Assembly (NCBI RefSeq): GCF_031455295.1
Contig: NZ_JAVDSL010000001.1
Location: forward strand, 1 to 64,000
Reading direction: 5' to 3'
Origin: Leifsonia sp. 1010
GTDB lineage: Bacteria; Actinomycetota; Actinomycetes; Actinomycetales; Microbacteriaceae
Length of the DNA: 64,000 bases
The first letter of the stretch is position 1; the number at the start of each line of letters is the position of its first letter. Below are positions 1 to 64,000 of the stretch, in pieces. The translations under genes were made by a program, and so were the position numbers. The notes below the pieces were generated by a model. It saw nothing but the letters and a program-made list of their open reading frames with translations, ran no database searches and was not told the DNA's origin.

Positions 1-142
1 CTCGCTAAACATTTCCGGCGGGCTCTGCGGGGGGGGCCCAAACCCCCCCCCACGGGCCCAAAACACCCGCGCCTCTTGTTTACCAAAGCGTCTGGGGGGG
101 GGCGGGCCCCCCGCCCCCCCGACTCAGCTGCTCTGCGGATGA
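1..142. other. G/C homopolymer block, probable contig edge
   Basis: No gene is visible. The block has a run of 8 G (29-36), a run of 9 C (43-51), a 9-bp direct repeat GGGCCCAAA at 34-42 and 54-62, and an 11-bp GC stem with a 3-base loop at 96-120. Actinobacterial spc operons normally continue from rplO into secY here. The sequence looks unlike the rest of the window, so a low-quality assembly end is my first reading; a strong rplO terminator is the alternative. Confidence 0.6.
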
Positions 143-835
143 CTACTTGACGGAGCCACCTGCGGCGACGATCTTCTGCTCAGCAGAGCCGGAGACCTTG
201 TCGACCGCAACGTTCAGCTTAACCGCAATGTCCCCGTTGCCGAGAACCTTGACCTTCTCGTTCTTGCGAACGGCACCCTTGGCGACCAGGTCGGCGACGG
301 TGACGTCACCGCCCGACGGGTACAGCTCGGCGAGCTTCTCCAGGTTCACGACCTGGTACTCGACGCGGAACGGGTTCTTGAAGCCGCGCAGCTTCGGCGC
401 ACGCATGTGCAGCGGAAGCTGGCCGCCCTGGAAGCCCGGACGCACCTGGTAGCGCGCCTTGGTTCCCTTGGTACCGCGACCGGCCGTCTTGCCCTTGGAG
501 CCCTCACCGCGTCCGACGCGGGTCTTCTCCTTCTTGGCGCCGGCGGCGGGGCGCAGGTGGTGCACCTTCAGGACCTGCTCGCGCGGGGCGGCGACGTCCT
601 TCTTGGCGGAGGACTTCGCGGCCGGCTTTGCGGCCACGGTGTCGTCCGTGCTGGAGGCGGCGGCCTTGTCGGCAGCGGCCGAAGCCGACGCCTTCTTGGC
701 CGGAGCCTTCTTCGCGGTGCTGGTCTTCTCGGCGGCCGGCTTGTCGGCGGCAGCCTTCGTGCTCGCGGCCTTGGTCGCGGGCTTCTTGGCGGCCGGCTTC
801 TCGGCGGCCTCTGTGGTGGCCTTCTCTTCAGCCAT
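143..835 (-). CDS. rplO: 50S ribosomal protein L15 with long N-terminal extension
   Basis: L15 is a late-assembling protein of the large ribosomal subunit. The canonical domain starts near residue 88 ([11 protein letters not shown]) and carries the glycine-rich [17 protein letters not shown] segment and the typical [11 protein letters not shown] stretch. Residues 1-87 are a low-complexity Ala/Lys/Ser tail resembling a histone H1 tail, making the protein 230 residues against about 150 normally. The start codon overlaps the rpmD stop by one base (TAATG), so the two are translationally coupled and the long start is well supported. It is the last ribosomal gene visible; secY, which usually follows, is not present before the window edge. 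Confidence 0.95.
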
Positions 836-1020
836 TAGTCAATCTCCTCGACCTTCACCAGGTGAGCGACGGTGTTGACGTACCCACGGTTCTGCGGGTT
901 GTCCTCGCGGACGACGACGTCACCGATGCGCTTCAGTCCCAGACTGCGCAGCGTGTCGCGCTGGTACTGCTTCTCGCTCACTTTCGACTTGATCTGCGTG
1001 ATCTTCAGACGCGCAGCCAT
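835..1020 (-). CDS. rpmD: 50S ribosomal protein L30
   Basis: A 61-residue protein with the L30 pattern: [14 protein letters not shown] at the start, then [12 protein letters not shown], and a C-terminal [11 protein letters not shown] strand. L30 is a small peripheral 50S protein found in only some bacteria. I chose the ATG at 1020 rather than the longer open frame because it overlaps the rpsE stop by one base (TGATG) and gives the family length. Its own stop overlaps the rplO start in the same way. Confidence 0.96.
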
Positions 1021-1733
1021 CAGGCACCTGCCTTTGCGGTCGCGGCGGCCTCGGCCAGCGCTGCCTCGGTGCGAAGCAGGCGCGCCGGGGCGACCTGGTC
1101 GTAGTCGAGACCACGGCGAGCTGCGACGGCGCGGGGCTCCTCGAGCTGCTTCAGCGCCTCGACGGTCGCGTGCACGATGTTGATCGTGTTGGACGAACCG
1201 AGCGACTTGCTCAGGACGTCGTGGATACCGGCGCACTCCAGGACGGCGCGCACGGGGCCACCGGCGATAACACCGGTACCGGCAGCAGCCGGACGCAGGA
1301 GGACGACGCCGGCGGCGGCCTCACCCTGCACCGGGTGCGGGATGGTGTTGCCGACGCGCGGGACGCGGAAGAAGTTCTTCTTCGCCTCCTCGACGCCCTT
1401 CGAGATCGCCAGCGGCACCTCACGGGCCTTGCCGTAGCCGACGCCCACCAGGCCGTTGCCGTCGCCGACGACCACGAGAGCGGTGAAGCTGAAGCGACGA
1501 CCACCCTTCACGACCTTGGAGACGCGGTTGATGGTGACGACGCGCTCCAGGAACTGGCTCTTGTCGGCGTCACGGCTGCCACGGTCGCGGTTGGGGTTGC
1601 GCTCGCGGCCACCACGGCGCGGCTCGCGCTCGCTCCGGGTGTTGTTGTCGGTGCCCGCAGCGGTCTCCACCGGCTGCGCGCTGTCCGTTACCTGATCGGC
1701 CACGGTCTGCTCCTTGTTGTTCTCGTCGCTCAC
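1020..1733 (-). CDS. rpsE: 30S ribosomal protein S5 with N-terminal extension
   Basis: S5 helps keep translational fidelity and 30S assembly. The double-stranded RNA-binding fold begins around [18 protein letters not shown] and continues through [19 protein letters not shown]; the C-terminal domain follows with [15 protein letters not shown]. The first 60 or so residues are acidic then Arg-rich ([17 protein letters not shown]) and do not belong to the folded core; similar tails are common in actinobacterial S5. The gene overlaps rplR by four bases (ATGA) and rpmD by one, in spc-operon order. Confidence 0.97.
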
Positions 1734-2101
1734 AGGTTCAGTCCACCCTCTCGAGCTCCCTCGGCGACAGCGGCGACGCGGCCCGCGTACTTGCTGCCTC
1801 CACGGTCGAACACGACGGCGTCGACACCGGCGCTCTTCGCGCGCTCGGCGACGAGCTCTCCGACCTTGCGGGCCTTGGCGGTCTTGTCACCGTCGAAGGT
1901 GCGCAGGTCCGCTTCCATGGTCGACGCGGAGGCCAGCGTGTGGCCCTTCGCGTCGTCGACGACCTGCACGAAGACGTGGCGGGCCGAACGGGTCACGACC
2001 AGGCGCGGACGGACCGCGGTGCCCTCGATCTTCTTGCGAAGGCGGGTGTGACGGCGGTCGCGGGCGGCCGCCTTGCTCTTTCCTCTGGTACCCAGAGCCA
2101 T
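1730..2101 (-). CDS. rplR: 50S ribosomal protein L18
   Basis: A 123-residue L18, the main 5S rRNA-binding protein with L5. The basic N terminus ([19 protein letters not shown]) binds 5S rRNA and is followed by [20 protein letters not shown] and the C-terminal [12 protein letters not shown] motif. Length and motifs are standard. It lies two bases after rplF and overlaps the rpsE start by four bases. Confidence 0.97.
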
Positions 2102-2103
2102 GA

Positions 2104-2640
2104 TTACTTACCAGCCTTTCCGGCCTTGCGACGAACGACCTCGCCGGCGTAGCGCACGCCCTTGCCCTTGTACGGCTCGGGCTTGCGGATCTTGCGGATG
2201 TTCGCGGCGACCTCACCGACGGCCTGCTTGTCGATCCCGGCCACGGTCAGGCGGTTGTTGCCCTCGACCGTGAACGTGATGCCAGCCGGCGGCTCGACGG
2301 TCACCGGGTGCGAGAAGCCGAGCGCGAACTCGACAGCCGAGCCCTTCTGGACGACGCGGTAACCGGTGCCGACGATCTCGAGGCCCTTGGAGTAGCCCTG
2401 GGTGACGCCGATGATCTGGTTGTTGATGAGGGTGCGGGTCAGGCCGTGCAGCGAACGCGAAGCGCGCTCGTCGTCCGGACGGGTAACCAGGACCTGGTTC
2501 TCCTCCAGCTTGACCTCGATGGGCTCGGCGACGGTGAGGCTGAGCTCACCCTTCGGGCCCTTGACGGTGACGGCCTGGCCGTCGATCTTCACATCGACAC
2601 CGGTCGGGATGTCGATGGGCAGTCTTCCAATACGCGACAT
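2104..2640 (-). CDS. rplF: 50S ribosomal protein L6
   Basis: A 178-residue L6, which binds near the sarcin-ricin loop next to the factor-binding site. It starts with [15 protein letters not shown], shows the two repeated L6 domains, and ends with the diagnostic [17 protein letters not shown] segment and a basic tail. Length is normal. The gene follows rpsH by six bases within the spc operon. Confidence 0.98.
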
Positions 2641-2646
2641 GGCGGA

Positions 2647-3045
2647 TTACCACACGTAGGCGAGGACTTCCCCACCCACGCCCTTCTTCTCAGCCTGACG
2701 GTCCGTGAGCAGACCGGAGGAGGTGGACAGGATGGCGACGCCGAGCCCGCCGAGCACCTTGGGGAGCTCCGTGGACTTCGCGTAGACGCGAAGGCCGGGC
2801 TTGGACACGCGCTTGATACCGGCGATGGAACGCTCGCGGTTCGGTCCGAACTTGAGCTGCAGGGTCAGCGTCTTGCCGACGCGGGCGTCGGTGACGTCCC
2901 AGCCGGAGATGTAGCCCTCGTTGGTGAGGATCTCGGCGATGTGGGCCTTGAGCTTCGAGTGCGGCATCGACACGGTGTCGTGGTGAGCCGAGTTCGCGTT
3001 GCGCAGTCTGGTCAGCATGTCTGCGACCGGATCTGTCATGGTCAT
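2647..3045 (-). CDS. rpsH: 30S ribosomal protein S8
   Basis: A 132-residue S8, a primary 16S rRNA binder; in many bacteria it also controls spc-operon translation by binding its own mRNA. The N terminus reads [15 protein letters not shown] and the C terminus holds [22 protein letters not shown] placed the start at 3045 because an AAGGAA ribosome site sits about eight bases upstream; the longer frame to 3066 would put the site inside the gene. A 99-base gap separates it from rplE, where rpsN is absent. Confidence 0.96.
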
Positions 3046-3110
3046 TTCGGTTTTCCTTACGGTCACCAGGTTTCGTTCAGCCGGTACACGACTGACGACC
3101 TGTGGTGGAA

Positions 3111-3136
3111 GCGGGCCGGCCGGACGGCCGGCCCGC
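3111..3136 (-). terminator. GC hairpin between rplE and rpsH
   Basis: A perfect 11-bp all-GC stem with a 4-base loop begins nine bases after the rplE stop, inside the spc operon. It lacks a clear T-tract, so it may attenuate, stabilise or mark mRNA processing rather than stop transcription fully. It occupies the slot where rpsN normally lies. Confidence 0.5.
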
Positions 3137-3144
3137 AGGTGGGC

Positions 3145-3732
3145 CTAGTTGGCCGCGTCGTTGGAACGGAACGGGAAGCCGAGCTGCTTGAGCAGCGCGC
3201 GGCCCTCGTCGTCGTTCTTGGCGGTGGTCACCACAGTGATGTCCATGCCGCGGACGCGGTCGATGCGGTCCTGGTTGATCTCGTGGAACATCGACTGCTC
3301 CGTGAGACCGAACGTGTAGTTGCCGTTCCCGTCGAACTGCTTGTCGCTGAGGCCGCGGAAGTCGCGGATTCGCGGAAGCGCGAGCGAGAGGAGACGGTCG
3401 AGGAACTCCCACATGCGGTCGCCGCGCAGCGTGACGTGCGCACCGATCGGCTGGCCCTCGCGCAGCTTGAACTGCGCGATGGACTTGCGGGCCTTCGTGA
3501 CCTGGGGCTTCTGACCGGTGATCAGCGTGAGGTCGTTGACCGCACCATCGATCACCTTGCCGTCACGAGCCGCCTCGCCGACACCCATGTTGACGACGAT
3601 CTTCACCAGACCGGGCACCTGGTGCACGTTGGTGAAACCGAAGTCGCCCTGGAGCTGCTGGGAGATCTCGTTCTTGTACTTCTGCTTCAGGCGCGGCTGG
3701 ATTTTGCCAGCAGCGGTTGCAGTGTCGGTCAT
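3145..3732 (-). CDS. rplE: 50S ribosomal protein L5
   Basis: A 195-residue L5, the 5S rRNA-binding protein that contacts the P-site tRNA. Recognisable segments are [19 protein letters not shown], the [20 protein letters not shown] loop, and [21 protein letters not shown]. It overlaps rplX by one base. The adjoining rpsN (S14), found directly downstream in most spc operons, is missing here. Confidence 0.98.
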
Positions 3733-4091
3733 TACAGGTCCTTACCAGACTTCTTGGCGTAACGAACGCGGACCGTCTTGGTGACGCCGTCCTTCGTGAC
3801 ACTCTCTTCGCGGAAGCCGACGCGGGTCGGCTTCTTGGTCTCGGGGTCGACCAGCGCCACGTTCGAGACGTGGATCGGGGCCTCGTGGGTCTCGATGCCG
3901 CCGGTCTTCGTGCCACGCTGCGTCTGGCCGACGCGCACGTGCTTGGTCACGAAGTTGACGCCCTCGACGATGACACGGTTCTGCTCGACGAGAACCTCGA
4001 TGACGCGACCCTGCTTGCCACGGTCACCACCGCGGGCCTGTGAACGGCCCGAGATGACCTGGACCAGGTCGCCCTTCTTGATGTTCGCCAT
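3732..4091 (-). CDS. rplX: 50S ribosomal protein L24
   Basis: A 119-residue L24, an assembly initiator of the 50S subunit. The KOW motif is near the N terminus ([26 protein letters not shown]), followed by [25 protein letters not shown] and [12 protein letters not shown]. The C-terminal tail is a little longer than in E. coli (about 104 residues), as is usual in actinobacteria. It lies three bases after rplN. Confidence 0.97.
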
Positions 4092-4094
4092 GGG

Positions 4095-4463
4095 TTACAG
4101 CACCTCCGGTGCGAGCGAGATGATCTTCATGAACTTCTTGTCGCGGAGCTCGCGGCCGACCGGTCCGAAGATGCGCGTGCCGCGGGGGTCACCGTCGTTC
4201 TTCAGGATGACAGCGGCGTTCTCGTCGAACTTGATGTAGGAGCCGTCCGGGCGGCGGGTGTTCTTGCGAACACGCACGACGACCGCCTTGACGACGTCGC
4301 CCTTCTTGACGTTCCCACCCGGGATCGCGTCCTTGACCGTGGCGACGATGACGTCGCCGAGGCCGGCGTAGCGACGGCTGGAGCCGCCGAGCACGCGGAT
4401 CGCGAGGAGCTCCTTGGCGCCGGTGTTGTCGGCGACCTTGAGTCGGGATTCCTGCTGGATCAC
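4095..4463 (-). CDS. rplN: 50S ribosomal protein L14
   Basis: A 122-residue L14, which forms intersubunit contacts and the RsfS docking site. It starts [21 protein letters not shown] and contains the conserved [16 protein letters not shown] and [13 protein letters not shown] segments. Length is exactly that of the family. Its start overlaps rpsQ by four bases, so the S10 and spc gene sets are fused without a promoter gap. Confidence 0.98.
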
Positions 4464-4765
4464 TTGGCCTTCTCCAGAATCTCAACCAGGCGCCAGCGCT
4501 TGCTGGCGCTCAGGGGACGGGTCTCGTTGATGAGAACGAGGTCGCCGATGCCGGCGGTGTTGTTCTCGTCGTGCGCCTTCACCTTGGAGGTGCGGCGGAT
4601 GACCTTGCCGTACAGGGGGTGCTTCACGCGGTCCTCGACCTCGACGACGATGGTCTTGTCCATCTTGTCGCTGACGACGTAACCGCGACGGGACTTGCGG
4701 TACCCGCGGACGAGGGCCTCGTCGGCCGCCGACTCCGCGGCCGCGGCCTTGGTGGTCTCAGCCAT
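4460..4765 (-). CDS. rpsQ: 30S ribosomal protein S17
   Basis: A 101-residue S17, a primary 16S rRNA-binding OB-fold protein. The core starts at [19 protein letters not shown] and includes [19 protein letters not shown] and [19 protein letters not shown]. The first 25 residues form an Ala/Glu-rich tail not present in E. coli S17. It overlaps rplN by four bases and rpmC by one. Confidence 0.97.
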
Positions 4766-5094
4766 TACTTGGCCTCCTCATTCGTGGTGTCGACCTCGGC
4801 CTCGGCGGCCGGGGCCGCCTTCTTGGCACGGGTCTTCTTCTTCTCCGCCGGCGCTGCCTCGGCCGGGGCCGGGGTAGCCCGGATCCCGAGCTCGCGCTCA
4901 CGGATCACGGTGTAGATGCGAGCGATGTCACGCTTCACGGCGCGCAGGCGGCCGTGGCTCTCGAGCTGGCCGGTGGCCGACTGGAAGCGCAGGTTGAACA
5001 GCTCTTCCTTGGCCTTCTTCAGCTCGTCGACGAGACGCTCGTCTTCGAAAGTGTCGAGCTCGCTCGAGGCAAGCTCCTTGGATCCGATCGCCAT
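4765..5094 (-). CDS. rpmC: 50S ribosomal protein L29 with C-terminal tail
   Basis: L29 sits at the polypeptide exit and helps dock trigger factor and SRP. The helical-hairpin core ([20 protein letters not shown], then [17 protein letters not shown]) fills residues 18-70. Residues 73-109 are an Ala/Pro/Lys/Glu-rich low-complexity tail, making the protein 109 residues against about 65 in E. coli. It overlaps both rplP and rpsQ by one base. Confidence 0.96.
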
Positions 5095-5513
5095 TACGCG
5101 TCGCCCTCCTCGCGCTTGATGATGCGTGCCTTGAGGGGCAGCTTGTGGATTGCACGGGTCATGGCCTCACGAGCGAGCTGCTCGGAGACTCCGGAGACCT
5201 CGAAGAGGACGCGACCCGGCTTGACGTTGGCGACCCACCACTCCGGCGAACCCTTACCGGAACCCATTCGGGTCTCGGCCGGCTTCTTCGTGAGCGGACG
5301 GTCGGGGTAGATGTTGATCCACACCTTGCCGCCACGCTTGATGTGACGCGTCATGGCGATACGAGCGGACTCGATCTGACGGTTGGTCACGTAAGCGGGC
5401 GTCAGGGCCTGGATGCCGAACTCGCCGAAGGAGACCTTCGTGCCACCGGTCGCCTGGCCGCTACGGCCGGGGTGGTGCTGCTTGCGGTGCTTGACTCTGC
5501 GTGGGATCAACAT
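5094..5513 (-). CDS. rplP: 50S ribosomal protein L16
   Basis: A 139-residue L16, near the A site and the binding sites of several 50S antibiotics. It begins [19 protein letters not shown] and contains [20 protein letters not shown], the [16 protein letters not shown] stretch and [19 protein letters not shown]. Length is typical. It lies two bases downstream of rpsC. Confidence 0.98.
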
Positions 5514-5515
5514 GG

Positions 5516-6283
5516 TTATGCCTCAACTCCTGCTGCGGCCGGCGCGCCAGCGGTCTCGGGGGCGTTGCCCCGGCCACCGCGACGCGGACGGTCGTTGCGC
5601 TCGCGCGACGGCTTCTGGTTGGCCTGCTCGCGAGCCAGTTCCTTGTTCGTGATGTCGCCCTTGTAGATCCACACCTTCACACCGATGCGACCGAAGGTGG
5701 TCTTGGCCTCGTAGAAGCCGTAGTCGATGTTGGCGCGGAGCGTGTGCAGCGGCACACGACCCTCGCGGTAGAACTCGGAGCGGCTCATCTCGGCGCCGCC
5801 GAGACGGCCGGACACCTGGATACGGACACCCTTGGCACCGGCGCGCTGCGCGCCCTGCAGGCCCTTGCGCATCGCGCGGCGGAAGGCCACGCGGGCGGAG
5901 AGCTGCTCGGCGATGCCCTGCGCGACGAGCTGGGCGTCGGCCTCGGGGTTCTTCACCTCGAGGATGTTCAGCTGGATCTGCTTGCCCGTGAGCTTCTCGA
6001 GGTCGGCGCGGATGCGCTCGGCCTCGGCGCCACGACGACCGATCACGATGCCCGGACGGGCGGTGTGGATGTCGACGCGGACACGGTCACGGGTGCGCTC
6101 GATCTCGATGCGGGACACGCCCGCGCGGTCGAGCGACGTCTGAAGCAGACGGCGGATCTTGACGTCCTCGGCGAGGTAGTCGCTGTAACGCTGACCCGGC
6201 TTGGTGCTGTCGGAGAACCACCGCGACACGTGGTCGGTGGTGATCCCCAGACGGAAGCCGTACGGATTGACTTTCTGACCCAT
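5516..6283 (-). CDS. rpsC: 30S ribosomal protein S3
   Basis: A 255-residue S3, part of the mRNA entry channel and its helicase. It starts [14 protein letters not shown] and carries the type 2 KH domain with the GRRG loop ([21 protein letters not shown]), then the C-terminal domain with [26 protein letters not shown]-terminal tail of about 40 residues is Arg/Gly/Ala-rich. It overlaps rplV by one base. Confidence 0.98.
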
Positions 6284-6675
6284 TACTTGCTCGCCTTCTT
6301 GCTGACGGGGGCGGCCTCGGCCTCGTCCGGCGTCGCGAGGACGACCGTGATGTGGCTGGTGCGCTTGTTGATGCGGAAGGCCCGGCCCTGTGCACGCGGC
6401 TGGAACCGCTTGAGGGTGGTCCCCTCGTCCACGAAGGCGCGGCTCACGTACAGGTCCTGCTCGTCCAGGTAGGTGTTGCTCTGGTCGGCCTTGACACGCG
6501 CGTTGGCGATGGCCGAGGCGACGAGCTTGTAAACAGGCTCGCTCGCGCTCTGGGGGGCGAACTTCAGGATGGCCAGGGCCTCCTGAGCCTGCTTGCCGCG
6601 GATCATGTTGACGACGCGGCGGGCCTTCATGGGGGTAACGCGGATGTGTCGCACGCGGGCGATCGACTCCACCAT
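6283..6675 (-). CDS. rplV: 50S ribosomal protein L22
   Basis: A 130-residue L22; its long beta hairpin lines the exit tunnel. The N terminus has [23 protein letters not shown] and the hairpin is at [33 protein letters not shown]. No deletion in the hairpin tip of the kind linked to macrolide resistance is evident. A short Ala/Glu/Lys tail ends the protein. The downstream junction with rpsC overlaps by one base. Confidence 0.97.
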
Positions 6676-6700
6676 TTCTCTCCTCCTTACGCCACCGCGA

Positions 6701-6982
6701 TCAGCGGCGGCGACCCTTCTTGTCGTCCTTCACGTGTCCACGGAAGGTGCGGGTCGGCGCGAACTCGCCGAGCTTGTGACCGACCATGGTCTCGGTGACG
6801 AACACCGGGATGTGCTTGCGACCGTCGTGCACGGCGATGGTGTGACCCAGCATGGCCGGGACGATCATCGAGCGGCGCGACCAGGTCTTGATCACGTTCT
6901 TGCTGTTGGCCTCGTTCGCGGCGACCACCTTGCGAAACAGGTGCTCGTCGACGAAGGGGCCCTTCTTGAGACTGCGTGGCAT
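6701..6982 (-). CDS. rpsS: 30S ribosomal protein S19
   Basis: A 93-residue S19 in the 30S head, near the A-site finger. It shows [16 protein letters not shown], then [32 protein letters not shown] and [21 protein letters not shown]. Length and motifs are fully typical. It follows rplB by 12 bases. Confidence 0.98.
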
Positions 6983-6994
6983 CTTCTCGAACTC

Positions 6995-7834
6995 CTACTT
7001 GCGCTTCTTGCCGGCGTTGCGACGGCGGACGATGAGCTTGTCGCTTTCCTTGTTGGGGTGGCGCGTACGGCCTTCCTTCTGACCCCACGGGCTGACCGGG
7101 TGGCGACCACCGGAGGTCTTGCCCTCACCACCACCGTGCGGGTGGTCGATCGGGTTCATCGCGACACCACGCACGGTCGGGCGAACGCCCTTCCAGCGCA
7201 TGCGGCCGGCCTTGCCCCAGTTGATGTTCGACTGCTCGGCGTTGCCGACCTCGCCGACGGTGGCGCGGCAGCGCGCGTCGACGTTGCGGACCTCACCGGA
7301 GGGGAGGCGCAGCTGGGCGTAGGGGCCGTCCTTCGCGACGAGGCGGACCGAGGCACCGGCCGAACGGGCGAGCTTGGCGCCACCGCCCGGCTTCAGCTCG
7401 ATCGCGTGAACGACGGTACCGGTCGGGATGTTGCGCAGCGGCAGGTTGTTGCCCGGCTTGATGTCCGCGCCGGCACCCGACTCGACGACGTCGCCCTGCT
7501 TCAGGCCGGCGGGCGCCAGGATGTAGCGCTTGGTGCCGTCCACGAAGTGCAGCAGCGCGATGCGCGCCGTGCGGTTGGGGTCGTACTCGATGTGGGCGAC
7601 CTTGGCGTTGACGCCGTCCTTGTCGTTGCGACGGAAGTCGATCACGCGGTACTGGCGCTTGTGGCCACCACCGATGTGACGGGTCGTGATGCGGCCCTGG
7701 TTGTTGCGGCCACCGGTCTTCGACAGCGGACGGAGAAGGGACTTCTCCGGCGTCGAGCGGGTGATCTCGGCGAAGTCGGCGACCGAGGAGCCGCGACGAC
7801 CGGGGGTCGTGGGCTTGTAGTTACGAATTGCCAT
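6995..7834 (-). CDS. rplB: 50S ribosomal protein L2
   Basis: A 279-residue L2, needed for subunit joining and peptidyl transferase function. It starts [21 protein letters not shown] and contains the RNA-binding OB and SH3-like domains. The highly conserved histidine segment near the C terminus is present ([14 protein letters not shown], then [10 protein letters not shown]). It follows rplW by 24 bases and carries a normal basic tail. Confidence 0.98.
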
Positions 7835-7858
7835 GTCTGTTTTCCTCTAGTCCTTCGC

Positions 7859-8155
7859 TCAGCCGACGGCCGTGAAGATGTCGATGGAACCGGACTTCAG
7901 CGTGACGATGGCGCGCTTAGTGTCCTTGCGCTTGCCGGTGCCGAAGCGGGTGCGGCGGGTCTTGCCCTGACGGTTCAGGGTGTTCACCGACGCGACCTCG
8001 ACCTTGAAGATCGACTCGATGGCGAGCTTGATCTCGGTCTTGTTCGAACGCGTGTCGACGAGGAAGGTGTACTTGCCCTCGTCGATCAGGCCGTAGCTCT
8101 TCTCAGAGACGACCGGGGCGATGATGACGTCGCGCGGGTCCTTGTTGACGGCCAT
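7859..8155 (-). CDS. rplW: 50S ribosomal protein L23
   Basis: A 98-residue L23 at the tunnel exit, the docking site for trigger factor and SRP. Recognisable parts are [20 protein letters not shown], the [23 protein letters not shown] helix and the basic [19 protein letters not shown] loop. Its start overlaps the rplD stop by one base (TAATG). Confidence 0.97.
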
Positions 8156-8805
8156 TACGCGTTCACCTCTTCCTTGTTGCTCTTGGCGGCGATGAAGCCC
8201 TCGAGCGCCGCCTGCGAGAAGACGATGTCGTCGCTCACCAGGACGTCGTAGGCGTTCAGCTGGTCGTAGGTCAGCACGTGCACGGTCGGGACGTTGCGGA
8301 CGCTCTTGAAGGCGAGCTCGTCGTCACGCTCGAGCACGACGAGGACGTGCTTCGAGGTCGCGATGCCGCTCAGCAGGTCGACGACCGCCTTGGTCGAGGG
8401 CGCGTCACCGGTGGTGAAGGCCTGGACCGCGTGGAGGCGGCTGCCGCGGGCGCGGTCCGAGAGAGCACCGAGCAGAGCAGCGGCGATCATCTTCTTCGGG
8501 GTGCGCTGGGCGTAGCTGCGCGGCGTCGGTCCGTGGACGATGCCACCACCGGTCATCTGCGGGGCGCGGATGGAACCCTGGCGGGCGCGACCGGTGCCCT
8601 TCTGCTTGAACGGCTTGCGGCCGGCGCCGGAGACCTCGCCACGACCCTTGGTCTTGTGCGTGCCCTGGCGCGCCGCGGCGAGCTGGGCGGTGACGACCTG
8701 GTGGATCAGCGGGATGTTGGTCTGAACGTCGAACAGGGCGTCGGGAAGCTCGATGGAGCCGGCCTTCTTGCCCTTGAGGTCGACGACGTCAATCGAGGTA
8801 GCCAT
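8155..8805 (-). CDS. rplD: 50S ribosomal protein L4
   Basis: A 216-residue L4, an exit-tunnel protein and, in E. coli, the feedback regulator of the S10 operon. The tunnel loop [30 protein letters not shown] is intact, and the C-terminal half contains [22 protein letters not shown]. Length is normal for actinobacteria. It lies five bases after rplC. Whether L4 feedback operates in this organism cannot be told from the sequence. Confidence 0.97.
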
Positions 8806-8810
8806 TTACC

Positions 8811-9470
8811 TTAGGCCCCCTTCACTGCGTTGCGGACGAAAACGATGCGGCCACGAGCGCCGGGAACGGCGCCCTTGACCAGCAGCAGGCCCTTCTCGGC
8901 GTCGATGCCCTGCACCTTGAGGTTCAGGACGGTGACGCGCTCGCCACCCATGCGACCGGCCATGCGCATGCCCTTGAAGACACGGCTCGGGGTCGAGGAG
9001 GCGCCGATGGAGCCCGGCTTGCGGTGGTTGCGGTGCGCACCGTGCGAAGCGGAGACGCCCTGGAAGTTGTGGCGCTTCATCACACCGGCGAAGCCCTTAC
9101 CCTTCGAGGTCCCGACGACGTCGACCAGCTGGCCGACCTCGAAGGTCCCGTCGACGGTGAGCTCCTGGCCGGCCGCGTACTCGGCGGCGTCGGCGGTGCG
9201 GACCTCGGTGAGGTGACGACGCGGGGTGACGCCCGCCTTGTCGAAGTGGCCGGCGGACGGCTTGTTGACCTTGCGCGGGTCGATCTGGCCGTAGGCGATC
9301 TGGACGGCGTTGTAGCCGTCGGCCTCGGGGGTGCGGACCTGGGTCACGACGTTCGGCGTGATCTCGATGACGGTCACGGGGATGAGCTTGTTGTTCTCGT
9401 CCCAGACCTGGGTCATTCCGAGCTTCTTGCCGAGGAGGCCCTTGGAAGTCTTCGTGTCAGCGTTGGACAT
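8811..9470 (-). CDS. rplC: 50S ribosomal protein L3
   Basis: A 219-residue L3 near the peptidyl transferase centre. It contains [24 protein letters not shown], the [17 protein letters not shown] segment, and the loop with [34 protein letters not shown] that reaches the catalytic centre. No loop changes associated with pleuromutilin or linezolid resistance are obvious by eye. It follows rpsJ by 14 bases. Confidence 0.97.
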
Positions 9471-9484
9471 GGTGGCACTCCCCC

Positions 9485-9793
9485 TTAGAGCTTGATCTCG
9501 ATGTTGACGTCGGCGGGCAGGTCGAGACGCATGAGCGAGTCGACGGCCTTCGGCGTCGGGTCGATGATGTCGATCAGCCGCTTGTGCGTGCGCATCTCGA
9601 AGTGCTCGCGGCTGTCCTTGTACTTGTGGGGCGAACGGATGACGACCACCACGTTCTTCTCGGTGGGAAGCGGCACCGGGCCGACGACGGTAGCGCCGGC
9701 ACGGGTCACCGTGTCGACGATCTTGCGCGCCGAGGTGTCGATGACCTCGTGGTCATACGACTTAAGCCGAATGCGGATCTTCTGTCCCGCCAT
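9485..9793 (-). CDS. rpsJ: 30S ribosomal protein S10
   Basis: A 102-residue S10, part of the 30S head and the NusB-NusE antitermination complex. It begins [19 protein letters not shown] and contains [39 protein letters not shown]. It is the first gene of the S10-spc cluster. The upstream leader is long (about 300-450 bases to the neighbouring divergent gene) and has hairpins at 10036-10050 and 9829-9846. Confidence 0.98.
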
Positions 9794-10244
9794 GTCTGAC
9801 TCTCTCTCTTGTTATGGCGTCGTACGAGACGGCTCTCTCGAGCCGTTCTTCGCATTGGACGCGGGCGACGTACGCGGTGGAACGCCACTATTCTTCTGTC
9901 AACTCGTTTCCGAACCCGTTGCAGGCACAGAGTTAGCCCCTGGTCTCGTGGGTGTTCGAATTGAGCGTGTCCTGCTGCCTGCGGCCTAACCTCACGTCGC
10001 CAAGACCGCGAATGAACACGGTGCGACGGGCTATGCACTGCCTGGCAGTGATCCGGTCGAAGCGCGCGTAGACGCGCTCGTTCCGGAATGTTGAACTAGA
10101 CAAGTTTGCCAGATCGCAGCCCAACCTGCAACCCGGGCGTGTCGCGCGCGCGGGAAACCATCCGTAGCCAGAGCGGGCCGCTGTGATGCACCATGTGCGT
10201 GCACGCTCATCACCAGCCGCGCAAGTGCGGCGGAAGGAGCAGGG
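9794..10244. other. S10-operon leader and divergent intergenic region
   Basis: This 451-base stretch has no convincing gene. On the minus strand it is the rpsJ leader, with a 7-bp stem and 4-base loop at 9829-9846, an inverted repeat CACTGCC-T-GGCAGTG at 10036-10050, and a GC hairpin at 10060-10080. A TTGACA hexamer at 9897-9902 (minus) has no -10 partner. I found no promoter I would defend. The same region must also hold the promoter for the small plus-strand gene at 10245. Confidence 0.5.
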
Positions 10245-10397
10245 ATGCGAGACGACGATGAGGACGGCTGGCCGGCGCATGCGCAGTCGCGGTCCGATCA
10301 CGGCGACCAGGTGTACTCGTGCACGCTCATCGTGCGATTGACCTCCGGCATCGAGCTGGAGTACGACCTCGACCCTCGTCGGCTGTCGCTGCCGTAA
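10245..10397 (+). CDS. small hypothetical protein, 50 aa
   Basis: I do not recognise this protein. The frame encodes 50 residues with an acidic start (MRDDDEDGWPAHAQ) and an amphipathic end (CTLIVRLTSGIELEYDLDP). Support for a real gene comes from a strong AAGGAG ribosome site five to six bases before the ATG and from about 86 percent G or C at third codon positions over the whole frame. It lies between rpsJ and tuf, on the strand opposite both, and is followed by two back-to-back hairpins. It has no signal peptide or membrane segment. Function unknown. Confidence 0.55.
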   Translation: MRDDDEDGWPAHAQSRSDHGDQVYSCTLIVRLTSGIELEYDLDPRRLSLP

Positions 10398-10430
10398 GCG
10401 AGCTCACCGCGCTGCGCCCCGAACACAGAG

Positions 10431-10484
10431 GAGCGGGGCCGACCGAAGCCGACCCCGCTCGAGTGGCGCCTCGCGCCGCCACTC
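10431..10484 (+). terminator. tandem hairpins after the small gene
   Basis: Two adjacent stems follow the 10245-10397 gene: GAGCGGGG/CCCCGCTC (10431-10460) and GAGTGGCG/CGCCACTC (10461-10484), each 8 bp. There is no T-tract, so termination is likely but not certain. The rest of 10485-10683 shows no gene. Confidence 0.5.
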
Positions 10485-10683
10485 AGTTGATTGTCCACGA
10501 CCGCTACGCGGCCCCCGAACTTCCGTTACGAGAACCCTTCAGCGATGTGGGCTGGTTTGCGAGGCTGTGGGAATCCATAGGCGCTCCTCTCGTCGAACGG
10601 AACCGTCCGGTTGAAACGGTGCGTCCATTCTGCGACCGCACCGGCCCCAGGTAAAGCGGTCGGAGCAGATCGCCAGGAACGCG

Positions 10684-10715
10684 AAAGAGGGCCGGACCCG
10701 AAGGCCCGACCCTCT
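10684..10715 (-). terminator. tuf terminator
   Basis: A GC-rich stem (AGAGGG at 10686-10691 pairing with CCCTCT at 10710-10715, with further pairs inside) is followed on the minus strand by TTTCG. It lies about 20 bases past the tuf stop and ends the str operon. Confidence 0.8.
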
Positions 10716-10735
10716 CACGAGTGAAGTCGAAGGAC

Positions 10736-11929
<1,194 letters not shown>

Positions 11930-11954
11930 TGTGGGTCCTCCTCAGGACTCTCGT

Positions 11955-11994
11955 GTAGAGGCGCCGGTCGATGGATTTCGACCGGAAGCTCTAC
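11955..11994 (-). promoter_or_regulatory. hairpin in the fusA-tuf spacer
   Basis: Stems GTAGAG/CTCTAC (11955-11960, 11989-11994) and CCGGTCGA/TCGACCGG (11964-11971, 11978-11985) form a long imperfect hairpin in the 5' leader of tuf. It could be a processing or stability element that allows tuf to exceed fusA in abundance; no T-tract is present, so full termination is unlikely. Confidence 0.5.
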
Positions 11995-12045
11995 GGGATT
12001 GGTTTCTTATGTTACGGGATGTTGCCGAAGGCTTGAGACCCGAGG

Positions 12046-14160
12046 TCACTCGCCCTTGCTCTTCTGAACGATCTCGTCGGCCACAGCCTTCGGGACCTCC
12101 GCGTAGCTGTCGAACTGCATCGAGTACACCGCGCGGCCCGAGGTCTTCGACCGCAGGTCACCGATGTAACCGAACATCTCCGACAGCGGGACGTTGGCAC
12201 GCACCACCTTGACACCGCTGGCGTCCTCCATGGACTGGATCTGCCCGCGACGGGAGTTCAGGTCGCCGATGACGTCGCCCATGTACTCCTCCGGCGTACG
12301 GACCTCGACCGCCATGAGCGGCTCGAGGAGCACCGGGTTCGCCTTCCGAGCGGCCTCCTTGTAGGCCATCGAGCCGGCGATCTTGAACGCCATCTCCGAG
12401 GAGTCGACGTCGTGCGCTGCACCGTCGACGAGCGTCGCCTTGACGCCCACCGTCGGGAAGCCGGCGAGAACGCCGACCTGCATCGCGTCCTGGATACCGG
12501 CGTCCACCGAGGGGATGTACTCGCGCGGGACGCGACCGCCGGTGACGGCGTTCACGAACTCGTACGAGGTCTCCGGGGTGACCTCCATGGGCTCCAGGCT
12601 GATCTGCACCTTTGCGAACTGACCGGAACCACCGGTCTGCTTCTTGTGGGTGTAGTCGTACTTCTCCACCGTGCGGCGGATGGTCTCGCGGTAGGCCACC
12701 TGGGGCTTGCCGACGTTCGCCTCGACGTTGAACTCGCGCTTCATGCGGTCGACGAGGATGTCGAGGTGGAGCTCGCCCATGCCCTTGATGACGGTCTGGC
12801 CGGTCTCCTGGTTCTGCTCGGTGCGGAACGTCGGGTCCTCTTCGGCCAGCTTCTGGATCGCGGTGCCCAGCTTCTCCTGGTCGGCCTTCGTCTTCGGCTC
12901 GATGGCGACCTCGATCACCGGCTCCGGGAAGGTCATCGACTCGAGCACGACCTGGTTGTCCGGGTCGCTCAGGGTGTCACCCGTGGTGGTGTCCTTGAGG
13001 CCGATCACCGCGTAGATGTTGCCGGCGGTGACGAAGTCGACCGGGTTCTCCTTGTTGGCGTGCATCTGGAAGATCTTGCCGATGCGCTCCTTCTTGCCCT
13101 TGGTCGAGTTGATGACCTGGGCGCCGGAGTCGATGCGGCCCGAGTAGACGCGCACGTAGGTGAGGCGACCGAAGAACGGGTGCACAGCGACCTTGAAGGC
13201 CAGGGCGGAGAACGGCTCGGTGGCGTCGGCGTGGCGCAGGATGACCTGCTCCTCGTCGCGCGGGTTGTGCGCCTCGATGGCGGGCACGTCGAGCGGCGAC
13301 GGCAGGTAGTCGATCACAGCGTCGAGCATCGGCTGCACACCGCGGTTCTTGAACGCCGAACCGCAGAGCACCGGGTAGATCTCGTTGTTCACGGTGAGCT
13401 TGCGGATGGCCGCCTTGATCTCCGGAACGGTGATCTCCTCGCCGCCGAAGAACTTCTCGAGCAGCACGTCGTCGCTCTCGGCGACGGTCTCGATCAGCTT
13501 CGCGCGGTACTCCTCGGCCTTGGCCTGGAGGTCGGCGGGGATCTCCTGGACCTCGTACTTGGCGCCCATGGTGACATCACCCTTGGCGTCGCCGGGCCAG
13601 ACCAGCGCGCGCATCTCGATCAGGTCGACGACGCCGACGAAGTCGGACTCCGAGCCGATCGGGAGCTGCATCACCAGCGGCTTGGCGCCGAGGCGCGAGA
13701 CGATGGTGTCGACGGTGAAGTAGAAGTCGGCGCCGAGCTTGTCCATCTTGTTGACGAAGCAGATGCGCGGGACGACGTACTTGTCAGCCTGACGCCACAC
13801 GGTCTCCGACTGGGGCTCGACGCCCTCCTTCGCGTCGAACACGGCGACGGCGCCGTCGAGGACGCGGAGCGAACGCTCCACCTCGACGGTGAAGTCCACG
13901 TGACCGGGCGTGTCGATGATGTTGATCTGGTTCTTGTTCCAGAAACAGGTCACGGCCGCGGACGTGATGGTGATGCCGCGCTCCTTCTCCTGCTCCATCC
14001 AGTCGGTGGTCGAGGCGCCATCGTGCGTCTCGCCGATCTTGTGGTTGACGCCCGTGTAGAACAGGATGCGCTCGGTCGTAGTGGTCTTGCCGGCATCGAT
14101 GTGGGCCATGATGCCGATGTTGCGGACCTTGTTCAGGTCGGTGAGCACGTCCTGTGCCAC
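12046..14160 (-). CDS. fusA: elongation factor G
   Basis: A 704-residue EF-G, the translocase GTPase. Visible motifs are [15 protein letters not shown] (G1), [10 protein letters not shown] (switch I), [17 protein letters not shown] (G3) and VNKMDK (G4); domains II-V follow with the [16 protein letters not shown] and [16 protein letters not shown] segments of domains IV and V. Length is normal. It sits in the str operon between rpsG and tuf, separated from rpsG by 99 bases that hold a 12-bp hairpin. Confidence 0.98.
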
Positions 14161-14192
14161 AGGGTTCCTCCGAATTGTTGAAAGTGAGGGGT

Positions 14193-14234
14193 GCCGTCCG
14201 GGCGCGGCACTATGAGGTATAACGCCCGGACGGC
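14193..14234 (-). promoter_or_regulatory. 12-bp hairpin in the rpsG-fusA spacer
   Basis: A perfect 12-bp stem (14193-14204 with 14223-14234) encloses an 18-base loop. On the minus strand the loop contains TTATACC, a possible -10 element, so the region may be an internal promoter, a processing site or an attenuator ahead of fusA. Confidence 0.5.
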
Positions 14235-14259
14235 CAGATTTATTACCGCGGTGCGGTGC

Positions 14260-14730
14260 TTACCAGCGGTAGTGGGCGAAGGCCTTGTTCGACTCGGCCA
14301 TCTTGTGGGTGTCCTCGCGACGCTTGACAGCGGCGCCGAGACCGTTGGACGCGTCCAGGATCTCGTTCTGGAGACGCTCGGTCATCGTCTTCTCGCGACG
14401 ACCCTTGGCGTAGCTGGTGAGCCAGCGGAGCGCGAGCGTGTTCGCGCGGTGCGGCTTGACCTCGACCGGCACCTGGTAGGTCGAGCCACCGACACGGCGG
14501 GAGCGGACCTCGAGGGTCGGACGGATGTTGTCGAGAGCCTTCTTCAGCGTGGTGACCGCGTCCTGGCCGGACTTGGTGGCGACACCCTCGAGCGCGTCGT
14601 AGACGATGCGCTCGGCGAGGCCCTTCTTGCCGTCGAGGAGGATCTTGTTGACGAGCTGGCTTACGACCGGCGCGCCGTACACCGGGTCGGCGACGACGGG
14701 GCGCTTCGGAGCGGGACCCTTGCGAGGCAT
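14260..14730 (-). CDS. rpsG: 30S ribosomal protein S7
   Basis: A 156-residue S7, which nucleates 30S head assembly. It starts [19 protein letters not shown] and carries [25 protein letters not shown], the [18 protein letters not shown] hairpin and the C-terminal [15 protein letters not shown]. Length is standard. The start overlaps the rpsL stop by one base (TAATG). Confidence 0.98.
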
Positions 14731-15104
14731 TACTTCTTCTCCATCTTCGCGCCGTAACGGCTGCGAGCCTGCTTGCGGTTCTTCACGGCCTGGGTGTCCA
14801 GGGCGCCACGAACGATCTTGTAGCGGACACCCGGGAGGTCCTTCACACGACCGCCGCGGACGAGCACCATCGAGTGCTCCTGCAGATTGTGGCCCTCACC
14901 GGGGATGTAAGCGGTGACCTCGGTCCCGTTCGACAGCTTCACACGGGCGACCTTGCGGAGCGCCGAGTTCGGCTTCTTGGGGGTGGTGGTGTACACACGC
15001 GTGCACACGCCGCGCTGCTGCGGGTTGGCCTTCAGGGCGGGAGCCTTGGTCTTGGTGACCTTCGGCGTCCGGCCCTTACGGACCAACTGCTGAATGGTTG
15101 GCAC
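14730..15104 (-). CDS. rpsL: 30S ribosomal protein S12
   Basis: A 124-residue S12 of the decoding centre. I chose the GTG at 15104 because AAGGAG lies six bases upstream and the protein then begins [12 protein letters not shown] as expected; the longer open frame is leader sequence. Lys43 ([10 protein letters not shown]) and Lys88 (GGRVKDLPG), the usual streptomycin-resistance positions, are both wild type. It is the first gene of the str operon, about 265 bases downstream of its promoter. Confidence 0.97.
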
Positions 15105-15462
15105 TGAACTTCTCCTTATATGGACTGCACGGTGACAGTTGTTGCTTCTTCCCCATGAGCCACCCACCGGCTTCGCGCCCGTCATCGGAACGATGGAGGC
15201 TGTCGTCGGGTGGAACGGCACTTGGGGGAATCGGACGGCAGAACCGGCCGATATGCCGTGGGGGCGGGGGTCCCGTGCGGTCTCCCTGCCCATCGGATGA
15301 GTACGTGCCAGCCCGCTCGCTCCTGGCCCGGAAACCGGGCACGAAGCAAGCGCGCGACAGAGCGCACACCCGATAAATACTATCCGTCGGGCGCCGGTCG
15401 GTCAAATGAGCACGGGCCCGGACGCCCGGTGTCCGCGCACGGCGAAACCCGTCGTCGTGCCC
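15105..15462 (-). other. str-operon leader and promoter region
   Basis: No gene is visible in these 358 bases. The promoter is at 15377-15405, leaving a leader of roughly 265 bases before rpsL. It contains a 6-bp GC hairpin GCCCGG/CCGGGC at 15326-15340. The length of the leader suggests post-initiation control, but I recognise no known riboswitch or protein-binding motif. Confidence 0.6.
15377..15405 (-). promoter_or_regulatory. str operon promoter
   Basis: On the minus strand TTGACC (15400-15405) is followed after exactly 17 bases by TAGTAT (15377-15382). Both hexamers are close to the housekeeping sigma consensus. This is the clearest promoter in the window and points at rpsL-rpsG-fusA-tuf. 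Confidence 0.8.
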
Positions 15463-16485
15463 TCAGCCCTGGGTCGCGCCGTCGTCGTACTGCGGGGTGA
15501 AAACGGCGGTGCCGTCGGAGTCGAATGTCACGAATCCGAAGTACTCGAAGGAGAACGGATCCGTCGACGCCGTACCGGTCGAGCCGTCCGTCGGGCTCGT
15601 CACCGTGCCCGAGGCCTCGATGGTCCCCTCGTCGCTCGACACCATCCATCCGCCATGCGCCCACCCGGTGTCGACCGAGACGAAGGGGCGGTGGTCCAGC
15701 TTCCACTGGACGCCGCTCACCGTGTAGCCGTCGTCGGTCGTGTCGTCCACGACGAACGGGCAACCGGCCGGATCGGGAACGGTGGTAGCGAGGCACGCAT
15801 CCAGCCACGCGTCGACCGCGGCGCGGGCGGCCGTGTCGCCATCGGACGACAGCTGAGCCGGGAACCGGATGGTCTTCGTGCGGTCGGCCGGGCTGGATGC
15901 CACGTCCGCATCCCAGATCCGGTAGGCGTCGTCGGGCGACGTGAAGCTCATCGGGTAGCTGCCGGGGAGAGCGCGCAGCGAGACGATCGTGCGCAGCGCC
16001 TGCTTCTCCGGTCGGACGCCGGCGATGGAGTAGGTCATGCCGTCCGGTGCCTGAACCTCGAACGAGACCGTGTCCGGTGCCACCTTCGCCATGCGCCAGA
16101 GCGGGACACCCGGCAGTCCGCCGGTCCGTTCGAACGCGAACGTTCGACGCTGCTCCTGGTCGCCCTGCGTAAGAACAGCCTCGACCGTGGTGCGGCCGGA
16201 CCGGGTCACCGGGTGGCCGACGGTGAACGAGGTGACGCGATGCGTGGCCTTGGCATACGCCTTATCGGTCAGCAGGATGTCACCGGCCGAGCGGTGGATC
16301 CCGGCGATGCGCATCGCCTGCTCCGCCTTCCCGTGCTCCAGTGCCGTCAGGTACCGCGTGACCAGGGTGCGCGGAAGGTCCCGCGCCATGCCGATCGTGG
16401 CGACCGACATCACGGCGCCTGCCGCGGTGGCGAGCACCACGAGCGCGGCGCCCAGCCACAGCGCCGTCCGTGTCGACTTCCCCAC
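15463..16485 (-). CDS. membrane-anchored protein, paralogue 1 of T7SS locus
   Basis: A 340-residue protein with one N-terminal membrane segment (about residues 8-30) and a large outside domain. It is clearly a paralogue of the gene immediately upstream: both share PRT-(L/V)-V-(T/A)-RYL-x-AL-x-HG near residue 40, SAGDILL/SGDILL, ALPGSYP, and a C-terminal WLDACLAT...CPF block whose two cysteines could form a disulfide. The RYLxAL...A motif recalls small NTF2/DUF4878-like domains, but I cannot assign a function. The gene lies two bases after its paralogue, at the edge of the type VII secretion neighbourhood, and is followed by the str promoter. Confidence 0.85.
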   Translation of the reverse strand: MGKSTRTALWLGAALVVLATAAGAVMSVATIGMARDLPRTLVTRYLTALEHGKAEQAMRIAGIHRSAGDILLTDKAYAKATHRVTSFTVGHPVTRSGRTTVEAVLTQGDQEQRRTFAFERTGGLPGVPLWRMAKVAPDTVSFEVQAPDGMTYSIAGVRPEKQALRTIVSLRALPGSYPMSFTSPDDAYRIWDADVASSPADRTKTIRFPAQLSSDGDTAARAAVDAWLDACLATTVPDPAGCPFVVDDTTDDGYTVSGVQWKLDHRPFVSVDTGWAHGGWMVSSDEGTIEASGTVTSPTDGSTGTASTDPFSFEYFGFVTFDSDGTAVFTPQYDDGATQG

Positions 16486-16487
16486 GA

Positions 16488-17534
16488 TCAGCCCTGCGAC
16501 CCGTCGCCGCGCGCCGGCGTGAAGACGGCCCCGTCACCGGTGAAGGTGACCGTGCCCGAGTACGCGAACGGGATGTCGCCGGTCGAGACCTGTCCGGTGG
16601 CGCCGTCGGCGAGCCTGGTCACCTTCGCCGTCGCCGTGACCGAACCGCCGGAGCCGCGGACGTCCCAGCCTCCGTCGTGCCAGTCGCCGTACATGTCCAC
16701 CTCGGGGCGGGTCACCAGCGCCCAGCGGAGATCGCTCAGCCGGACGCCGTTCGCGGTCTCGTCCTTCACCAGGAACGGGCAGTTCGCCGGAGCGGCGTCC
16801 TGCGTGGCGAGGCAGGCGTCCAGCCAGTCCTCGACGGCCTTCTTCGCATCCGCGTAGCCCGTCTCCGAGAGCTCGGCGGCGAACAGCGTCGGAGTGACGA
16901 CGCTGCCGACCGGGTGCGAGATGGCGACACCGCTCTTCGCGGAGTAGTCGCGGCTCGACGAGCTCACCTTCACCGGGTAGCTGCCGGGGAGGGCGCGCAG
17001 CTTCGCAAAACCGTCATCGCTCGACGGCTTGGTGCCGGCGATGGTGAAGCTCAGGCCGCTGGGCCCGGGGGTCTCGACCTCGACGGTGTCCGGTGTGACG
17101 GGCGCCAGCTTCCACAGCGGAAGGAACGGCAGGCCGCCCGCGCGGACGACGCGGAAGGAGCGGTGGTACGGACGGTCGCCCTGCTCGACCGTCGCATCCA
17201 CCGTCGTCACTCCCTTGCGGGTGACCGGCGCGCCGAGCGTGTACGAGGTGATGCGGTCGGTCGCGGTGGCGTAGGCCTTCTGGGACAGCAGGATGTCGCC
17301 CGAGCGCGGCGTGATCCCGCCCAGCTTCATCGCCTCGCGGGCGTGGCCGTGGACGAGTGCGTCGAGGTAGCGAGCGACCACGGTGCGGGGCATGCTCTGC
17401 GCCGCCGCGACGGTGGTGACGGAGAAGAAGGCGCCGGCGGCCGTGCACAGCACAGCGGCGGCGGCGAGGACCCACCAGAACCAGCGGACGCGGACGGTGC
17501 GCTTCGCGGGCGCGGCTTCGGACTCGGTGCTCAC
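16488..17534 (-). CDS. membrane-anchored protein, paralogue 2 of T7SS locus
   Basis: A 348-residue protein with a basic cytoplasmic start, one membrane segment (about residues 18-42) and an extracytoplasmic domain related throughout to the neighbouring 340-residue protein. Shared features include RYLDALVHGHA, SGDILLSQKAY, RALPGSYPVKV and WLDACLATQ...CPFLV with two conserved cysteines. The pair probably arose by tandem duplication. It starts with GTG after a GGGGGAG ribosome site. A strong terminator at 17595-17637 separates it from the WXG100 gene, so it likely has its own promoter. A role at the cell surface linked to type VII secretion is inference from position only. Confidence 0.85.
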   Translation of the reverse strand: MSTESEAAPAKRTVRVRWFWWVLAAAAVLCTAAGAFFSVTTVAAAQSMPRTVVARYLDALVHGHAREAMKLGGITPRSGDILLSQKAYATATDRITSYTLGAPVTRKGVTTVDATVEQGDRPYHRSFRVVRAGGLPFLPLWKLAPVTPDTVEVETPGPSGLSFTIAGTKPSSDDGFAKLRALPGSYPVKVSSSSRDYSAKSGVAISHPVGSVVTPTLFAAELSETGYADAKKAVEDWLDACLATQDAAPANCPFLVKDETANGVRLSDLRWALVTRPEVDMYGDWHDGGWDVRGSGGSVTATAKVTRLADGATGQVSTGDIPFAYSGTVTFTGDGAVFTPARGDGSQG

Positions 17535-17594
17535 GTGGACTCCCCCATACCGGCCGGAAACCCATCGGCCGACAGTCAGCTTAGGGGCGGGACG

Positions 17595-17637
17595 CAGAAG
17601 AGCGCGGGCACCCGTTCGGGGTACCCGCGCTCTTCTG
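17595..17637 (-). terminator. intrinsic terminator after the WXG100 gene
   Basis: A near-perfect stem (17595-17612 pairing with about 17620-17637) with arms CAGAAGAGCGCGGG and CCCGCGCTCTTCTG lies just past the WXG100 stop at 17653. The strength of the stem suggests the WXG100 gene is a monocistronic unit. Confidence 0.8.
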
Positions 17638-17652
17638 TCGTGTGGGTTCGGC

Positions 17653-17949
17653 TCAGCCGCCGATGCCCTTGGCGAGCTCGCTGTCGACGTTCTGCAGAGC
17701 GTCGGCCGCCTTGGTGAGGAACTGCGACATCCCGTCGAGTCCGTTCACCGCCTCGGTGGTGCCCTTGGTGAACTGCTCGTACGAGGTGTGGAAGGCGCCG
17801 GACGCCTGGTCGGTGACGAAGCCCCCGTTCACGAGCCCGTTCACCAGATTCTGCAGCTCGTGGAGCTTCGCGGTGATGTCGTCCTTGCCCGCGATGAGGC
17901 GGTTGGCGGCATCGGTCATCTCGCCGTACGTGACGTTCATGTTGGCCAT
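17653..17949 (-). CDS. WXG100-family protein (ESAT-6-like)
   Basis: A 98-residue all-alpha protein of the WXG100 superfamily, small dimeric substrates or partners of type VII secretion. It forms two helices joined by a turn. At the turn, where WXG normally lies, the sequence is LVNGGFVTDQASGAF, so the tryptophan is replaced while the following F-T-D-x-A-S-G-A-F pattern is kept. I placed the start at 17949 because TAAGGA lies about six bases upstream; the longer frame to 18012 has no ribosome site. It is divergent from the membrane gene at 18103, sharing an intergenic region with an 18-bp palindrome. Confidence 0.88.
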   Translation of the reverse strand: MANMNVTYGEMTDAANRLIAGKDDITAKLHELQNLVNGLVNGGFVTDQASGAFHTSYEQFTKGTTEAVNGLDGMSQFLTKAADALQNVDSELAKGIGG

Positions 17950-18038
17950 GACGGTCCTTATCCCTTCGGTTCGAAAGAGGCCGTACCCCCGGGGCCGACC
18001 AGCTACGTCCACCTAACCAGGCCCGCGGAGAGGACGGA

Positions 18039-18056
18039 ATGGGGAGCACTCCCCAT
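18039..18056. promoter_or_regulatory. 18-bp palindrome, T7SS candidate operator copy 1
   Basis: ATGGGGAG-CA-CTCCCCAT is a perfect 8+2+8 palindrome. It lies between the divergent WXG100 (17949) and membrane-protein (18103) genes, centred about 55 bases before the plus-strand start. A near-identical palindrome occurs at 21828-21845, the other divergent promoter region of the locus. Confidence 0.7.
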
Positions 18057-18089
18057 GGGGCGGAGTTCACGCTCGCCGGGCCAGCGGGA

Positions 18090-18095
18090 TAGCGT
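18090..18095 (+). promoter_or_regulatory. -10 box for leaderless membrane gene
   Basis: TAGCGT ends seven bases before the ATG at 18103, and TTCACG lies 18 bases upstream of it. The spacing suggests transcription starts at or next to the start codon, consistent with no ribosome site before the gene. Confidence 0.5.
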
Positions 18096-18102
18096 GGCAG
18101 CC

Positions 18103-18885
18103 ATGCCGTCGTACAGCCCGATGAAGCCGAACCCGAGTTCCGCCGCTGCGCGCGGAACCGGGTCGCGTCCGGACCGCTCCTCGACGCCGCCGTCGCAGGC
18201 GGAACGGGCCATGCGCCCGCTCGGATACCTCCTGGTCGCCCTGGTGTGGACGGCGCTCGGAGCGGTCACGTTGGCGCTTCCCGCCGCCCTCCCCTTCGGA
18301 CTCTGGAGCACGAACCCCGACTTCAGCTCCCGCGAGTTCGTCACGGGCGGCGACACCGTGATCACCGTGCTGTTCCTCGTGTTCGCCCTCGTCGTGCTCG
18401 TCCCCCTGCTCGGGTATGCATTCGTCGCACTCCCCCTCGGGTCGGTCTCGCTCGCCGTGCTGTCGTGGACGTACGTGGCGCGGAGCCTGCGCCCGTCGTA
18501 CGCGGGCGAGCGGCTGTCGAGCACGGGATGGTCGCGTGACGTCATCGGACCGGTGACGGTCGGCAAGACGGCGCTGTCGCTGCTCCCCGTCCGGATGACG
18601 CCCTGGACGGCGTTCTGGACCGAGATCATGTTCCTCGGCTGGCGACCAGGACGCGCCGTGCTGATCGCCGGCATCCCGTACGGTCTCGCGTCGTTCCTCG
18701 TCGCCGGTTGGCTGTTCTGGCCGGTCGACCCCATCGCCGCGATCGTCTGGATCATCGTGACGGCGGCGCTCGTGGTGATCACCATCGTCTTGATCGTCCG
18801 CGAGTACCGCCGCAGGGTCAGCGGGCGGAAGGTCAGCGCACGGAAGGTCAGCGGGCCGGCTGCGCGAGAGGCGCGCGGAAGCTGA
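18103..18885 (+). CDS. multi-pass membrane protein of T7SS locus
   Basis: A 260-residue protein I do not recognise. After a hydrophilic Pro/Ser-rich start it has about five hydrophobic segments (near residues 36-62, 82-102, 104-125, 183-205 and 210-234) and a basic C-terminal tail with a short repeat (SGRKVSARKVSG). I chose the ATG at 18103, preceded by a TANNNT box at the right distance for a leaderless message; the next ATG at 18121 is the alternative. It is divergent from the WXG100 gene and its 3' end overlaps the convergent gene at 18848 by 38 bases. It could be a membrane part of the secretion apparatus, but this rests on location only. Confidence 0.8.
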   Translation: MPSYSPMKPNPSSAAARGTGSRPDRSSTPPSQAERAMRPLGYLLVALVWTALGAVTLALPAALPFGLWSTNPDFSSREFVTGGDTVITVLFLVFALVVLVPLLGYAFVALPLGSVSLAVLSWTYVARSLRPSYAGERLSSTGWSRDVIGPVTVGKTALSLLPVRMTPWTAFWTEIMFLGWRPGRAVLIAGIPYGLASFLVAGWLFWPVDPIAAIVWIIVTAALVVITIVLIVREYRRRVSGRKVSARKVSGPAAREARGS

Positions 18886-19453
18886 TCGAGTCGATCATCG
18901 CGTCGAACAGCTCCAGGTAGAGCTCCGGCGCTGTCGCCATGGGCGCGTTGATGCGCGCGTGGATGAGACGCGAGCCGTCCGGGACGGCGAAACGGTAGTC
19001 GGCCACCAGTTCGGGAGCGGACTGCTCGTCGTACGCCGTCTGCCGGACCTGCGAGCGACGCTGTACCGGTCCGATGGAGAAGTCGAGCGCGTCGTCGTCC
19101 GGGAAGCAGCGCTGAAGGTGCGTTGCGATGTCGTCGCCCGGCGCCGGTCTGGTCGGCCACTCCTCGCGCGACAGGACGATCGAGGCGGGGAACGGCACGC
19201 CCGGGAGGATCTCCATGGAGAGCGCGAGAGCGAAAGCCGAGGTCGCATCCGCGAGGGCGACCAGGTGCTCCAGCTCGGTCTTCGCCGTGCGCCGGACGCG
19301 CGCCAGCCGGTCTGCGCGACCGACCCGCTCGATCACCAGCCGTGCGATGCGCCGGGACGCCGCCTCCTCGTCGTGCAGGGGGATCATCACCCACGTGCCC
19401 GGGAAGACGATCGTGAGCTCGTCGTCGAGCGAGGTCAGCCGTGCGTCGGTCAT
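18848..19453 (-). CDS. hypothetical globular protein, T7SS locus
   Basis: A 201-residue soluble protein with no signal peptide. It opens with a strand-rich LTIVFPGTWVMIPL segment and ends with YRFAVPDGSRLIHARINAP... and a final helix. This outline (FPxxW at the start, then alternating strands and helices) resembles PsbP/LpqN and DcrB/DUF1795 folds by eye, which I cannot verify. It overlaps the upstream 206-residue gene by four bases (ATGA), and both follow the putative T7SS substrate gene. A chaperone or adaptor role is a hypothesis. Confidence 0.8.
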   Translation of the reverse strand: MTDARLTSLDDELTIVFPGTWVMIPLHDEEAASRRIARLVIERVGRADRLARVRRTAKTELEHLVALADATSAFALALSMEILPGVPFPASIVLSREEWPTRPAPGDDIATHLQRCFPDDDALDFSIGPVQRRSQVRQTAYDEQSAPELVADYRFAVPDGSRLIHARINAPMATAPELYLELFDAMIDSISFRAPLAQPAR

Positions 19454-20070
19454 GCGAACTCCCCCAGGGTGACTCGCAGCGAGTCGGCGATGGCCTGCGT
19501 GTCGGTGACCATGTCGTCGAAGCCGCCGATGAATCCCGACCGGAACACCGTGTGGAACGCCTGCGCGGAACCGACCGGGAAGATCGCGAACACCACCCGC
19601 TGCTCGAGGAGGGCGTCGCCCGCGTCGTCGTCGGCGAGCGCCGTCAGGTGCGTGAAGCCGACGAGCTCGCCGACCGCGTGGGCTGTGCGCCAGGAGCGGT
19701 AGCCGAGGGTCTCGTAGCCGGGGCGGCGTTCGGCCGCATCCGCGTCGGTCGCGGCGAGGTAGCTCTCCGGGCTGTCGTCGACCTCGAGCTGGAGGAGCTC
19801 GAACGTCTGGTAGGCGTTGAGGACGCCGGCCGACGGGATCGGGATGTACACCCGCGCGCGGGTGGCGCCGCTCGGGTCCTCGGCGTGCAGCACCTGCTGG
19901 AGGGCGCGCAGCTGGGCGATCAGGCCGGGCGCCTGCTCACCCGCGTCCAGGCCGGCCGCGAACCGCTCCGGCCAGTCCCCTCGCGGGTCCTCGCTCAGCA
20001 GTTCGACGTCGTACCAGCCCTCCGGGGCCTCGAACGTGAAGTCGACGATGTCGCGCGGGCGCAGCGTCAT
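19450..20070 (-). CDS. hypothetical globular protein, T7SS locus
   Basis: A 206-residue soluble protein with an architecture like its downstream neighbour: it starts DFTFEAPEGWYDVELL, passes through a helical section (ERFAAGLDAG...LRALQQVLHAE), then strands (ARVYIPIPSAG), and ends with VVFAIFPVGSAQAFHTVFRSG and a helix. GAGGAGG lies ten bases before the ATG. It is 15 bases downstream of the 452-residue substrate-like gene and coupled to the next gene by ATGA, so the three form one unit. I do not recognise the family. Confidence 0.8.
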   Translation of the reverse strand: MTLRPRDIVDFTFEAPEGWYDVELLSEDPRGDWPERFAAGLDAGEQAPGLIAQLRALQQVLHAEDPSGATRARVYIPIPSAGVLNAYQTFELLQLEVDDSPESYLAATDADAAERRPGYETLGYRSWRTAHAVGELVGFTHLTALADDDAGDALLEQRVVFAIFPVGSAQAFHTVFRSGFIGGFDDMVTDTQAIADSLRVTLGEFA

Positions 20071-20085
20071 ACCGGGTCAGCCTCC

Positions 20086-21444
20086 TCAGCCGTTGTGGCT
20101 CTTGTAGGTCGGAACATACTTGTCCGCCTGGCCGAGCGCGAACTTCTGCAGGTCGATGCTGGGGATCTTCGGCAGATCGGTGTGGTTGCCGCCGTCGAAC
20201 TTGTTGGCGATCTCATCCACCTTGCCCGGAACGTTGACCAGCTCGATGCCCTTGTTGATGAGCGCGGAGCCCTGGTGGTACGCGGTGACGACGGTCAGCG
20301 GGTTCACCTCGCGGGCGCCGACGTCGTGCGAGACGGCCCGCACGACGTTCTGGTCGATGCCGAGCAGGGTCCGCATCGCCTTCGCCTTGTCGGCGCCGTC
20401 CGTCACCAGCGCCTTGTACGCGGCGCGCTGGCCGGCCGCCGACTCTCCGGCGGCCTGCCAGATCTTGATCGGGTTGACGTCGTTGAGCGGCTTCTCGAAG
20501 AGCTTCTTGGTGGCCGACTTCATCAGGCGCTTGCCGATCTGCATCTTGAGCATGGCGTTCGGGCTGGTGCGCACGCCGCCCACCAGACGGGGAGCGCGGG
20601 CCAGCGCCTTGATGCGCGCGGCCTTGCCGAGGAACGCGAAGATGCGTCCGCCGAAGAGGCTCAGTGCGACGCCCACGGCCGCTCCGATGATGTCGAGGAA
20701 GGTGCCCTGGCCGGTCGCGAACTTCACGACCGCATCGACCAGCTTGATGATGGAGGCGACGAGCGCGACCACGACGAGGATCTGCCCGAGGATCGGAACC
20801 CAGGAGAGGAAGATCGCCAGGACCCCGGCGATGTCGCCGATGGTCTCGATCACATCCATGACCTTGTCCCAGAAGCCCGGGTTCTTCAGGCCGTTGTTGT
20901 GGTGGTCGACGACGTCGACGATCGCGTCGACGGCCTTCTCGGCGGCGCGATTCTTCTTGTCGCGGGCGTCGTACCAGGCCTGGTGCGCGGCCTGCAGGGC
21001 GGCGTTCGCATCCCGGGCGGCGTCGTCGGCCTTGTCCGCCGTCTTGCCGGCGGTCGCCGCGTCCTCCGGCTTCGCCTTCTGCGCGTCCGTGTGAGCGGTC
21101 GTGGCCGCCTTGTGCGCAGCATCCGCCGCATTCTGCTTCTGCTCGATCAGCGCGATGGCCTTGTCGGCGTCGTCCTGCGCCTCACGCAGTTCGGCGGCAT
21201 ACGTGATCAGGGCGTTCGCCGTCTTCGAGTAGCGGTCCTTGGCCTTGTTGATGTCTTCGGCGGTGTCCTTCGACATCTCCTGCAGCTTCGACACGGCCTG
21301 CGACTTGTAGCCGTCGAGGTCGTGGATCTTGTTGAGCTCCTTCACGGAGCGCTGGATGGCCTCGCCGATCGACTGGTAGTGCCGGGCCTTCGCCTCCAGG
21401 ACGTCGGGGTCGCCGGTCAGCGGCTGGAACTCCTTGTCGCTCAC
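20086..21444 (-). CDS. putative T7SS substrate with membrane segments
   Basis: A 452-residue protein. Its N terminus (FQPLTGDPDVLEAKARHYQS followed by a long helix) matches the pattern of actinobacterial T7SS secretion-signal domains. Residues about 35-170 are Ala-rich coiled coil, then come two hydrophobic blocks: IAGVLAIFLSWVPILGQILV with a second helix, and FLDIIGAAVGVALSLFGG. The C-terminal 170 residues are globular and match no toxin I know. The GTG start at 21444 overlaps the preceding WXG100-like stop (GTGA), so the longer frame is rejected. It may be an effector carried with its WXG100 partner and two downstream helper proteins; a structural role is also possible. Confidence 0.82.
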   Translation of the reverse strand: MSDKEFQPLTGDPDVLEAKARHYQSIGEAIQRSVKELNKIHDLDGYKSQAVSKLQEMSKDTAEDINKAKDRYSKTANALITYAAELREAQDDADKAIALIEQKQNAADAAHKAATTAHTDAQKAKPEDAATAGKTADKADDAARDANAALQAAHQAWYDARDKKNRAAEKAVDAIVDVVDHHNNGLKNPGFWDKVMDVIETIGDIAGVLAIFLSWVPILGQILVVVALVASIIKLVDAVVKFATGQGTFLDIIGAAVGVALSLFGGRIFAFLGKAARIKALARAPRLVGGVRTSPNAMLKMQIGKRLMKSATKKLFEKPLNDVNPIKIWQAAGESAAGQRAAYKALVTDGADKAKAMRTLLGIDQNVVRAVSHDVGAREVNPLTVVTAYHQGSALINKGIELVNVPGKVDEIANKFDGGNHTDLPKIPSIDLQKFALGQADKYVPTYKSHNG

Positions 21445-21743
21445 TTGTGGTCCGCACCCTTCTTCTCGTCCAGCGCCTTGGCGAGGTCGCCGTCCACCTT
21501 CACGAAGTTGTCCGCCACGGCGGCGATGACCTGTTGCACGTTCTTCACGTTCTCGGTCATCTCCTTGCGCTTCTCGTTCCACTTGTGGGCGAAGTCGCGG
21601 ACGTGGCTGTGCAGGTCGTCGTGCCCGGTCGCCTCGGCGACGGAGTCGCTGAAGTCGTCGGCGTTGTGGAACTCGCGCACGACGGCGTCAAGGTCATCGC
21701 GCAGCTGCACCAGCTCGTCCAGCTTGAGTACGAGATCGGACAC
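21441..21743 (-). CDS. WXG100-like protein
   Basis: A 100-residue helical hairpin protein. The turn region reads VRDFAHKWNEKRKEM, with the tryptophan kept but the glycine of WXG replaced (W-N-E). The charged, heptad-like helices on both sides fit the WXG100 superfamily. It starts with GTG after GGAGG and is coupled to the 452-residue gene by a GTGA overlap, as expected for a partner secreted as a heterodimer. It is divergent from the secretion ATPase. A TACGTT -10 candidate lies at 21800-21805. Confidence 0.85.
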   Translation of the reverse strand: MSDLVLKLDELVQLRDDLDAVVREFHNADDFSDSVAEATGHDDLHSHVRDFAHKWNEKRKEMTENVKNVQQVIAAVADNFVKVDGDLAKALDEKKGADHK

Positions 21744-21827
21744 TGTTCCTCCCCTTCCGGTGGCGACCGCCGGAGTCCTCCGGTCATCCTGCCTTCAGCA
21801 ACGTACCGGTGGACCAGCGGGGAAGCG

Positions 21828-21845
21828 ATGGGGAGCGGTCCCCAT
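21828..21845. promoter_or_regulatory. 18-bp palindrome, T7SS candidate operator copy 2
   Basis: ATGGGGA-GCGG-TCCCCAT lies between the divergent WXG100-like gene and the secretion ATPase. It matches the palindrome at 18039-18056 in 16 of 18 bases. Its centre is about 44 bases from the expected start of the ATPase message and about 44 from that of the opposite gene. Confidence 0.7.
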
Positions 21846-21868
21846 CCACGTGCGGGCGAGGAGATGGG

Positions 21869-21874
21869 TATGGT
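21869..21874 (+). promoter_or_regulatory. -10 box for leaderless T7SS ATPase gene
   Basis: TATGGT ends six bases before the GTG at 21881. No usable ribosome site lies at normal spacing, and no good -35 is present; the palindrome at 21828-21845 lies just upstream, so an activator may take the place of the -35. Confidence 0.55.
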
Positions 21875-21880
21875 GCTGAA

Positions 21881-24800
21881 GTGCGACTGAAACTGACTCT
21901 CGCCCGCCCGTCCGGCAGCAGCGATGACATCGTCGTCACCGCCGACGCCGCCGCCAGCATCGCCGAGGTCGCCTCGACCGTCGCGCGGATCGACCCGCGG
22001 CGCACCGGACCGGTCGCCGCACCCGGCGCACTGACGCTTCGCGCCCAGCTCCCCGGCCAGGCCGATCCGCTCGTCCTGCCGCCGGATGCGCCGGTCGGCG
22101 AGGCCTGGATCGGCAGCGGCGCGACGGTCGCGCTGGCCGACGCCGGCCTCCACTACGTCTCCCCCGAACTCGGCGACGTGCCGGTCGTCGCGACGCTCCG
22201 GGTGCTCAGCGGTCCGCAGGAGGGCACGGAGTTCCCGCTGCGCGCCGGCTCGACGGTGCTCGGTCGCGACGAGTCGTGCGACATCGTGCTGCAGGATCCC
22301 CTCGTGTCGAAACGGCACGTGCGGTTCGAGGCGGGCGATGGAGTCGAGGTCGTCGACCTGGGCTCGGCGAACGGTGTCGTCGTCGACGGCGGCCTGGTGA
22401 CCCGGTTCACCGTGCGGCGGTCGGAGACGCTGCTGCTCGGCGACACCGAGGTGGAGCTCGAGGTGAAGTCGGGGTCCGAGCTGCCGGCGGCTCCGCCCAC
22501 CGCGGGCCCGGTGTTCTTCAACCGGTCGCCGCGCGTCGAGCGCCGGTACTCCGGTCAGGTGTTCCAGGCGCCCGAGGTGCCCGGGGAGAAGGATGATCCG
22601 CCCTTCCCGCTGCTCGCCATGATCACGCCGCTGCTGCTCGGCGGTGCGATGTTCTTCCTGACGCACAACCCGACCAGCCTGCTCTTCGTGCTGCTGTCGC
22701 CGGTGATGCTCGTCGGCAACTACATCAGCGGCCGCACCCGCGGCAAGCGGAAGCTCAAGAAGCAGATCGCGCTGTTCGAGCAGCGGCTCGAGGCGCTCTC
22801 CAGCAAGCTGGAGCAGGAACGCACGACGGAGGTCGAGCTGCGCCAGGCGGAGACGCCGACAACGGCGGACGCTCTGGCTGAAGCGGTGCGTCGCGGCCCG
22901 CTGCTCTGGACGCGGCGGCCGGAGCACTGGTCGTTCCTCAACCTGCAGCTGGGCCGCGGCACCATGCGCTCGCGCAATTCGGTGCAGGCCGTCGACCGCG
23001 GCGAGCTGATCGTCGAGTTCCAGGAGCGACTGGACGCGGTCATCGCCGACAACGCCATGGTCGAGGACGTCCCCGTGCTCGACAACCTGTACGAGTCCGG
23101 AGCGCTCGGCATCGCCGGTCCGGCGGACCTCATCGCGGGATCGGTGAACTCGGTGCTCGTCCAGCTCACCGCCCTGCACTCCCCCTCCGAGCTGGCGGTC
23201 GCCGCCCTCGTCTCCCCGCGCTGGTCGCGCGAGCTCGGCTGGCTGAAGTGGATGCCGCACACGTCCTCCCCGCACAGCCCGCTGGCCGGTGGTCACCTCG
23301 CCGACAGCGCGTCCTCTGCCGCCGGTGTGCTGAGTTCGCTCGAGGGGCTCGTGGAAGAGCGCCTCGCGGCCGCGAAGGCCGGCCCCCAGCGGCGCGGCGC
23401 CATGGAGCAGGAGAGCGCCGCCCTCGAGCGCGGCGCGGAGGTCGGGCGCTCGCAGACCAGCAACGGGACGCCGTCGCCGGTTCCCGCCGTGATCGTCGTC
23501 ATCTCCGACGACGTCGCCGTCGACCGCGCCCGTCTCGTCCAGCTCGCCGAGGCGGCCGCCGACGCGGGCGTCTTCCCGGTCTGGATCTCGGACGACGTCG
23601 ACCGGCTCCCGGCCGTCTGCCGCACCTTCCTGCAGCACACCGACCAGGCGCACCGTGCCCGCGCCGGTTTCGTCCGTATCGGCGAGACCGTGGAGGACGT
23701 CGTCACCGAGCCGGTCAGCGCCGCGACCGCCCTCGACTACGCCAAGCGGATGGCGCCCGTCATCGACGCCGGAGCGCTCGTCGCCGACGCCAGCGACCTG
23801 CCGCGCTCCGTGTCGCTGGTGACCCTGCTCGGACACGAGTTGGCCGAGTCGTCGAGTGCGGTGGTGGACCGCTGGCGGCAGAACGCCTCCATCCACGACC
23901 GCACCGCCGGCGCGAAACCCACACGACGCCGCCCCGGCACGCTGCGGGCGACCATCGGGTCCGCGGGCGTCGACGCCATGCACCTCGACCTGCGGACGCA
24001 GGGACCGCACGCGCTCGTGGGCGGCACCACCGGCGCCGGGAAGAGCGAATTCCTGCAGGCCTGGGTGCTCGGGATGGCGGCCGAGTACAGCCCCGACCGG
24101 GTCACCTTCCTGTTCGTGGACTACAAGGGCGGCTCCGCGTTCGCCGACTGCGTCAGCCTCCCGCACTGCGTGGGCCTCGTCACCGACCTGAGCCCGCACC
24201 TGGTGCGCCGGGCTCTCACCAGCCTCCGCGCCGAACTGCACTACCGCGAGCACCTGCTCAACCGGAAGAAGGCGAAGGACCTGCTGGAGCTGGAGAAGCG
24301 CGGCGACCCGGACAGCCCGCCCGCGCTCGTGCTCGTCATCGACGAGTTCGCCGCGTTGGTCGGTGAAGTGCCGGAGTTCGTCGACGGCGTCGTCGACATC
24401 GCCCAGCGCGGACGCTCACTCGGCATCCACCTCATCATGGCGACGCAGCGGCCGGCGGGTGTCATCAAGGACAACCTGCGCGCCAACACCAATCTCCGCA
24501 TCGCTCTGCGCATGGCCGACGAGTCGGACAGCCAGGACGTCGTGGGCGTCGCCGACGCCGCACACTTCGACCCGAGCATCCCCGGCCGCGGAATGGCGAA
24601 GACCGGACCAGGCCGACTAGTGCGGTTCCAGTCGGCCTACGCCGGCGGCTGGACCACCCGCGAGCCCGAGCGGGCGGGCGTCGAGGTCGCCGAGCTCCGC
24701 TTCGGCGGCGAGGTGCGCTGGGAGGAGGAGCGGCCCGCCGAGGAGCCGGAGCGCGACCTCGGCCCCACCGACCAGCAGCGGATGGTCGCCGCGATCGTGC

Positions 24801-26395
24801 GCGCGCAGTCGGCCGCGCACATCCCGGCTCCCCGCCGTCCGTGGCTCGACGAGCTCGCCGCCGCGTACGACCTCGGGCTGCTGCGGCAGCGCACCGACGC
24901 GGAACTGCTGCTCGGCGTGGCCGACATCCCCGACCGCCAGGAGCAGCGTCCCGTCTACTTCCAGCCGGATGTCGACGGCAACCTCGCCGTCTACGGCACC
25001 GGCGGCTCCGGCAAGTCCACCGTGCTGCGCACGCTCGCCTCCGCCGCCGCGATCACCCCGCGCGGCGGCCCCGTGCACGTGTACGGTCTGGACTTCGGTG
25101 CGGGCAGTCTGCGGATGCTGGAGAAGCTCCCGCACGTCGGGTCGATCATCCCCGGCGACGACCCGGATCGCATCATCCGGCTGTTCCGGATGCTGAAGGA
25201 GACGCTCGAAGACCGCGGGCCGCGCTTCGCCGAGGCGAACGCGTCCAACATCACCGAGTACCGATCGCTGACCGGGCGCCAGGAGGAGCCGCGCATCCTG
25301 CTTCTCGTCGACGGCTTCCCCAGCTTCCGCGAGGACTTCGAGATCCCGGCTGGACGGTCGCAATGGTACGACGTGTTCCGCGACCTGCTGGCCGACGGCC
25401 GGCGCCTCGGAATGCACGTGGCGCTGACCGGCGACCGTGCCGGCGCCGTCCCCACCGCGATCGGTTCGCTGGTTCAGCGCCGCGTCGTGCTGCGTCTGGC
25501 GGACGACGGGTACGGGATGCTCGACGTGCCCAGCGACATCCTCTCGCCCGCGTCCCCTCCCGGCCGCGCGATCGTCGATGGCTACGAGACGCAGATCGCC
25601 GTGCTCGGCGGTTCACGTGCCGTCGCGGACCAGTCGGAGGCGGTCCGACGTCTCGCGGAGGCGATGGAGCGTGCCGGCATCCCGGAGGCGCCCGTCGTCG
25701 GCTCGATGCCGAAGGAGCTAGACCCCGCGTCCCTGCCCGACAGCGTCGGCGGACAGCCCGTGCTCGGCATCGGCGACATCGACCTCGGACCGCTCGGCTT
25801 CGAGCCATCGGGGACGCTGCTCATCGCCGGTCCCCCGGCCAGCGGTCGCACCACGGCGCTCGCCGCGGTCGCGGATGCGGTGGCACGCTTCGACGCCGAG
25901 ACGCGGCTGTACTACGTGGGAAGCGCCCGGTCTCCCCTCTCCGGGTCGGGCCTGTGGACGGACCGCGCACTCACGCCCGCGGAGGCCGCCGAGCTCGCGA
26001 AGGACCTCACCGTCGCCATCGCCGACCCCGACACGGAGGGCCGGATCGCGGTGTTCGTGGAGAGCATCGGCGACTTCCTGCAGACGCCCGCCGACTCCCC
26101 TATCGTGGAGCTGATCCGCGCCATCCGGCGCAGCGATCACCTGCTCGTCGCGGAGGCGGAGTCGAGCGCGTGGGGCACGTCGTGGCCGCTGCTCGGCGAG
26201 GTGAAGAACGGCCGGCGCGGGCTGCTGCTGCAGCCAGACTCGGTCGAGGGCGACATCCTGCTGAAGACGCCGCTGCCGCGCCTGAACCGGTCCGAGTTCC
26301 CTCCGGGACGCGGTGTGTTCATCCAGAAGGGCGGCTTCACGCGGGTGCAGGTGCCGCTGGTGGATGCGTCCCTCCCGGCTCGCGCCCGCGTCTGA
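21881..26395 (+). CDS. eccC: FHA-FtsK/SpoIIIE type VII secretion ATPase (EssC/EccC-like)
   Basis: A 1504-residue motor ATPase of type VII secretion. In order: a beta-rich N-terminal domain, an FHA domain (about residues 115-190, with LGRDESCDIVLQDPLVSKRHV), two membrane helices (about 242-285), and three FtsK-like ATPase modules. Module 1 has an intact Walker A GGTTGAGKSE (about 715) and Walker B VLVIDEF (about 817). Module 2 has GTGGSGKST (about 1039) but a degenerate LLLVDGF. Module 3 has GPPASGRTT (about 1316), with Arg for the Walker lysine. The FHA N terminus resembles Firmicutes EssC more than mycobacterial EccC. I start at GTG 21881; the frame is open 24 codons further up without a ribosome site. 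Confidence 0.92.
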   Translation: MRLKLTLARPSGSSDDIVVTADAAASIAEVASTVARIDPRRTGPVAAPGALTLRAQLPGQADPLVLPPDAPVGEAWIGSGATVALADAGLHYVSPELGDVPVVATLRVLSGPQEGTEFPLRAGSTVLGRDESCDIVLQDPLVSKRHVRFEAGDGVEVVDLGSANGVVVDGGLVTRFTVRRSETLLLGDTEVELEVKSGSELPAAPPTAGPVFFNRSPRVERRYSGQVFQAPEVPGEKDDPPFPLLAMITPLLLGGAMFFLTHNPTSLLFVLLSPVMLVGNYISGRTRGKRKLKKQIALFEQRLEALSSKLEQERTTEVELRQAETPTTADALAEAVRRGPLLWTRRPEHWSFLNLQLGRGTMRSRNSVQAVDRGELIVEFQERLDAVIADNAMVEDVPVLDNLYESGALGIAGPADLIAGSVNSVLVQLTALHSPSELAVAALVSPRWSRELGWLKWMPHTSSPHSPLAGGHLADSASSAAGVLSSLEGLVEERLAAAKAGPQRRGAMEQESAALERGAEVGRSQTSNGTPSPVPAVIVVISDDVAVDRARLVQLAEAAADAGVFPVWISDDVDRLPAVCRTFLQHTDQAHRARAGFVRIGETVEDVVTEPVSAATALDYAKRMAPVIDAGALVADASDLPRSVSLVTLLGHELAESSSAVVDRWRQNASIHDRTAGAKPTRRRPGTLRATIGSAGVDAMHLDLRTQGPHALVGGTTGAGKSEFLQAWVLGMAAEYSPDRVTFLFVDYKGGSAFADCVSLPHCVGLVTDLSPHLVRRALTSLRAELHYREHLLNRKKAKDLLELEKRGDPDSPPALVLVIDEFAALVGEVPEFVDGVVDIAQRGRSLGIHLIMATQRPAGVIKDNLRANTNLRIALRMADESDSQDVVGVADAAHFDPSIPGRGMAKTGPGRLVRFQSAYAGGWTTREPERAGVEVAELRFGGEVRWEEERPAEEPERDLGPTDQQRMVAAIVRAQSAAHIPAPRRPWLDELAAAYDLGLLRQRTDAELLLGVADIPDRQEQRPVYFQPDVDGNLAVYGTGGSGKSTVLRTLASAAAITPRGGPVHVYGLDFGAGSLRMLEKLPHVGSIIPGDDPDRIIRLFRMLKETLEDRGPRFAEANASNITEYRSLTGRQEEPRILLLVDGFPSFREDFEIPAGRSQWYDVFRDLLADGRRLGMHVALTGDRAGAVPTAIGSLVQRRVVLRLADDGYGMLDVPSDILSPASPPGRAIVDGYETQIAVLGGSRAVADQSEAVRRLAEAMERAGIPEAPVVGSMPKELDPASLPDSVGGQPVLGIGDIDLGPLGFEPSGTLLIAGPPASGRTTALAAVADAVARFDAETRLYYVGSARSPLSGSGLWTDRALTPAEAAELAKDLTVAIADPDTEGRIAVFVESIGDFLQTPADSPIVELIRAIRRSDHLLVAEAESSAWGTSWPLLGEVKNGRRGLLLQPDSVEGDILLKTPLPRLNRSEFPPGRGVFIQKGGFTRVQVPLVDASLPARARV

Positions 26396-26409
26396 CCCGA
26401 TCGGACGGG

Positions 26410-26904
26410 CTACTCCTCGTCGTCGCCCTCCCACGGCCAGCGCGGACGCCCGCGCTGCCGGAAGCGCCCGACGAGCACCAGCTGGTAGAGCAGCGTCACC
26501 GCGAACGCCAGGACCGCGATCGTGATGGCGGGCCAGCGCAGGAGCTGGGCGAACGCGAACAGGAAGTAATGGAACGGGTCGTTCGGGTCGCCGGCCGCAC
26601 CGGCGATCCCGCCCGCGACGATGAAGACGGCATAGCAGGCGACTGCGACGCCGAACGCGACGCCGGGTGACACCCGCTGGCGTTCGGCCGGCACACGCGT
26701 CCCGAGCACGATGAGGAACACCAGCAGCATGACCGCCGACGCCACCACCATGACGGGGCCGACCAGCGGCCCGACGTCCGGGTCGGCGACGACGTCGCTG
26801 TCGGTCGCGAGGGAGACCAGGCCGAACGCGGCGACGACCAGAGCGAGGTACAGCCCCGTCGCGAAGAAGGCGACGACGGTTGCGTAGACGCGCTCGTCAC
26901 GCAT
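26410..26904 (-). CDS. small membrane protein, four helices
   Basis: A 164-residue protein with four predicted membrane segments: near residues 8-30, 45-67, 82-104 and 118-143. It ends in a charged tail RPRWPWEGDDEE. I think it resembles a small actinobacterial DUF family of four-helix proteins (possibly DUF6121), but am unsure. It is 22 bases downstream of the 379-residue membrane protein and convergent with the secretion ATPase. No functional residues are recognisable. Confidence 0.82.
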   Translation of the reverse strand: MRDERVYATVVAFFATGLYLALVVAAFGLVSLATDSDVVADPDVGPLVGPVMVVASAVMLLVFLIVLGTRVPAERQRVSPGVAFGVAVACYAVFIVAGGIAGAAGDPNDPFHYFLFAFAQLLRWPAITIAVLAFAVTLLYQLVLVGRFRQRGRPRWPWEGDDEE

Positions 26905-26926
26905 GGTCGGCTGCGATTCCTCCCGG

Positions 26927-28066
26927 TCAGTACCCCTGCTGCGCGTAGGCGGCGACAGCCTGGTTCTGAGCGTCGGCGACCTGCTGCTCGTAGTCGGCCT
27001 GCGCCTCGGCGTTGCGCGCCTTCAGCTTGCGGCCGCGGGCGGCGAGCCACGCGCCCGTCCAGATCGAGACCTCGCGGGCGATCACGCCGGCGAGGACGGC
27101 GAGGGGGCTCACCCAGGCGCTGCGCATGAGGATGGCGAACTCCTCGGAGTTGCGCAGCCAGTACTGCGCGTCGATCAGGCCGGCGCCGATGTAGACGAAG
27201 TACACGAAGACCGCGACGAACAGCCCGCCCAGGATGTAGGCCCACCAGCGCGCCCGGTTCAGGATCTGGATGAGCACGACCATCCCGATGAAGAACGCCA
27301 CGACGGGCGCCCAACCGCGGATCCCGAACGCGCGACCGCCGGTGAAGAACTCGAGCAGCGCCGGGCCGAACTCGTTGCTCGGCGTCAGCAGCGAGCCGAC
27401 GATGAGCACGGCGCCCGCCCACAGCACGGCGAACGCGACCGTGCCGACGAGGGCGATGAGGATGCCGACACCGCGGTTGCTCTTCTTCTTGGGCGGCTCG
27501 GGGCGCGTGAGGTAGATCGGGGCGACCGGCTGCGGGGCGGGGGCGGCGGCGGTCGCGGCTGCTGCGCCCGGCGGGACGCTGCCATACGCGGTCGTTGCGG
27601 TGTCGCCCTGGCTCAGAGTGGCGGCTTCGGCTGCGACGATCACCGGAGTGGCCGACTCGACAGGTGAGGCGGTGTCGACCGTCGCGTCGCCCGCGGCGGT
27701 TGCACCCGGCTGCGGGCTGTTACGGGCGATGGCGGCCGCGACATCGTCATCGCTCGCGACGACAGGCTCCGGCTCGGCGATCGCGGCGGGACGCTGCGGC
27801 TCGGCCGGCGCGGCGGCCACGGGGGCCGCCTCCTGCTCGGCGTCGCCTGCGGGACGGTTGAGGTGACCACGCGCCGAAACGGGATTCGACGGCGGCTCGA
27901 CGACCTGTGCCCCGGTGTCGGTGGCGGGCTCCGCGGCGGCGGACGCCGCGGGGGCGGTCGCAGCCGCGCCGGCCTGCTCGGCGGCCGCCTGCTCGGACTC
28001 CGGCCGTGCGTCGTCCGGCCCCGGCTCGTAGGTCGCGCGCTTCGGCGCGTCCGGCGTGTCGCTCAT
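26927..28066 (-). CDS. membrane protein with long disordered Ala/Pro N terminus
   Basis: A 379-residue protein. Residues 1-200 are low-complexity Ala/Pro/Glu; residues 205-345 contain about four membrane segments, and the tail is a helical, Ala/Gln-rich stretch ending in AYAQQGY. The start at 28066 is chosen because GGAGG lies seven bases upstream; the longer frame is leader. It may be transcribed together with the 164-residue membrane gene. Function is unknown. Its position between the T7SS ATPase and the pilus operon does not tell which, if either, it serves. Confidence 0.82.
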   Translation of the reverse strand: MSDTPDAPKRATYEPGPDDARPESEQAAAEQAGAAATAPAASAAAEPATDTGAQVVEPPSNPVSARGHLNRPAGDAEQEAAPVAAAPAEPQRPAAIAEPEPVVASDDDVAAAIARNSPQPGATAAGDATVDTASPVESATPVIVAAEAATLSQGDTATTAYGSVPPGAAAATAAAPAPQPVAPIYLTRPEPPKKKSNRGVGILIALVGTVAFAVLWAGAVLIVGSLLTPSNEFGPALLEFFTGGRAFGIRGWAPVVAFFIGMVVLIQILNRARWWAYILGGLFVAVFVYFVYIGAGLIDAQYWLRNSEEFAILMRSAWVSPLAVLAGVIAREVSIWTGAWLAARGRKLKARNAEAQADYEQQVADAQNQAVAAYAQQGY

Positions 28067-28092
28067 CCTGGCTCCTCCATCGGCCCGGCGGG

Positions 28093-28118
28093 CCCGTTGC
28101 GCCCACTGTAGCAACGGG
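28093..28118 (-). promoter_or_regulatory. hairpin with -10-like loop between pilO and membrane gene
   Basis: An 8-bp stem (28093-28100 with 28111-28118) has a 10-base loop that reads TACAGT on the minus strand, a good TANNNT box. It may serve both as a weak stop for the pilus operon and as promoter for the gene starting at 28066. Confidence 0.4.
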
Positions 28119-28152
28119 GGCGGCCGAGACCGGGGAGGCGGGACCGGGAGCG

Positions 28153-28875
28153 TTACTTCCCCTCGGTCGGCACCGTCTCCGCCTTGGCGAGGGCGAACAG
28201 GTATCCGGACAGCCTGCCTTCATACGCCGGTCCCGACGTCGACGCACTGATGGAGACCCCCGTTACAAGGAACAGCCGGTCACCCGACTGCATACCCTTG
28301 ACGAAGGCCTGAATCGAATTGCTGGGTCCCGAGACCGTCACCACCAGCGGGATGAGCGAAAGGTTCTCGGCAGTTACGCGGGCGTCCTGAACCGGCGGCA
28401 TTCCCGGTACAGCAGTCGGACTAGGCGCGGGCGTCGGAGTCGCGGTCGGAGTCGGGGTCGGGGTCGGTGCAGGTGTGGGCGACCCGGATGGCGCGGCGGC
28501 AGCGGGCTGCGCGGCCGGTGCAGTGGGAGCGATGTAGGGCACGGCGTCGGACGGAGTGACCTTGGTCACCGTCACCCCGGCGCTCGCCGCGACCGAATTG
28601 AGCTCCTCGTAGAAAGCAGGGAGTCCCGCATCGGCCGGAATCGCCTTGGCCAGTTCCGCGAGCTGCTGTTCCGTCTGGGGAAGCTTGGCGTGCGCGGCCT
28701 GAAGAGAGCGCAGCTGGGCGGTGTATTGCGCATTCTGCTGGTCGACCTGAGCACGCTGGAGCGTCGCCTGAGCGGCCACTCCGAGCTGCGGAGCGATCGC
28801 GAGGAACCAGCCGCCGACGACGATAGCAACTGCTACGAGGACGGAGCCGATGATCCAGATCCTGTTCTTGTCCAT
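28153..28875 (-). CDS. pilO: type IV pilus inner-membrane protein PilO-like
   Basis: A 240-residue bitopic protein: short cytoplasmic start, one membrane helix (about residues 7-27), a coiled coil (QLRSLQAAHAKLPQTEQQLAEL), then a ferredoxin-like domain. In the middle is a Pro/Thr-rich repeat linker (about residues 125-152) that is unusual for PilO. With PilM and PilN it forms the alignment platform of the pilus machine. It lies three bases after pilN and is the last gene of the pilus operon. Confidence 0.85.
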   Translation of the reverse strand: MDKNRIWIIGSVLVAVAIVVGGWFLAIAPQLGVAAQATLQRAQVDQQNAQYTAQLRSLQAAHAKLPQTEQQLAELAKAIPADAGLPAFYEELNSVAASAGVTVTKVTPSDAVPYIAPTAPAAQPAAAAPSGSPTPAPTPTPTPTATPTPAPSPTAVPGMPPVQDARVTAENLSLIPLVVTVSGPSNSIQAFVKGMQSGDRLFLVTGVSISASTSGPAYEGRLSGYLFALAKAETVPTEGK

Positions 28876-28878
28876 CGG

Positions 28879-29613
28879 TCACTTGCCCTTTCCAGTGAAG
28901 CGCTCGTCATAGGCGGCTGAGCTGAGGTGCGCAGTCACATGCACCGTGTAGACGCCCGACGTCGGATCCTGCGTCGCGTCGTCGGTCATCACATCCACCA
29001 CTCCCGGAACGGCGCTCAGCGCCGTGAGCCAGGCCGGAACCGGGTCGAGGCTCGTCGTGTCGGCGGTGAACGTGACGCTCGCGATGCGAGGTCCCTGAAG
29101 AGGCGATGTCGACTGCTCGTAGAGTGCGATCGGCGACGCAGAGTCGGCGCGCAGCCCGGTGACCGCTACACCAGGCACAGTCGCCGCCTGGAACTTGTCG
29201 AAATACGAGGACCAGTCCACCTCGGTGGCACCAGCTACTTTCTGTGCGGCCTGTGCGAGCTCGACGCGCTGCTGCGCCAGTTGAGCGTCGCGGAACGCCA
29301 ACTGCTGCTGGACCAGCCGCGTCGAATCAGCTTGCGCCTGCGAAACACCCGCCTGCTCGCTGACGGCCAGAGCGGTGGCACCGCCGGCGGCGAGCACCAC
29401 GAGCATGACCAGGCCCAGCACGGAGTACACAAGGACGCGGCGGACACCGCTCGCTTTGCGCTCCGCACGGATCTCAGGCGGCAGAAGATCAACCAGCGGC
29501 TCCGCCGCGACGAACGAAGTTGTCGGTCGGTCCCCGCGAGGCCGCCGCGCCGACTCACGTCGATCGGCCGTCGTGCCATCGGAGATCGCTGGGTTCTTGA
29601 CTGCGAGAGTCAT
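28879..29613 (-). CDS. pilN: type IV pilus protein PilN-like
   Basis: A 244-residue protein. The cytoplasmic N terminus contains VDLLPPEIRAERKASGVRR, which fits the short PilN segment that inserts into PilM; a membrane helix follows (about residues 63-85), then a coiled coil and a ferredoxin-like outside domain. It overlaps pilM by four bases (ATGA) and is followed by pilO, the usual M-N-O order. Confidence 0.88.
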   Translation of the reverse strand: MTLAVKNPAISDGTTADRRESARRPRGDRPTTSFVAAEPLVDLLPPEIRAERKASGVRRVLVYSVLGLVMLVVLAAGGATALAVSEQAGVSQAQADSTRLVQQQLAFRDAQLAQQRVELAQAAQKVAGATEVDWSSYFDKFQAATVPGVAVTGLRADSASPIALYEQSTSPLQGPRIASVTFTADTTSLDPVPAWLTALSAVPGVVDVMTDDATQDPTSGVYTVHVTAHLSSAAYDERFTGKGK

Positions 29614-30659
29614 GCCGCCCTCCTCAGTGCCAGTCCGAGCGCTACGCTGAGTGACGGACGGTCGATGCGGAGGGCTTCGGCGGAGACCTTGCGCGTCAGG
29701 CCCACCACCCGGAACGGGTCGCCGGCGTGCACCGGAATCCGCGACATCTCCGCGAGCGCCTCAGGCAGACCCGCCAGGAGAGATCCGCCGCCGGTGAGGA
29801 CGATCCCTTCCACCCGATCCTCGGGTCGAGTGTTCACGTAGTAATTGACCGTGTTGCGGAGGCTCGTGAGCAGTTCGCCGACTGTCTGGACGAGAACGTC
29901 CGACACAGCTCGTTCCTCCTGGGACTCCACCCGGCGGAGGAGGCCGAACTCGCGTTTCTGTCTCTCGGCGGTCTCCGCGTCCACCTGAAGAGTCGACTGG
30001 AGAGCCGTCGTCAGGTCCGCTCCACCGGCGGGAATGATGCGGACGAACTGCGGCACTCCGTCCTTCACGATGACGACGTTCGTGGTCGCAGCGCCGATAT
30101 CCACCAGTGCATAGGTTCCGCCTAGCTGTGCCCGCGTCGCAAGCACCCGCGCGAGCGCGAAGGGGATGACATCGACGTCGGTGGCCCGTAGCCCGGCCTT
30201 CTCTGTCGCACGAACGTTGCCGAGCACGGCGTCCTTGACAGCGGCCACCAGCAGCCCGGTGAGTACGGGGCCGGTGTCGGACTGAGACTCCGCAACGGGG
30301 TAGAAGTCGAGCAGCGCGTCGCTGACCGGCAACGGGAGCATGTCCTGCACCTGGAACGGCAGCGTCTCGCGAATTCTCTCGCGCGTGGCATACGGCACGG
30401 TGAGGTCTCGAACCAGGACGCGCTGGTTACCCATGCCGAGGACGGCCGTGCGGCTCTTGAACTTTCCCTTCGTCCACAGCTGCCTCAGGCATTGGGCGAC
30501 CGTGTTGGGCTCGACCACTTCGCCGCGGTCGACCGCGCCGGGCGGTAACGGCACGATCGCATATCCCGCGAACAGCGGCTTCGCCTTGTCTGGTCCTTCG
30601 ATCTCGACGGCCCGCAGCGAGGTGGTTCCGATGTCCACTCCGACGATCCTGTTCACCAT
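29610..30659 (-). CDS. pilM: type IV pilus assembly ATPase-fold protein PilM
   Basis: A 349-residue actin/FtsA-fold cytoplasmic protein. Phosphate-1 motif VGVDIGTTSLRAVEIEG opens the protein; TYALVDIGAATTNVVIV is the phosphate-2 motif, and GIVLTGGGSLLAGLPEAL the adenosine motif. FQVQDMLPLPVSDALLDF is typical of PilM. It binds the N-terminal segment of PilN. It lies between the prepilin peptidase and pilN genes. Confidence 0.95.
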   Translation of the reverse strand: MVNRIVGVDIGTTSLRAVEIEGPDKAKPLFAGYAIVPLPPGAVDRGEVVEPNTVAQCLRQLWTKGKFKSRTAVLGMGNQRVLVRDLTVPYATRERIRETLPFQVQDMLPLPVSDALLDFYPVAESQSDTGPVLTGLLVAAVKDAVLGNVRATEKAGLRATDVDVIPFALARVLATRAQLGGTYALVDIGAATTNVVIVKDGVPQFVRIIPAGGADLTTALQSTLQVDAETAERQKREFGLLRRVESQEERAVSDVLVQTVGELLTSLRNTVNYYVNTRPEDRVEGIVLTGGGSLLAGLPEALAEMSRIPVHAGDPFRVVGLTRKVSAEALRIDRPSLSVALGLALRRAA

Positions 30660-30674
30660 GGCTCCTCGCCTTCC

Positions 30675-31523
30675 TTACGCCAGTCCCACGAGGGACAGAT
30701 AGAGATGGGCGATCGCGTCGCCCCAGAACACGCCCACCCAACAACCCGCCAGCATCCACGGCCCGAAGGGGATGCCGCTTCCGCGCCGCACCCGATTCAG
30801 GGCGAGGAGGACGATCGCGCACAGTCCCCCCAGAACGAAGGCAGCGAACGCACCGACCAGCAGGTCCTGCCAGCCCAGCCACCCCAGATAGAGGCCGATG
30901 ACCGCCGCGAGTTTCACGTCCCCGAAACCCATACCCCCGGGATAGGCGAGCGCCAGTACCAAATAGAAGGCGAACAGGAGGAGCGAGCCGATCGCCGCGC
31001 GCCCGGCATCCGCCCAGAGTCCGCCGACGATCGCAGCGCTCAGGAGGAGCGCGAGGCCGGAGACCAACGTCGGGAAGACGATGATGTCCGGCAGGCGCCT
31101 GGTGTCGGCATCGATCAAAGCGAGGACGATGCTTGCCCCGGCGAAGAGCAGGAAGGCCACCGCCTGGAGCGCCGCCGGAACGGACGGTCCTCCGGGGAGG
31201 CCGCCGGCAAACGAGATCGACCACCAGCAGACGGCGGCGAAAGCAGCTCCCGTCGCAGCCTCGACCAAGGGGTACCGGACCGAGATGGGACTGCCGCAGT
31301 CGCGGCAGCGGCCGCGGAGGACGAGCCAGGAGAGCACGGGGATGTTGTCCCACGGCCGGATCGGGGATCCGCACTCGGGGCATGCGCTCGCGGGAGCCAC
31401 GACCGAACGCCCCGCGGGCACGCGGTAGGCGACGACGTTGAGGAACGACCCGATCAGCAGGCCGAGTACCCCGGCTCCGGCGATGAGGAAGACGGCGACA
31501 GCCGTGGACGCCTGCTCGATCAC
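30675..31523 (-). CDS. pilD: prepilin peptidase / N-methyltransferase
   Basis: A 282-residue polytopic membrane aspartyl protease of the PilD/GspO family that cleaves prepilin leaders. The cytoplasmic loop has both CxxC pairs (Cys48/51 and Cys73/76), found in enzymes that also N-methylate. The catalytic aspartates are in ALIDADTRRLPD and in GGMGFGDVKLA. About eight membrane segments are visible. It overlaps the large minor-pilin gene by four bases. Confidence 0.95.
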   Translation of the reverse strand: MIEQASTAVAVFLIAGAGVLGLLIGSFLNVVAYRVPAGRSVVAPASACPECGSPIRPWDNIPVLSWLVLRGRCRDCGSPISVRYPLVEAATGAAFAAVCWWSISFAGGLPGGPSVPAALQAVAFLLFAGASIVLALIDADTRRLPDIIVFPTLVSGLALLLSAAIVGGLWADAGRAAIGSLLLFAFYLVLALAYPGGMGFGDVKLAAVIGLYLGWLGWQDLLVGAFAAFVLGGLCAIVLLALNRVRRGSGIPFGPWMLAGCWVGVFWGDAIAHLYLSLVGLA

Positions 31524-33256
31524 GGGATGCTCGTTCCGTCGGGCTTGAAGGCCGTCTTGACCTCGACGACAGCGGTCGTTCCATAGGTGGTCGAGACGGG
31601 TGAGAGGAACTTGGGCGGAGCCTGGTACGCGAGCCGTGGATCGTATTGATAGTTCTTCGCGTAGCCGGTGGTGATCGATCCGCCGCTCGATTGGGCAACG
31701 GGCCCGCGGAACTTTTGAGCGATCGCGCCCAGGATGGTCAGCGTCCCCTTCTTGCCGGCCGTGTAGTTCTGCACCTGGAAGGTGTGGGCGACCGACAGGA
31801 TCGCCGCGTCGATCTCGCGGCCGTTCTGCGACGAGTCGAGAAGGCTTCCGCTGGAGTTCACGGGGTTGTAGACCCAGACGGCGTTCTGGCCGACGAGCCC
31901 CAGCATGTCGTTCTGCGTGTCGACGTATTTGATGTCGCCGACGACGTAGACGTAATTGTCCGCGGCCACGCTGACCGCACCGTGCACGTTGCCCTGCACG
32001 AAGACATCGCCGTTGCGGCAGCCGTAGGACGGCGCTGAGGTGGAGATAGACGGGGCTCTCTCATTCGCGGCCGGATAACCTAGGCCGTTGCTGCTCGCGT
32101 CAGGGCAGGTGAAATTGCTCGGATAAGTTCCCGCGGCGTATCCATTCGGATCGGATGTCGACGTGGGCACCGACTGCACGAAGACGAGGTTGTTCGCGGG
32201 AACCGGGATCGTCTGTCCGGAGGGACTGCCGAGGGTGCCCGTCGAGGCGTACCCCGGCGTCCCGCAATTGGTGGTCGGATTCACTCCCGCCGCGGTGGGC
32301 GGATCGCCGACCACGTTCGTGGCTCTGGTCCAGGGGCTGCGGACCGTCATGGTCCCGTCGGCGTTGAAGGTGATGGTGGTCGGACCGGTGTAGAGACACC
32401 CGGGGCGCGCCACGGTCGACGGGATGTCCGTCCGGGTCTCCTGCTTCATCTGCGTGTTGGTCGCCGGCATGGCGACCACCGGGCTGTAGCGCGGGTAGCC
32501 CGAGAGCGCGAAATTGCCCGCAGCACACCCGCTCGGGGTGATGTAGGCGTTACCGGAACTGGGGTTGTACCCCGTCGTTACGATGCTGTTAAATGTGGCG
32601 CCGCAGATCTGCAGCGTGTCGTTCGAGTGGGCCGGGCCGTTGATGACGTCGCTCGCCGCGAACTGGATGGTCGTGCAATTCGGCCGGCTGGACACCGCCC
32701 ACGCGTAGGCCGGGGTGCACGAGGTGGACGAAGTGGCGGGATCCTGGATCTCGTAGTCGGTGAAGTACAAGAAGTCGATGAACCCGGACTGCTTCAGGTC
32801 GGCCACGATGGAGCGCGTCGTCGAGCCGACCTTGCCCGTCGACCGCAGTCGCAGGGTCCCCGCGAGCGCGTACTTGGAGTTGTCGACTTCGTAACGGTAC
32901 AGAGCTACCCCTCCGCTACCCGGGACAGTCGCCCACGATCCCAGGGGTCCGACGCCGAACGCGAGATTGCCGTTCGTGCCGGTGAAGCTGCTTCCCGCAC
33001 TGAACAGAGAGGTCGAGTTGCCGTACTGCTGGTAGGTGTTGTCGTTGGCAAGCTTGGATTGATAGTCCTCGATCCCCGCGTACGCCGCCGACATGGCCGC
33101 GTTCCAGTCGGAATCGCTGCTCGACTTCACGGTGCCGCTGAGGGTGGTCGCGGCCATCGTCGAGACCAGCAGCAGCAGCACCATGCCGATGATCATGACC
33201 ATGGGCAGAGCAAGCCCCTCGTCTGACCGCACACGGCCGCGCGCCGGTTTCATCAT
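31520..33256 (-). CDS. large PilX-like minor pilin
   Basis: A 578-residue protein. The N terminus (SDEGLALPMVMIIGMVLLLL) is a prepilin-like hydrophobic helix without the usual Glu5, as in PilX-type proteins. The remainder is a large outside domain rich in Gly, Ser, Thr and Asn with several cysteines and a strand-rich end (DVFVQGNVHGAVSVAADNYV, then GTLTILGAIAQKFRGP) that looks like a beta-helix. I start at 33256, where the ATG overlaps the previous stop by one base. It lies third in the row of minor pilins before pilD. It could be a tip or adhesion subunit. Confidence 0.85.
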   Translation of the reverse strand: MMKPARGRVRSDEGLALPMVMIIGMVLLLLVSTMAATTLSGTVKSSSDSDWNAAMSAAYAGIEDYQSKLANDNTYQQYGNSTSLFSAGSSFTGTNGNLAFGVGPLGSWATVPGSGGVALYRYEVDNSKYALAGTLRLRSTGKVGSTTRSIVADLKQSGFIDFLYFTDYEIQDPATSSTSCTPAYAWAVSSRPNCTTIQFAASDVINGPAHSNDTLQICGATFNSIVTTGYNPSSGNAYITPSGCAAGNFALSGYPRYSPVVAMPATNTQMKQETRTDIPSTVARPGCLYTGPTTITFNADGTMTVRSPWTRATNVVGDPPTAAGVNPTTNCGTPGYASTGTLGSPSGQTIPVPANNLVFVQSVPTSTSDPNGYAAGTYPSNFTCPDASSNGLGYPAANERAPSISTSAPSYGCRNGDVFVQGNVHGAVSVAADNYVYVVGDIKYVDTQNDMLGLVGQNAVWVYNPVNSSGSLLDSSQNGREIDAAILSVAHTFQVQNYTAGKKGTLTILGAIAQKFRGPVAQSSGGSITTGYAKNYQYDPRLAYQAPPKFLSPVSTTYGTTAVVEVKTAFKPDGTSIP

Positions 33257-33936
33257 CACAGCTCCGCTCTCGAGAGCGGCAGGTTCGGCAGGCCGACAGT
33301 GTTCTGGAGCGTCACGTTCGAGGTGTCGCCCGCGGCGGTGGTTCCCGTGGTCAGGCTGACCTGGACGGCGGCGATGCTGCGCGGGTTGGAAGCGGCGTTG
33401 GACAGGGCGGTGTTGGACACGCCGAGATATGTGAAGAGCGGCGCAACTCCCGACGAGGCGGCGATCACGCTGCTGGCCAGGATCCGCTTGGTCGTCGCGG
33501 CCACACTCGTCGGGTCCGGAAAAGTCCAATAGCCGCCGCTCTGTGCGATTCCGGGCCAGATCTCCTCCACGAGATTGCGGCTGCCATCCACGGAGAAGCG
33601 CACCTGGATGGGCTGCTCGCTCGAGGAGGCCAGGTTCACGTACGCGTAGACGACGAGCGTCTCCGTTCCGACCGACCGGAAGGCGGAGTCCGGAAGAGCC
33701 TGCCCACGGACCGGGTTCTCCGTCGCCGCGCGAAGAACGCGAGAGATCTCATTCATGCCGTTCGACGCGGATTTGGTGTTCGTGTCCAGGGAACGGCTCA
33801 TCGCGAAGTTCCGGTTGACGGAGAAGAAGACGCCCCCGACGATGGTCAGCAGGAGACTGAAGACCATCATCGCGACCAAGAGCTCTGCGAGGCTGATCCC
33901 TGCGTCGGCGTACCGGCGACGGTCGGGGGCGCGCAT
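33256..33936 (-). CDS. PilW/PulJ-like minor pilin
   Basis: A 226-residue prepilin. The cleavage site is ADAG followed by ISLAELLVAMMVFSLLLTIVGG, with Glu at mature position 5 (counting I as 1), then a 190-residue globular domain. The start at 33936 overlaps the previous stop by one base (TGATG); the longer frame is rejected. Its place between the V-like and X-like pilins matches the order of minor pilins that prime pilus assembly. Confidence 0.88.
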   Translation of the reverse strand: MRAPDRRRYADAGISLAELLVAMMVFSLLLTIVGGVFFSVNRNFAMSRSLDTNTKSASNGMNEISRVLRAATENPVRGQALPDSAFRSVGTETLVVYAYVNLASSSEQPIQVRFSVDGSRNLVEEIWPGIAQSGGYWTFPDPTSVAATTKRILASSVIAASSGVAPLFTYLGVSNTALSNAASNPRSIAAVQVSLTTGTTAAGDTSNVTLQNTVGLPNLPLSRAEL

Positions 33937-35300
33937 CAGCCGACCGTCCTGGGGTCGAGCGTAATGGTCGCCTGCGACGCTGTCAGGATCGCGCGGGTCA
34001 CCGGAACCATCTGGCTCGTCGGGATCGACGTGGAAGTGCTCCCCGATGACGTCCCGGAGTAGAGCTTCCACGATCCGAACGGCAGCGCATACTTCATCGT
34101 TCCTGCGGTAGCGGGACCGAACTTGAGGTTCGGGGTGCCGGTGGCGCATCCCGGGTCTCCTGTGCCATTCACGGGCGACTGCAGGACTGCCGTCACGTAG
34201 CGACCGGCGGCCAACCCGGTGACGGAGACCACCCCGGATGCCACGTTGAGCGTGGCGGAGCCGCCGGGTGCTGCGCCGGGCCCGTTATGCAACGCCTTGC
34301 CGGTTGCGCCGTCGCCCGACGCAGGCGTCGTCCAGCTGGCCGGATCAACGTTCAGGCATGTGGGATTCGATCCAACCGGCCCCACATAAGCACCGGCGAG
34401 GGCCGAATACCCGTCTCCGAACGGGAAGAGACTGACGGAGGCCGCCGACCCGACCGTCTTGGTGTAGACACCCCCTACCGCGTTGACGAATGTCACCGCT
34501 TGGTTCGTCGCCACGGTCGCGCCGCCGTATGCCAGCGAGAACAAGCCGCTGTTGTCGTATGTGAAGGGGGCTTTGCTGACTCCGCCCTTGGTGACCGACA
34601 GGTTCTTGAACACGGGGTTCGGGTTCTGGGAGATATCGACGTAGTTCGGCGTGGACAGTGTCACGTCGTAGTTGCCAGGTGTGACCTTCAGGGCATAGGT
34701 GCACCCGTTCGAATCCGTCGCGGGCGGCTGAGCGGCGAGCGCCACTGCACCGTTCGGATTGGTGGACGACGCGGTCACCGTTGCAGTCACGCCGGGGGTC
34801 CCGGCGCCGGTAGAGGAGGTGACCGAGATGATGATCGTGCCGAGGAGCGGATCGTTGATCCGGTTGTTTGGCGCCACGATGCTGCTGGACTTCACGGGAT
34901 CGATGCCGGACGTGCGGCCCGTCCAATCGACCGTGACGTTCACCCGCTTGTACTGCAACGTCCCGCCGCCGGCGCCGCACGCCACCGTGCTGTTGTTGGC
35001 AGGAACCCAGTCGGCGTCACGTGTGACAGTGAACGTGGTTCCGTTGACCACCTTGGTCCATGAGTCGTCATCGACGGAGAACACGTTGCTGATAGCCCGG
35101 TCGTAGTCGATCTCCTGTGCCGCGAGGTTGACCGCGATCTCCCGCGACCGCGACTCGCGGACGCGGACGAGCGAACTCGTCAGCGAGTAAGCGACGAGGG
35201 TGGCGATGATGCCGAAGATGAAGAGGGCAATCACGACCTCGACGAGTGTGAGGCCCTCGTCGTCGGTTTCGATCTGACGGAGGTTGCGCGGAATGATCAT
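33936..35300 (-). CDS. large PilV-like minor pilin with Ig-like insert
   Basis: A 454-residue prepilin: leader ending DDEG, then LTLVEVVIALFIFGIIATLVAY with Glu5. The outside part is much larger than in normal PilV (about 150-200 residues) and contains a strand-rich unit (about residues 165-255: VTATVTASSTNPNG, CTYALKVTPGNYDVTLSTP) that resembles a CarboxypepD-regulatory or SpaA-type Ig-like domain. The ATG at 35300 lies five bases after AAGGAGG. A strong hairpin separates it from pilA. It may be an adhesive minor pilin. Confidence 0.86.
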   Translation of the reverse strand: MIIPRNLRQIETDDEGLTLVEVVIALFIFGIIATLVAYSLTSSLVRVRESRSREIAVNLAAQEIDYDRAISNVFSVDDDSWTKVVNGTTFTVTRDADWVPANNSTVACGAGGGTLQYKRVNVTVDWTGRTSGIDPVKSSSIVAPNNRINDPLLGTIIISVTSSTGAGTPGVTATVTASSTNPNGAVALAAQPPATDSNGCTYALKVTPGNYDVTLSTPNYVDISQNPNPVFKNLSVTKGGVSKAPFTYDNSGLFSLAYGGATVATNQAVTFVNAVGGVYTKTVGSAASVSLFPFGDGYSALAGAYVGPVGSNPTCLNVDPASWTTPASGDGATGKALHNGPGAAPGGSATLNVASGVVSVTGLAAGRYVTAVLQSPVNGTGDPGCATGTPNLKFGPATAGTMKYALPFGSWKLYSGTSSGSTSTSIPTSQMVPVTRAILTASQATITLDPRTVG

Positions 35301-35343
35301 GGTCACCTCCTTCGGGTCGGGTGCGGAGGGCGGAACGTGAGAC

Positions 35344-35381
35344 GGCCGGGGTGACGCCGCGAGACTGGCGTCACCCCGGCC
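35344..35381 (-). terminator. 15-bp hairpin between pilA and minor pilins
   Basis: A perfect 15-bp GC-rich stem (35344-35358 with 35367-35381) with an 8-base loop starts seven bases after the pilA stop. With no clear T-tract it probably acts as a partial terminator or 3' stabiliser, so that pilA mRNA exceeds that of the downstream genes. Confidence 0.75.
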
Positions 35382-35388
35382 GGAGGGA

Positions 35389-35862
35389 TCAGTTGCCCGG
35401 GAGTGCGGTGCAGGCGCCGCTGGAAACGCCGTTCTTCGAGTCGATGTGGAACGGGTTGTTCGTGTCGCTGCTGGTGGCGCTGACGCAGAAGTTGGTGAAC
35501 GTCGAGCCGGTGAAGGCTGCAGGAGCGCCGCTGGCGCCGTAGGTCGCGCTGGAGGTAGCGCCCAGGGCGCCCAGCGTGGTGCTGCCGATGGTGGTGGCCG
35601 GCGTCAGCGTGGTCGGGAAGGTGGCGGAGGGGTTGTTCGTGTACGCAGCGACCAGAGCCGTCTTCACGTTGGTCAGGTCGGACTTGACCGCGCTGTCCTT
35701 GGCGTTGTTCTGGATGCCGATATAAACCGGAATGGCGATGGCAGCCAGGATGCCGATGATGATGACCACGACGAGGAGCTCGATCAGGGTGAAGCCCTTC
35801 TCGCCCTCCTCGAGGAGGCCCTTACGACGGGCGTTGAGCTTGCCCATGAGTCGGAAGTACAT
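35389..35862 (-). CDS. pilA: major type IV pilin
   Basis: A 157-residue prepilin. The leader is 23 residues, ending GEKG, followed by FTLIELLVVVIIIGILAAIA with Phe1 and Glu5, the classic type IVa signature. The mature pilin is about 134 residues, with two cysteines (CVSATSSDTN... and ...SSGACTALPGN) that could close the C-terminal D-region loop. The start at 35862 is preceded by AAGGAA at seven bases; a second Met six codons in is the alternative. It stands between pilC and a hairpin. Confidence 0.95.
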   Translation of the reverse strand: MYFRLMGKLNARRKGLLEEGEKGFTLIELLVVVIIIGILAAIAIPVYIGIQNNAKDSAVKSDLTNVKTALVAAYTNNPSATFPTTLTPATTIGSTTLGALGATSSATYGASGAPAAFTGSTFTNFCVSATSSDTNNPFHIDSKNGVSSGACTALPGN

Positions 35863-36026
35863 TGCAGTGTTCCTTCGGTCGGGAGTTCGAGCGGCCAGTC
35901 GGTCCGTTCGTCGCTTGATGTTATTTCTCGGCGAATTCTCGGGATAATCCCGCGAAAGGGGGGAATATCGGACTTTAGATACCCCAGTCCGGGGGGATGA
36001 ATCACCTGGTTGTGACCCGAAAAGGG

Positions 36027-37253
36027 TTATTTCACCAGAGTTCCGATCTGGAAGATGGGCATGTACAGCGCGATGACCATGCCGCCGATGACGACACCGA
36101 GGAACGCGATGAGCACCGGCTCGATCATCGCGGTCAGCTGCTCCGTCGCAGCTTCGACCTCCTGCTCGTAGAAATCCGCGATCTTGTCCAGCATCGTCTC
36201 CAGGGAGCCGGAATCCTCCCCGACCGCGATCATCTGTGTGACCATCGTCGGGAAGACCGGCTGGGCCATGAGCGGTTTCGCGATGGACTCGCCCTGGCGC
36301 ACGGACTCGGCGACCTCGATCAGCGACTTCTCGATCACCCAATTACCACTGGTCTCTCCTACGATCCTGAGCGCTTGAAGGATGGGCACGCCGGCGCCGA
36401 TCATGTTCGAGAGATTTCGGCTGAACCGCGCGATCGCGATCTTCTTGAGGAGTGGGCCGAAGACCGGCACTTTCAGCTTCAGCGGATCGACGCGCTGCCG
36501 GACCTCCTGCGTATGCCGATTGCGCGACCACCAGATCGCGAACACGATGAGAGCCACGATCGCGATCGGTGCGATCCACACCATCGCATGCGACAGCACC
36601 ACCAGGATCTCCGTGGGGAGAGGGAGCTGCGCTCCCAGCCCGGAGAACATCTTCTCGAAGACGGGAACGATGAACAGCAGCATCGCAGCGACGGCGATGA
36701 CGGACATGGCGAGCACGATGACCGGGTAGGTCATGGCCGACTTGATCGTCGACCGGAGCTTCACCTCCTTCTCGAAGTTCTCGGCGACCGACTCCATCGC
36801 GTCGTCGAGGAACCCTCCGGTCTCGCCTGCCCGCACCATGTTGATCATGAGCGGTGGAAACACCCGCTCATGCTTCTTCAAAGCATCCGAGACGGAGACG
36901 CCTGTCTCCACATCGTCCCGGACCTCCTCCATGATCGCCCCGAGTTTCTTGTTCTCGGTCTGCTCGGCGAGGATGCTGAGCGTCTTCAGCAGGGAGAGAC
37001 CAGAAGCGATCATGGTGGCCATCTGCCGGCTGAGTACGGCGAGATCCTTGAGTTTGACGCCGCTCCCGAAGCCGATGTTGATCTCGCGGTTGAGCCCGGT
37101 GCCTTCCGGCGCCTCGGAAATGGAGATCGGAGAAACGCCGAGTGTCCTCAGCCGCGCGACAGCGGCCGACTGGCCCTGAGCGTCCAGCTTGCCGGTGACG
37201 ATCTTGCCCTCCGCGTCGCGGCCGCGGTACGCGAAGGTGACGGCGCCGGCCAC
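36027..37253 (-). CDS. pilC: type IV pilus platform protein PilC
   Basis: A 408-residue inner-membrane platform protein with two T2SSF domains (about residues 70-195 and 275-398) and three membrane helices (about 170-192, 220-243 and 375-398). Family motifs are LAVLSRQMATMIASGLSLL, MVRAGETGGFLDDAM and ARFSRNLSNMIGAGVPILQAL. It couples PilB/PilT motion to pilin assembly. It overlaps pilT by one base; a 164-base gap to pilA follows. Confidence 0.96.
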   Translation of the reverse strand: MAGAVTFAYRGRDAEGKIVTGKLDAQGQSAAVARLRTLGVSPISISEAPEGTGLNREINIGFGSGVKLKDLAVLSRQMATMIASGLSLLKTLSILAEQTENKKLGAIMEEVRDDVETGVSVSDALKKHERVFPPLMINMVRAGETGGFLDDAMESVAENFEKEVKLRSTIKSAMTYPVIVLAMSVIAVAAMLLFIVPVFEKMFSGLGAQLPLPTEILVVLSHAMVWIAPIAIVALIVFAIWWSRNRHTQEVRQRVDPLKLKVPVFGPLLKKIAIARFSRNLSNMIGAGVPILQALRIVGETSGNWVIEKSLIEVAESVRQGESIAKPLMAQPVFPTMVTQMIAVGEDSGSLETMLDKIADFYEQEVEAATEQLTAMIEPVLIAFLGVVIGGMVIALYMPIFQIGTLVK

Positions 37254-38794
37254 TACCTCACCCCCGCGGAGTAGGTGTCGCCGTAGTCGGGACCGCTGGA
37301 AGCGAGTGGCACACCGAGCCCGCCCGCACCGTCGACGCGCTGGATGAGCCGTCCGATGCCCTCTGTATCGTGTGCCTTCTCCATCGCCGCCGCCCGCGTG
37401 ATCGTGCCGGCGTTGACGAGGTCTGCCAGATGCTGGTCCATCGTGTGCATGCCCGCGTCCTTACCAGCCTGCATCATGGAGGCGATCTGGTAGGTCTTGC
37501 CCTCACGAATCAGATTCGCGATGGCGGGCGTGATCATCAGGATCTCCGTCGCCACCGCTCGGCCGCGGCCGGAAGCCCGCTTCACCAGTGTCTGGCACAC
37601 GACGCCCTGCAGCGTGCCCGCGAGTTGCGCTCGCACCTGGTCCTGCTGGTGCGGCGGGAACACGTCGATGACGCGGTCGATCGTCTGGGCCGCATCCTGA
37701 GTGTGGAGGGTTGCGAAGACCAGGTGACCGGTCTCGGCCGCGGTCAGAGCCACGGAGATCGTCTCGAGGTCTCGAAGCTCTCCGATGAGGATCACATCGG
37801 GATCCTGCCGGAGCACGTGTTTGAGGGCGTTGTTGAAGCTGTGGGTGTCGTGTCCGACCTCACGCTGGTTGACGATCGCCCGCTTGTGCTTGTGCATGAA
37901 CTCGATCGGGTCTTCGACGGTCACGATGTGGTCGGCGCGAGTCGAGTTCACCAGGTCGATGAGAGCCGCAAGGGTCGTGGACTTTCCGGAGCCTGTGGGG
38001 CCGGTCACCAGCACCAACCCTCGGGGAAGCCCGGCGAAGCGTGCAATCTGCTCGGGTACCCCGAGATCGCGAAGCTGCTTGATCTCGGTCGGAATCAGTC
38101 GGAAGGCCGCACCCACCGACCCGCGCTGCTGATAGAGGTTGACGCGGAAGCGGGAGTTTGCAGAGATCGTGAATGCGAAGTCCAGCTCGAGCTCTCGCGA
38201 GAACATGTCTCGCTGACGATCTGTGAGGAGGCTGAAGAGCGCGCTCCTGGTTCGGTCGTGACTCCACGGCTCGCTCGCGCCGGCAGGAGTGAGCGCACCG
38301 TCGATCCGCACCATCGGTGGGGAGCCCGCGGTGACATGCAGATCCGAGGCACTCCGGTAGACGACCTCCCGCAAAGCCGCAACCAATTCGGCGTCCGCGT
38401 TCTCCAAGGCCGTACGCTCATCCGGCGTGAGCAGGGCCAGCTCGTCGGGCGCCGGCTCCGCAGATCCCTGAATCTGAGCGCCGACGACCTCGGGAGTGCC
38501 CTCTTGCGGCTGCGCCGCGCGTCGCCCGGCGGGCACCAATCGCACGGCTTCCACGGGCGCGTATCCGGGAGCCGCTGCCGTCGTCGTGCCGTCGAGAGGC
38601 CACACCGGGGCGGGCGCCACCGGTTCCGCCGGCACCGCATCCACCGGCGCACCCCACGTCGGCGGCGCGGCCAGCGGCACGCCCGGGCCCGGCGTCCAGC
38701 CCGCTGCGGTCGCACCTGGTGGGGTCACCGGGATCTCGTAGACCGGCTTGGCCGTCGGCGGCGGGAAGCCGCCCCAGCTGTCGTCGTTCGTCAT
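37253..38794 (-). CDS. pilT: pilus retraction ATPase PilT with Pro/Ala-rich extension
   Basis: A 513-residue hexameric ATPase that retracts pili. The PilT core begins near residue 130 (ALREVVYRSASDLHVTAGSPP) and has Walker A GPTGSGKSTT (about 262), the Asp box, Walker B DPDVILIGELRD, the His box TLHTQDA and a variant of the C-terminal AIRNLIRE motif (AIANLIREGK). Residues 1-125 are a Pro/Ala-rich linker absent from E. coli or Pseudomonas PilT. It lies eight bases after pilB and overlaps pilC by one base. Confidence 0.95.
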   Translation of the reverse strand: MTNDDSWGGFPPPTAKPVYEIPVTPPGATAAGWTPGPGVPLAAPPTWGAPVDAVPAEPVAPAPVWPLDGTTTAAAPGYAPVEAVRLVPAGRRAAQPQEGTPEVVGAQIQGSAEPAPDELALLTPDERTALENADAELVAALREVVYRSASDLHVTAGSPPMVRIDGALTPAGASEPWSHDRTRSALFSLLTDRQRDMFSRELELDFAFTISANSRFRVNLYQQRGSVGAAFRLIPTEIKQLRDLGVPEQIARFAGLPRGLVLVTGPTGSGKSTTLAALIDLVNSTRADHIVTVEDPIEFMHKHKRAIVNQREVGHDTHSFNNALKHVLRQDPDVILIGELRDLETISVALTAAETGHLVFATLHTQDAAQTIDRVIDVFPPHQQDQVRAQLAGTLQGVVCQTLVKRASGRGRAVATEILMITPAIANLIREGKTYQIASMMQAGKDAGMHTMDQHLADLVNAGTITRAAAMEKAHDTEGIGRLIQRVDGAGGLGVPLASSGPDYGDTYSAGVR

Positions 38795-38802
38795 GTGCCC
38801 TC

Positions 38803-40467
38803 CTAGGCGACCACTCGCAGGATTTCTTCGATGGATGTAAGGCCGAGCTTGACCTTCTCCCAGCCGTCCTCGCGCAGGGTGAGCATCCCCTGTTCACGGG
38901 CTGCGCGGCCGATCTCGGCGCTCGACGCACGCTCGACGGCGAGGCGTTCGATGTCCTCGGTCACCGCCATGACCTCGTGCACCGCGATGCGGCCGCGGTA
39001 GCCCGTGTTCGAGCAGGCAGGGCATCCGACGGGGACGAACATCGTCGGCGGCGTGCCATCCGCGGATACGGGGAACCGCATCCGCCGCAGGTCGTCGTGT
39101 GCGTACGCCCCCGGCTGCTTGCACCGGTCGCACAGGCGGCGGGCGAGGCGCTGGGCGACCACGCAGTCGAGCGCGGAGCCGACGAGGAAGGGCTCGATGT
39201 CCATCTCGGTCAGTCGCGTTACGGCGCTGGGAGCGTCGTTGGTGTGCAGGGTCGACAGCACGAGGTGGCCGGTGAGGGATGCCTCGATCGCGATCTGCGC
39301 GGTCTCGTGGTCGCGGATCTCACCCAGCAGCACCACGTCCGGGTCGGAGCGCAGGATGCTGCGCAGAGCGCTGGCGAAGGTGAGGCCCGCCTTCGGGTTC
39401 ACCTGCACCTGGTTGATGCCTGGCATGCGGTACTCGACCGGGTCCTCGACGGTGATGACGTTGATCTCCGGGCGCGCGACCGCATTGAGCGTCGTGTAGA
39501 GGGTGGTCGACTTGCCGGAACCCGTCGGGCCGGTGACGAGGATCATTCCGTACGGCTTCGAGTACGACTCCCGGTAGGTCTCGAAGTTGCGCTCCAGCAG
39601 GTTCAAGTCCCCCAGCGTCATGCCGGTGTTGGTGTTGTCCAGGATTCGCATGACGACCTTTTCGCCCCACACCGTCGGCAACGTGGCGACACGGAGATCG
39701 ATCTGGCGGCCGCCGTGCACGACCGACATGCGGCCGTCCTGCGGCTTGCGACGTTCCGCGATGTCGATGTCCGACATGATCTTGAGGCGCGAGATGACAC
39801 CGTTCTGGATGCTCTTCGGCGCCGACTGCATGGCGTGGAGCACACCGTCGATGCGGTAACGGACCCGGACATCGTGCTCGGCCGGCTCGATGTGGATGTC
39901 GGATGCGTGGTCCTGGATCGCCTGGCTCACCAGCAGATTCACGAAGCGGACGATCGGGGCGTCGTCGTCCGACGACTCGGACACCGCCGTGTCCTCTGAC
40001 GGCGCGGTCTCCTCTTCCAGGGTGGAGGTCAGGTCGCTCAGCTCGTCGTCCGCCCGGATGTACCGGTCGATCGCCGCGCGGAGGTCGGCCTCCTCGGCGA
40101 CGGCAGCCGCGACGTTCAGCCGTGACGCAGCGCGCACGTCGTCGATGGCGAAGACGTTGCCCGGGTCTGCCATGGCGACGACGATCATCCCGTCGGCCGT
40201 CCCGATGGGGAGGACCGTATGGCGGCGGCAGATCGCGCCCGGGATGAGAGCGACGGCCGCGCGATCGACGGGATAGTCCGCGAGTTCGACGAACGAAAGA
40301 CCGGCCTGGGCGGCGCGGGCGCGTGCCAGCTGGGCGGAGGAGATGGCGCCGCGCGCCATGAGCTCACGGACGACGGCCTCATCGGCCGTCGGCTCGGTCG
40401 CTACGCGGTCGAGGTACTCGATCGGCAGGTGGCCGTGGAGGATGAGGATCTCGGTCATGGACGCCAC
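38803..40467 (-). CDS. pilB: pilus extension ATPase PilB
   Basis: A 554-residue GspE/PilB motor that drives pilin polymerisation. An N-terminal T2SSE domain (residues about 20-145) precedes an acidic linker and the ATPase: Walker A GPTGSGKSTT (about 313), Asp box, Walker B DPDVVLLGEIRD, His box TLHTNDA. A four-cysteine zinc site is at CDRC and CPAC (about 442 and 488). The GTG start at 40467 lies five bases after AAGGAGG. It is the first gene of the pilus operon. Confidence 0.95.
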   Translation of the reverse strand: MASMTEILILHGHLPIEYLDRVATEPTADEAVVRELMARGAISSAQLARARAAQAGLSFVELADYPVDRAAVALIPGAICRRHTVLPIGTADGMIVVAMADPGNVFAIDDVRAASRLNVAAAVAEEADLRAAIDRYIRADDELSDLTSTLEEETAPSEDTAVSESSDDDAPIVRFVNLLVSQAIQDHASDIHIEPAEHDVRVRYRIDGVLHAMQSAPKSIQNGVISRLKIMSDIDIAERRKPQDGRMSVVHGGRQIDLRVATLPTVWGEKVVMRILDNTNTGMTLGDLNLLERNFETYRESYSKPYGMILVTGPTGSGKSTTLYTTLNAVARPEINVITVEDPVEYRMPGINQVQVNPKAGLTFASALRSILRSDPDVVLLGEIRDHETAQIAIEASLTGHLVLSTLHTNDAPSAVTRLTEMDIEPFLVGSALDCVVAQRLARRLCDRCKQPGAYAHDDLRRMRFPVSADGTPPTMFVPVGCPACSNTGYRGRIAVHEVMAVTEDIERLAVERASSAEIGRAAREQGMLTLREDGWEKVKLGLTSIEEILRVVA

Positions 40468-40559
40468 GGGGACCTCCTTCGGGCGCTGCCGACGCGGGTC
40501 GGGGAACGGCAGACCCCACCGGTCAGGGGCGAGAACTCCCTGGTCGGGTGGGCGTAGTC

Positions 40560-40587
40560 ACCCTATTCAGCGGGGCGAACAGGACAA
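40560..40587 (-). promoter_or_regulatory. candidate pilus operon promoter
   Basis: On the minus strand TTGTCC (40582-40587) and TAGGGT (40560-40565) are separated by 16 bases, about 95 bases upstream of pilB. The hexamers are moderate matches; no better promoter is seen in the gap. Confidence 0.4.
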
Positions 40588-40590
40588 CAG

Positions 40591-40636
40591 ACCCGCGTGA
40601 GGGTGCCACACCGGTGGGGGGCACCCGCTCGCGGGT
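40591..40636 (-). terminator. terminator after the 74-aa gene
   Basis: Nested stems ACCCGCG/CGCGGGT (40591-40597, 40630-40636) and GGGTGCC/GGCACCC (40601-40607, 40620-40626) form a long hairpin followed on the minus strand by TCTGTTGTCCTGTT. It separates the upstream gene from the pilus operon promoter. Confidence 0.65.
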
Positions 40637-40711
40637 CGTGCATCCATCGTCTCCGGAGGCTGCCGCCGCACGCCAGAGCGCCGACGCACGATAATGCCGG
40701 TGAACTAGCCC

Positions 40712-40936
40712 TCAGCCGAGCTTCCCGCGGCGGCTCGCCAGGTACACGAGAACGCCGGCGACGACCGCGCAGCCCATCGTCGTCAGCCAGTACGGGAGGG
40801 TCGCAGCGGCGTGGCCCGAGACGGCCTGCGCGATGCCCACGACGAAGCTCACCACGGCGACGACCAGCAGCACGGCTCCGAAGCCGAGCATGGCCCGCCC
40901 GACGGTGTCCGTGTACTGCAAGAGCTGACGCCACAT
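40712..40936 (-). CDS. small two-helix membrane protein
   Basis: A 74-residue protein with two membrane segments (about residues 16-40 and 47-67) and a basic end (ASRRGKLG). I do not recognise a family. It lies alone between rpoC and the pilus operon, with a hairpin behind it, and its upstream region overlaps the end of the rpoC terminator, so it may depend on a promoter in the 40 bases between or on read-through. Confidence 0.65.
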   Translation of the reverse strand: MWRQLLQYTDTVGRAMLGFGAVLLVVAVVSFVVGIAQAVSGHAAATLPYWLTTMGCAVVAGVLVYLASRRGKLG

Positions 40937-40975
40937 GCTCCCATTCTCCCAGGTCGAACGGGGCGGGAACGACGA

Positions 40976-41004
40976 AGGCCCCCGGCGCAGTGCGCCGGGG
41001 GCCT
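40976..41004 (-). terminator. rpoBC terminator
   Basis: A perfect 13-bp stem AGGCCCCCGGCGC/GCGCCGGGGGCCT with a 3-base loop starts 15 bases after the rpoC stop and is followed on the minus strand by TCGTCGTT. Confidence 0.85.
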
Positions 41005-41018
41005 CGTCGTACGGGACC

Positions 41019-44894
<3,876 letters not shown>

Positions 44895-44941
44895 TGTTCC
44901 TTCTCTCCTATGGAAGATTCGTCAGTAGGTCTGGCTGCCGC

Positions 44942-48439
<3,498 letters not shown>

Positions 48440-48879
48440 GGAAATAACCTCCGGGGCCCCGTCGGGCCAGTTACTGTCGGTCGTGTATCTATCAGGACGA
48501 GAACTCCCAGTCACGTCGCGCTGCCGTATCTGACCCGAAAGAACGGGCCCAGGCACACGCGGAGAAAGTCAGAGCCGACCGCAATATGAAGGCAGAAGTT
48601 TGACTGGGAGCGCAAAGAACAACTATATGTCAATCGGACGCGCCGTGTCCAGTCTTTTCTTGACCGGAGACACGTCCTGATGTATAACGCGACCGCCGCG
48701 GTGCTATTCCCCGCGCTCCCTGTCGGAATTTCGGCCGGTCGGAGGCACATTTCGAGCCGAGGCGCCGTAGTGGGCACCGTCGGAGATTCGGACGCGATCC
48801 GGCCCGAACTCCATCCGCACCGCGGTGCGTCGGAGATTCGAACGATTCATACCTACGCTGGCGGGCGCGTCGCCGCGGG
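48440..48879 (-). other. rpoBC leader and upstream region
   Basis: No gene is supported here. The first 180 bases form the rpoB leader, which holds a 10-bp inverted repeat (48504-48513 with 48601-48610). Upstream of the promoter are two copies of a 17-bp motif starting CGTCGGAGATTCG (48778-48794 and 48828-48844, 16 of 17 identical) 50 bases apart. Their function is unknown. Confidence 0.6.
48622..48651 (-). promoter_or_regulatory. rpoBC promoter
   Basis: On the minus strand TGGACA (48646-48651) and TATAGT (48622-48627) are 18 bases apart, each one or two mismatches from consensus. The expected start is near 48615, leaving a leader of about 175 bases. Confidence 0.65.
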
Positions 48880-49959
48880 TCAGGTGCGGTGGGAGCGGTA
48901 GGTCGGGAGGGTGTCCACGGTGGCGATCACGGCCTCCTCGCGTGAGCGGGGCGCCCAGCCGAGCACGCTGATCGCCTTCTGCGCGGTGGCGCGGCGCGCC
49001 GTCCCGATGTCGGGGAGCGAGTCGCGGACGCGCCGGCTGAAGGGGGCGGCCGCCCGCAGCATCCACTCGGGCATCAGCTTGGTGCTGACCCGGCGCCCTG
49101 CCGCCTCGCCGAGGTGACCGCGGATCAGCAGCGCGACCTCCTGCGCCGACATGACCTCGCCGGCGATGGCGAGGAAACGCTGACCTGCCGCCTCCGGCCG
49201 CGTCATGGCGAGGAGGTGCAACGCGGCGACGTCGCGCACGTCGACGATGCCGAAGTGCACGTCGGGGAGGCGAGGGAGGCGCCCCTCCTTCAGCAGGCGG
49301 ACGAGCTCGACCGAGGTGGAGATGTCCGGGCCGAGCACCGGCCCGAGGATGCCGACCGGGTTCACGGTCGCGAGCTCGAGGTCTCCGCCCTCCGCGGCGA
49401 CGAAGGCCCACGCCGCGCGCTCGGCGATGGTCTTCGACTGCACGTACGGGCTCAGCCGGCGGCCGCTGTCGAGGTCGGTCCAGTCCTCCTCGGTGAAGGG
49501 CCGGTCGGTCGGGGGATGCCCGTAGCCGACCGCCGCGAAGGATGAGGTGAGCACGACGCGCTCGACGCCGCCGTCGCGGGCGGCGCGCAGCACGCGCAGG
49601 GCGCCGTCGCGCGCCGGGATGATCAGGTCGTCCGCGTTCTTCGGCTGGGAGGACGGGAACGGCGAGGCCACGTGCAGGACGAAGCGGCACCCCGCGACGG
49701 CATCGCCCCATCCGCCGTCCGAGGTCAGGTCGGCGATCGCGAACTCGAGCCGGTCGACCGGGTCGTCGACACCGCCAGCCGCGAGCTGCTGGCGGACGTC
49801 CGCGGCACGGGCCGGTGTGCGGATCGTGGTGCGCACCCGGTAGCCGGCGTCGAGCAGCGCGAGGATGCAGTGCGCGCCGAGGAATCCGGAGCCGCCGGTC
49901 ACGAGCACCAGGTCGGCGGCGGGAGTGGATGGCGGGGTGGCCGCGTTCGGGTCGCTCAC
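48880..49959 (-). CDS. NAD(P)-dependent epimerase/reductase, extended SDR
   Basis: A 359-residue extended short-chain dehydrogenase of the dihydroflavonol-reductase-like group. The nucleotide-binding motif TGGSGFLGAHC is near residue 20, TSSFAAVG supplies the active-site Ser, and YVQSK the Tyr/Lys pair. The true substrate cannot be read from the sequence; such enzymes reduce aldehydes or ketones or act on sugar-like substrates. The GTG at 49959 has AAGGA at seven bases. It is downstream of the two-component genes on the same strand, after a 52-base gap. Confidence 0.9.
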   Translation of the reverse strand: MSDPNAATPPSTPAADLVLVTGGSGFLGAHCILALLDAGYRVRTTIRTPARAADVRQQLAAGGVDDPVDRLEFAIADLTSDGGWGDAVAGCRFVLHVASPFPSSQPKNADDLIIPARDGALRVLRAARDGGVERVVLTSSFAAVGYGHPPTDRPFTEEDWTDLDSGRRLSPYVQSKTIAERAAWAFVAAEGGDLELATVNPVGILGPVLGPDISTSVELVRLLKEGRLPRLPDVHFGIVDVRDVAALHLLAMTRPEAAGQRFLAIAGEVMSAQEVALLIRGHLGEAAGRRVSTKLMPEWMLRAAAPFSRRVRDSLPDIGTARRATAQKAISVLGWAPRSREEAVIATVDTLPTYRSHRT

Positions 49960-50011
49960 TCCCCCATCCTTCCCCCGGGCCCCGCCGTTGGGAAGCGGCA
50001 CCGGCCTCCCG

Positions 50012-50680
50012 TCACGAGCGGACGAGCGCGATCGCCTGCGCGCGGTCGCGCACGGCGAGCTTCGCGAAGATCGCGTTGATGTGCGTCTTGACCGTCGCGA
50101 CACTGACGAAGAGCGTCCGCGCGATCTCAGCGTTGCTCAGGCCGTCGCCGATCAAGGCGAGGACTTCGGCCTCGCGCCGCGTCAGGGAAGGGAAGCGGGC
50201 GAGCAGGGCGCCTGCCGCATCCACCTCGGCGACGGGAGCGGGCGCAGCGCCGGTGAGCGCGCCGATCACGCGCGCGCCGACCTCCGGCGCGAGGGTCGTC
50301 TGCCCGCTGGCGACGGCACGCACGGCCGCGGCGAGCTCGGCGCGGCCGGCGTCCTTCGTCAGGTAGCCGCGCGCTCCCGCCCGCAACGCGCCGACGATCG
50401 ACTCGTCGTCGGCGTACGTGGTGAGGATGAGCACCGCGGTCTCCGGTGCGACCTCGCGCACGCGGGCGGTCGCCGCTGCGCCGTCGAGCACCGGCATCCG
50501 CAGGTCCATGAGCAGGACGTCGGGGCGCGCGGCCACGGCGAGCGCGACCGCCTCCTCGCCGTCCGCCGCCTCGCCGACCACCTCGATGTCGGGCAGCAGA
50601 CCGAGCACGGTGACCAGCCCGTCGCGGATGATCGCCTGGTCGTCGGCGACGGCGACACGGATGCGCAGGTCGCCAGTCAC
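50012..50680 (-). CDS. NarL/LuxR-family response regulator
   Basis: A 222-residue response regulator. Receiver domain: acidic pair Asp13/Asp14, phospho-acceptor Asp59 (LLMDLRMPV), Thr87/88 and Lys109 (YLTKD). The C-terminal LuxR helix-turn-helix is LTRREAEVLALIGDGLSNAEI with the recognition helix VSVATVKTHINAIFAKL. The GTG start overlaps the kinase stop (GTGA), so the pair is translated together. Target genes are not evident. Confidence 0.96.
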   Translation of the reverse strand: MTGDLRIRVAVADDQAIIRDGLVTVLGLLPDIEVVGEAADGEEAVALAVAARPDVLLMDLRMPVLDGAAATARVREVAPETAVLILTTYADDESIVGALRAGARGYLTKDAGRAELAAAVRAVASGQTTLAPEVGARVIGALTGAAPAPVAEVDAAGALLARFPSLTRREAEVLALIGDGLSNAEIARTLFVSVATVKTHINAIFAKLAVRDRAQAIALVRS

Positions 50681-51825
50681 CGCAGCATCGCCTCCGCCGT
50701 CAGGACGAACCGGCCGTCGGCCGCGACGGCCTGCACCGAGCCGCCGGCCGGGAGCGCGGCGAAGCGCTCGCGCATCCCCTCGAGCCCGTACCGGCCGCCG
50801 GATGCGGCGAGCGCCGATGCCCCGGCCCCGCCCGTGAGCGGATTGGAAACGATGAGGCGCACGCGGTCATCCTGCCAGACCAGCTCGGCCGCGACCGGCT
50901 CGCCTGGCGCATGCTTGCGGGCGTTGCTCAGCGCTTCCTGGAGGGCGCGCTGCAGCGCCTCGGCCTGCTGCGCGCTGAGCTCCACGCCGTCGCCCGTCAC
51001 CCCGAGCTGCGCCCGCCCGCCGAGTGAACGGTGCGCGGCGATCAGCTCGTCCAAGGCGGCCCGCAGCACGGCGGGCGGTACCGGCGCGGCGCCGACCGCG
51101 GCGGGCTCGCGCAGGGTGGCGACGGCGCGACGGGCCTCAGCGAGCCCGTCGGCGGCCAGGCCGCGGGCGGCGACCACCCGCGAGCGGGCACCGTCGGTGT
51201 CGCCGGATTCGAGGAGGGCGTCCACCGCATCCAGCTGGATGACGAGGCCGCCGAGGCTGTGCGCCAGCACGTCGTGGAGATCGCGCGCGATGGCGATGCG
51301 CGACGCCTCCTCCTTCATCGCGACCGCGCGCTCGCGGAGGAGGACGGCCTGCTCCTCCGCCACCCGGAACTGCCGCCTGCTGAGACCGGCGAAGACGGCC
51401 AGCAGGATCCCGCCCATCATGGCGAGGAGGTTCGGGATGTCGGTGCCGGCGGGCACGGCGCCGAGAGCGACCAGGGCGATGCCGACGCCGCCGACGAGCA
51501 GTCCGAGCCACAGCGGATCCCGTGGGTCGCCGAGTACGACGAGCACGCCGATCGCCGCGGGGACGACGGTCAGCCCGTCCGTGGGCGCCGCGACGACCGC
51601 GCCTACGACCACAAGGACCACCGCGCAGACGAAAGCGGCGCGACGGAGCCCCGCCTTCGCCAGCGCGCTGCGCACCACCCACAGCACCACGGAGATCAGC
51701 CCGAGCACGAGCACCCACACCGGGCGGTGCTCGGTGTGGGTGCGGACGAGCGCGTAGCCGATGGCCGCGGCGCCCACCGCGGTCAGGGCCACGGCGAGCC
51801 AGCTGGGGCGGACGGAGACGTTCAC
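50677..51825 (-). CDS. DesK/LiaS-type sensor histidine kinase
   Basis: A 382-residue membrane kinase. Five or six membrane helices occupy residues 8-150, followed by a HisKA_3 domain with the phospho-acceptor His184 (RDLHDVLAHSLGG) and a HATPase domain with N box EALSNARKHA and G box GGRYGLEGMRERF. There is no large outside sensor domain, so it probably senses a signal within the membrane. It starts with GTG and is coupled to the regulator at 50012-50680. Confidence 0.95.
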   Translation of the reverse strand: MNVSVRPSWLAVALTAVGAAAIGYALVRTHTEHRPVWVLVLGLISVVLWVVRSALAKAGLRRAAFVCAVVLVVVGAVVAAPTDGLTVVPAAIGVLVVLGDPRDPLWLGLLVGGVGIALVALGAVPAGTDIPNLLAMMGGILLAVFAGLSRRQFRVAEEQAVLLRERAVAMKEEASRIAIARDLHDVLAHSLGGLVIQLDAVDALLESGDTDGARSRVVAARGLAADGLAEARRAVATLREPAAVGAAPVPPAVLRAALDELIAAHRSLGGRAQLGVTGDGVELSAQQAEALQRALQEALSNARKHAPGEPVAAELVWQDDRVRLIVSNPLTGGAGASALAASGGRYGLEGMRERFAALPAGGSVQAVAADGRFVLTAEAMLR

Positions 51826-51865
51826 TCGACCATCTTGCTGCTCACCGGGACCCGGGGCCGCCGTA

Positions 51866-52381
51866 TCACGCGGCGAGGGCGGCGTGGCGGTCGAGGCGAG
51901 CAGCGAAGACCGCGGTGCGCGCGAGACGGTTCGCCGCGAAGATCAGCAGGATGATGCCGGTCGCGGCGGCCAGGTGCGAGCCGGCCTGCGCTGCGAGCAC
52001 ATCCACTCCGACGCGGACGGCGATGACGACCACCCAGAGCACCAGCCCGAGCACGCCGGTGCGCGACTCGTAGACGGCGACCTCGGACGGGTTCTTGCCC
52101 ATGACGGGCTCGGGCAGCCGACGGAAGTGCGCGATGCCGCCGATCCACGCACCGATGGCAAGGGACAGCACCAGCTCGCCGGCGACCACCGCGATGTCGA
52201 GTGGCGTGATGGTCGTCGGCTTCACCTGCTGCATGAGCAGCACGGCGCCCACGACGGCGAGGATGCCGGGCATCCGCCACATCTTGGCGATCACCACCGG
52301 TCGCCAGGTCAGCTGCCGGTAGCCGACCCATCCGATGAGCAACAGGATGAGGAGAGCGTTGCCGAGAGTCTGAACGGTCAT
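51866..52381 (-). CDS. membrane protein, DUF1453/CcdC-like
   Basis: A 171-residue protein with four to five membrane segments (about residues 5-20, 38-52, 62-82, 108-128 and 135-152). The pattern of short loops and the HFRRLPEPVMGKN loop before the fourth helix resembles small CcdC/DUF1453 proteins; that assignment is tentative. It precedes the two-component genes by 40 bases on the same strand and may share their transcript, making it a candidate partner or target of the kinase. Confidence 0.8.
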   Translation of the reverse strand: MTVQTLGNALLILLLIGWVGYRQLTWRPVVIAKMWRMPGILAVVGAVLLMQQVKPTTITPLDIAVVAGELVLSLAIGAWIGGIAHFRRLPEPVMGKNPSEVAVYESRTGVLGLVLWVVVIAVRVGVDVLAAQAGSHLAAATGIILLIFAANRLARTAVFAARLDRHAALAA

Positions 52382-52520
52382 GATCGCCTTTCTGAGCGAG
52401 AGAACGGGCCGGAGTCTCCGGCACCACTCCAGCGTCGCGTCCCGCCGCGCCGGGCGGCACCGCCCTCGGGTGGAGGTCGGGTGGAGATCGCGGGTGGAGA
52501 CCTGTGCGCATCCACCGCGA

Positions 52521-52526
52521 CTAGGC
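52521..52526 (+). promoter_or_regulatory. -10 box for leaderless SpeE-like gene
   Basis: TAGGCT lies about seven bases before the GTG start at 52534, in place of any ribosome site. This suggests a leaderless message. Confidence 0.45.
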
Positions 52527-52533
52527 TGCCGGT

Positions 52534-53415
52534 GTGTCTCCGAACCCGACCCCCCAGAACCCCTCGGTCGTCCTCTCGGAGAGCGGCTACCTGGCGACCG
52601 TGGAGCCCGACCGGTTCGTGCCCGGCGCCTACCAGCTCGTCGTCGACGGCACGCCGCAGTCGCATGTGAACCTCGACGATCCGTCGCAGCTGTTCTTCGA
52701 GTACATCCAGCGGATGGGCAATGTCATCGACCTGATCGGCGAGCCGGGCCAGCCCATCACGGCCGTGCACCTCGGGGCCGGCGCGCTGACGCTCCCGCGG
52801 TACATCGCCTATACGCGCCCCGGTTCGCGGCAGCAGGTCGTGGAGCTCGAGAGCCGTCTGGTGGACCTGGTGCGCGAGCAGCTCCCGCTCCCCCGCTACG
52901 CGCAGATCCGTATCCGCCACGGCGACGCCCGCGAGGTCGTCGGCAAGCTGCCGAACGGCTTGCGCGGCGAGGTCGATCTGCTCGTGGTGGACATCTTCAG
53001 CGGGTCGCGCACGCCCGCGCACGTCACGAGCGCCGAGTTCTACCGCTCGGCAGTCTCGCTGCTGAAGCCGGATGGCATCGTGCTCGTGAACGTCGCGGAC
53101 GGGCCGCCGCTCAGCTTCGCCCGCAGCCAGGTGTCCACCCTCGGCTCCGTCGTCGAGAACGTCGCGGCGCTCGCCGAGACGCAGGTGCTGAAGGGTCGCC
53201 GGTTCGGGAACGTCGTGCTGGTCGGATCGAACTCGCCGCTCCCCCTCGAGTGGCTGCCGCGCCTGCTGGCGAGCGGGCCGCATCCCGCGAAGGCCGTGGC
53301 CGGCGAGGAGCTGCGGACGTTCGCCGCGGGCGCGCCGATCGTGACCGATGCGACCAGCGTGCCGTCGCCGCCTCCCGCGCGCAGCATCTTCCAGAGCGGC
53401 ACTCGCCGCGACTGA
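52534..53415 (+). CDS. spermidine synthase-like methyltransferase-fold protein
   Basis: A 293-residue protein with the Rossmann fold of the SpeE family. The nucleotide-binding loop is VHLGAGALTLPRYIAYTRPG, followed by VVELESRLVDLVRE and the catalytic-region VDLLVVDIFSGSRTPAHVTS. Residues needed for polyamine aminopropyl transfer are not clearly conserved, as in many actinobacterial relatives whose reaction is unknown. I start at GTG 52534. It is convergent with pxpC, with only a 14-base gap. Confidence 0.88.
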   Translation: MSPNPTPQNPSVVLSESGYLATVEPDRFVPGAYQLVVDGTPQSHVNLDDPSQLFFEYIQRMGNVIDLIGEPGQPITAVHLGAGALTLPRYIAYTRPGSRQQVVELESRLVDLVREQLPLPRYAQIRIRHGDAREVVGKLPNGLRGEVDLLVVDIFSGSRTPAHVTSAEFYRSAVSLLKPDGIVLVNVADGPPLSFARSQVSTLGSVVENVAALAETQVLKGRRFGNVVLVGSNSPLPLEWLPRLLASGPHPAKAVAGEELRTFAAGAPIVTDATSVPSPPPARSIFQSGTRRD

Positions 53416-53429
53416 GTCTCGCGGCGCGG

Positions 53430-54335
53430 TCAGGCGTGCCGGAAGGACACCGGCTGGCCGGGCCGCAGCTGGGCGAAGGCATCGAGCGAGCCGTCGGCCA
53501 CGACGGCGATCACCGGGTACCCGCCGGTGACCGGATGGTCGGCGAGCAGCACGGTCGGACGGCCGTCGGGCGAGACCTGCACGGCGCCGGCGACCATCGG
53601 CTCGCTCGGGAGCTCGTGACGGATCGCCCGCTCCAGCAGCGGATCGGGATGCGGGGTGACGCCCGCCGCGTGTGCGGGCGCCCGCACGGGGTCGAGCCGC
53701 GCGCCGATGCGGTCGCTCTCGGCCGCGACGCGCCACTCGACGGAGAAGAAGGACTCCAGCGCCCGGTGGGTGAACCAGTCGGCTCGGGGGCCTGCGTGAG
53801 CGCGCACCTCGACGGCCCCGGGCGTCGGGTCGGCGACCGGGACGAAGTCCAGCAGCGGGAGGTCGGAGCCGGGATGCTCGCCGATCGGTACCAGGTCACC
53901 CGCCTGCAGGGGCGCCGGCCCGAGACCGGCGAGCGTGTCGCGGGAGCGCGACCCGAGAACCGGAAGCGCAGCCACCCCGCCGCGCACGGCCAGGTACCAG
54001 CGCAGTCCGGCCGTCGCCGCTCCGATCCGCAGCACCTGCCCAGAACGTGCTCGCACGGCCTGGTGCGCATCCACTGGGCGATCGTCGAGGAGAATCGAGC
54101 CGACGGCTCCGGTGACCGCGAACCAGGTGTCGCGCCCGAAGCGCGCCTCGAATGCGCCGAGGAGCACCTCGATTCCCGCGTCGCCCTCGTCGTTGCCGAG
54201 CAACCGGTTGCCCAGCCGCAGAGCGGTCCGGTCGAGGGCACCCGATCGGCCGACCCCGAGAGCCGCGAAACCGGGCCGCCCGAGGTCCTGGATGAGTGCG
54301 AGGGCACCGGGGCTCAGGATGCGCAGGCCGCTCAT
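53430..54335 (-). CDS. pxpC: 5-oxoprolinase subunit C
   Basis: A 301-residue KipA/PxpC protein (AHS2-type cyclophilin-like fold). It starts LRILSPGALALIQDLGRPGFAALGVGRSGALDR, contains YLAVRGGVAALPVLGSRSRD and ends VTGGYPVIAVVADGSLDAFAQLRPGQPVSF, all family landmarks. With PxpA and PxpB it hydrolyses 5-oxoproline to glutamate using ATP. Its start overlaps pxpB by four bases; it is the last gene of the operon. Confidence 0.96.
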   Translation of the reverse strand: MSGLRILSPGALALIQDLGRPGFAALGVGRSGALDRTALRLGNRLLGNDEGDAGIEVLLGAFEARFGRDTWFAVTGAVGSILLDDRPVDAHQAVRARSGQVLRIGAATAGLRWYLAVRGGVAALPVLGSRSRDTLAGLGPAPLQAGDLVPIGEHPGSDLPLLDFVPVADPTPGAVEVRAHAGPRADWFTHRALESFFSVEWRVAAESDRIGARLDPVRAPAHAAGVTPHPDPLLERAIRHELPSEPMVAGAVQVSPDGRPTVLLADHPVTGGYPVIAVVADGSLDAFAQLRPGQPVSFRHA

Positions 54336-54958
54336 CGCACCTCCCGGAAGCGCACGACCGTCCCAGGCCGGAGCAGCGCGGGAGGATCGGCCGTCTCATC
54401 CCACAGCGTCGCGTCGGTGCGGCCGATGAGCTGCCAGCCGCCCGGACTCGGTCGTGGATACACGCCGCTGAACGTTCCTGCGAGGCCGACCGACCCCGGC
54501 GGCACCGCCGTGCGCGGCGTCGCCCGGCGCGGGACCTCCAGCGCGCCGCCCACCGGGCTGTCGCTCACCAGGTAGGCGAAGCCGGGCGCGAAGCCGCCGA
54601 AGGCGACCCGCCACGGGGTGCCGGTGTGGAACGCGACGACCTCCGCCTCGGTCCGCTCGGTGAGCCGGGCGACCTCCGCGAGGTCGTCGCCGTCGTAGCG
54701 GACGTCCAGTTCGACGACCCGCTCCTCGACAGCGCCGGCGGGCAGGGGCTGCGTGCGCTCGACCCAGCCGCGGGCTGCGCTGAGCGACAGGATGCGTGGC
54801 TCGACCATGACCGCGATGGTGCGGGCGGCGGGCACCAGCTCCACAACGCCCTCCGGCCGCGTCGCCTCGAGCCCGCGGAAGAGGGCGAGCACGGCATCCA
54901 GCCCGTCCAGCTCCACGAGCAGGGCGTGGTCGCCGTAGGGCAGGATGCGTGCGGTCAT
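54332..54958 (-). CDS. pxpB: 5-oxoprolinase subunit B
   Basis: A 208-residue KipI/PxpB protein (AHS1 fold). Landmarks are ILPYGDHALLVEL near the start and FGGFAPGFAYLVSD, RRATPRTAVPPGSVGLAG and YPRPSPGGWQLIGRT near the end. In Bacillus the homologue was first known as inhibitor of kinase KinA. The start at 54958 overlaps pxpA by four bases; the longer frame lies inside pxpA. Confidence 0.96.
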   Translation of the reverse strand: MTARILPYGDHALLVELDGLDAVLALFRGLEATRPEGVVELVPAARTIAVMVEPRILSLSAARGWVERTQPLPAGAVEERVVELDVRYDGDDLAEVARLTERTEAEVVAFHTGTPWRVAFGGFAPGFAYLVSDSPVGGALEVPRRATPRTAVPPGSVGLAGTFSGVYPRPSPGGWQLIGRTDATLWDETADPPALLRPGTVVRFREVR

Positions 54959-55716
54959 GCGAACGGCTCCACGCGCACTCCGGATGCGCCGAGCGCACCA
55001 CGCACCGCGAGCGCCATCGCGACCGCACCCGGGGTGTCGCCGTGGACGCACAGCGAGTCCACCTCGACGGGGATGTCGGTGCCGTCGACGGCGACGACGC
55101 GGCCCTCGGTGACCATGCGCACGGCCCGCGCCGCGATCTCCCCGTCGTCGGAGAGCAGCGCACCCGGTTCGGTGCGCGGCACCAGCGTGCCGTCGGAGCG
55201 GTAGCCGCGGTCGACGAACGCCTCGCGGACGAACCGGACTCCGGCATCATCCGCCGCGCGTTCCACCGCGGAGCCGGCCAGTCCGAGCAGGGCGAGCGTC
55301 GGGTCGAAGGCGGCCACCGCATCCACCACAGCCCGTGCCTGAGCCGCGTCGCGCACGATACGGTTGTACAGCGCGCCGTGGGGCTTGACGTAGCGCACGG
55401 AGGTTCCGGCCACCCGGGCGACCCCCGCGAGCGCGGCGAGCTGGTACAGCACCTCGTCGCGGAGCTCGCCGGCGGGCACGTCCATCGCGCGCCGCCCGAA
55501 TCCCGCCAGGTCGCGATAGGACACATGGGCGCCGACGGTCACGCCGTTCGCGGCGGCCTCGCGGCAGGTCGCGAGCATCGTGGACGGGTCGCCCGCGTGG
55601 AAGCCGCAGGCGACGTTCGCACTGGAGACCACCCGCAGCAGTGCGGCGTCGTCGCCCATCGACCAAGCGCCGAACGACTCCCCCAGGTCGCTGTTGAGGT
55701 CGACGGAACGGCTCAT
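54955..55716 (-). CDS. pxpA: 5-oxoprolinase subunit A (LamB/YcsF family)
   Basis: A 253-residue YcsF/PxpA protein. It starts VDLNSDLGESFGAWSMGDD and contains SSANVACGFHAGDPSTM, GAHVSYRDLAGFGRR and YVKPHGALYN, with the acidic and histidine residues expected in a metal-type active site. The start at 55716 overlaps the CGNR regulator stop by four bases (ATGA), so all four genes are chained by such overlaps. Confidence 0.97.
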   Translation of the reverse strand: MSRSVDLNSDLGESFGAWSMGDDAALLRVVSSANVACGFHAGDPSTMLATCREAAANGVTVGAHVSYRDLAGFGRRAMDVPAGELRDEVLYQLAALAGVARVAGTSVRYVKPHGALYNRIVRDAAQARAVVDAVAAFDPTLALLGLAGSAVERAADDAGVRFVREAFVDRGYRSDGTLVPRTEPGALLSDDGEIAARAVRMVTEGRVVAVDGTDIPVEVDSLCVHGDTPGAVAMALAVRGALGASGVRVEPFA

Positions 55717-56369
55717 GCCCCTATTGTGGCGTGCGCCTTCGGCCCGCGGGCCGCACGGGCGCGATGAGCACGCACCTTCGCGCGGTTGCCGCAGCGCTGC
55801 ATCGAACACCAGCGCCGGGTGCCGCTGCGCGAGGTGTCGAGGTAGACGAGCTCGCAGTCGTCGGCCGAGCACTCGCGGATGCGGCCGTCGACGTCCGGGC
55901 CGAAGAGGCGCACCGCATCCCGGGCGATGGTGCCAAGGGCCTGATGCGGACGCGCGTTCGTGCGCCCCGCCTGGCGCCCACCACCGGCGAGGACCGGCGG
56001 GATGTCGGGAGTCGCCGCGAAGAGGTTGACCACGTCGATGTCGTCGGGCGACAGCTCGTCGCCGCGGCTGGCCTGGCGCGCGAGGCGGCCGATGGCGGTC
56101 CGGAGGGTGCGGGCGTCGCGGAACTCGCGGTCACCGGCCGTCGGCGCGACCTCGGGGAACCGCTCGACCAGCCAGGCGTTGAGGCCGTGGGCGTCACGGA
56201 CGGCATGCCGGTCGGGGTCGTTGTCGCCGTCCGTGTCGGCCGCGTGCGCGAACTCGCCGGTGTAGGCGAAGTCGAGGGCGAGCGACCCGGAGTCGAACCA
56301 CCAGCGCTGACCATCGCTGGGCTCCATCCATTGTCCGGTGCCTCGGGTGAGAATCGCTTCGGTCGCCAT
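55713..56369 (-). CDS. CGNR zinc-finger transcription regulator (ABATE domain)
   Basis: A 218-residue regulator. The N-terminal ABATE domain (about residues 25-150) is followed by a zinc finger at the C terminus: ECSADDC, then CSMQRCGNRAKVRAHRARA, where the CGNR signature starts at residue 193. It is the first gene of the pxpABC operon and presumably controls it. A near-perfect palindrome lies two bases upstream of the start codon and covers the -10 box, so self-regulation is likely. The start at 56369 has no ribosome site, as expected for a leaderless gene. Confidence 0.93.
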   Translation of the reverse strand: MATEAILTRGTGQWMEPSDGQRWWFDSGSLALDFAYTGEFAHAADTDGDNDPDRHAVRDAHGLNAWLVERFPEVAPTAGDREFRDARTLRTAIGRLARQASRGDELSPDDIDVVNLFAATPDIPPVLAGGGRQAGRTNARPHQALGTIARDAVRLFGPDVDGRIRECSADDCELVYLDTSRSGTRRWCSMQRCGNRAKVRAHRARAARGPKAHATIGA

Positions 56370-56370
56370 G

Positions 56371-56389
56371 TAACCAACATAGTCGGTTA
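56371..56389 (-). promoter_or_regulatory. operator palindrome over -10 of CGNR-pxp operon
   Basis: TAACCAAC-ATA-GTCGGTTA has 8-base arms with one mismatch. On the minus strand its middle includes TATGTT, a TANNNT -10 box ending six bases before the ATG at 56369. Binding here would block polymerase, so a repressor (possibly the CGNR protein itself) is the simplest reading. Confidence 0.65.
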
Positions 56390-56450
56390 GCGACAGCTCC
56401 CCGGGCGGGGCTTTCGCCTCCCAGCCTAGCCCTCGCCCGAGCCCCTCCCG

Positions 56451-56501
56451 TGGGTCGCAACACGCCGTTATGGGCACGCCATAACGGCGCGTCGCGACCC
56501 A
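56451..56501. repeat. 51-bp imperfect inverted repeat
   Basis: Two 23-base arms (56451-56473 and 56479-56501) are separated by GCACG and match at 21 of 23 positions; the outer part is TGGGTCGC and the inner part CGCCGTTATGG. The two mismatches would be G-U pairs in RNA from the minus strand. It lies between the divergent CGNR and GNAT genes. Confidence 0.75.
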
Positions 56502-56546
56502 TCGGCGGACCGGAAGCGGCCAGCAGCGCCCTGGCATACTGGGCGG

Positions 56547-57155
56547 ATGACCGCCACCCGCCCGGACCCGGCCACCGCGCTCGAGGGTGCGACCGTCCGT
56601 CTGCGTGCCCTCACCCTCGACGACCTGCCCGACCTGTTCGACGCGATCGGGCATCCCGAGGTCTTCGCCGGCGGCTGGGGAGGCGGTCCGGCCGCGTATC
56701 GCGACACCTACGAGGAGTGGCGGGAGTTCATCCTCCGCTACCTCGCCTGGGACACCGCGAACGTGACGGCCGTCGTGCTCCGCGAGGGCGACCGCCTGGT
56801 CGGTACGACCACGCTGGGCGACTTCGACCTGGTCAACCGCTCCGCCCACATCGGCTGGACCGCCTACGCTCCCGAGACCTGGGGCACGCTGGTGAACGCC
56901 GAGACCAAGCGGCTGCTGCTCGGGACGGCGTTCGACCACGGATTCGAACGCGTCAAGCTGCAGGCGGATGTGCTCAACGCGCGGTCACGCGCCGCGATCC
57001 TCCGCCTCGGCGCGCAGTTCGAGGGCGTCCTGCGGCACACCCAGCTGCGCGCGGACGGGACCTGGCGCGACACGGCCGTGTACTCCATCCTCAGCGAGGA
57101 ATGGCCGAGCGTGCGGGACGGTCTGGACGCACGGCTCGGCGTCGCGCACGCCTGA
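56547..57155 (+). CDS. GNAT family N-acetyltransferase
   Basis: A 202-residue protein of the RimJ/RimL-like GNAT group. After VRLRALTLDDLPDLFDAIGHPEV come VVLREGDRLVGTTTLGDFD (strand 4), then the acetyl-CoA loop region ETKRLLLGTAFDHGFERVKLQADVLNARSRAAILRLGA. The substrate is unknown; relatives acetylate ribosomal proteins, peptides or antibiotics. A CATACT -10-like box ends six bases before the ATG, so it may be leaderless. Confidence 0.92.
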   Translation: MTATRPDPATALEGATVRLRALTLDDLPDLFDAIGHPEVFAGGWGGGPAAYRDTYEEWREFILRYLAWDTANVTAVVLREGDRLVGTTTLGDFDLVNRSAHIGWTAYAPETWGTLVNAETKRLLLGTAFDHGFERVKLQADVLNARSRAAILRLGAQFEGVLRHTQLRADGTWRDTAVYSILSEEWPSVRDGLDARLGVAHA

Positions 57156-57156
57156 C

Positions 57157-57184
57157 GGTCGGCCGAGCAGGCAGACGGCCGACC
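57157..57184. terminator. bidirectional terminator
   Basis: A perfect 8-bp stem GGTCGGCC/GGCCGACC (57157-57164, 57177-57184) with a 12-base loop fills the whole gap between the convergent GNAT and SprT-like genes. Confidence 0.65.
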
Positions 57185-57185
57185 G

Positions 57186-57683
57186 CTACTCGGTCGCTGC
57201 CGCCGCGGCCGTGCGCCGCTGCGCCGGCGACACCTCGCGGTGCTGCCAGGAGATGAGGTTGGCCGCGTCGAAGCGGCGGCTGCACGCACCGCAGGCGAGC
57301 GCGCGAGCCGGCTTGCGGTAGCGGTAGTGGGTGTGCCCGTTCGGGCAGGTACCGACCCACGGGGCCAGGTCATCGGCGATCGCTCCGCCGTGCAGACGCT
57401 TGCCCTCGTACCCGAGGTCGAGCGCGATGGCGCGCCAGCGCGGCCCGTGCCCGGCGTGGGATCCGGCGAGCGCGTGGGCCACCTCGTGGAGGAGGATCTG
57501 GTGGATCTCGTCGTCCTCGTACCGCGCCGCCAGGTAGCGCGAGACCGTGATCCGCTTCGACGTGTAGTTGCACAGGCCGGCGCGCGTCTTGGCGTTGTCG
57601 AAGCCGAAGCTCCAGACGGCCGGGTCGAGGTGGAGGGCGATCAGCGCTTCCGCCCAGCGGCGCACACGGTCGAGTTCGGCCAT
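57186..57683 (-). CDS. SprT-like zinc metalloprotease domain protein
   Basis: A 165-residue SprT-like protein. The metal site is HEVAHALAGSHAGHG (residues 66-80), with His66, His70 and probably His76 or His79 as ligands and Glu67 as catalytic base. A C-terminal zinc ribbon follows: CPNGHTH... and CGACSRRF. Relatives in eukaryotes (Spartan) cut DNA-protein crosslinks; bacterial function is not settled. It is convergent with the GNAT gene and separated from it by a hairpin. Confidence 0.9.
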   Translation of the reverse strand: MAELDRVRRWAEALIALHLDPAVWSFGFDNAKTRAGLCNYTSKRITVSRYLAARYEDDEIHQILLHEVAHALAGSHAGHGPRWRAIALDLGYEGKRLHGGAIADDLAPWVGTCPNGHTHYRYRKPARALACGACSRRFDAANLISWQHREVSPAQRRTAAAAATE

Positions 57684-57731
57684 CAGCGACGGTTCCCGTC
57701 CGGAGCGCTCCCTACCTCCATGACGTGCATC

Positions 57732-58295
57732 CTACGCGTGATCGGGGTCGCCCTCGCCGCGCTCCCCGCGTGCTGCCCCGCGCTGTGCGTCGAGCGCCGA
57801 CTGCACGACGGCGACCGCGGTCAGGGCCGCCTGGATCTCGGCGGGCGACGCGCCCAGCTTCTCGCGCAGGAAGACGGCCGCGGTCATGTCGGCGAGCGCG
57901 TTCTCGTAGTCGCCGGTGTCGAAGTAGACCTTGCCGCGGCTCTGGATGGCGAACGCCTCCAGCGCCGTCCACTCCCGACCACGCGCCTCATCGACGCAGC
58001 CGGTCAGCTCCACGACGGCCTCATCGGTCTTGCCCTGGTACTGCAGCACCTGGGCGCGGCGGATGCGCGCGCCGAGGAGCTGCTCGCGGTCTCCGGTGAA
58101 CCGCGCCTGACGAACCGCCTCGTTGCCGACCTCGATCGCCTCGTCGAGCCGGCCCAGCAGCCGCAGCAGCACCGTCTTCTCGTTGAGCGCGCTGAGACTG
58201 CGCAAGCTGCCCAGCTCCTCCAGACGCTCGCCGGCAGCGCGCAGATCGACGCGTTCGCGCAGGGTGGTCGGATCGTATCCGAGGATGATGCTCAG
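57732..58295 (-). CDS. TPR-like protein with probable CTG start
   Basis: A 187-residue, mainly helical protein with TPR-like repeats (GRLDEAIEVGNEAVRQARF, then GKTDEAVVELTGCVDEARG, then GDYENALADMTAAVFLREK). The frame has no ATG or GTG upstream of residue 31; the first ordinary start, TTG at 58205, would cut a helix. A CTG at 58295 lies seven bases after GGGAG and gives an N terminus SIILGYDPTTLRERVDLR in frame with the rest, so I take it as the start. It is 65 bases downstream of the sugar dehydrogenase gene. It may be a scaffold; function unknown. Confidence 0.75.
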   Translation of the reverse strand: MSIILGYDPTTLRERVDLRAAGERLEELGSLRSLSALNEKTVLLRLLGRLDEAIEVGNEAVRQARFTGDREQLLGARIRRAQVLQYQGKTDEAVVELTGCVDEARGREWTALEAFAIQSRGKVYFDTGDYENALADMTAAVFLREKLGASPAEIQAALTAVAVVQSALDAQRGAARGERGEGDPDHA

Positions 58296-58360
58296 GGTTC
58301 TGCTCCCGATCGGTGGTTCCCCCCAAGACTACCCGCAGGAGGGCCCCCGCTCGGGTGAGG

Positions 58361-59530
58361 TCAGCCCGGACGTTTGACGGACTGAGCGGGAACGAGCGGA
58401 GCCTCGACGAGCCGGTCGTCGCCGGAGCGGGGCGAACCGCGTCCATCGGTGTTGTTCGTGAGCAGCCACAAGCGGTCACCGACGGCGACCACGTCGCGCA
58501 GCCGCCCCAGCTCGCCCTCGAAGAACGGCGCCGCGGTCACCGGGGCCGCTCCGTCGGTCGACCAGGCCGTCCACAGCCTCTCGCCGCGCAGCGCCGCCAG
58601 GAAGATGGTGTCGCCGACGACCGCCAGGCCACTGGGACTCGCCGCATCCGTCGGCCACTGGTAGACGGGGTCGGTGTACTTCGGATCGCCGCCGACGCCC
58701 TCGACGACGGGCCATCCGTAGTTCGACCCCGGGCGGATGATGTTGAGCTCGTCCCAGGTGTTCTGCCCGAACTCGCTCGCCCACATCGTGCCACGCGAAT
58801 CCCAGCCGATCCCCTGCGGGTTGCGGTGTCCGTACGACCAGACCGGCGAGCCGGGGAACGGGTTGTCTCCCGGAACCTGACCCTCCGGGGTGATGCGCAG
58901 GATCTTGCCGCCGAGCGAGGCGATGTCCTGGGCGTTGCCGGGGTTCGACGCGTCCCCGGCGGTCACGTACAGCATCCCGTCGGGGCCGAACGCGAGGCGT
59001 CCACCGTCGTGATTCGACGCCTTCGGGATGCCGGTGAGCACGGGCTCCGGCGCCCCGATCGCGTAGCTCCCCGGCACTCCGGACAACGGCAGGCGCACCA
59101 CCCGGTTGTCGTCTGCGGTGGTGAGGTACGCGTAGAGGTACTTCGGTGCGGACTCGGCCGGCACCGCGAGCCCGAGCAGGCCGCTCTCGCCGGTGTGGAC
59201 GACGCCGGGGACGGTGCCGACCGTGCGGAGTCCGCCCTGCGGCAGCCGCTCCCGGATGGTGCCGGAGTCACGCTCGCTGATCAGTGCCGATGCGCTCGGC
59301 AGCGGGACGACCGACCAGGGCGACTCCAGCCCGGTCTCGAGCACGGTCGTCTGCCCGCTCGGCTGCCACGGGATGGCGGCGACCGGCGCGGATGATGCCG
59401 TGGGACGGGGCGTGGACGTCGGTGTGCGCGTCACCGTCGGCTGCGGGGGCGGAGGAGTCGAGCATCCCGCAAGAACGAGCACGGCCGCCGTCAGAGCCAG
59501 GAGGCTCAGGCGGCGGCCGTGACGGAACAT
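58361..59530 (-). CDS. lipoprotein PQQ-type glucose/sorbosone dehydrogenase
   Basis: A 389-residue exported lipoprotein. The signal peptide ends with a lipobox (LVLAGC, Cys23), then a Pro/Thr linker, then a six-bladed propeller of the GSDH family: VVHTGESGLLGLAV, SNHDGGRLAFGPDGMLYV, YGHRNPQGIGWD and WASEFGQNTWDELN. Family members oxidise aldose sugars with PQQ; no PQQ synthesis genes are in view, so cofactor may be taken from outside. It follows the DUF427 gene by 15 bases. Confidence 0.94.
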   Translation of the reverse strand: MFRHGRRLSLLALTAAVLVLAGCSTPPPPQPTVTRTPTSTPRPTASSAPVAAIPWQPSGQTTVLETGLESPWSVVPLPSASALISERDSGTIRERLPQGGLRTVGTVPGVVHTGESGLLGLAVPAESAPKYLYAYLTTADDNRVVRLPLSGVPGSYAIGAPEPVLTGIPKASNHDGGRLAFGPDGMLYVTAGDASNPGNAQDIASLGGKILRITPEGQVPGDNPFPGSPVWSYGHRNPQGIGWDSRGTMWASEFGQNTWDELNIIRPGSNYGWPVVEGVGGDPKYTDPVYQWPTDAASPSGLAVVGDTIFLAALRGERLWTAWSTDGAAPVTAAPFFEGELGRLRDVVAVGDRLWLLTNNTDGRGSPRSGDDRLVEAPLVPAQSVKRPG

Positions 59531-59545
59531 CGCGACTCCCGGTCG

Positions 59546-59848
59546 TCAGTCGACGACGCGGACGTCCTTCCAGAACGCGACGTAGTTGCTGTAGTCCTTG
59601 CCCACCCGGTCGAAGGAGCTCGGGTACGGCGTCGGGTAGCTCCACGCGCGGTCCTGCAGCAGGCCGTCGTCCGACTTCACGGAGAAGTACTGGCACTCAC
59701 CCTTCCACGGACACGTGTACGGGGTGTCGCTCTCTACGAGGTACTCGGACTTGACGCTCGCCGGAGGGAAGTACCAGTTGCCCTCGATGCGGATGAGGTC
59801 CTCCTGCGGGGCCTCGGCGATCACGGTGTCGTTCAGCACGGCTTTCAT
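59546..59848 (-). CDS. DUF427 domain protein
   Basis: A 100-residue single-domain DUF427 protein. Family features are FNDTVIAEA-type start (here VLNDTVIAEAPQE), GNWYFPPASV, the DTPYTCPWKGECQYF core and RAWSYPTPYP. Function is unknown for the family. The ATG at 59848 has AGGAGG upstream. It probably forms a unit with the dehydrogenase gene just downstream. Confidence 0.93.
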   Translation of the reverse strand: MKAVLNDTVIAEAPQEDLIRIEGNWYFPPASVKSEYLVESDTPYTCPWKGECQYFSVKSDDGLLQDRAWSYPTPYPSSFDRVGKDYSNYVAFWKDVRVVD

Positions 59849-59890
59849 CGATAAAACCTCCTGTTCACGGCAACGTACGCCGATCGGCGA

Positions 59891-60496
59891 TCATTCCGCC
59901 GCGAGCGCACCGTTCTGGCGGGGAGCTCGGAGCACCGTCACAGCGTCGGACGAATCGAGCCGGCCCGCGGGGGCGATGTCGGCCGGGGTGGCGCCCGCTG
60001 CCACGCGCTCCTGGCCCGAGACAGAGGCCGTCAGCAGATGCGCGACGGCGCCCCGCAGTCCGGTGAACGCCGCGCAGGCCGCCGCGGCCTCCGGAGAGGA
60101 GTAGTCGATACCGACCGAGGCCAGCGCATCCACCACGGCACCCGCCGCCAGCAGGTCCTCCACGGCGAAACGGGTCGACCCGGACGGGGTCGCACCTCCC
60201 GCGGCCACGACGGCGATCATCGCGCGGCGGCCGAGACGGACCTGCTCCGCGAGGATCCAGCGAGCGACGGAGGTGGCGTCGGTCAGTCCGGCGGCCAGCA
60301 CGGCGCCGTCGCCGGGCAGTTCAGGCGCGGGGACATCGGCGAGCGCATCCACCCACACCACCACATCGGCGTCGGCCGCGACGGCGGCGGCGCCGTCAGC
60401 CGCCCAGTCGAACCGCACCTGGTACTTGGCCTGGCGGTGCGCGGCCGGGATCTCGGAGGGGATCGTGTCGGAGTCGAGAGAGGTCGGCTGAGTCAC
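59891..60496 (-). CDS. 2-phosphosulfolactate phosphatase (ComB)-like protein
   Basis: A 201-residue protein resembling ComB: VVVWVDALADVPA, AVVAAGGATPSGSTRFAVEDLLAAGAV, YSSPEAAAACAAF and LDSSDAVTVL. ComB acts in coenzyme M synthesis in archaea, a pathway not expected here, so the substrate is probably different. The GTG start at 60496 overlaps the EVE-gene stop (GTGA). A TACGAT box also ends six bases before the GTG, so the gene may have its own leaderless start as well. Confidence 0.8.
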   Translation of the reverse strand: MTQPTSLDSDTIPSEIPAAHRQAKYQVRFDWAADGAAAVAADADVVVWVDALADVPAPELPGDGAVLAAGLTDATSVARWILAEQVRLGRRAMIAVVAAGGATPSGSTRFAVEDLLAAGAVVDALASVGIDYSSPEAAAACAAFTGLRGAVAHLLTASVSGQERVAAGATPADIAPAGRLDSSDAVTVLRAPRQNGALAAE

Positions 60497-60990
60497 CGGG
60501 CCATCGTAATGCGGTGGTCGGCGCGGCGCGGCCGTGTTTCGCCCGGTGACGGGCGCATCTGCCGGCGGATCAGCTCGAAGTCGTGCCGGGACAACTCGAT
60601 GAGCCCGCGGCGCAGCTGGTACCCCCAGTCCGGCTTGTCGCGGGTGAAGTCGAGAGCGCCGAGCAGCGGACGGATGGGCGTCGCCACGGCGTCGTGATCC
60701 CACTCGACCCGTCGCCGCCACGGCTTGAAATCCGACGCCGGACCCTGCATCGCCGGCCCCTGCGTCACCTGGAACACCTCGTCGTCGGCCAGGCGGCCGA
60801 CGGCCGTGAACTGCTTCAGCGGCTCGCCGTCCGGATACGAAGCCCTGGGCGAGTAGTACACGAAACCGTCGGCCGGCCCCATCCGCTCCAGCGGCGCCCG
60901 GGCGCCGTGGTTGACCTGCGCGAAGCCGCCCGCGACGCCGCGCAGCACGTGATCGAGCTGCACAACGCCCAGCCAGTAACGGATCGCCAT
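60493..60990 (-). CDS. EVE domain protein
   Basis: A 165-residue single EVE domain (PUA-like fold). Landmarks are YWLGVVQLDHVLRGVAGGFAQVNHG, RMGPADGFVYYSPR, LKQFTAVGRLADDEVFQV and PWRRRVEWD. EVE domains bind modified nucleotides in DNA or RNA and often belong to restriction or stress systems, though no such gene adjoins it here. The start at 60990 is preceded by GGGAG. It is coupled to the ComB-like gene downstream. Confidence 0.92.
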   Translation of the reverse strand: MAIRYWLGVVQLDHVLRGVAGGFAQVNHGARAPLERMGPADGFVYYSPRASYPDGEPLKQFTAVGRLADDEVFQVTQGPAMQGPASDFKPWRRRVEWDHDAVATPIRPLLGALDFTRDKPDWGYQLRRGLIELSRHDFELIRRQMRPSPGETRPRRADHRITMAR

Positions 60991-61090
60991 GCTCCCGTTG
61001 TAGCGCACACCACCGTCACCCGTGTCGAAAGCACCGCATCCCATTCGACGCATGGATGACTCCAGACGTGTTCGACGAGAGGATGGGACC

Positions 61091-61429
61091 ATGCGTTTCG
61101 TGCTGATGGCGCAGGCCGAGGAGGGCGACGGCGTCGAGCCGGCCGTCCGGGACCGTGCCGCCCTCGACCGCTACGAGCAGGAGCTGGTGCGCGCAGGAGT
61201 GCTGCTCGCGGCCGAGGCGCTCGAGCCGACGGGAGCCTGCGCGCGCATCCACTTCGACGGCGAGAGCCGCACCCTCGACCGCTCGCCGCGCCCGTCGGCC
61301 GCCCGGGTGACCGGACTGTGGATGCTGCAGACCGCCGGCGAAGACGAGGCGCTCGAGTGGGCCCGACGGCTGCCGCTGACGCGCGGGAGCGTCGAGGTGC
61401 GCCGGGTGGCGGGCGACGTGGGCCGATGA
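61091..61429 (+). CDS. YCII-related protein linked to ECF42 sigma
   Basis: A 112-residue YCII/DGPF-type protein: MRFVLMAQAEEG, RYEQELVRAGVLLAAEALEP and EALEWARRLPLTRGSVEVR. The DGPF motif typical of sigma-linked members is replaced (the region reads TLDRSPRPSAARVTG). The start at 61091 has GAGAGG upstream. It overlaps the sigma-factor gene by four bases, the usual arrangement for ECF42 systems, where several such proteins are regulated by or modulate the sigma factor. Confidence 0.92.
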   Translation: MRFVLMAQAEEGDGVEPAVRDRAALDRYEQELVRAGVLLAAEALEPTGACARIHFDGESRTLDRSPRPSAARVTGLWMLQTAGEDEALEWARRLPLTRGSVEVRRVAGDVGR

Positions 61430-62709
61430 CCGACGAGGGCGAACGACTCGAGGAGACCCGCCGCACGGTCGAGTCGGTCTGGCGCATCGAGTCCGGACGC
61501 CTGATCGCGGGGCTCGCCCGGACCACCGGCGATGTCGGGCTGGCCGAGGAGCTTGCTCAGGATGCGCTCGTCGCCGCCCTCGAGCAGTGGCCGGCCACGG
61601 GCATCCCGCGCAATCCCGGGGCGTGGCTGACGACGGTCGCGAAGCGCCGCGCGGTCGACGGCTGGCGCCGTCGGGAGCGCCTCGACGACCGGTACGCCGC
61701 GATCGCGCACGACCTCGAACAGGAGCTCGGCTCGGACGATCCGGCGCGCGTCGCGCAGGAGCCGATCGGCGACGACCTGCTCCGGCTCGTCTTCGTCGCC
61801 TGCCACCCTGTGCTCCCCCAGGCGTCGCGTGTCGCGCTGACCCTCAAGTTGCTCGGCGGCCTCTCGACCGAGGAGATCGCCCGGGCCTTCCTCGTCCCGC
61901 CGGCCACCATGGCCCAGAGGATCGTCCGCGCCAAGCGCACGCTCAGCGCTGCGGGGGTGCCGTTCGAGGTGCCCGAGCGGGCGGAGTTCCCCGAGCGGCT
62001 GGCCTCCGTGCTCGAAGTCGTCTATCTGATCTTCAACGAGGGCTACTCGGCCACGGCCGGCGACGACTGGATGCGGCCCGACCTGTGCCGGGAGGCGCTG
62101 CGGCTCGGCCGTGTGCTCGCTGAGCTGACACCGCGCGAGCCCGAGGTGCACGGACTCGTCGCGCTGATGGAGTTCCAGGCGTCGCGGCTCGGAGCCCGCA
62201 CGGCCGAGGACGGCAGCCCGATCCTTCTCCAGGACCAGGACCGCGCTCGCTGGGACCGCCTCCTCATCGGCCGCGGCGTCGCGGCCCTGGAACGCTCCGA
62301 CGCCCTGCGCCTCAGCAGGCGGCCGCCCGCCAGCCGCGGGCCGTACGCGCTGCAGGCGGCCATCGCGGCCTGCCACGCCACCGCACCGACCCCGGAGGCG
62401 ACCGACTGGGAGGAGATCGTCGCGCTCTACGGCGCGCTCGGCGAGCTGCACCCGTCGGCCGTGGTCGAGCTCAACCGCGCGGTCGCCCTCTCGATGGCGT
62501 ACGGGCCAGAGGCGGGGCTCGAAGTCGTCGACCGGCTGGCGATCGAAGGCGCCCTGGAGTCGTACCACCTGCTCCCGTCGGTGCGCGCCGACCTGCTGCT
62601 CCGCCTCGGGCGACGCGACGAGGCACGGCATGAGTTCCAGCGCGCCGCCGCGATGACCGGCAACGCCCGCGAACGGGAGCTGCTGCTGGCGCGGGCCGAG
62701 GAAGCCTGA
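61426..62709 (+). CDS. ECF sigma factor of the ECF42 group
   Basis: A 427-residue sigma factor. Region 2 spans about residues 15-80 (VGLAEELAQDALVAALEQWP, RNPGAWLTTVAKRRAVDGWR) and region 4 about 125-180 (LTLKLLGGLSTEEIARAFLVPPATMAQRIVRAK). The 240-residue C-terminal extension has the TPR-like ECF42 domain with LIFNEGYSA, NRAVALSMAYGPEAGL and YHLLPSVRADLL. No anti-sigma gene is present; the C-terminal domain is thought to control activity in this group. It is coupled to the YCII gene upstream. Confidence 0.95.
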   Translation: MTDEGERLEETRRTVESVWRIESGRLIAGLARTTGDVGLAEELAQDALVAALEQWPATGIPRNPGAWLTTVAKRRAVDGWRRRERLDDRYAAIAHDLEQELGSDDPARVAQEPIGDDLLRLVFVACHPVLPQASRVALTLKLLGGLSTEEIARAFLVPPATMAQRIVRAKRTLSAAGVPFEVPERAEFPERLASVLEVVYLIFNEGYSATAGDDWMRPDLCREALRLGRVLAELTPREPEVHGLVALMEFQASRLGARTAEDGSPILLQDQDRARWDRLLIGRGVAALERSDALRLSRRPPASRGPYALQAAIAACHATAPTPEATDWEEIVALYGALGELHPSAVVELNRAVALSMAYGPEAGLEVVDRLAIEGALESYHLLPSVRADLLLRLGRRDEARHEFQRAAAMTGNARERELLLARAEEA

Positions 62710-62737
62710 GCCCGAAGAACCCTGAGCCCGAAGAACC
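62706..62737 (+). repeat. 16-bp perfect tandem repeat
   Basis: CCTGAGCCCGAAGAAC occurs twice in direct succession (62706-62721, 62722-62737), with a third partial copy CCTGGGG following. The first copy includes the stop codon of the sigma-factor gene. Confidence 0.85.
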
Positions 62738-62794
62738 CTGGGGAACCGCCCATCCCCTGGCCTCCTCACCGCTTCCCGGGGTGAGACTGAGAGC

Positions 62795-63361
62795 ATGCGC
62801 GTGCTCCTCAAGCTGACCCTCGACTGCGATCCGGATGCCGCCTGGCGTGCCCTCCAGAGCCCGACGGCATTCCGCGAGGTAGCCCTGCCGTGGCTCGACT
62901 TCCGGTCGGACGAGCCCGGCGGGTTCCCGACACGGTGGGGTTCGGAGCACCGAGTCCGGGTGAAGGCCCTCGGTGCGTTCACCGTCGGCACGCAGGCCAT
63001 TCGGCTGGACACCCTGCGGTCGACCGATCCGCGCGAGCAGGCGACGCGCATCCTGCACGACAGCGGCGGGGGAACCGGCGGGATGCTCTCCGCGATCCCG
63101 CGGCTCGACCACCGGATGGCGATCGCGCCCGACCCGGCCGGTCCGGACGAGAACGGGCGGCTGCGGACCCTCTACCGCGACCAGCTGATCGTGCGTGCCG
63201 GAGCCCTCACGCCCTTCGCCTGGTACGCCTTCTGGCTGTTCTGGCAGTGGCGCGGCGTGCGCCTCCGGCAGCTGGCGCCCACCTGGGCCTACGATCCCGA
63301 AGTGCGGACCCCGGCAGACGCGGAGCCCGCAGGCGACACCACGACCCCGGAGGAACGATGA
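62795..63361 (+). CDS. SRPBCC-like hypothetical protein
   Basis: A 188-residue protein beginning with RVLLKLTLDCDPDAAWRALQSPTAFREV, the pattern of START/SRPBCC hydrophobic-ligand proteins, followed by strands and a C-terminal helix FAWYAFWLFWQWRGVRLRQL. The last 20 residues are a Pro/Thr tail. It is coupled to the DUF1684 gene by a four-base overlap. Ligand and role are unknown. Confidence 0.82.
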   Translation: MRVLLKLTLDCDPDAAWRALQSPTAFREVALPWLDFRSDEPGGFPTRWGSEHRVRVKALGAFTVGTQAIRLDTLRSTDPREQATRILHDSGGGTGGMLSAIPRLDHRMAIAPDPAGPDENGRLRTLYRDQLIVRAGALTPFAWYAFWLFWQWRGVRLRQLAPTWAYDPEVRTPADAEPAGDTTTPEER

Positions 63362-64000
63362 CGAACGCCGAACCCGCCACGGGCGGAGCGGAGGGCAGCA
63401 GCGCGGCCGCGCGGCCCGCCCGCGCTGTCACCGCCGTGCAGACCGCGGACTGGCGACGGCGTGTGTTCGCGCTGTACGCCTCCGTCCGGCGGCTCGCCGC
63501 CCACGACCCCGCGGAAGCCCACGCGCACTGGGTGTCGTGCCGCAACGACCTGTTCTCGTCGCATCCCGCTTCACCACTGTTGCCGGAGGACCTGGAGGGC
63601 TTCACCGGCCTGCCCGTCACCCGGTACGACCCCGACTGGCGGTTCGAGCTGCCCATCCAGCCGGCCGTCGAGGAGGTGCGGATGGATGTGGAGACGGGCA
63701 CCGACGGAGTGGTGCCCTTCGAGCTGCTCGGCACGGTCCGCGTCCCGCTGGCGGGCACGCTCGACGTGTGGCGGCTCTCGTCGTACGGCGGCGGGCTGTT
63801 CGTGCCTGTGAAGGATGCGCTGGCCGGGCGGCCCGGCGGAACCTACGGCGGCGGCCGCTACCTGATCGACACGATCAAGGGCGCCGACCTCGGGCTCGAC
63901 ACGGACGACGGCGAGGCCTCGCTCGTGCTCGACTTCAACTTCGCCTACAACCCGTCGTGCGCGTACGACCCCGCGTGGGCGTGCCCGCTCGCGCAGGCCG
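63358..64000 (+). CDS. DUF1684 protein, partial (window end)
   Basis: The frame is open from the ATG at 63358 to the window end (214 codons). It shows DUF1684 landmarks: HWVSCRNDLFSSHPASPL, RYDPDWRFELPI, then YLIDTIKGADLG and LDFNFAYNPSCAYDPAWACPLAQ. The expected C terminus of about 20 residues lies outside. The ATG has GGAGGAACG just upstream and overlaps the SRPBCC-like stop. The family has no assigned function. Confidence 0.93.
   Translation, partial: MTNAEPATGGAEGSSAAARPARAVTAVQTADWRRRVFALYASVRRLAAHDPAEAHAHWVSCRNDLFSSHPASPLLPEDLEGFTGLPVTRYDPDWRFELPIQPAVEEVRMDVETGTDGVVPFELLGTVRVPLAGTLDVWRLSSYGGGLFVPVKDALAGRPGGTYGGGRYLIDTIKGADLGLDTDDGEASLVLDFNFAYNPSCAYDPAWACPLAQA

Follow-up and report, generated by a model that had tools for sequence, protein, structure and literature searches.

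We analysed a stretch of 64 kb of Leifsonia sp. 1010 DNA (the window), which contains a type VII secretion (T7SS) locus with one palindrome in each of two intergenic regions between divergent genes. By position and strand, the locus comprises:

17653..17949, minus strand: WXG100 protein gene (Pfam WXG100, 3e-15)
18011..18016, minus strand: TTAGGT, a possible -10 facing the WXG100 gene at 22 bp from site 1; imperfect, assigned by position and not a TAnnnT match
18039..18056, no strand: site 1, putative palindromic operator ATGGGGAGCACTCCCCAT between the WXG100 gene (minus) and the membrane-protein gene (plus); from the sequence and the same motif in relatives
18090..18095, plus strand: TAGCGT, probably the -10 of the membrane-protein gene; lies 33 bp from site 1, in the second peak (32-33 bp, see below)
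18103..18885, plus strand: 260-aa protein, membrane-like by eye, no family (no Pfam or NCBIfam match)
18848..19453, minus strand: 201-aa protein of the substrate operon, no family found (no Pfam match)
19450..20070, minus strand: 206-aa protein of the substrate operon, no family found (no Pfam match)
20086..21444, minus strand: candidate substrate with a T7SS_signal domain (Pfam, 5.5e-09)
21441..21743, minus strand: small (100 aa) Esx-like protein, first in the minus-strand operon (no Pfam match; weak match to WXG100_ESAT6, E 0.07)
21800..21805, minus strand: TACGTT, probably the -10 of the minus-strand operon; lies 22 bp from site 2; from the promoter register
21828..21845, no strand: site 2, putative palindromic operator ATGGGGAGCGGTCCCCAT separating the small Esx-like gene (minus) from eccC (plus); from the sequence and the same motif in relatives
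21869..21874, plus strand: probable -10, TATGGT, of eccC (GTG start at 21881), 23 bp from site 2; from the sequence and the promoter register
21881..26395, plus strand: eccC/essC-type secretion ATPase with an FHA domain, TsdC-like (Pfam FHA 7e-12, FtsK_SpoIIIE 3e-53)

Against NCBIfam models the ATPase scored 505 bits for EssC (cut-off 778) and 340 bits for EccCa (cut-off 509), below the cut-off in both cases.

Both 18-bp palindromes are present exactly as the original prediction had written them, and its observation of no further copies in the window stands: on both strands only sites 1 and 2 come within three mismatches of ATGGGGAGCNNTCCCCAT, giving four rows, and dinucleotide shuffles of the window gave a mean of 0.39 rows, with none of 100 reaching four. 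The motif is also rare in the whole genome (seven contigs, 3.88 Mb), which has four exact copies of TGGGGAN4TCCCCA and none of the reversed control. Besides the two window sites, these are C2:222458-222475 (site 3), which has the same outer A and T, and C3:329360. We treated the last as probably a chance match, since the outer A and T are missing and no TAnnnT stands in register; its neighbourhood is plasmid- or phage-like by eye. When two mismatches were allowed, the genome gave 34 rows and the control 17, a reduced excess that confines specificity to the tight form of the palindrome. We conclude that the window palindromes are real and non-random.

Site 3 lies about 40 bp past the stop codon of a gene that we call REG (C2:221657-222418, about 253 codons), ahead of a gene encoding a protein of 1757 aa that carries Big_9 and fn3 domains (FN3). 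REG directly follows a Ser/Thr kinase gene; by Pfam, the upstream side of its cluster encodes a PP2C phosphatase, an FHA protein (orf428) and this kinase, and FN3 is followed by a MoxR-type AAA ATPase, a DUF58 protein, a transglutaminase-core/TgpA protein and an FHA protein. Predicted models give REG an FHA domain and a helix-turn-helix (HTH) of GerE (LuxR)-type fold. Curated GerE sequence models did not match, the only hit being to HTH_8 below its cut-off (E 0.011), and we therefore call REG LuxR-like by fold and not as a member by sequence. No relative turned up when solved structures were searched by sequence (best E 0.78), and a profile comparison of the REG FHA domain with that of EccC gave no meaningful match. 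The phosphothreonine pocket of FHA domains has a conserved Gly-Arg, Ser, His and Asn; in REG alignments inspected by eye against this consensus, the Gly-Arg is invariant and the other pocket positions seem replaced by His and Phe.

The -10-like hexamers follow the window palindromes at 23 bp (eccC), 22 bp (minus-strand operon) and 33 bp (gene at 18103), and, with transcription assumed to start about 7 bp after the -10, these distances agree with the predicted site centres of about -44, -44 and -55. The imperfect TTAGGT box on the minus strand of site 1 suggests that this site may serve the WXG100 gene too. The eccC mRNA is likely leaderless, because its GTG start falls only 7 bp beyond the -10.

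This register recurs across the family in a set of 122 promoters, their sites oriented by the downstream gene; site 1 stands outside the set, and sites with an identical 138-base context were counted once, leaving 119. TAnnnT begins 21-25 bp past the site in 83 of the 122, from an input of 167 sequences of which 40 (L010-L029, L220-L239) were picked because they bear the motif. In 13 further promoters it begins 31-34 bp past the site, one helical turn further (second peak at 32-33 bp); any offset other than 21-25 and 32 accounts for 0-2 promoters each. Collapsing downstream sequences at least 70% identical left 66 near and 13 far of 104, with an off-register mean of 0.15 per offset. Around their fixed letters the 83 in-register boxes read roughly TGTTAGCGT, an extended -10; the six bases at the would-be -35 position are GC-rich. 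Among label-promoter pairs with a recognised target, the -10 is in register in 76 of 83. Conservation in the logo of the site arms follows from the way the sites were selected, and we did not count it as evidence. The promoters thus place an inverted repeat near -42, counted from start positions derived from the -10, and the fixed -10 spacing together with the second class one helical turn away suggests a class II activator in place of the -35 element, a geometry that the site spacing suits.

A protein bound in this position might also repress, its occupancy of the -35 region keeping the secretion genes off until a signal arrives, as with EspM at whiB6. Binding sites in the -35 region are able to repress, and EspM, an FHA- and HTH-containing T7SS regulator, is required for whiB6 repression (excerpts of PMC7002343). 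However, a repressor site would need neither fixed spacing nor -35 replacement, and the tight -10 spacing, the second helical-turn class and the GC-rich would-be -35 suit an activator; we consider it unlikely that REG binds and represses.

REG and the palindrome go together in the family. In the genus sample REG is present in 16 of 28 genomes, each with 2-4 exact sites, and the remaining 12 have 0 or 1. In the family sample it is present in 148 of 398 genomes (38/85 genera), which hold 323 exact sites against 31 in the 250 genomes without REG; the reversed pattern is present in 11 REG genomes and 14 REG-less genomes, and 28 of the 148 REG genomes have no exact site. The excess persists among the 152 genomes with an EccC-like ATPase (E <=1e-150), where 120 with REG hold 286 sites and 32 without hold 7; REG genomes without such an EccC number 28 and hold 37 sites. 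It persists within genera as well: when REG labels were shuffled within the 21 mixed genera, the observed 153 sites were never reached in 20,000 trials. In the phylum sample 16 of 396 genomes have REG; 10 of these come from outside the family, where its spread is patchy. The regulator had been predicted to lie outside the window; REG, on C2 and co-varying with the motif across and within genera, is a candidate for it.

REG usually adjoins kinase, FN3 and PP2C genes, which consequently correlate with the sites too, and a different regulator could bind the palindrome while REG just travels with the gene cluster. Genomes G079 and G148 argue against this: they keep PP2C, orf428, the kinase (69-70% identity), FN3, MoxR and DUF58 in the usual order without REG, and the loci read hold no sites (G079 has one exact site elsewhere in its genome). 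This comparison is weakened in turn by their REG-bearing genus-mate G201, whose T7SS is of another lineage (EccC identity to that of the window 51%, vs 64-65% for G079/G148). A second point against another regulator is that, among the cluster proteins scanned, REG only has a predicted DNA-binding domain; we regard a different regulator as distinctly improbable. The second FN3 cluster of the Leifsonia sp. 1010 genome (L263) is likewise without REG and without sites, and 17 REG-less loci with EccC or a kinase/FN3 cluster, representing 15 of the 32 EccC-bearing REG-less genomes, have no site at up to two mismatches; some REG-less EccC genomes have one exact site elsewhere in the genome. G019 has retained eccC (83% identity) and has neither REG nor sites. 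Its WXG100, substrate and membrane-protein genes were not found within the 12.5 kb read, so we dropped it as a clean natural experiment and give G079 and G148 more weight.

After REG loci had been made unique by identical 300-base stretches, 110 distinct loci (2.1 Mb) held 76 sites with at most one mismatch, in 67 loci. Controls gave 0 (reversed), 0 (one shifted) and 2, 0 and 1 (three other palindromes), and the reversed pattern found no match in these loci at up to two mismatches. With genes called by a simple GC3 script, so that some starts, labels and strands are wrong, the sites are found ahead of FN3, PP2C and WXG100 genes or adjoining EccC, at the preferred -10 distance, which bears out the expectation that the motif is kept upstream of eccC and WXG100 orthologues. 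A de novo count in the 350 bp after REG, for perfect 7-bp arms around a 4-bp spacer, picked out 16 of 109 loci where 3.4 were expected, but just 9 of the 16 had ATGGGGA, and spacers of 0, 2, 6 and 8 were raised too; we set this count aside as swamped by coding sequence.

An RNA hairpin, terminator or attenuator is highly improbable: transcription of the 7-bp arms and 4-base loop could yield a stem, and site 3 comes about 40 bp past the REG stop codon, but the palindrome is followed by -10 boxes (at site 2 on both sides), placing it upstream of the starts, for which reason we rejected this candidate, and no T run follows any of the three sites of the Leifsonia sp. 1010 genome. Functionless conservation by shared ancestry or chance has a negligible probability, since, although close species share flanks and loci were collapsed only if identical, the within-genus permutation never reached the observed count, the reversed pattern went unmatched in the 110 loci, and the -10 register persists after flanks more than 70% identical are collapsed.

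From the positions of the sites, the regulon of the putative activator appears broader than noted earlier, extending to the kinase/FN3/PP2C cluster and in relatives to some remote genes. Several genera carry the secretion and kinase/REG clusters in one locus; in the Leifsonia sp. 1010 genome they are unlinked. EccC or WXG100 genes share a locus with kinase/REG cluster genes in L083, L085, L088, L090, L094, L095, L097, L098, L111, L116, L173/L265 and L201, and because they are joined in these relatives the two Leifsonia sp. 1010 loci are probably parts of one system. Loci from outside the family have a site with at most one mismatch in 5 of 11 cases (L251, L253, L255, L257, L258), and at 6 of 10 sites there with up to two mismatches the -10 register is absent in both directions.

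We also read 23 sites in genomes chosen for many sites: G354 (10), G407 (9) and G165 (4 of 6 fetched). The main secretion locus holds five, two in L221 and three in L233, the latter preceding a WXG100-like pair beside EccC. Among the 18 remote sites, five precede proteins with a WXG-like start (L230, L232, L236, L238, L239), with a Pfam WXG100 match for L238 only, a calpain domain in L236 and a sub-threshold nuclease-like match in L232; at another five (L222-L226) the gene shows a lipobox by eye, and the rest adjoin genes for a DUF6177 protein (L229), for membrane-like proteins (L227, L237) or of unknown kind, or no gene at all. Several G354 sites have no -10 in register and may reflect chance or another use.

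Site conservation, spacing, co-occurrence and predicted folds, all computed, make us confident, short of certainty, in REG as the activator of a T7SSd-like secretion regulon acting through the palindrome. The original prediction of an activator site coupling ATPase, WXG100 protein, substrate and membrane protein gains support from the rarity, conservation and -10 spacing of the motif, which very probably serves as the binding site for an activator, as yet undescribed, of a secretion machine and its envelope partners. We suggest that REG would bind as a dimer with one HTH on each half-site, its centre near -44 or sometimes -54, at the would-be -35 position, and would aid RNA polymerase at extended -10 promoters. 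It would jointly turn on the secretion ATPase, the WXG100/substrate operon and the FN3-MoxR-DUF58-transglutaminase operon, and in relatives also the PP2C operon and probably some remote WXG-like or lipoprotein genes. Its FHA domain may read the kinase/phosphatase state or the assembly of the machine. More tentatively, REG could be the founder of a group of FHA-LuxR activators that read kinase/PP2C or assembled-machine state and command a T7SSd-like system made up of ATPase, WXG100 partners, the Ig-like envelope protein with MoxR, DUF58 and transglutaminase, and effectors encoded elsewhere. The type VII system and the PFNA-type cluster would then form a single machine, and the palindrome could be used to find effectors across a genome; this larger picture is possible, if slightly doubtful.

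One operator, a candidate regulator and a promoter geometry would join the ATPase and WXG100 genes to a PFNA-like kinase/phosphatase/Ig-protein cluster, and the shared operator offers a direct test of whether the T7SS and PFNA-like clusters form one system. The palindrome may also point to exported proteins whose genes lie well away from the machine, with one candidate carrying a calpain-like protease domain. The open-access literature searched yielded no FHA-LuxR T7SS regulator, no such palindrome and no account of regulation of a T7SSd-like system.

EmbR is an FHA-containing M. tuberculosis transcription factor with an OmpR-type wing and BTAD. Unlike REG, it carries its FHA domain at the C-terminal end, and it is not known to have a T7SS regulon. 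EspM, the mycobacterial ESX-1 regulator, resembles REG in its N-terminal FHA domain and C-terminal HTH, in regulating T7SS genes, as proposed for REG, and in having its gene beside a T7SS locus (excerpts of PMC7002343, PMC11005418). It differs in that REG is linked to kinase/FN3 genes and in being needed for whiB6 repression, whereas the geometry of the putative REG site suits activation. REG did not match the EspM model NCBIfam NF052403 at E 0.1, and the words "palindrome" and "motif" are absent from the main texts of PMC7002343 and PMC11005418. The PAS-LuxR regulator PimM has the palindrome CTVGGGAWWTCCCBAG in the -35 region and shares with REG a LuxR-type HTH and GGGA/TCCC arms in that position; it differs in having PAS instead of FHA, a 2-base instead of a 4-base centre, and control of antibiotic clusters (excerpts of PMC9774167).

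T7SSd comprises an FHA-FtsK ATPase, WXG100, a Ser/Thr kinase and a large Ig-like protein (excerpts of PMC11217815), and the bifidobacterial PFNA operon encodes a kinase, FN3, AAA-ATPase, DUF58, transglutaminase, PP2C and FHA proteins (excerpts of PMC8430577). The REG cluster has the gene set of the latter and overlaps the T7SSd core through the kinase and Ig-like protein. Leifsonia sp. 1010 has WXG100 with an FHA-FtsK ATPase nearer EssC than EccC (bits below the cut-offs), and a Ser/Thr kinase with a large Ig-like Big_9/fn3 envelope protein, unlinked to the ATPase locus. Neither account, in the excerpts of PMC11217815 and PMC8430577, describes an FHA-LuxR regulator or operator, and PMC8430577 does not mention type VII secretion (0 occurrences). 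LuxR-type activators with -35-region palindromes (PimM) and an FHA-HTH T7SS regulator (EspM) are known in kind; new are the candidate regulator, the promoter architecture, and the placing of a PFNA-like cluster and a T7SSd-like system under one putative operator.

The −10 boxes of eccC, the FHA-FtsK secretion ATPase gene, and of the membrane-protein gene end about 7 bp before the gene starts (box to start, 21869-21881 and 18090-18103, respectively), so both mRNAs are likely leaderless. In a relative, G026, eccC is made up of two overlapping open frames (C1:1498912-1503422), both at 92% identity; the gene may be split, or the break may be a sequencing error.

The palindrome, a putative TGGGGAN4TCCCCA-type operator, also precedes genes at five remote loci of relatives (L230, L232, L236, L238 and L239), whose products combine a WXG-like start with variable C-termini, one of them a calpain-like protease domain. 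These proteins are candidate exported effectors encoded far from the secretion locus.

REG, the predicted FHA and LuxR-type candidate activator, has two matches per genome for locus L087 and in G099, G212, G296, G359 and G384; identity of the second match is 59% for G036 and 48% for G099 to G384 as listed, and paired copies perhaps have different targets. Another kinase/PP2C/FN3/MoxR cluster in the window's own genome (L263, C2:446000-462000) lacks both REG and the palindrome; its FN3 protein is about 35% identical, and REG-less genomes of the genus hold FN3 proteins at similar identity.

In bifidobacteria, the PFNA operon (kinase/FN3/AAA-ATPase) encodes a cytokine-binding FN3 protein; type VII secretion goes unmentioned in the paper on this operon (PMC8430577). 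This FN3 protein may be of the same kind as TsdI, a component of the T7SSd class of type VII systems (PMC11217815).
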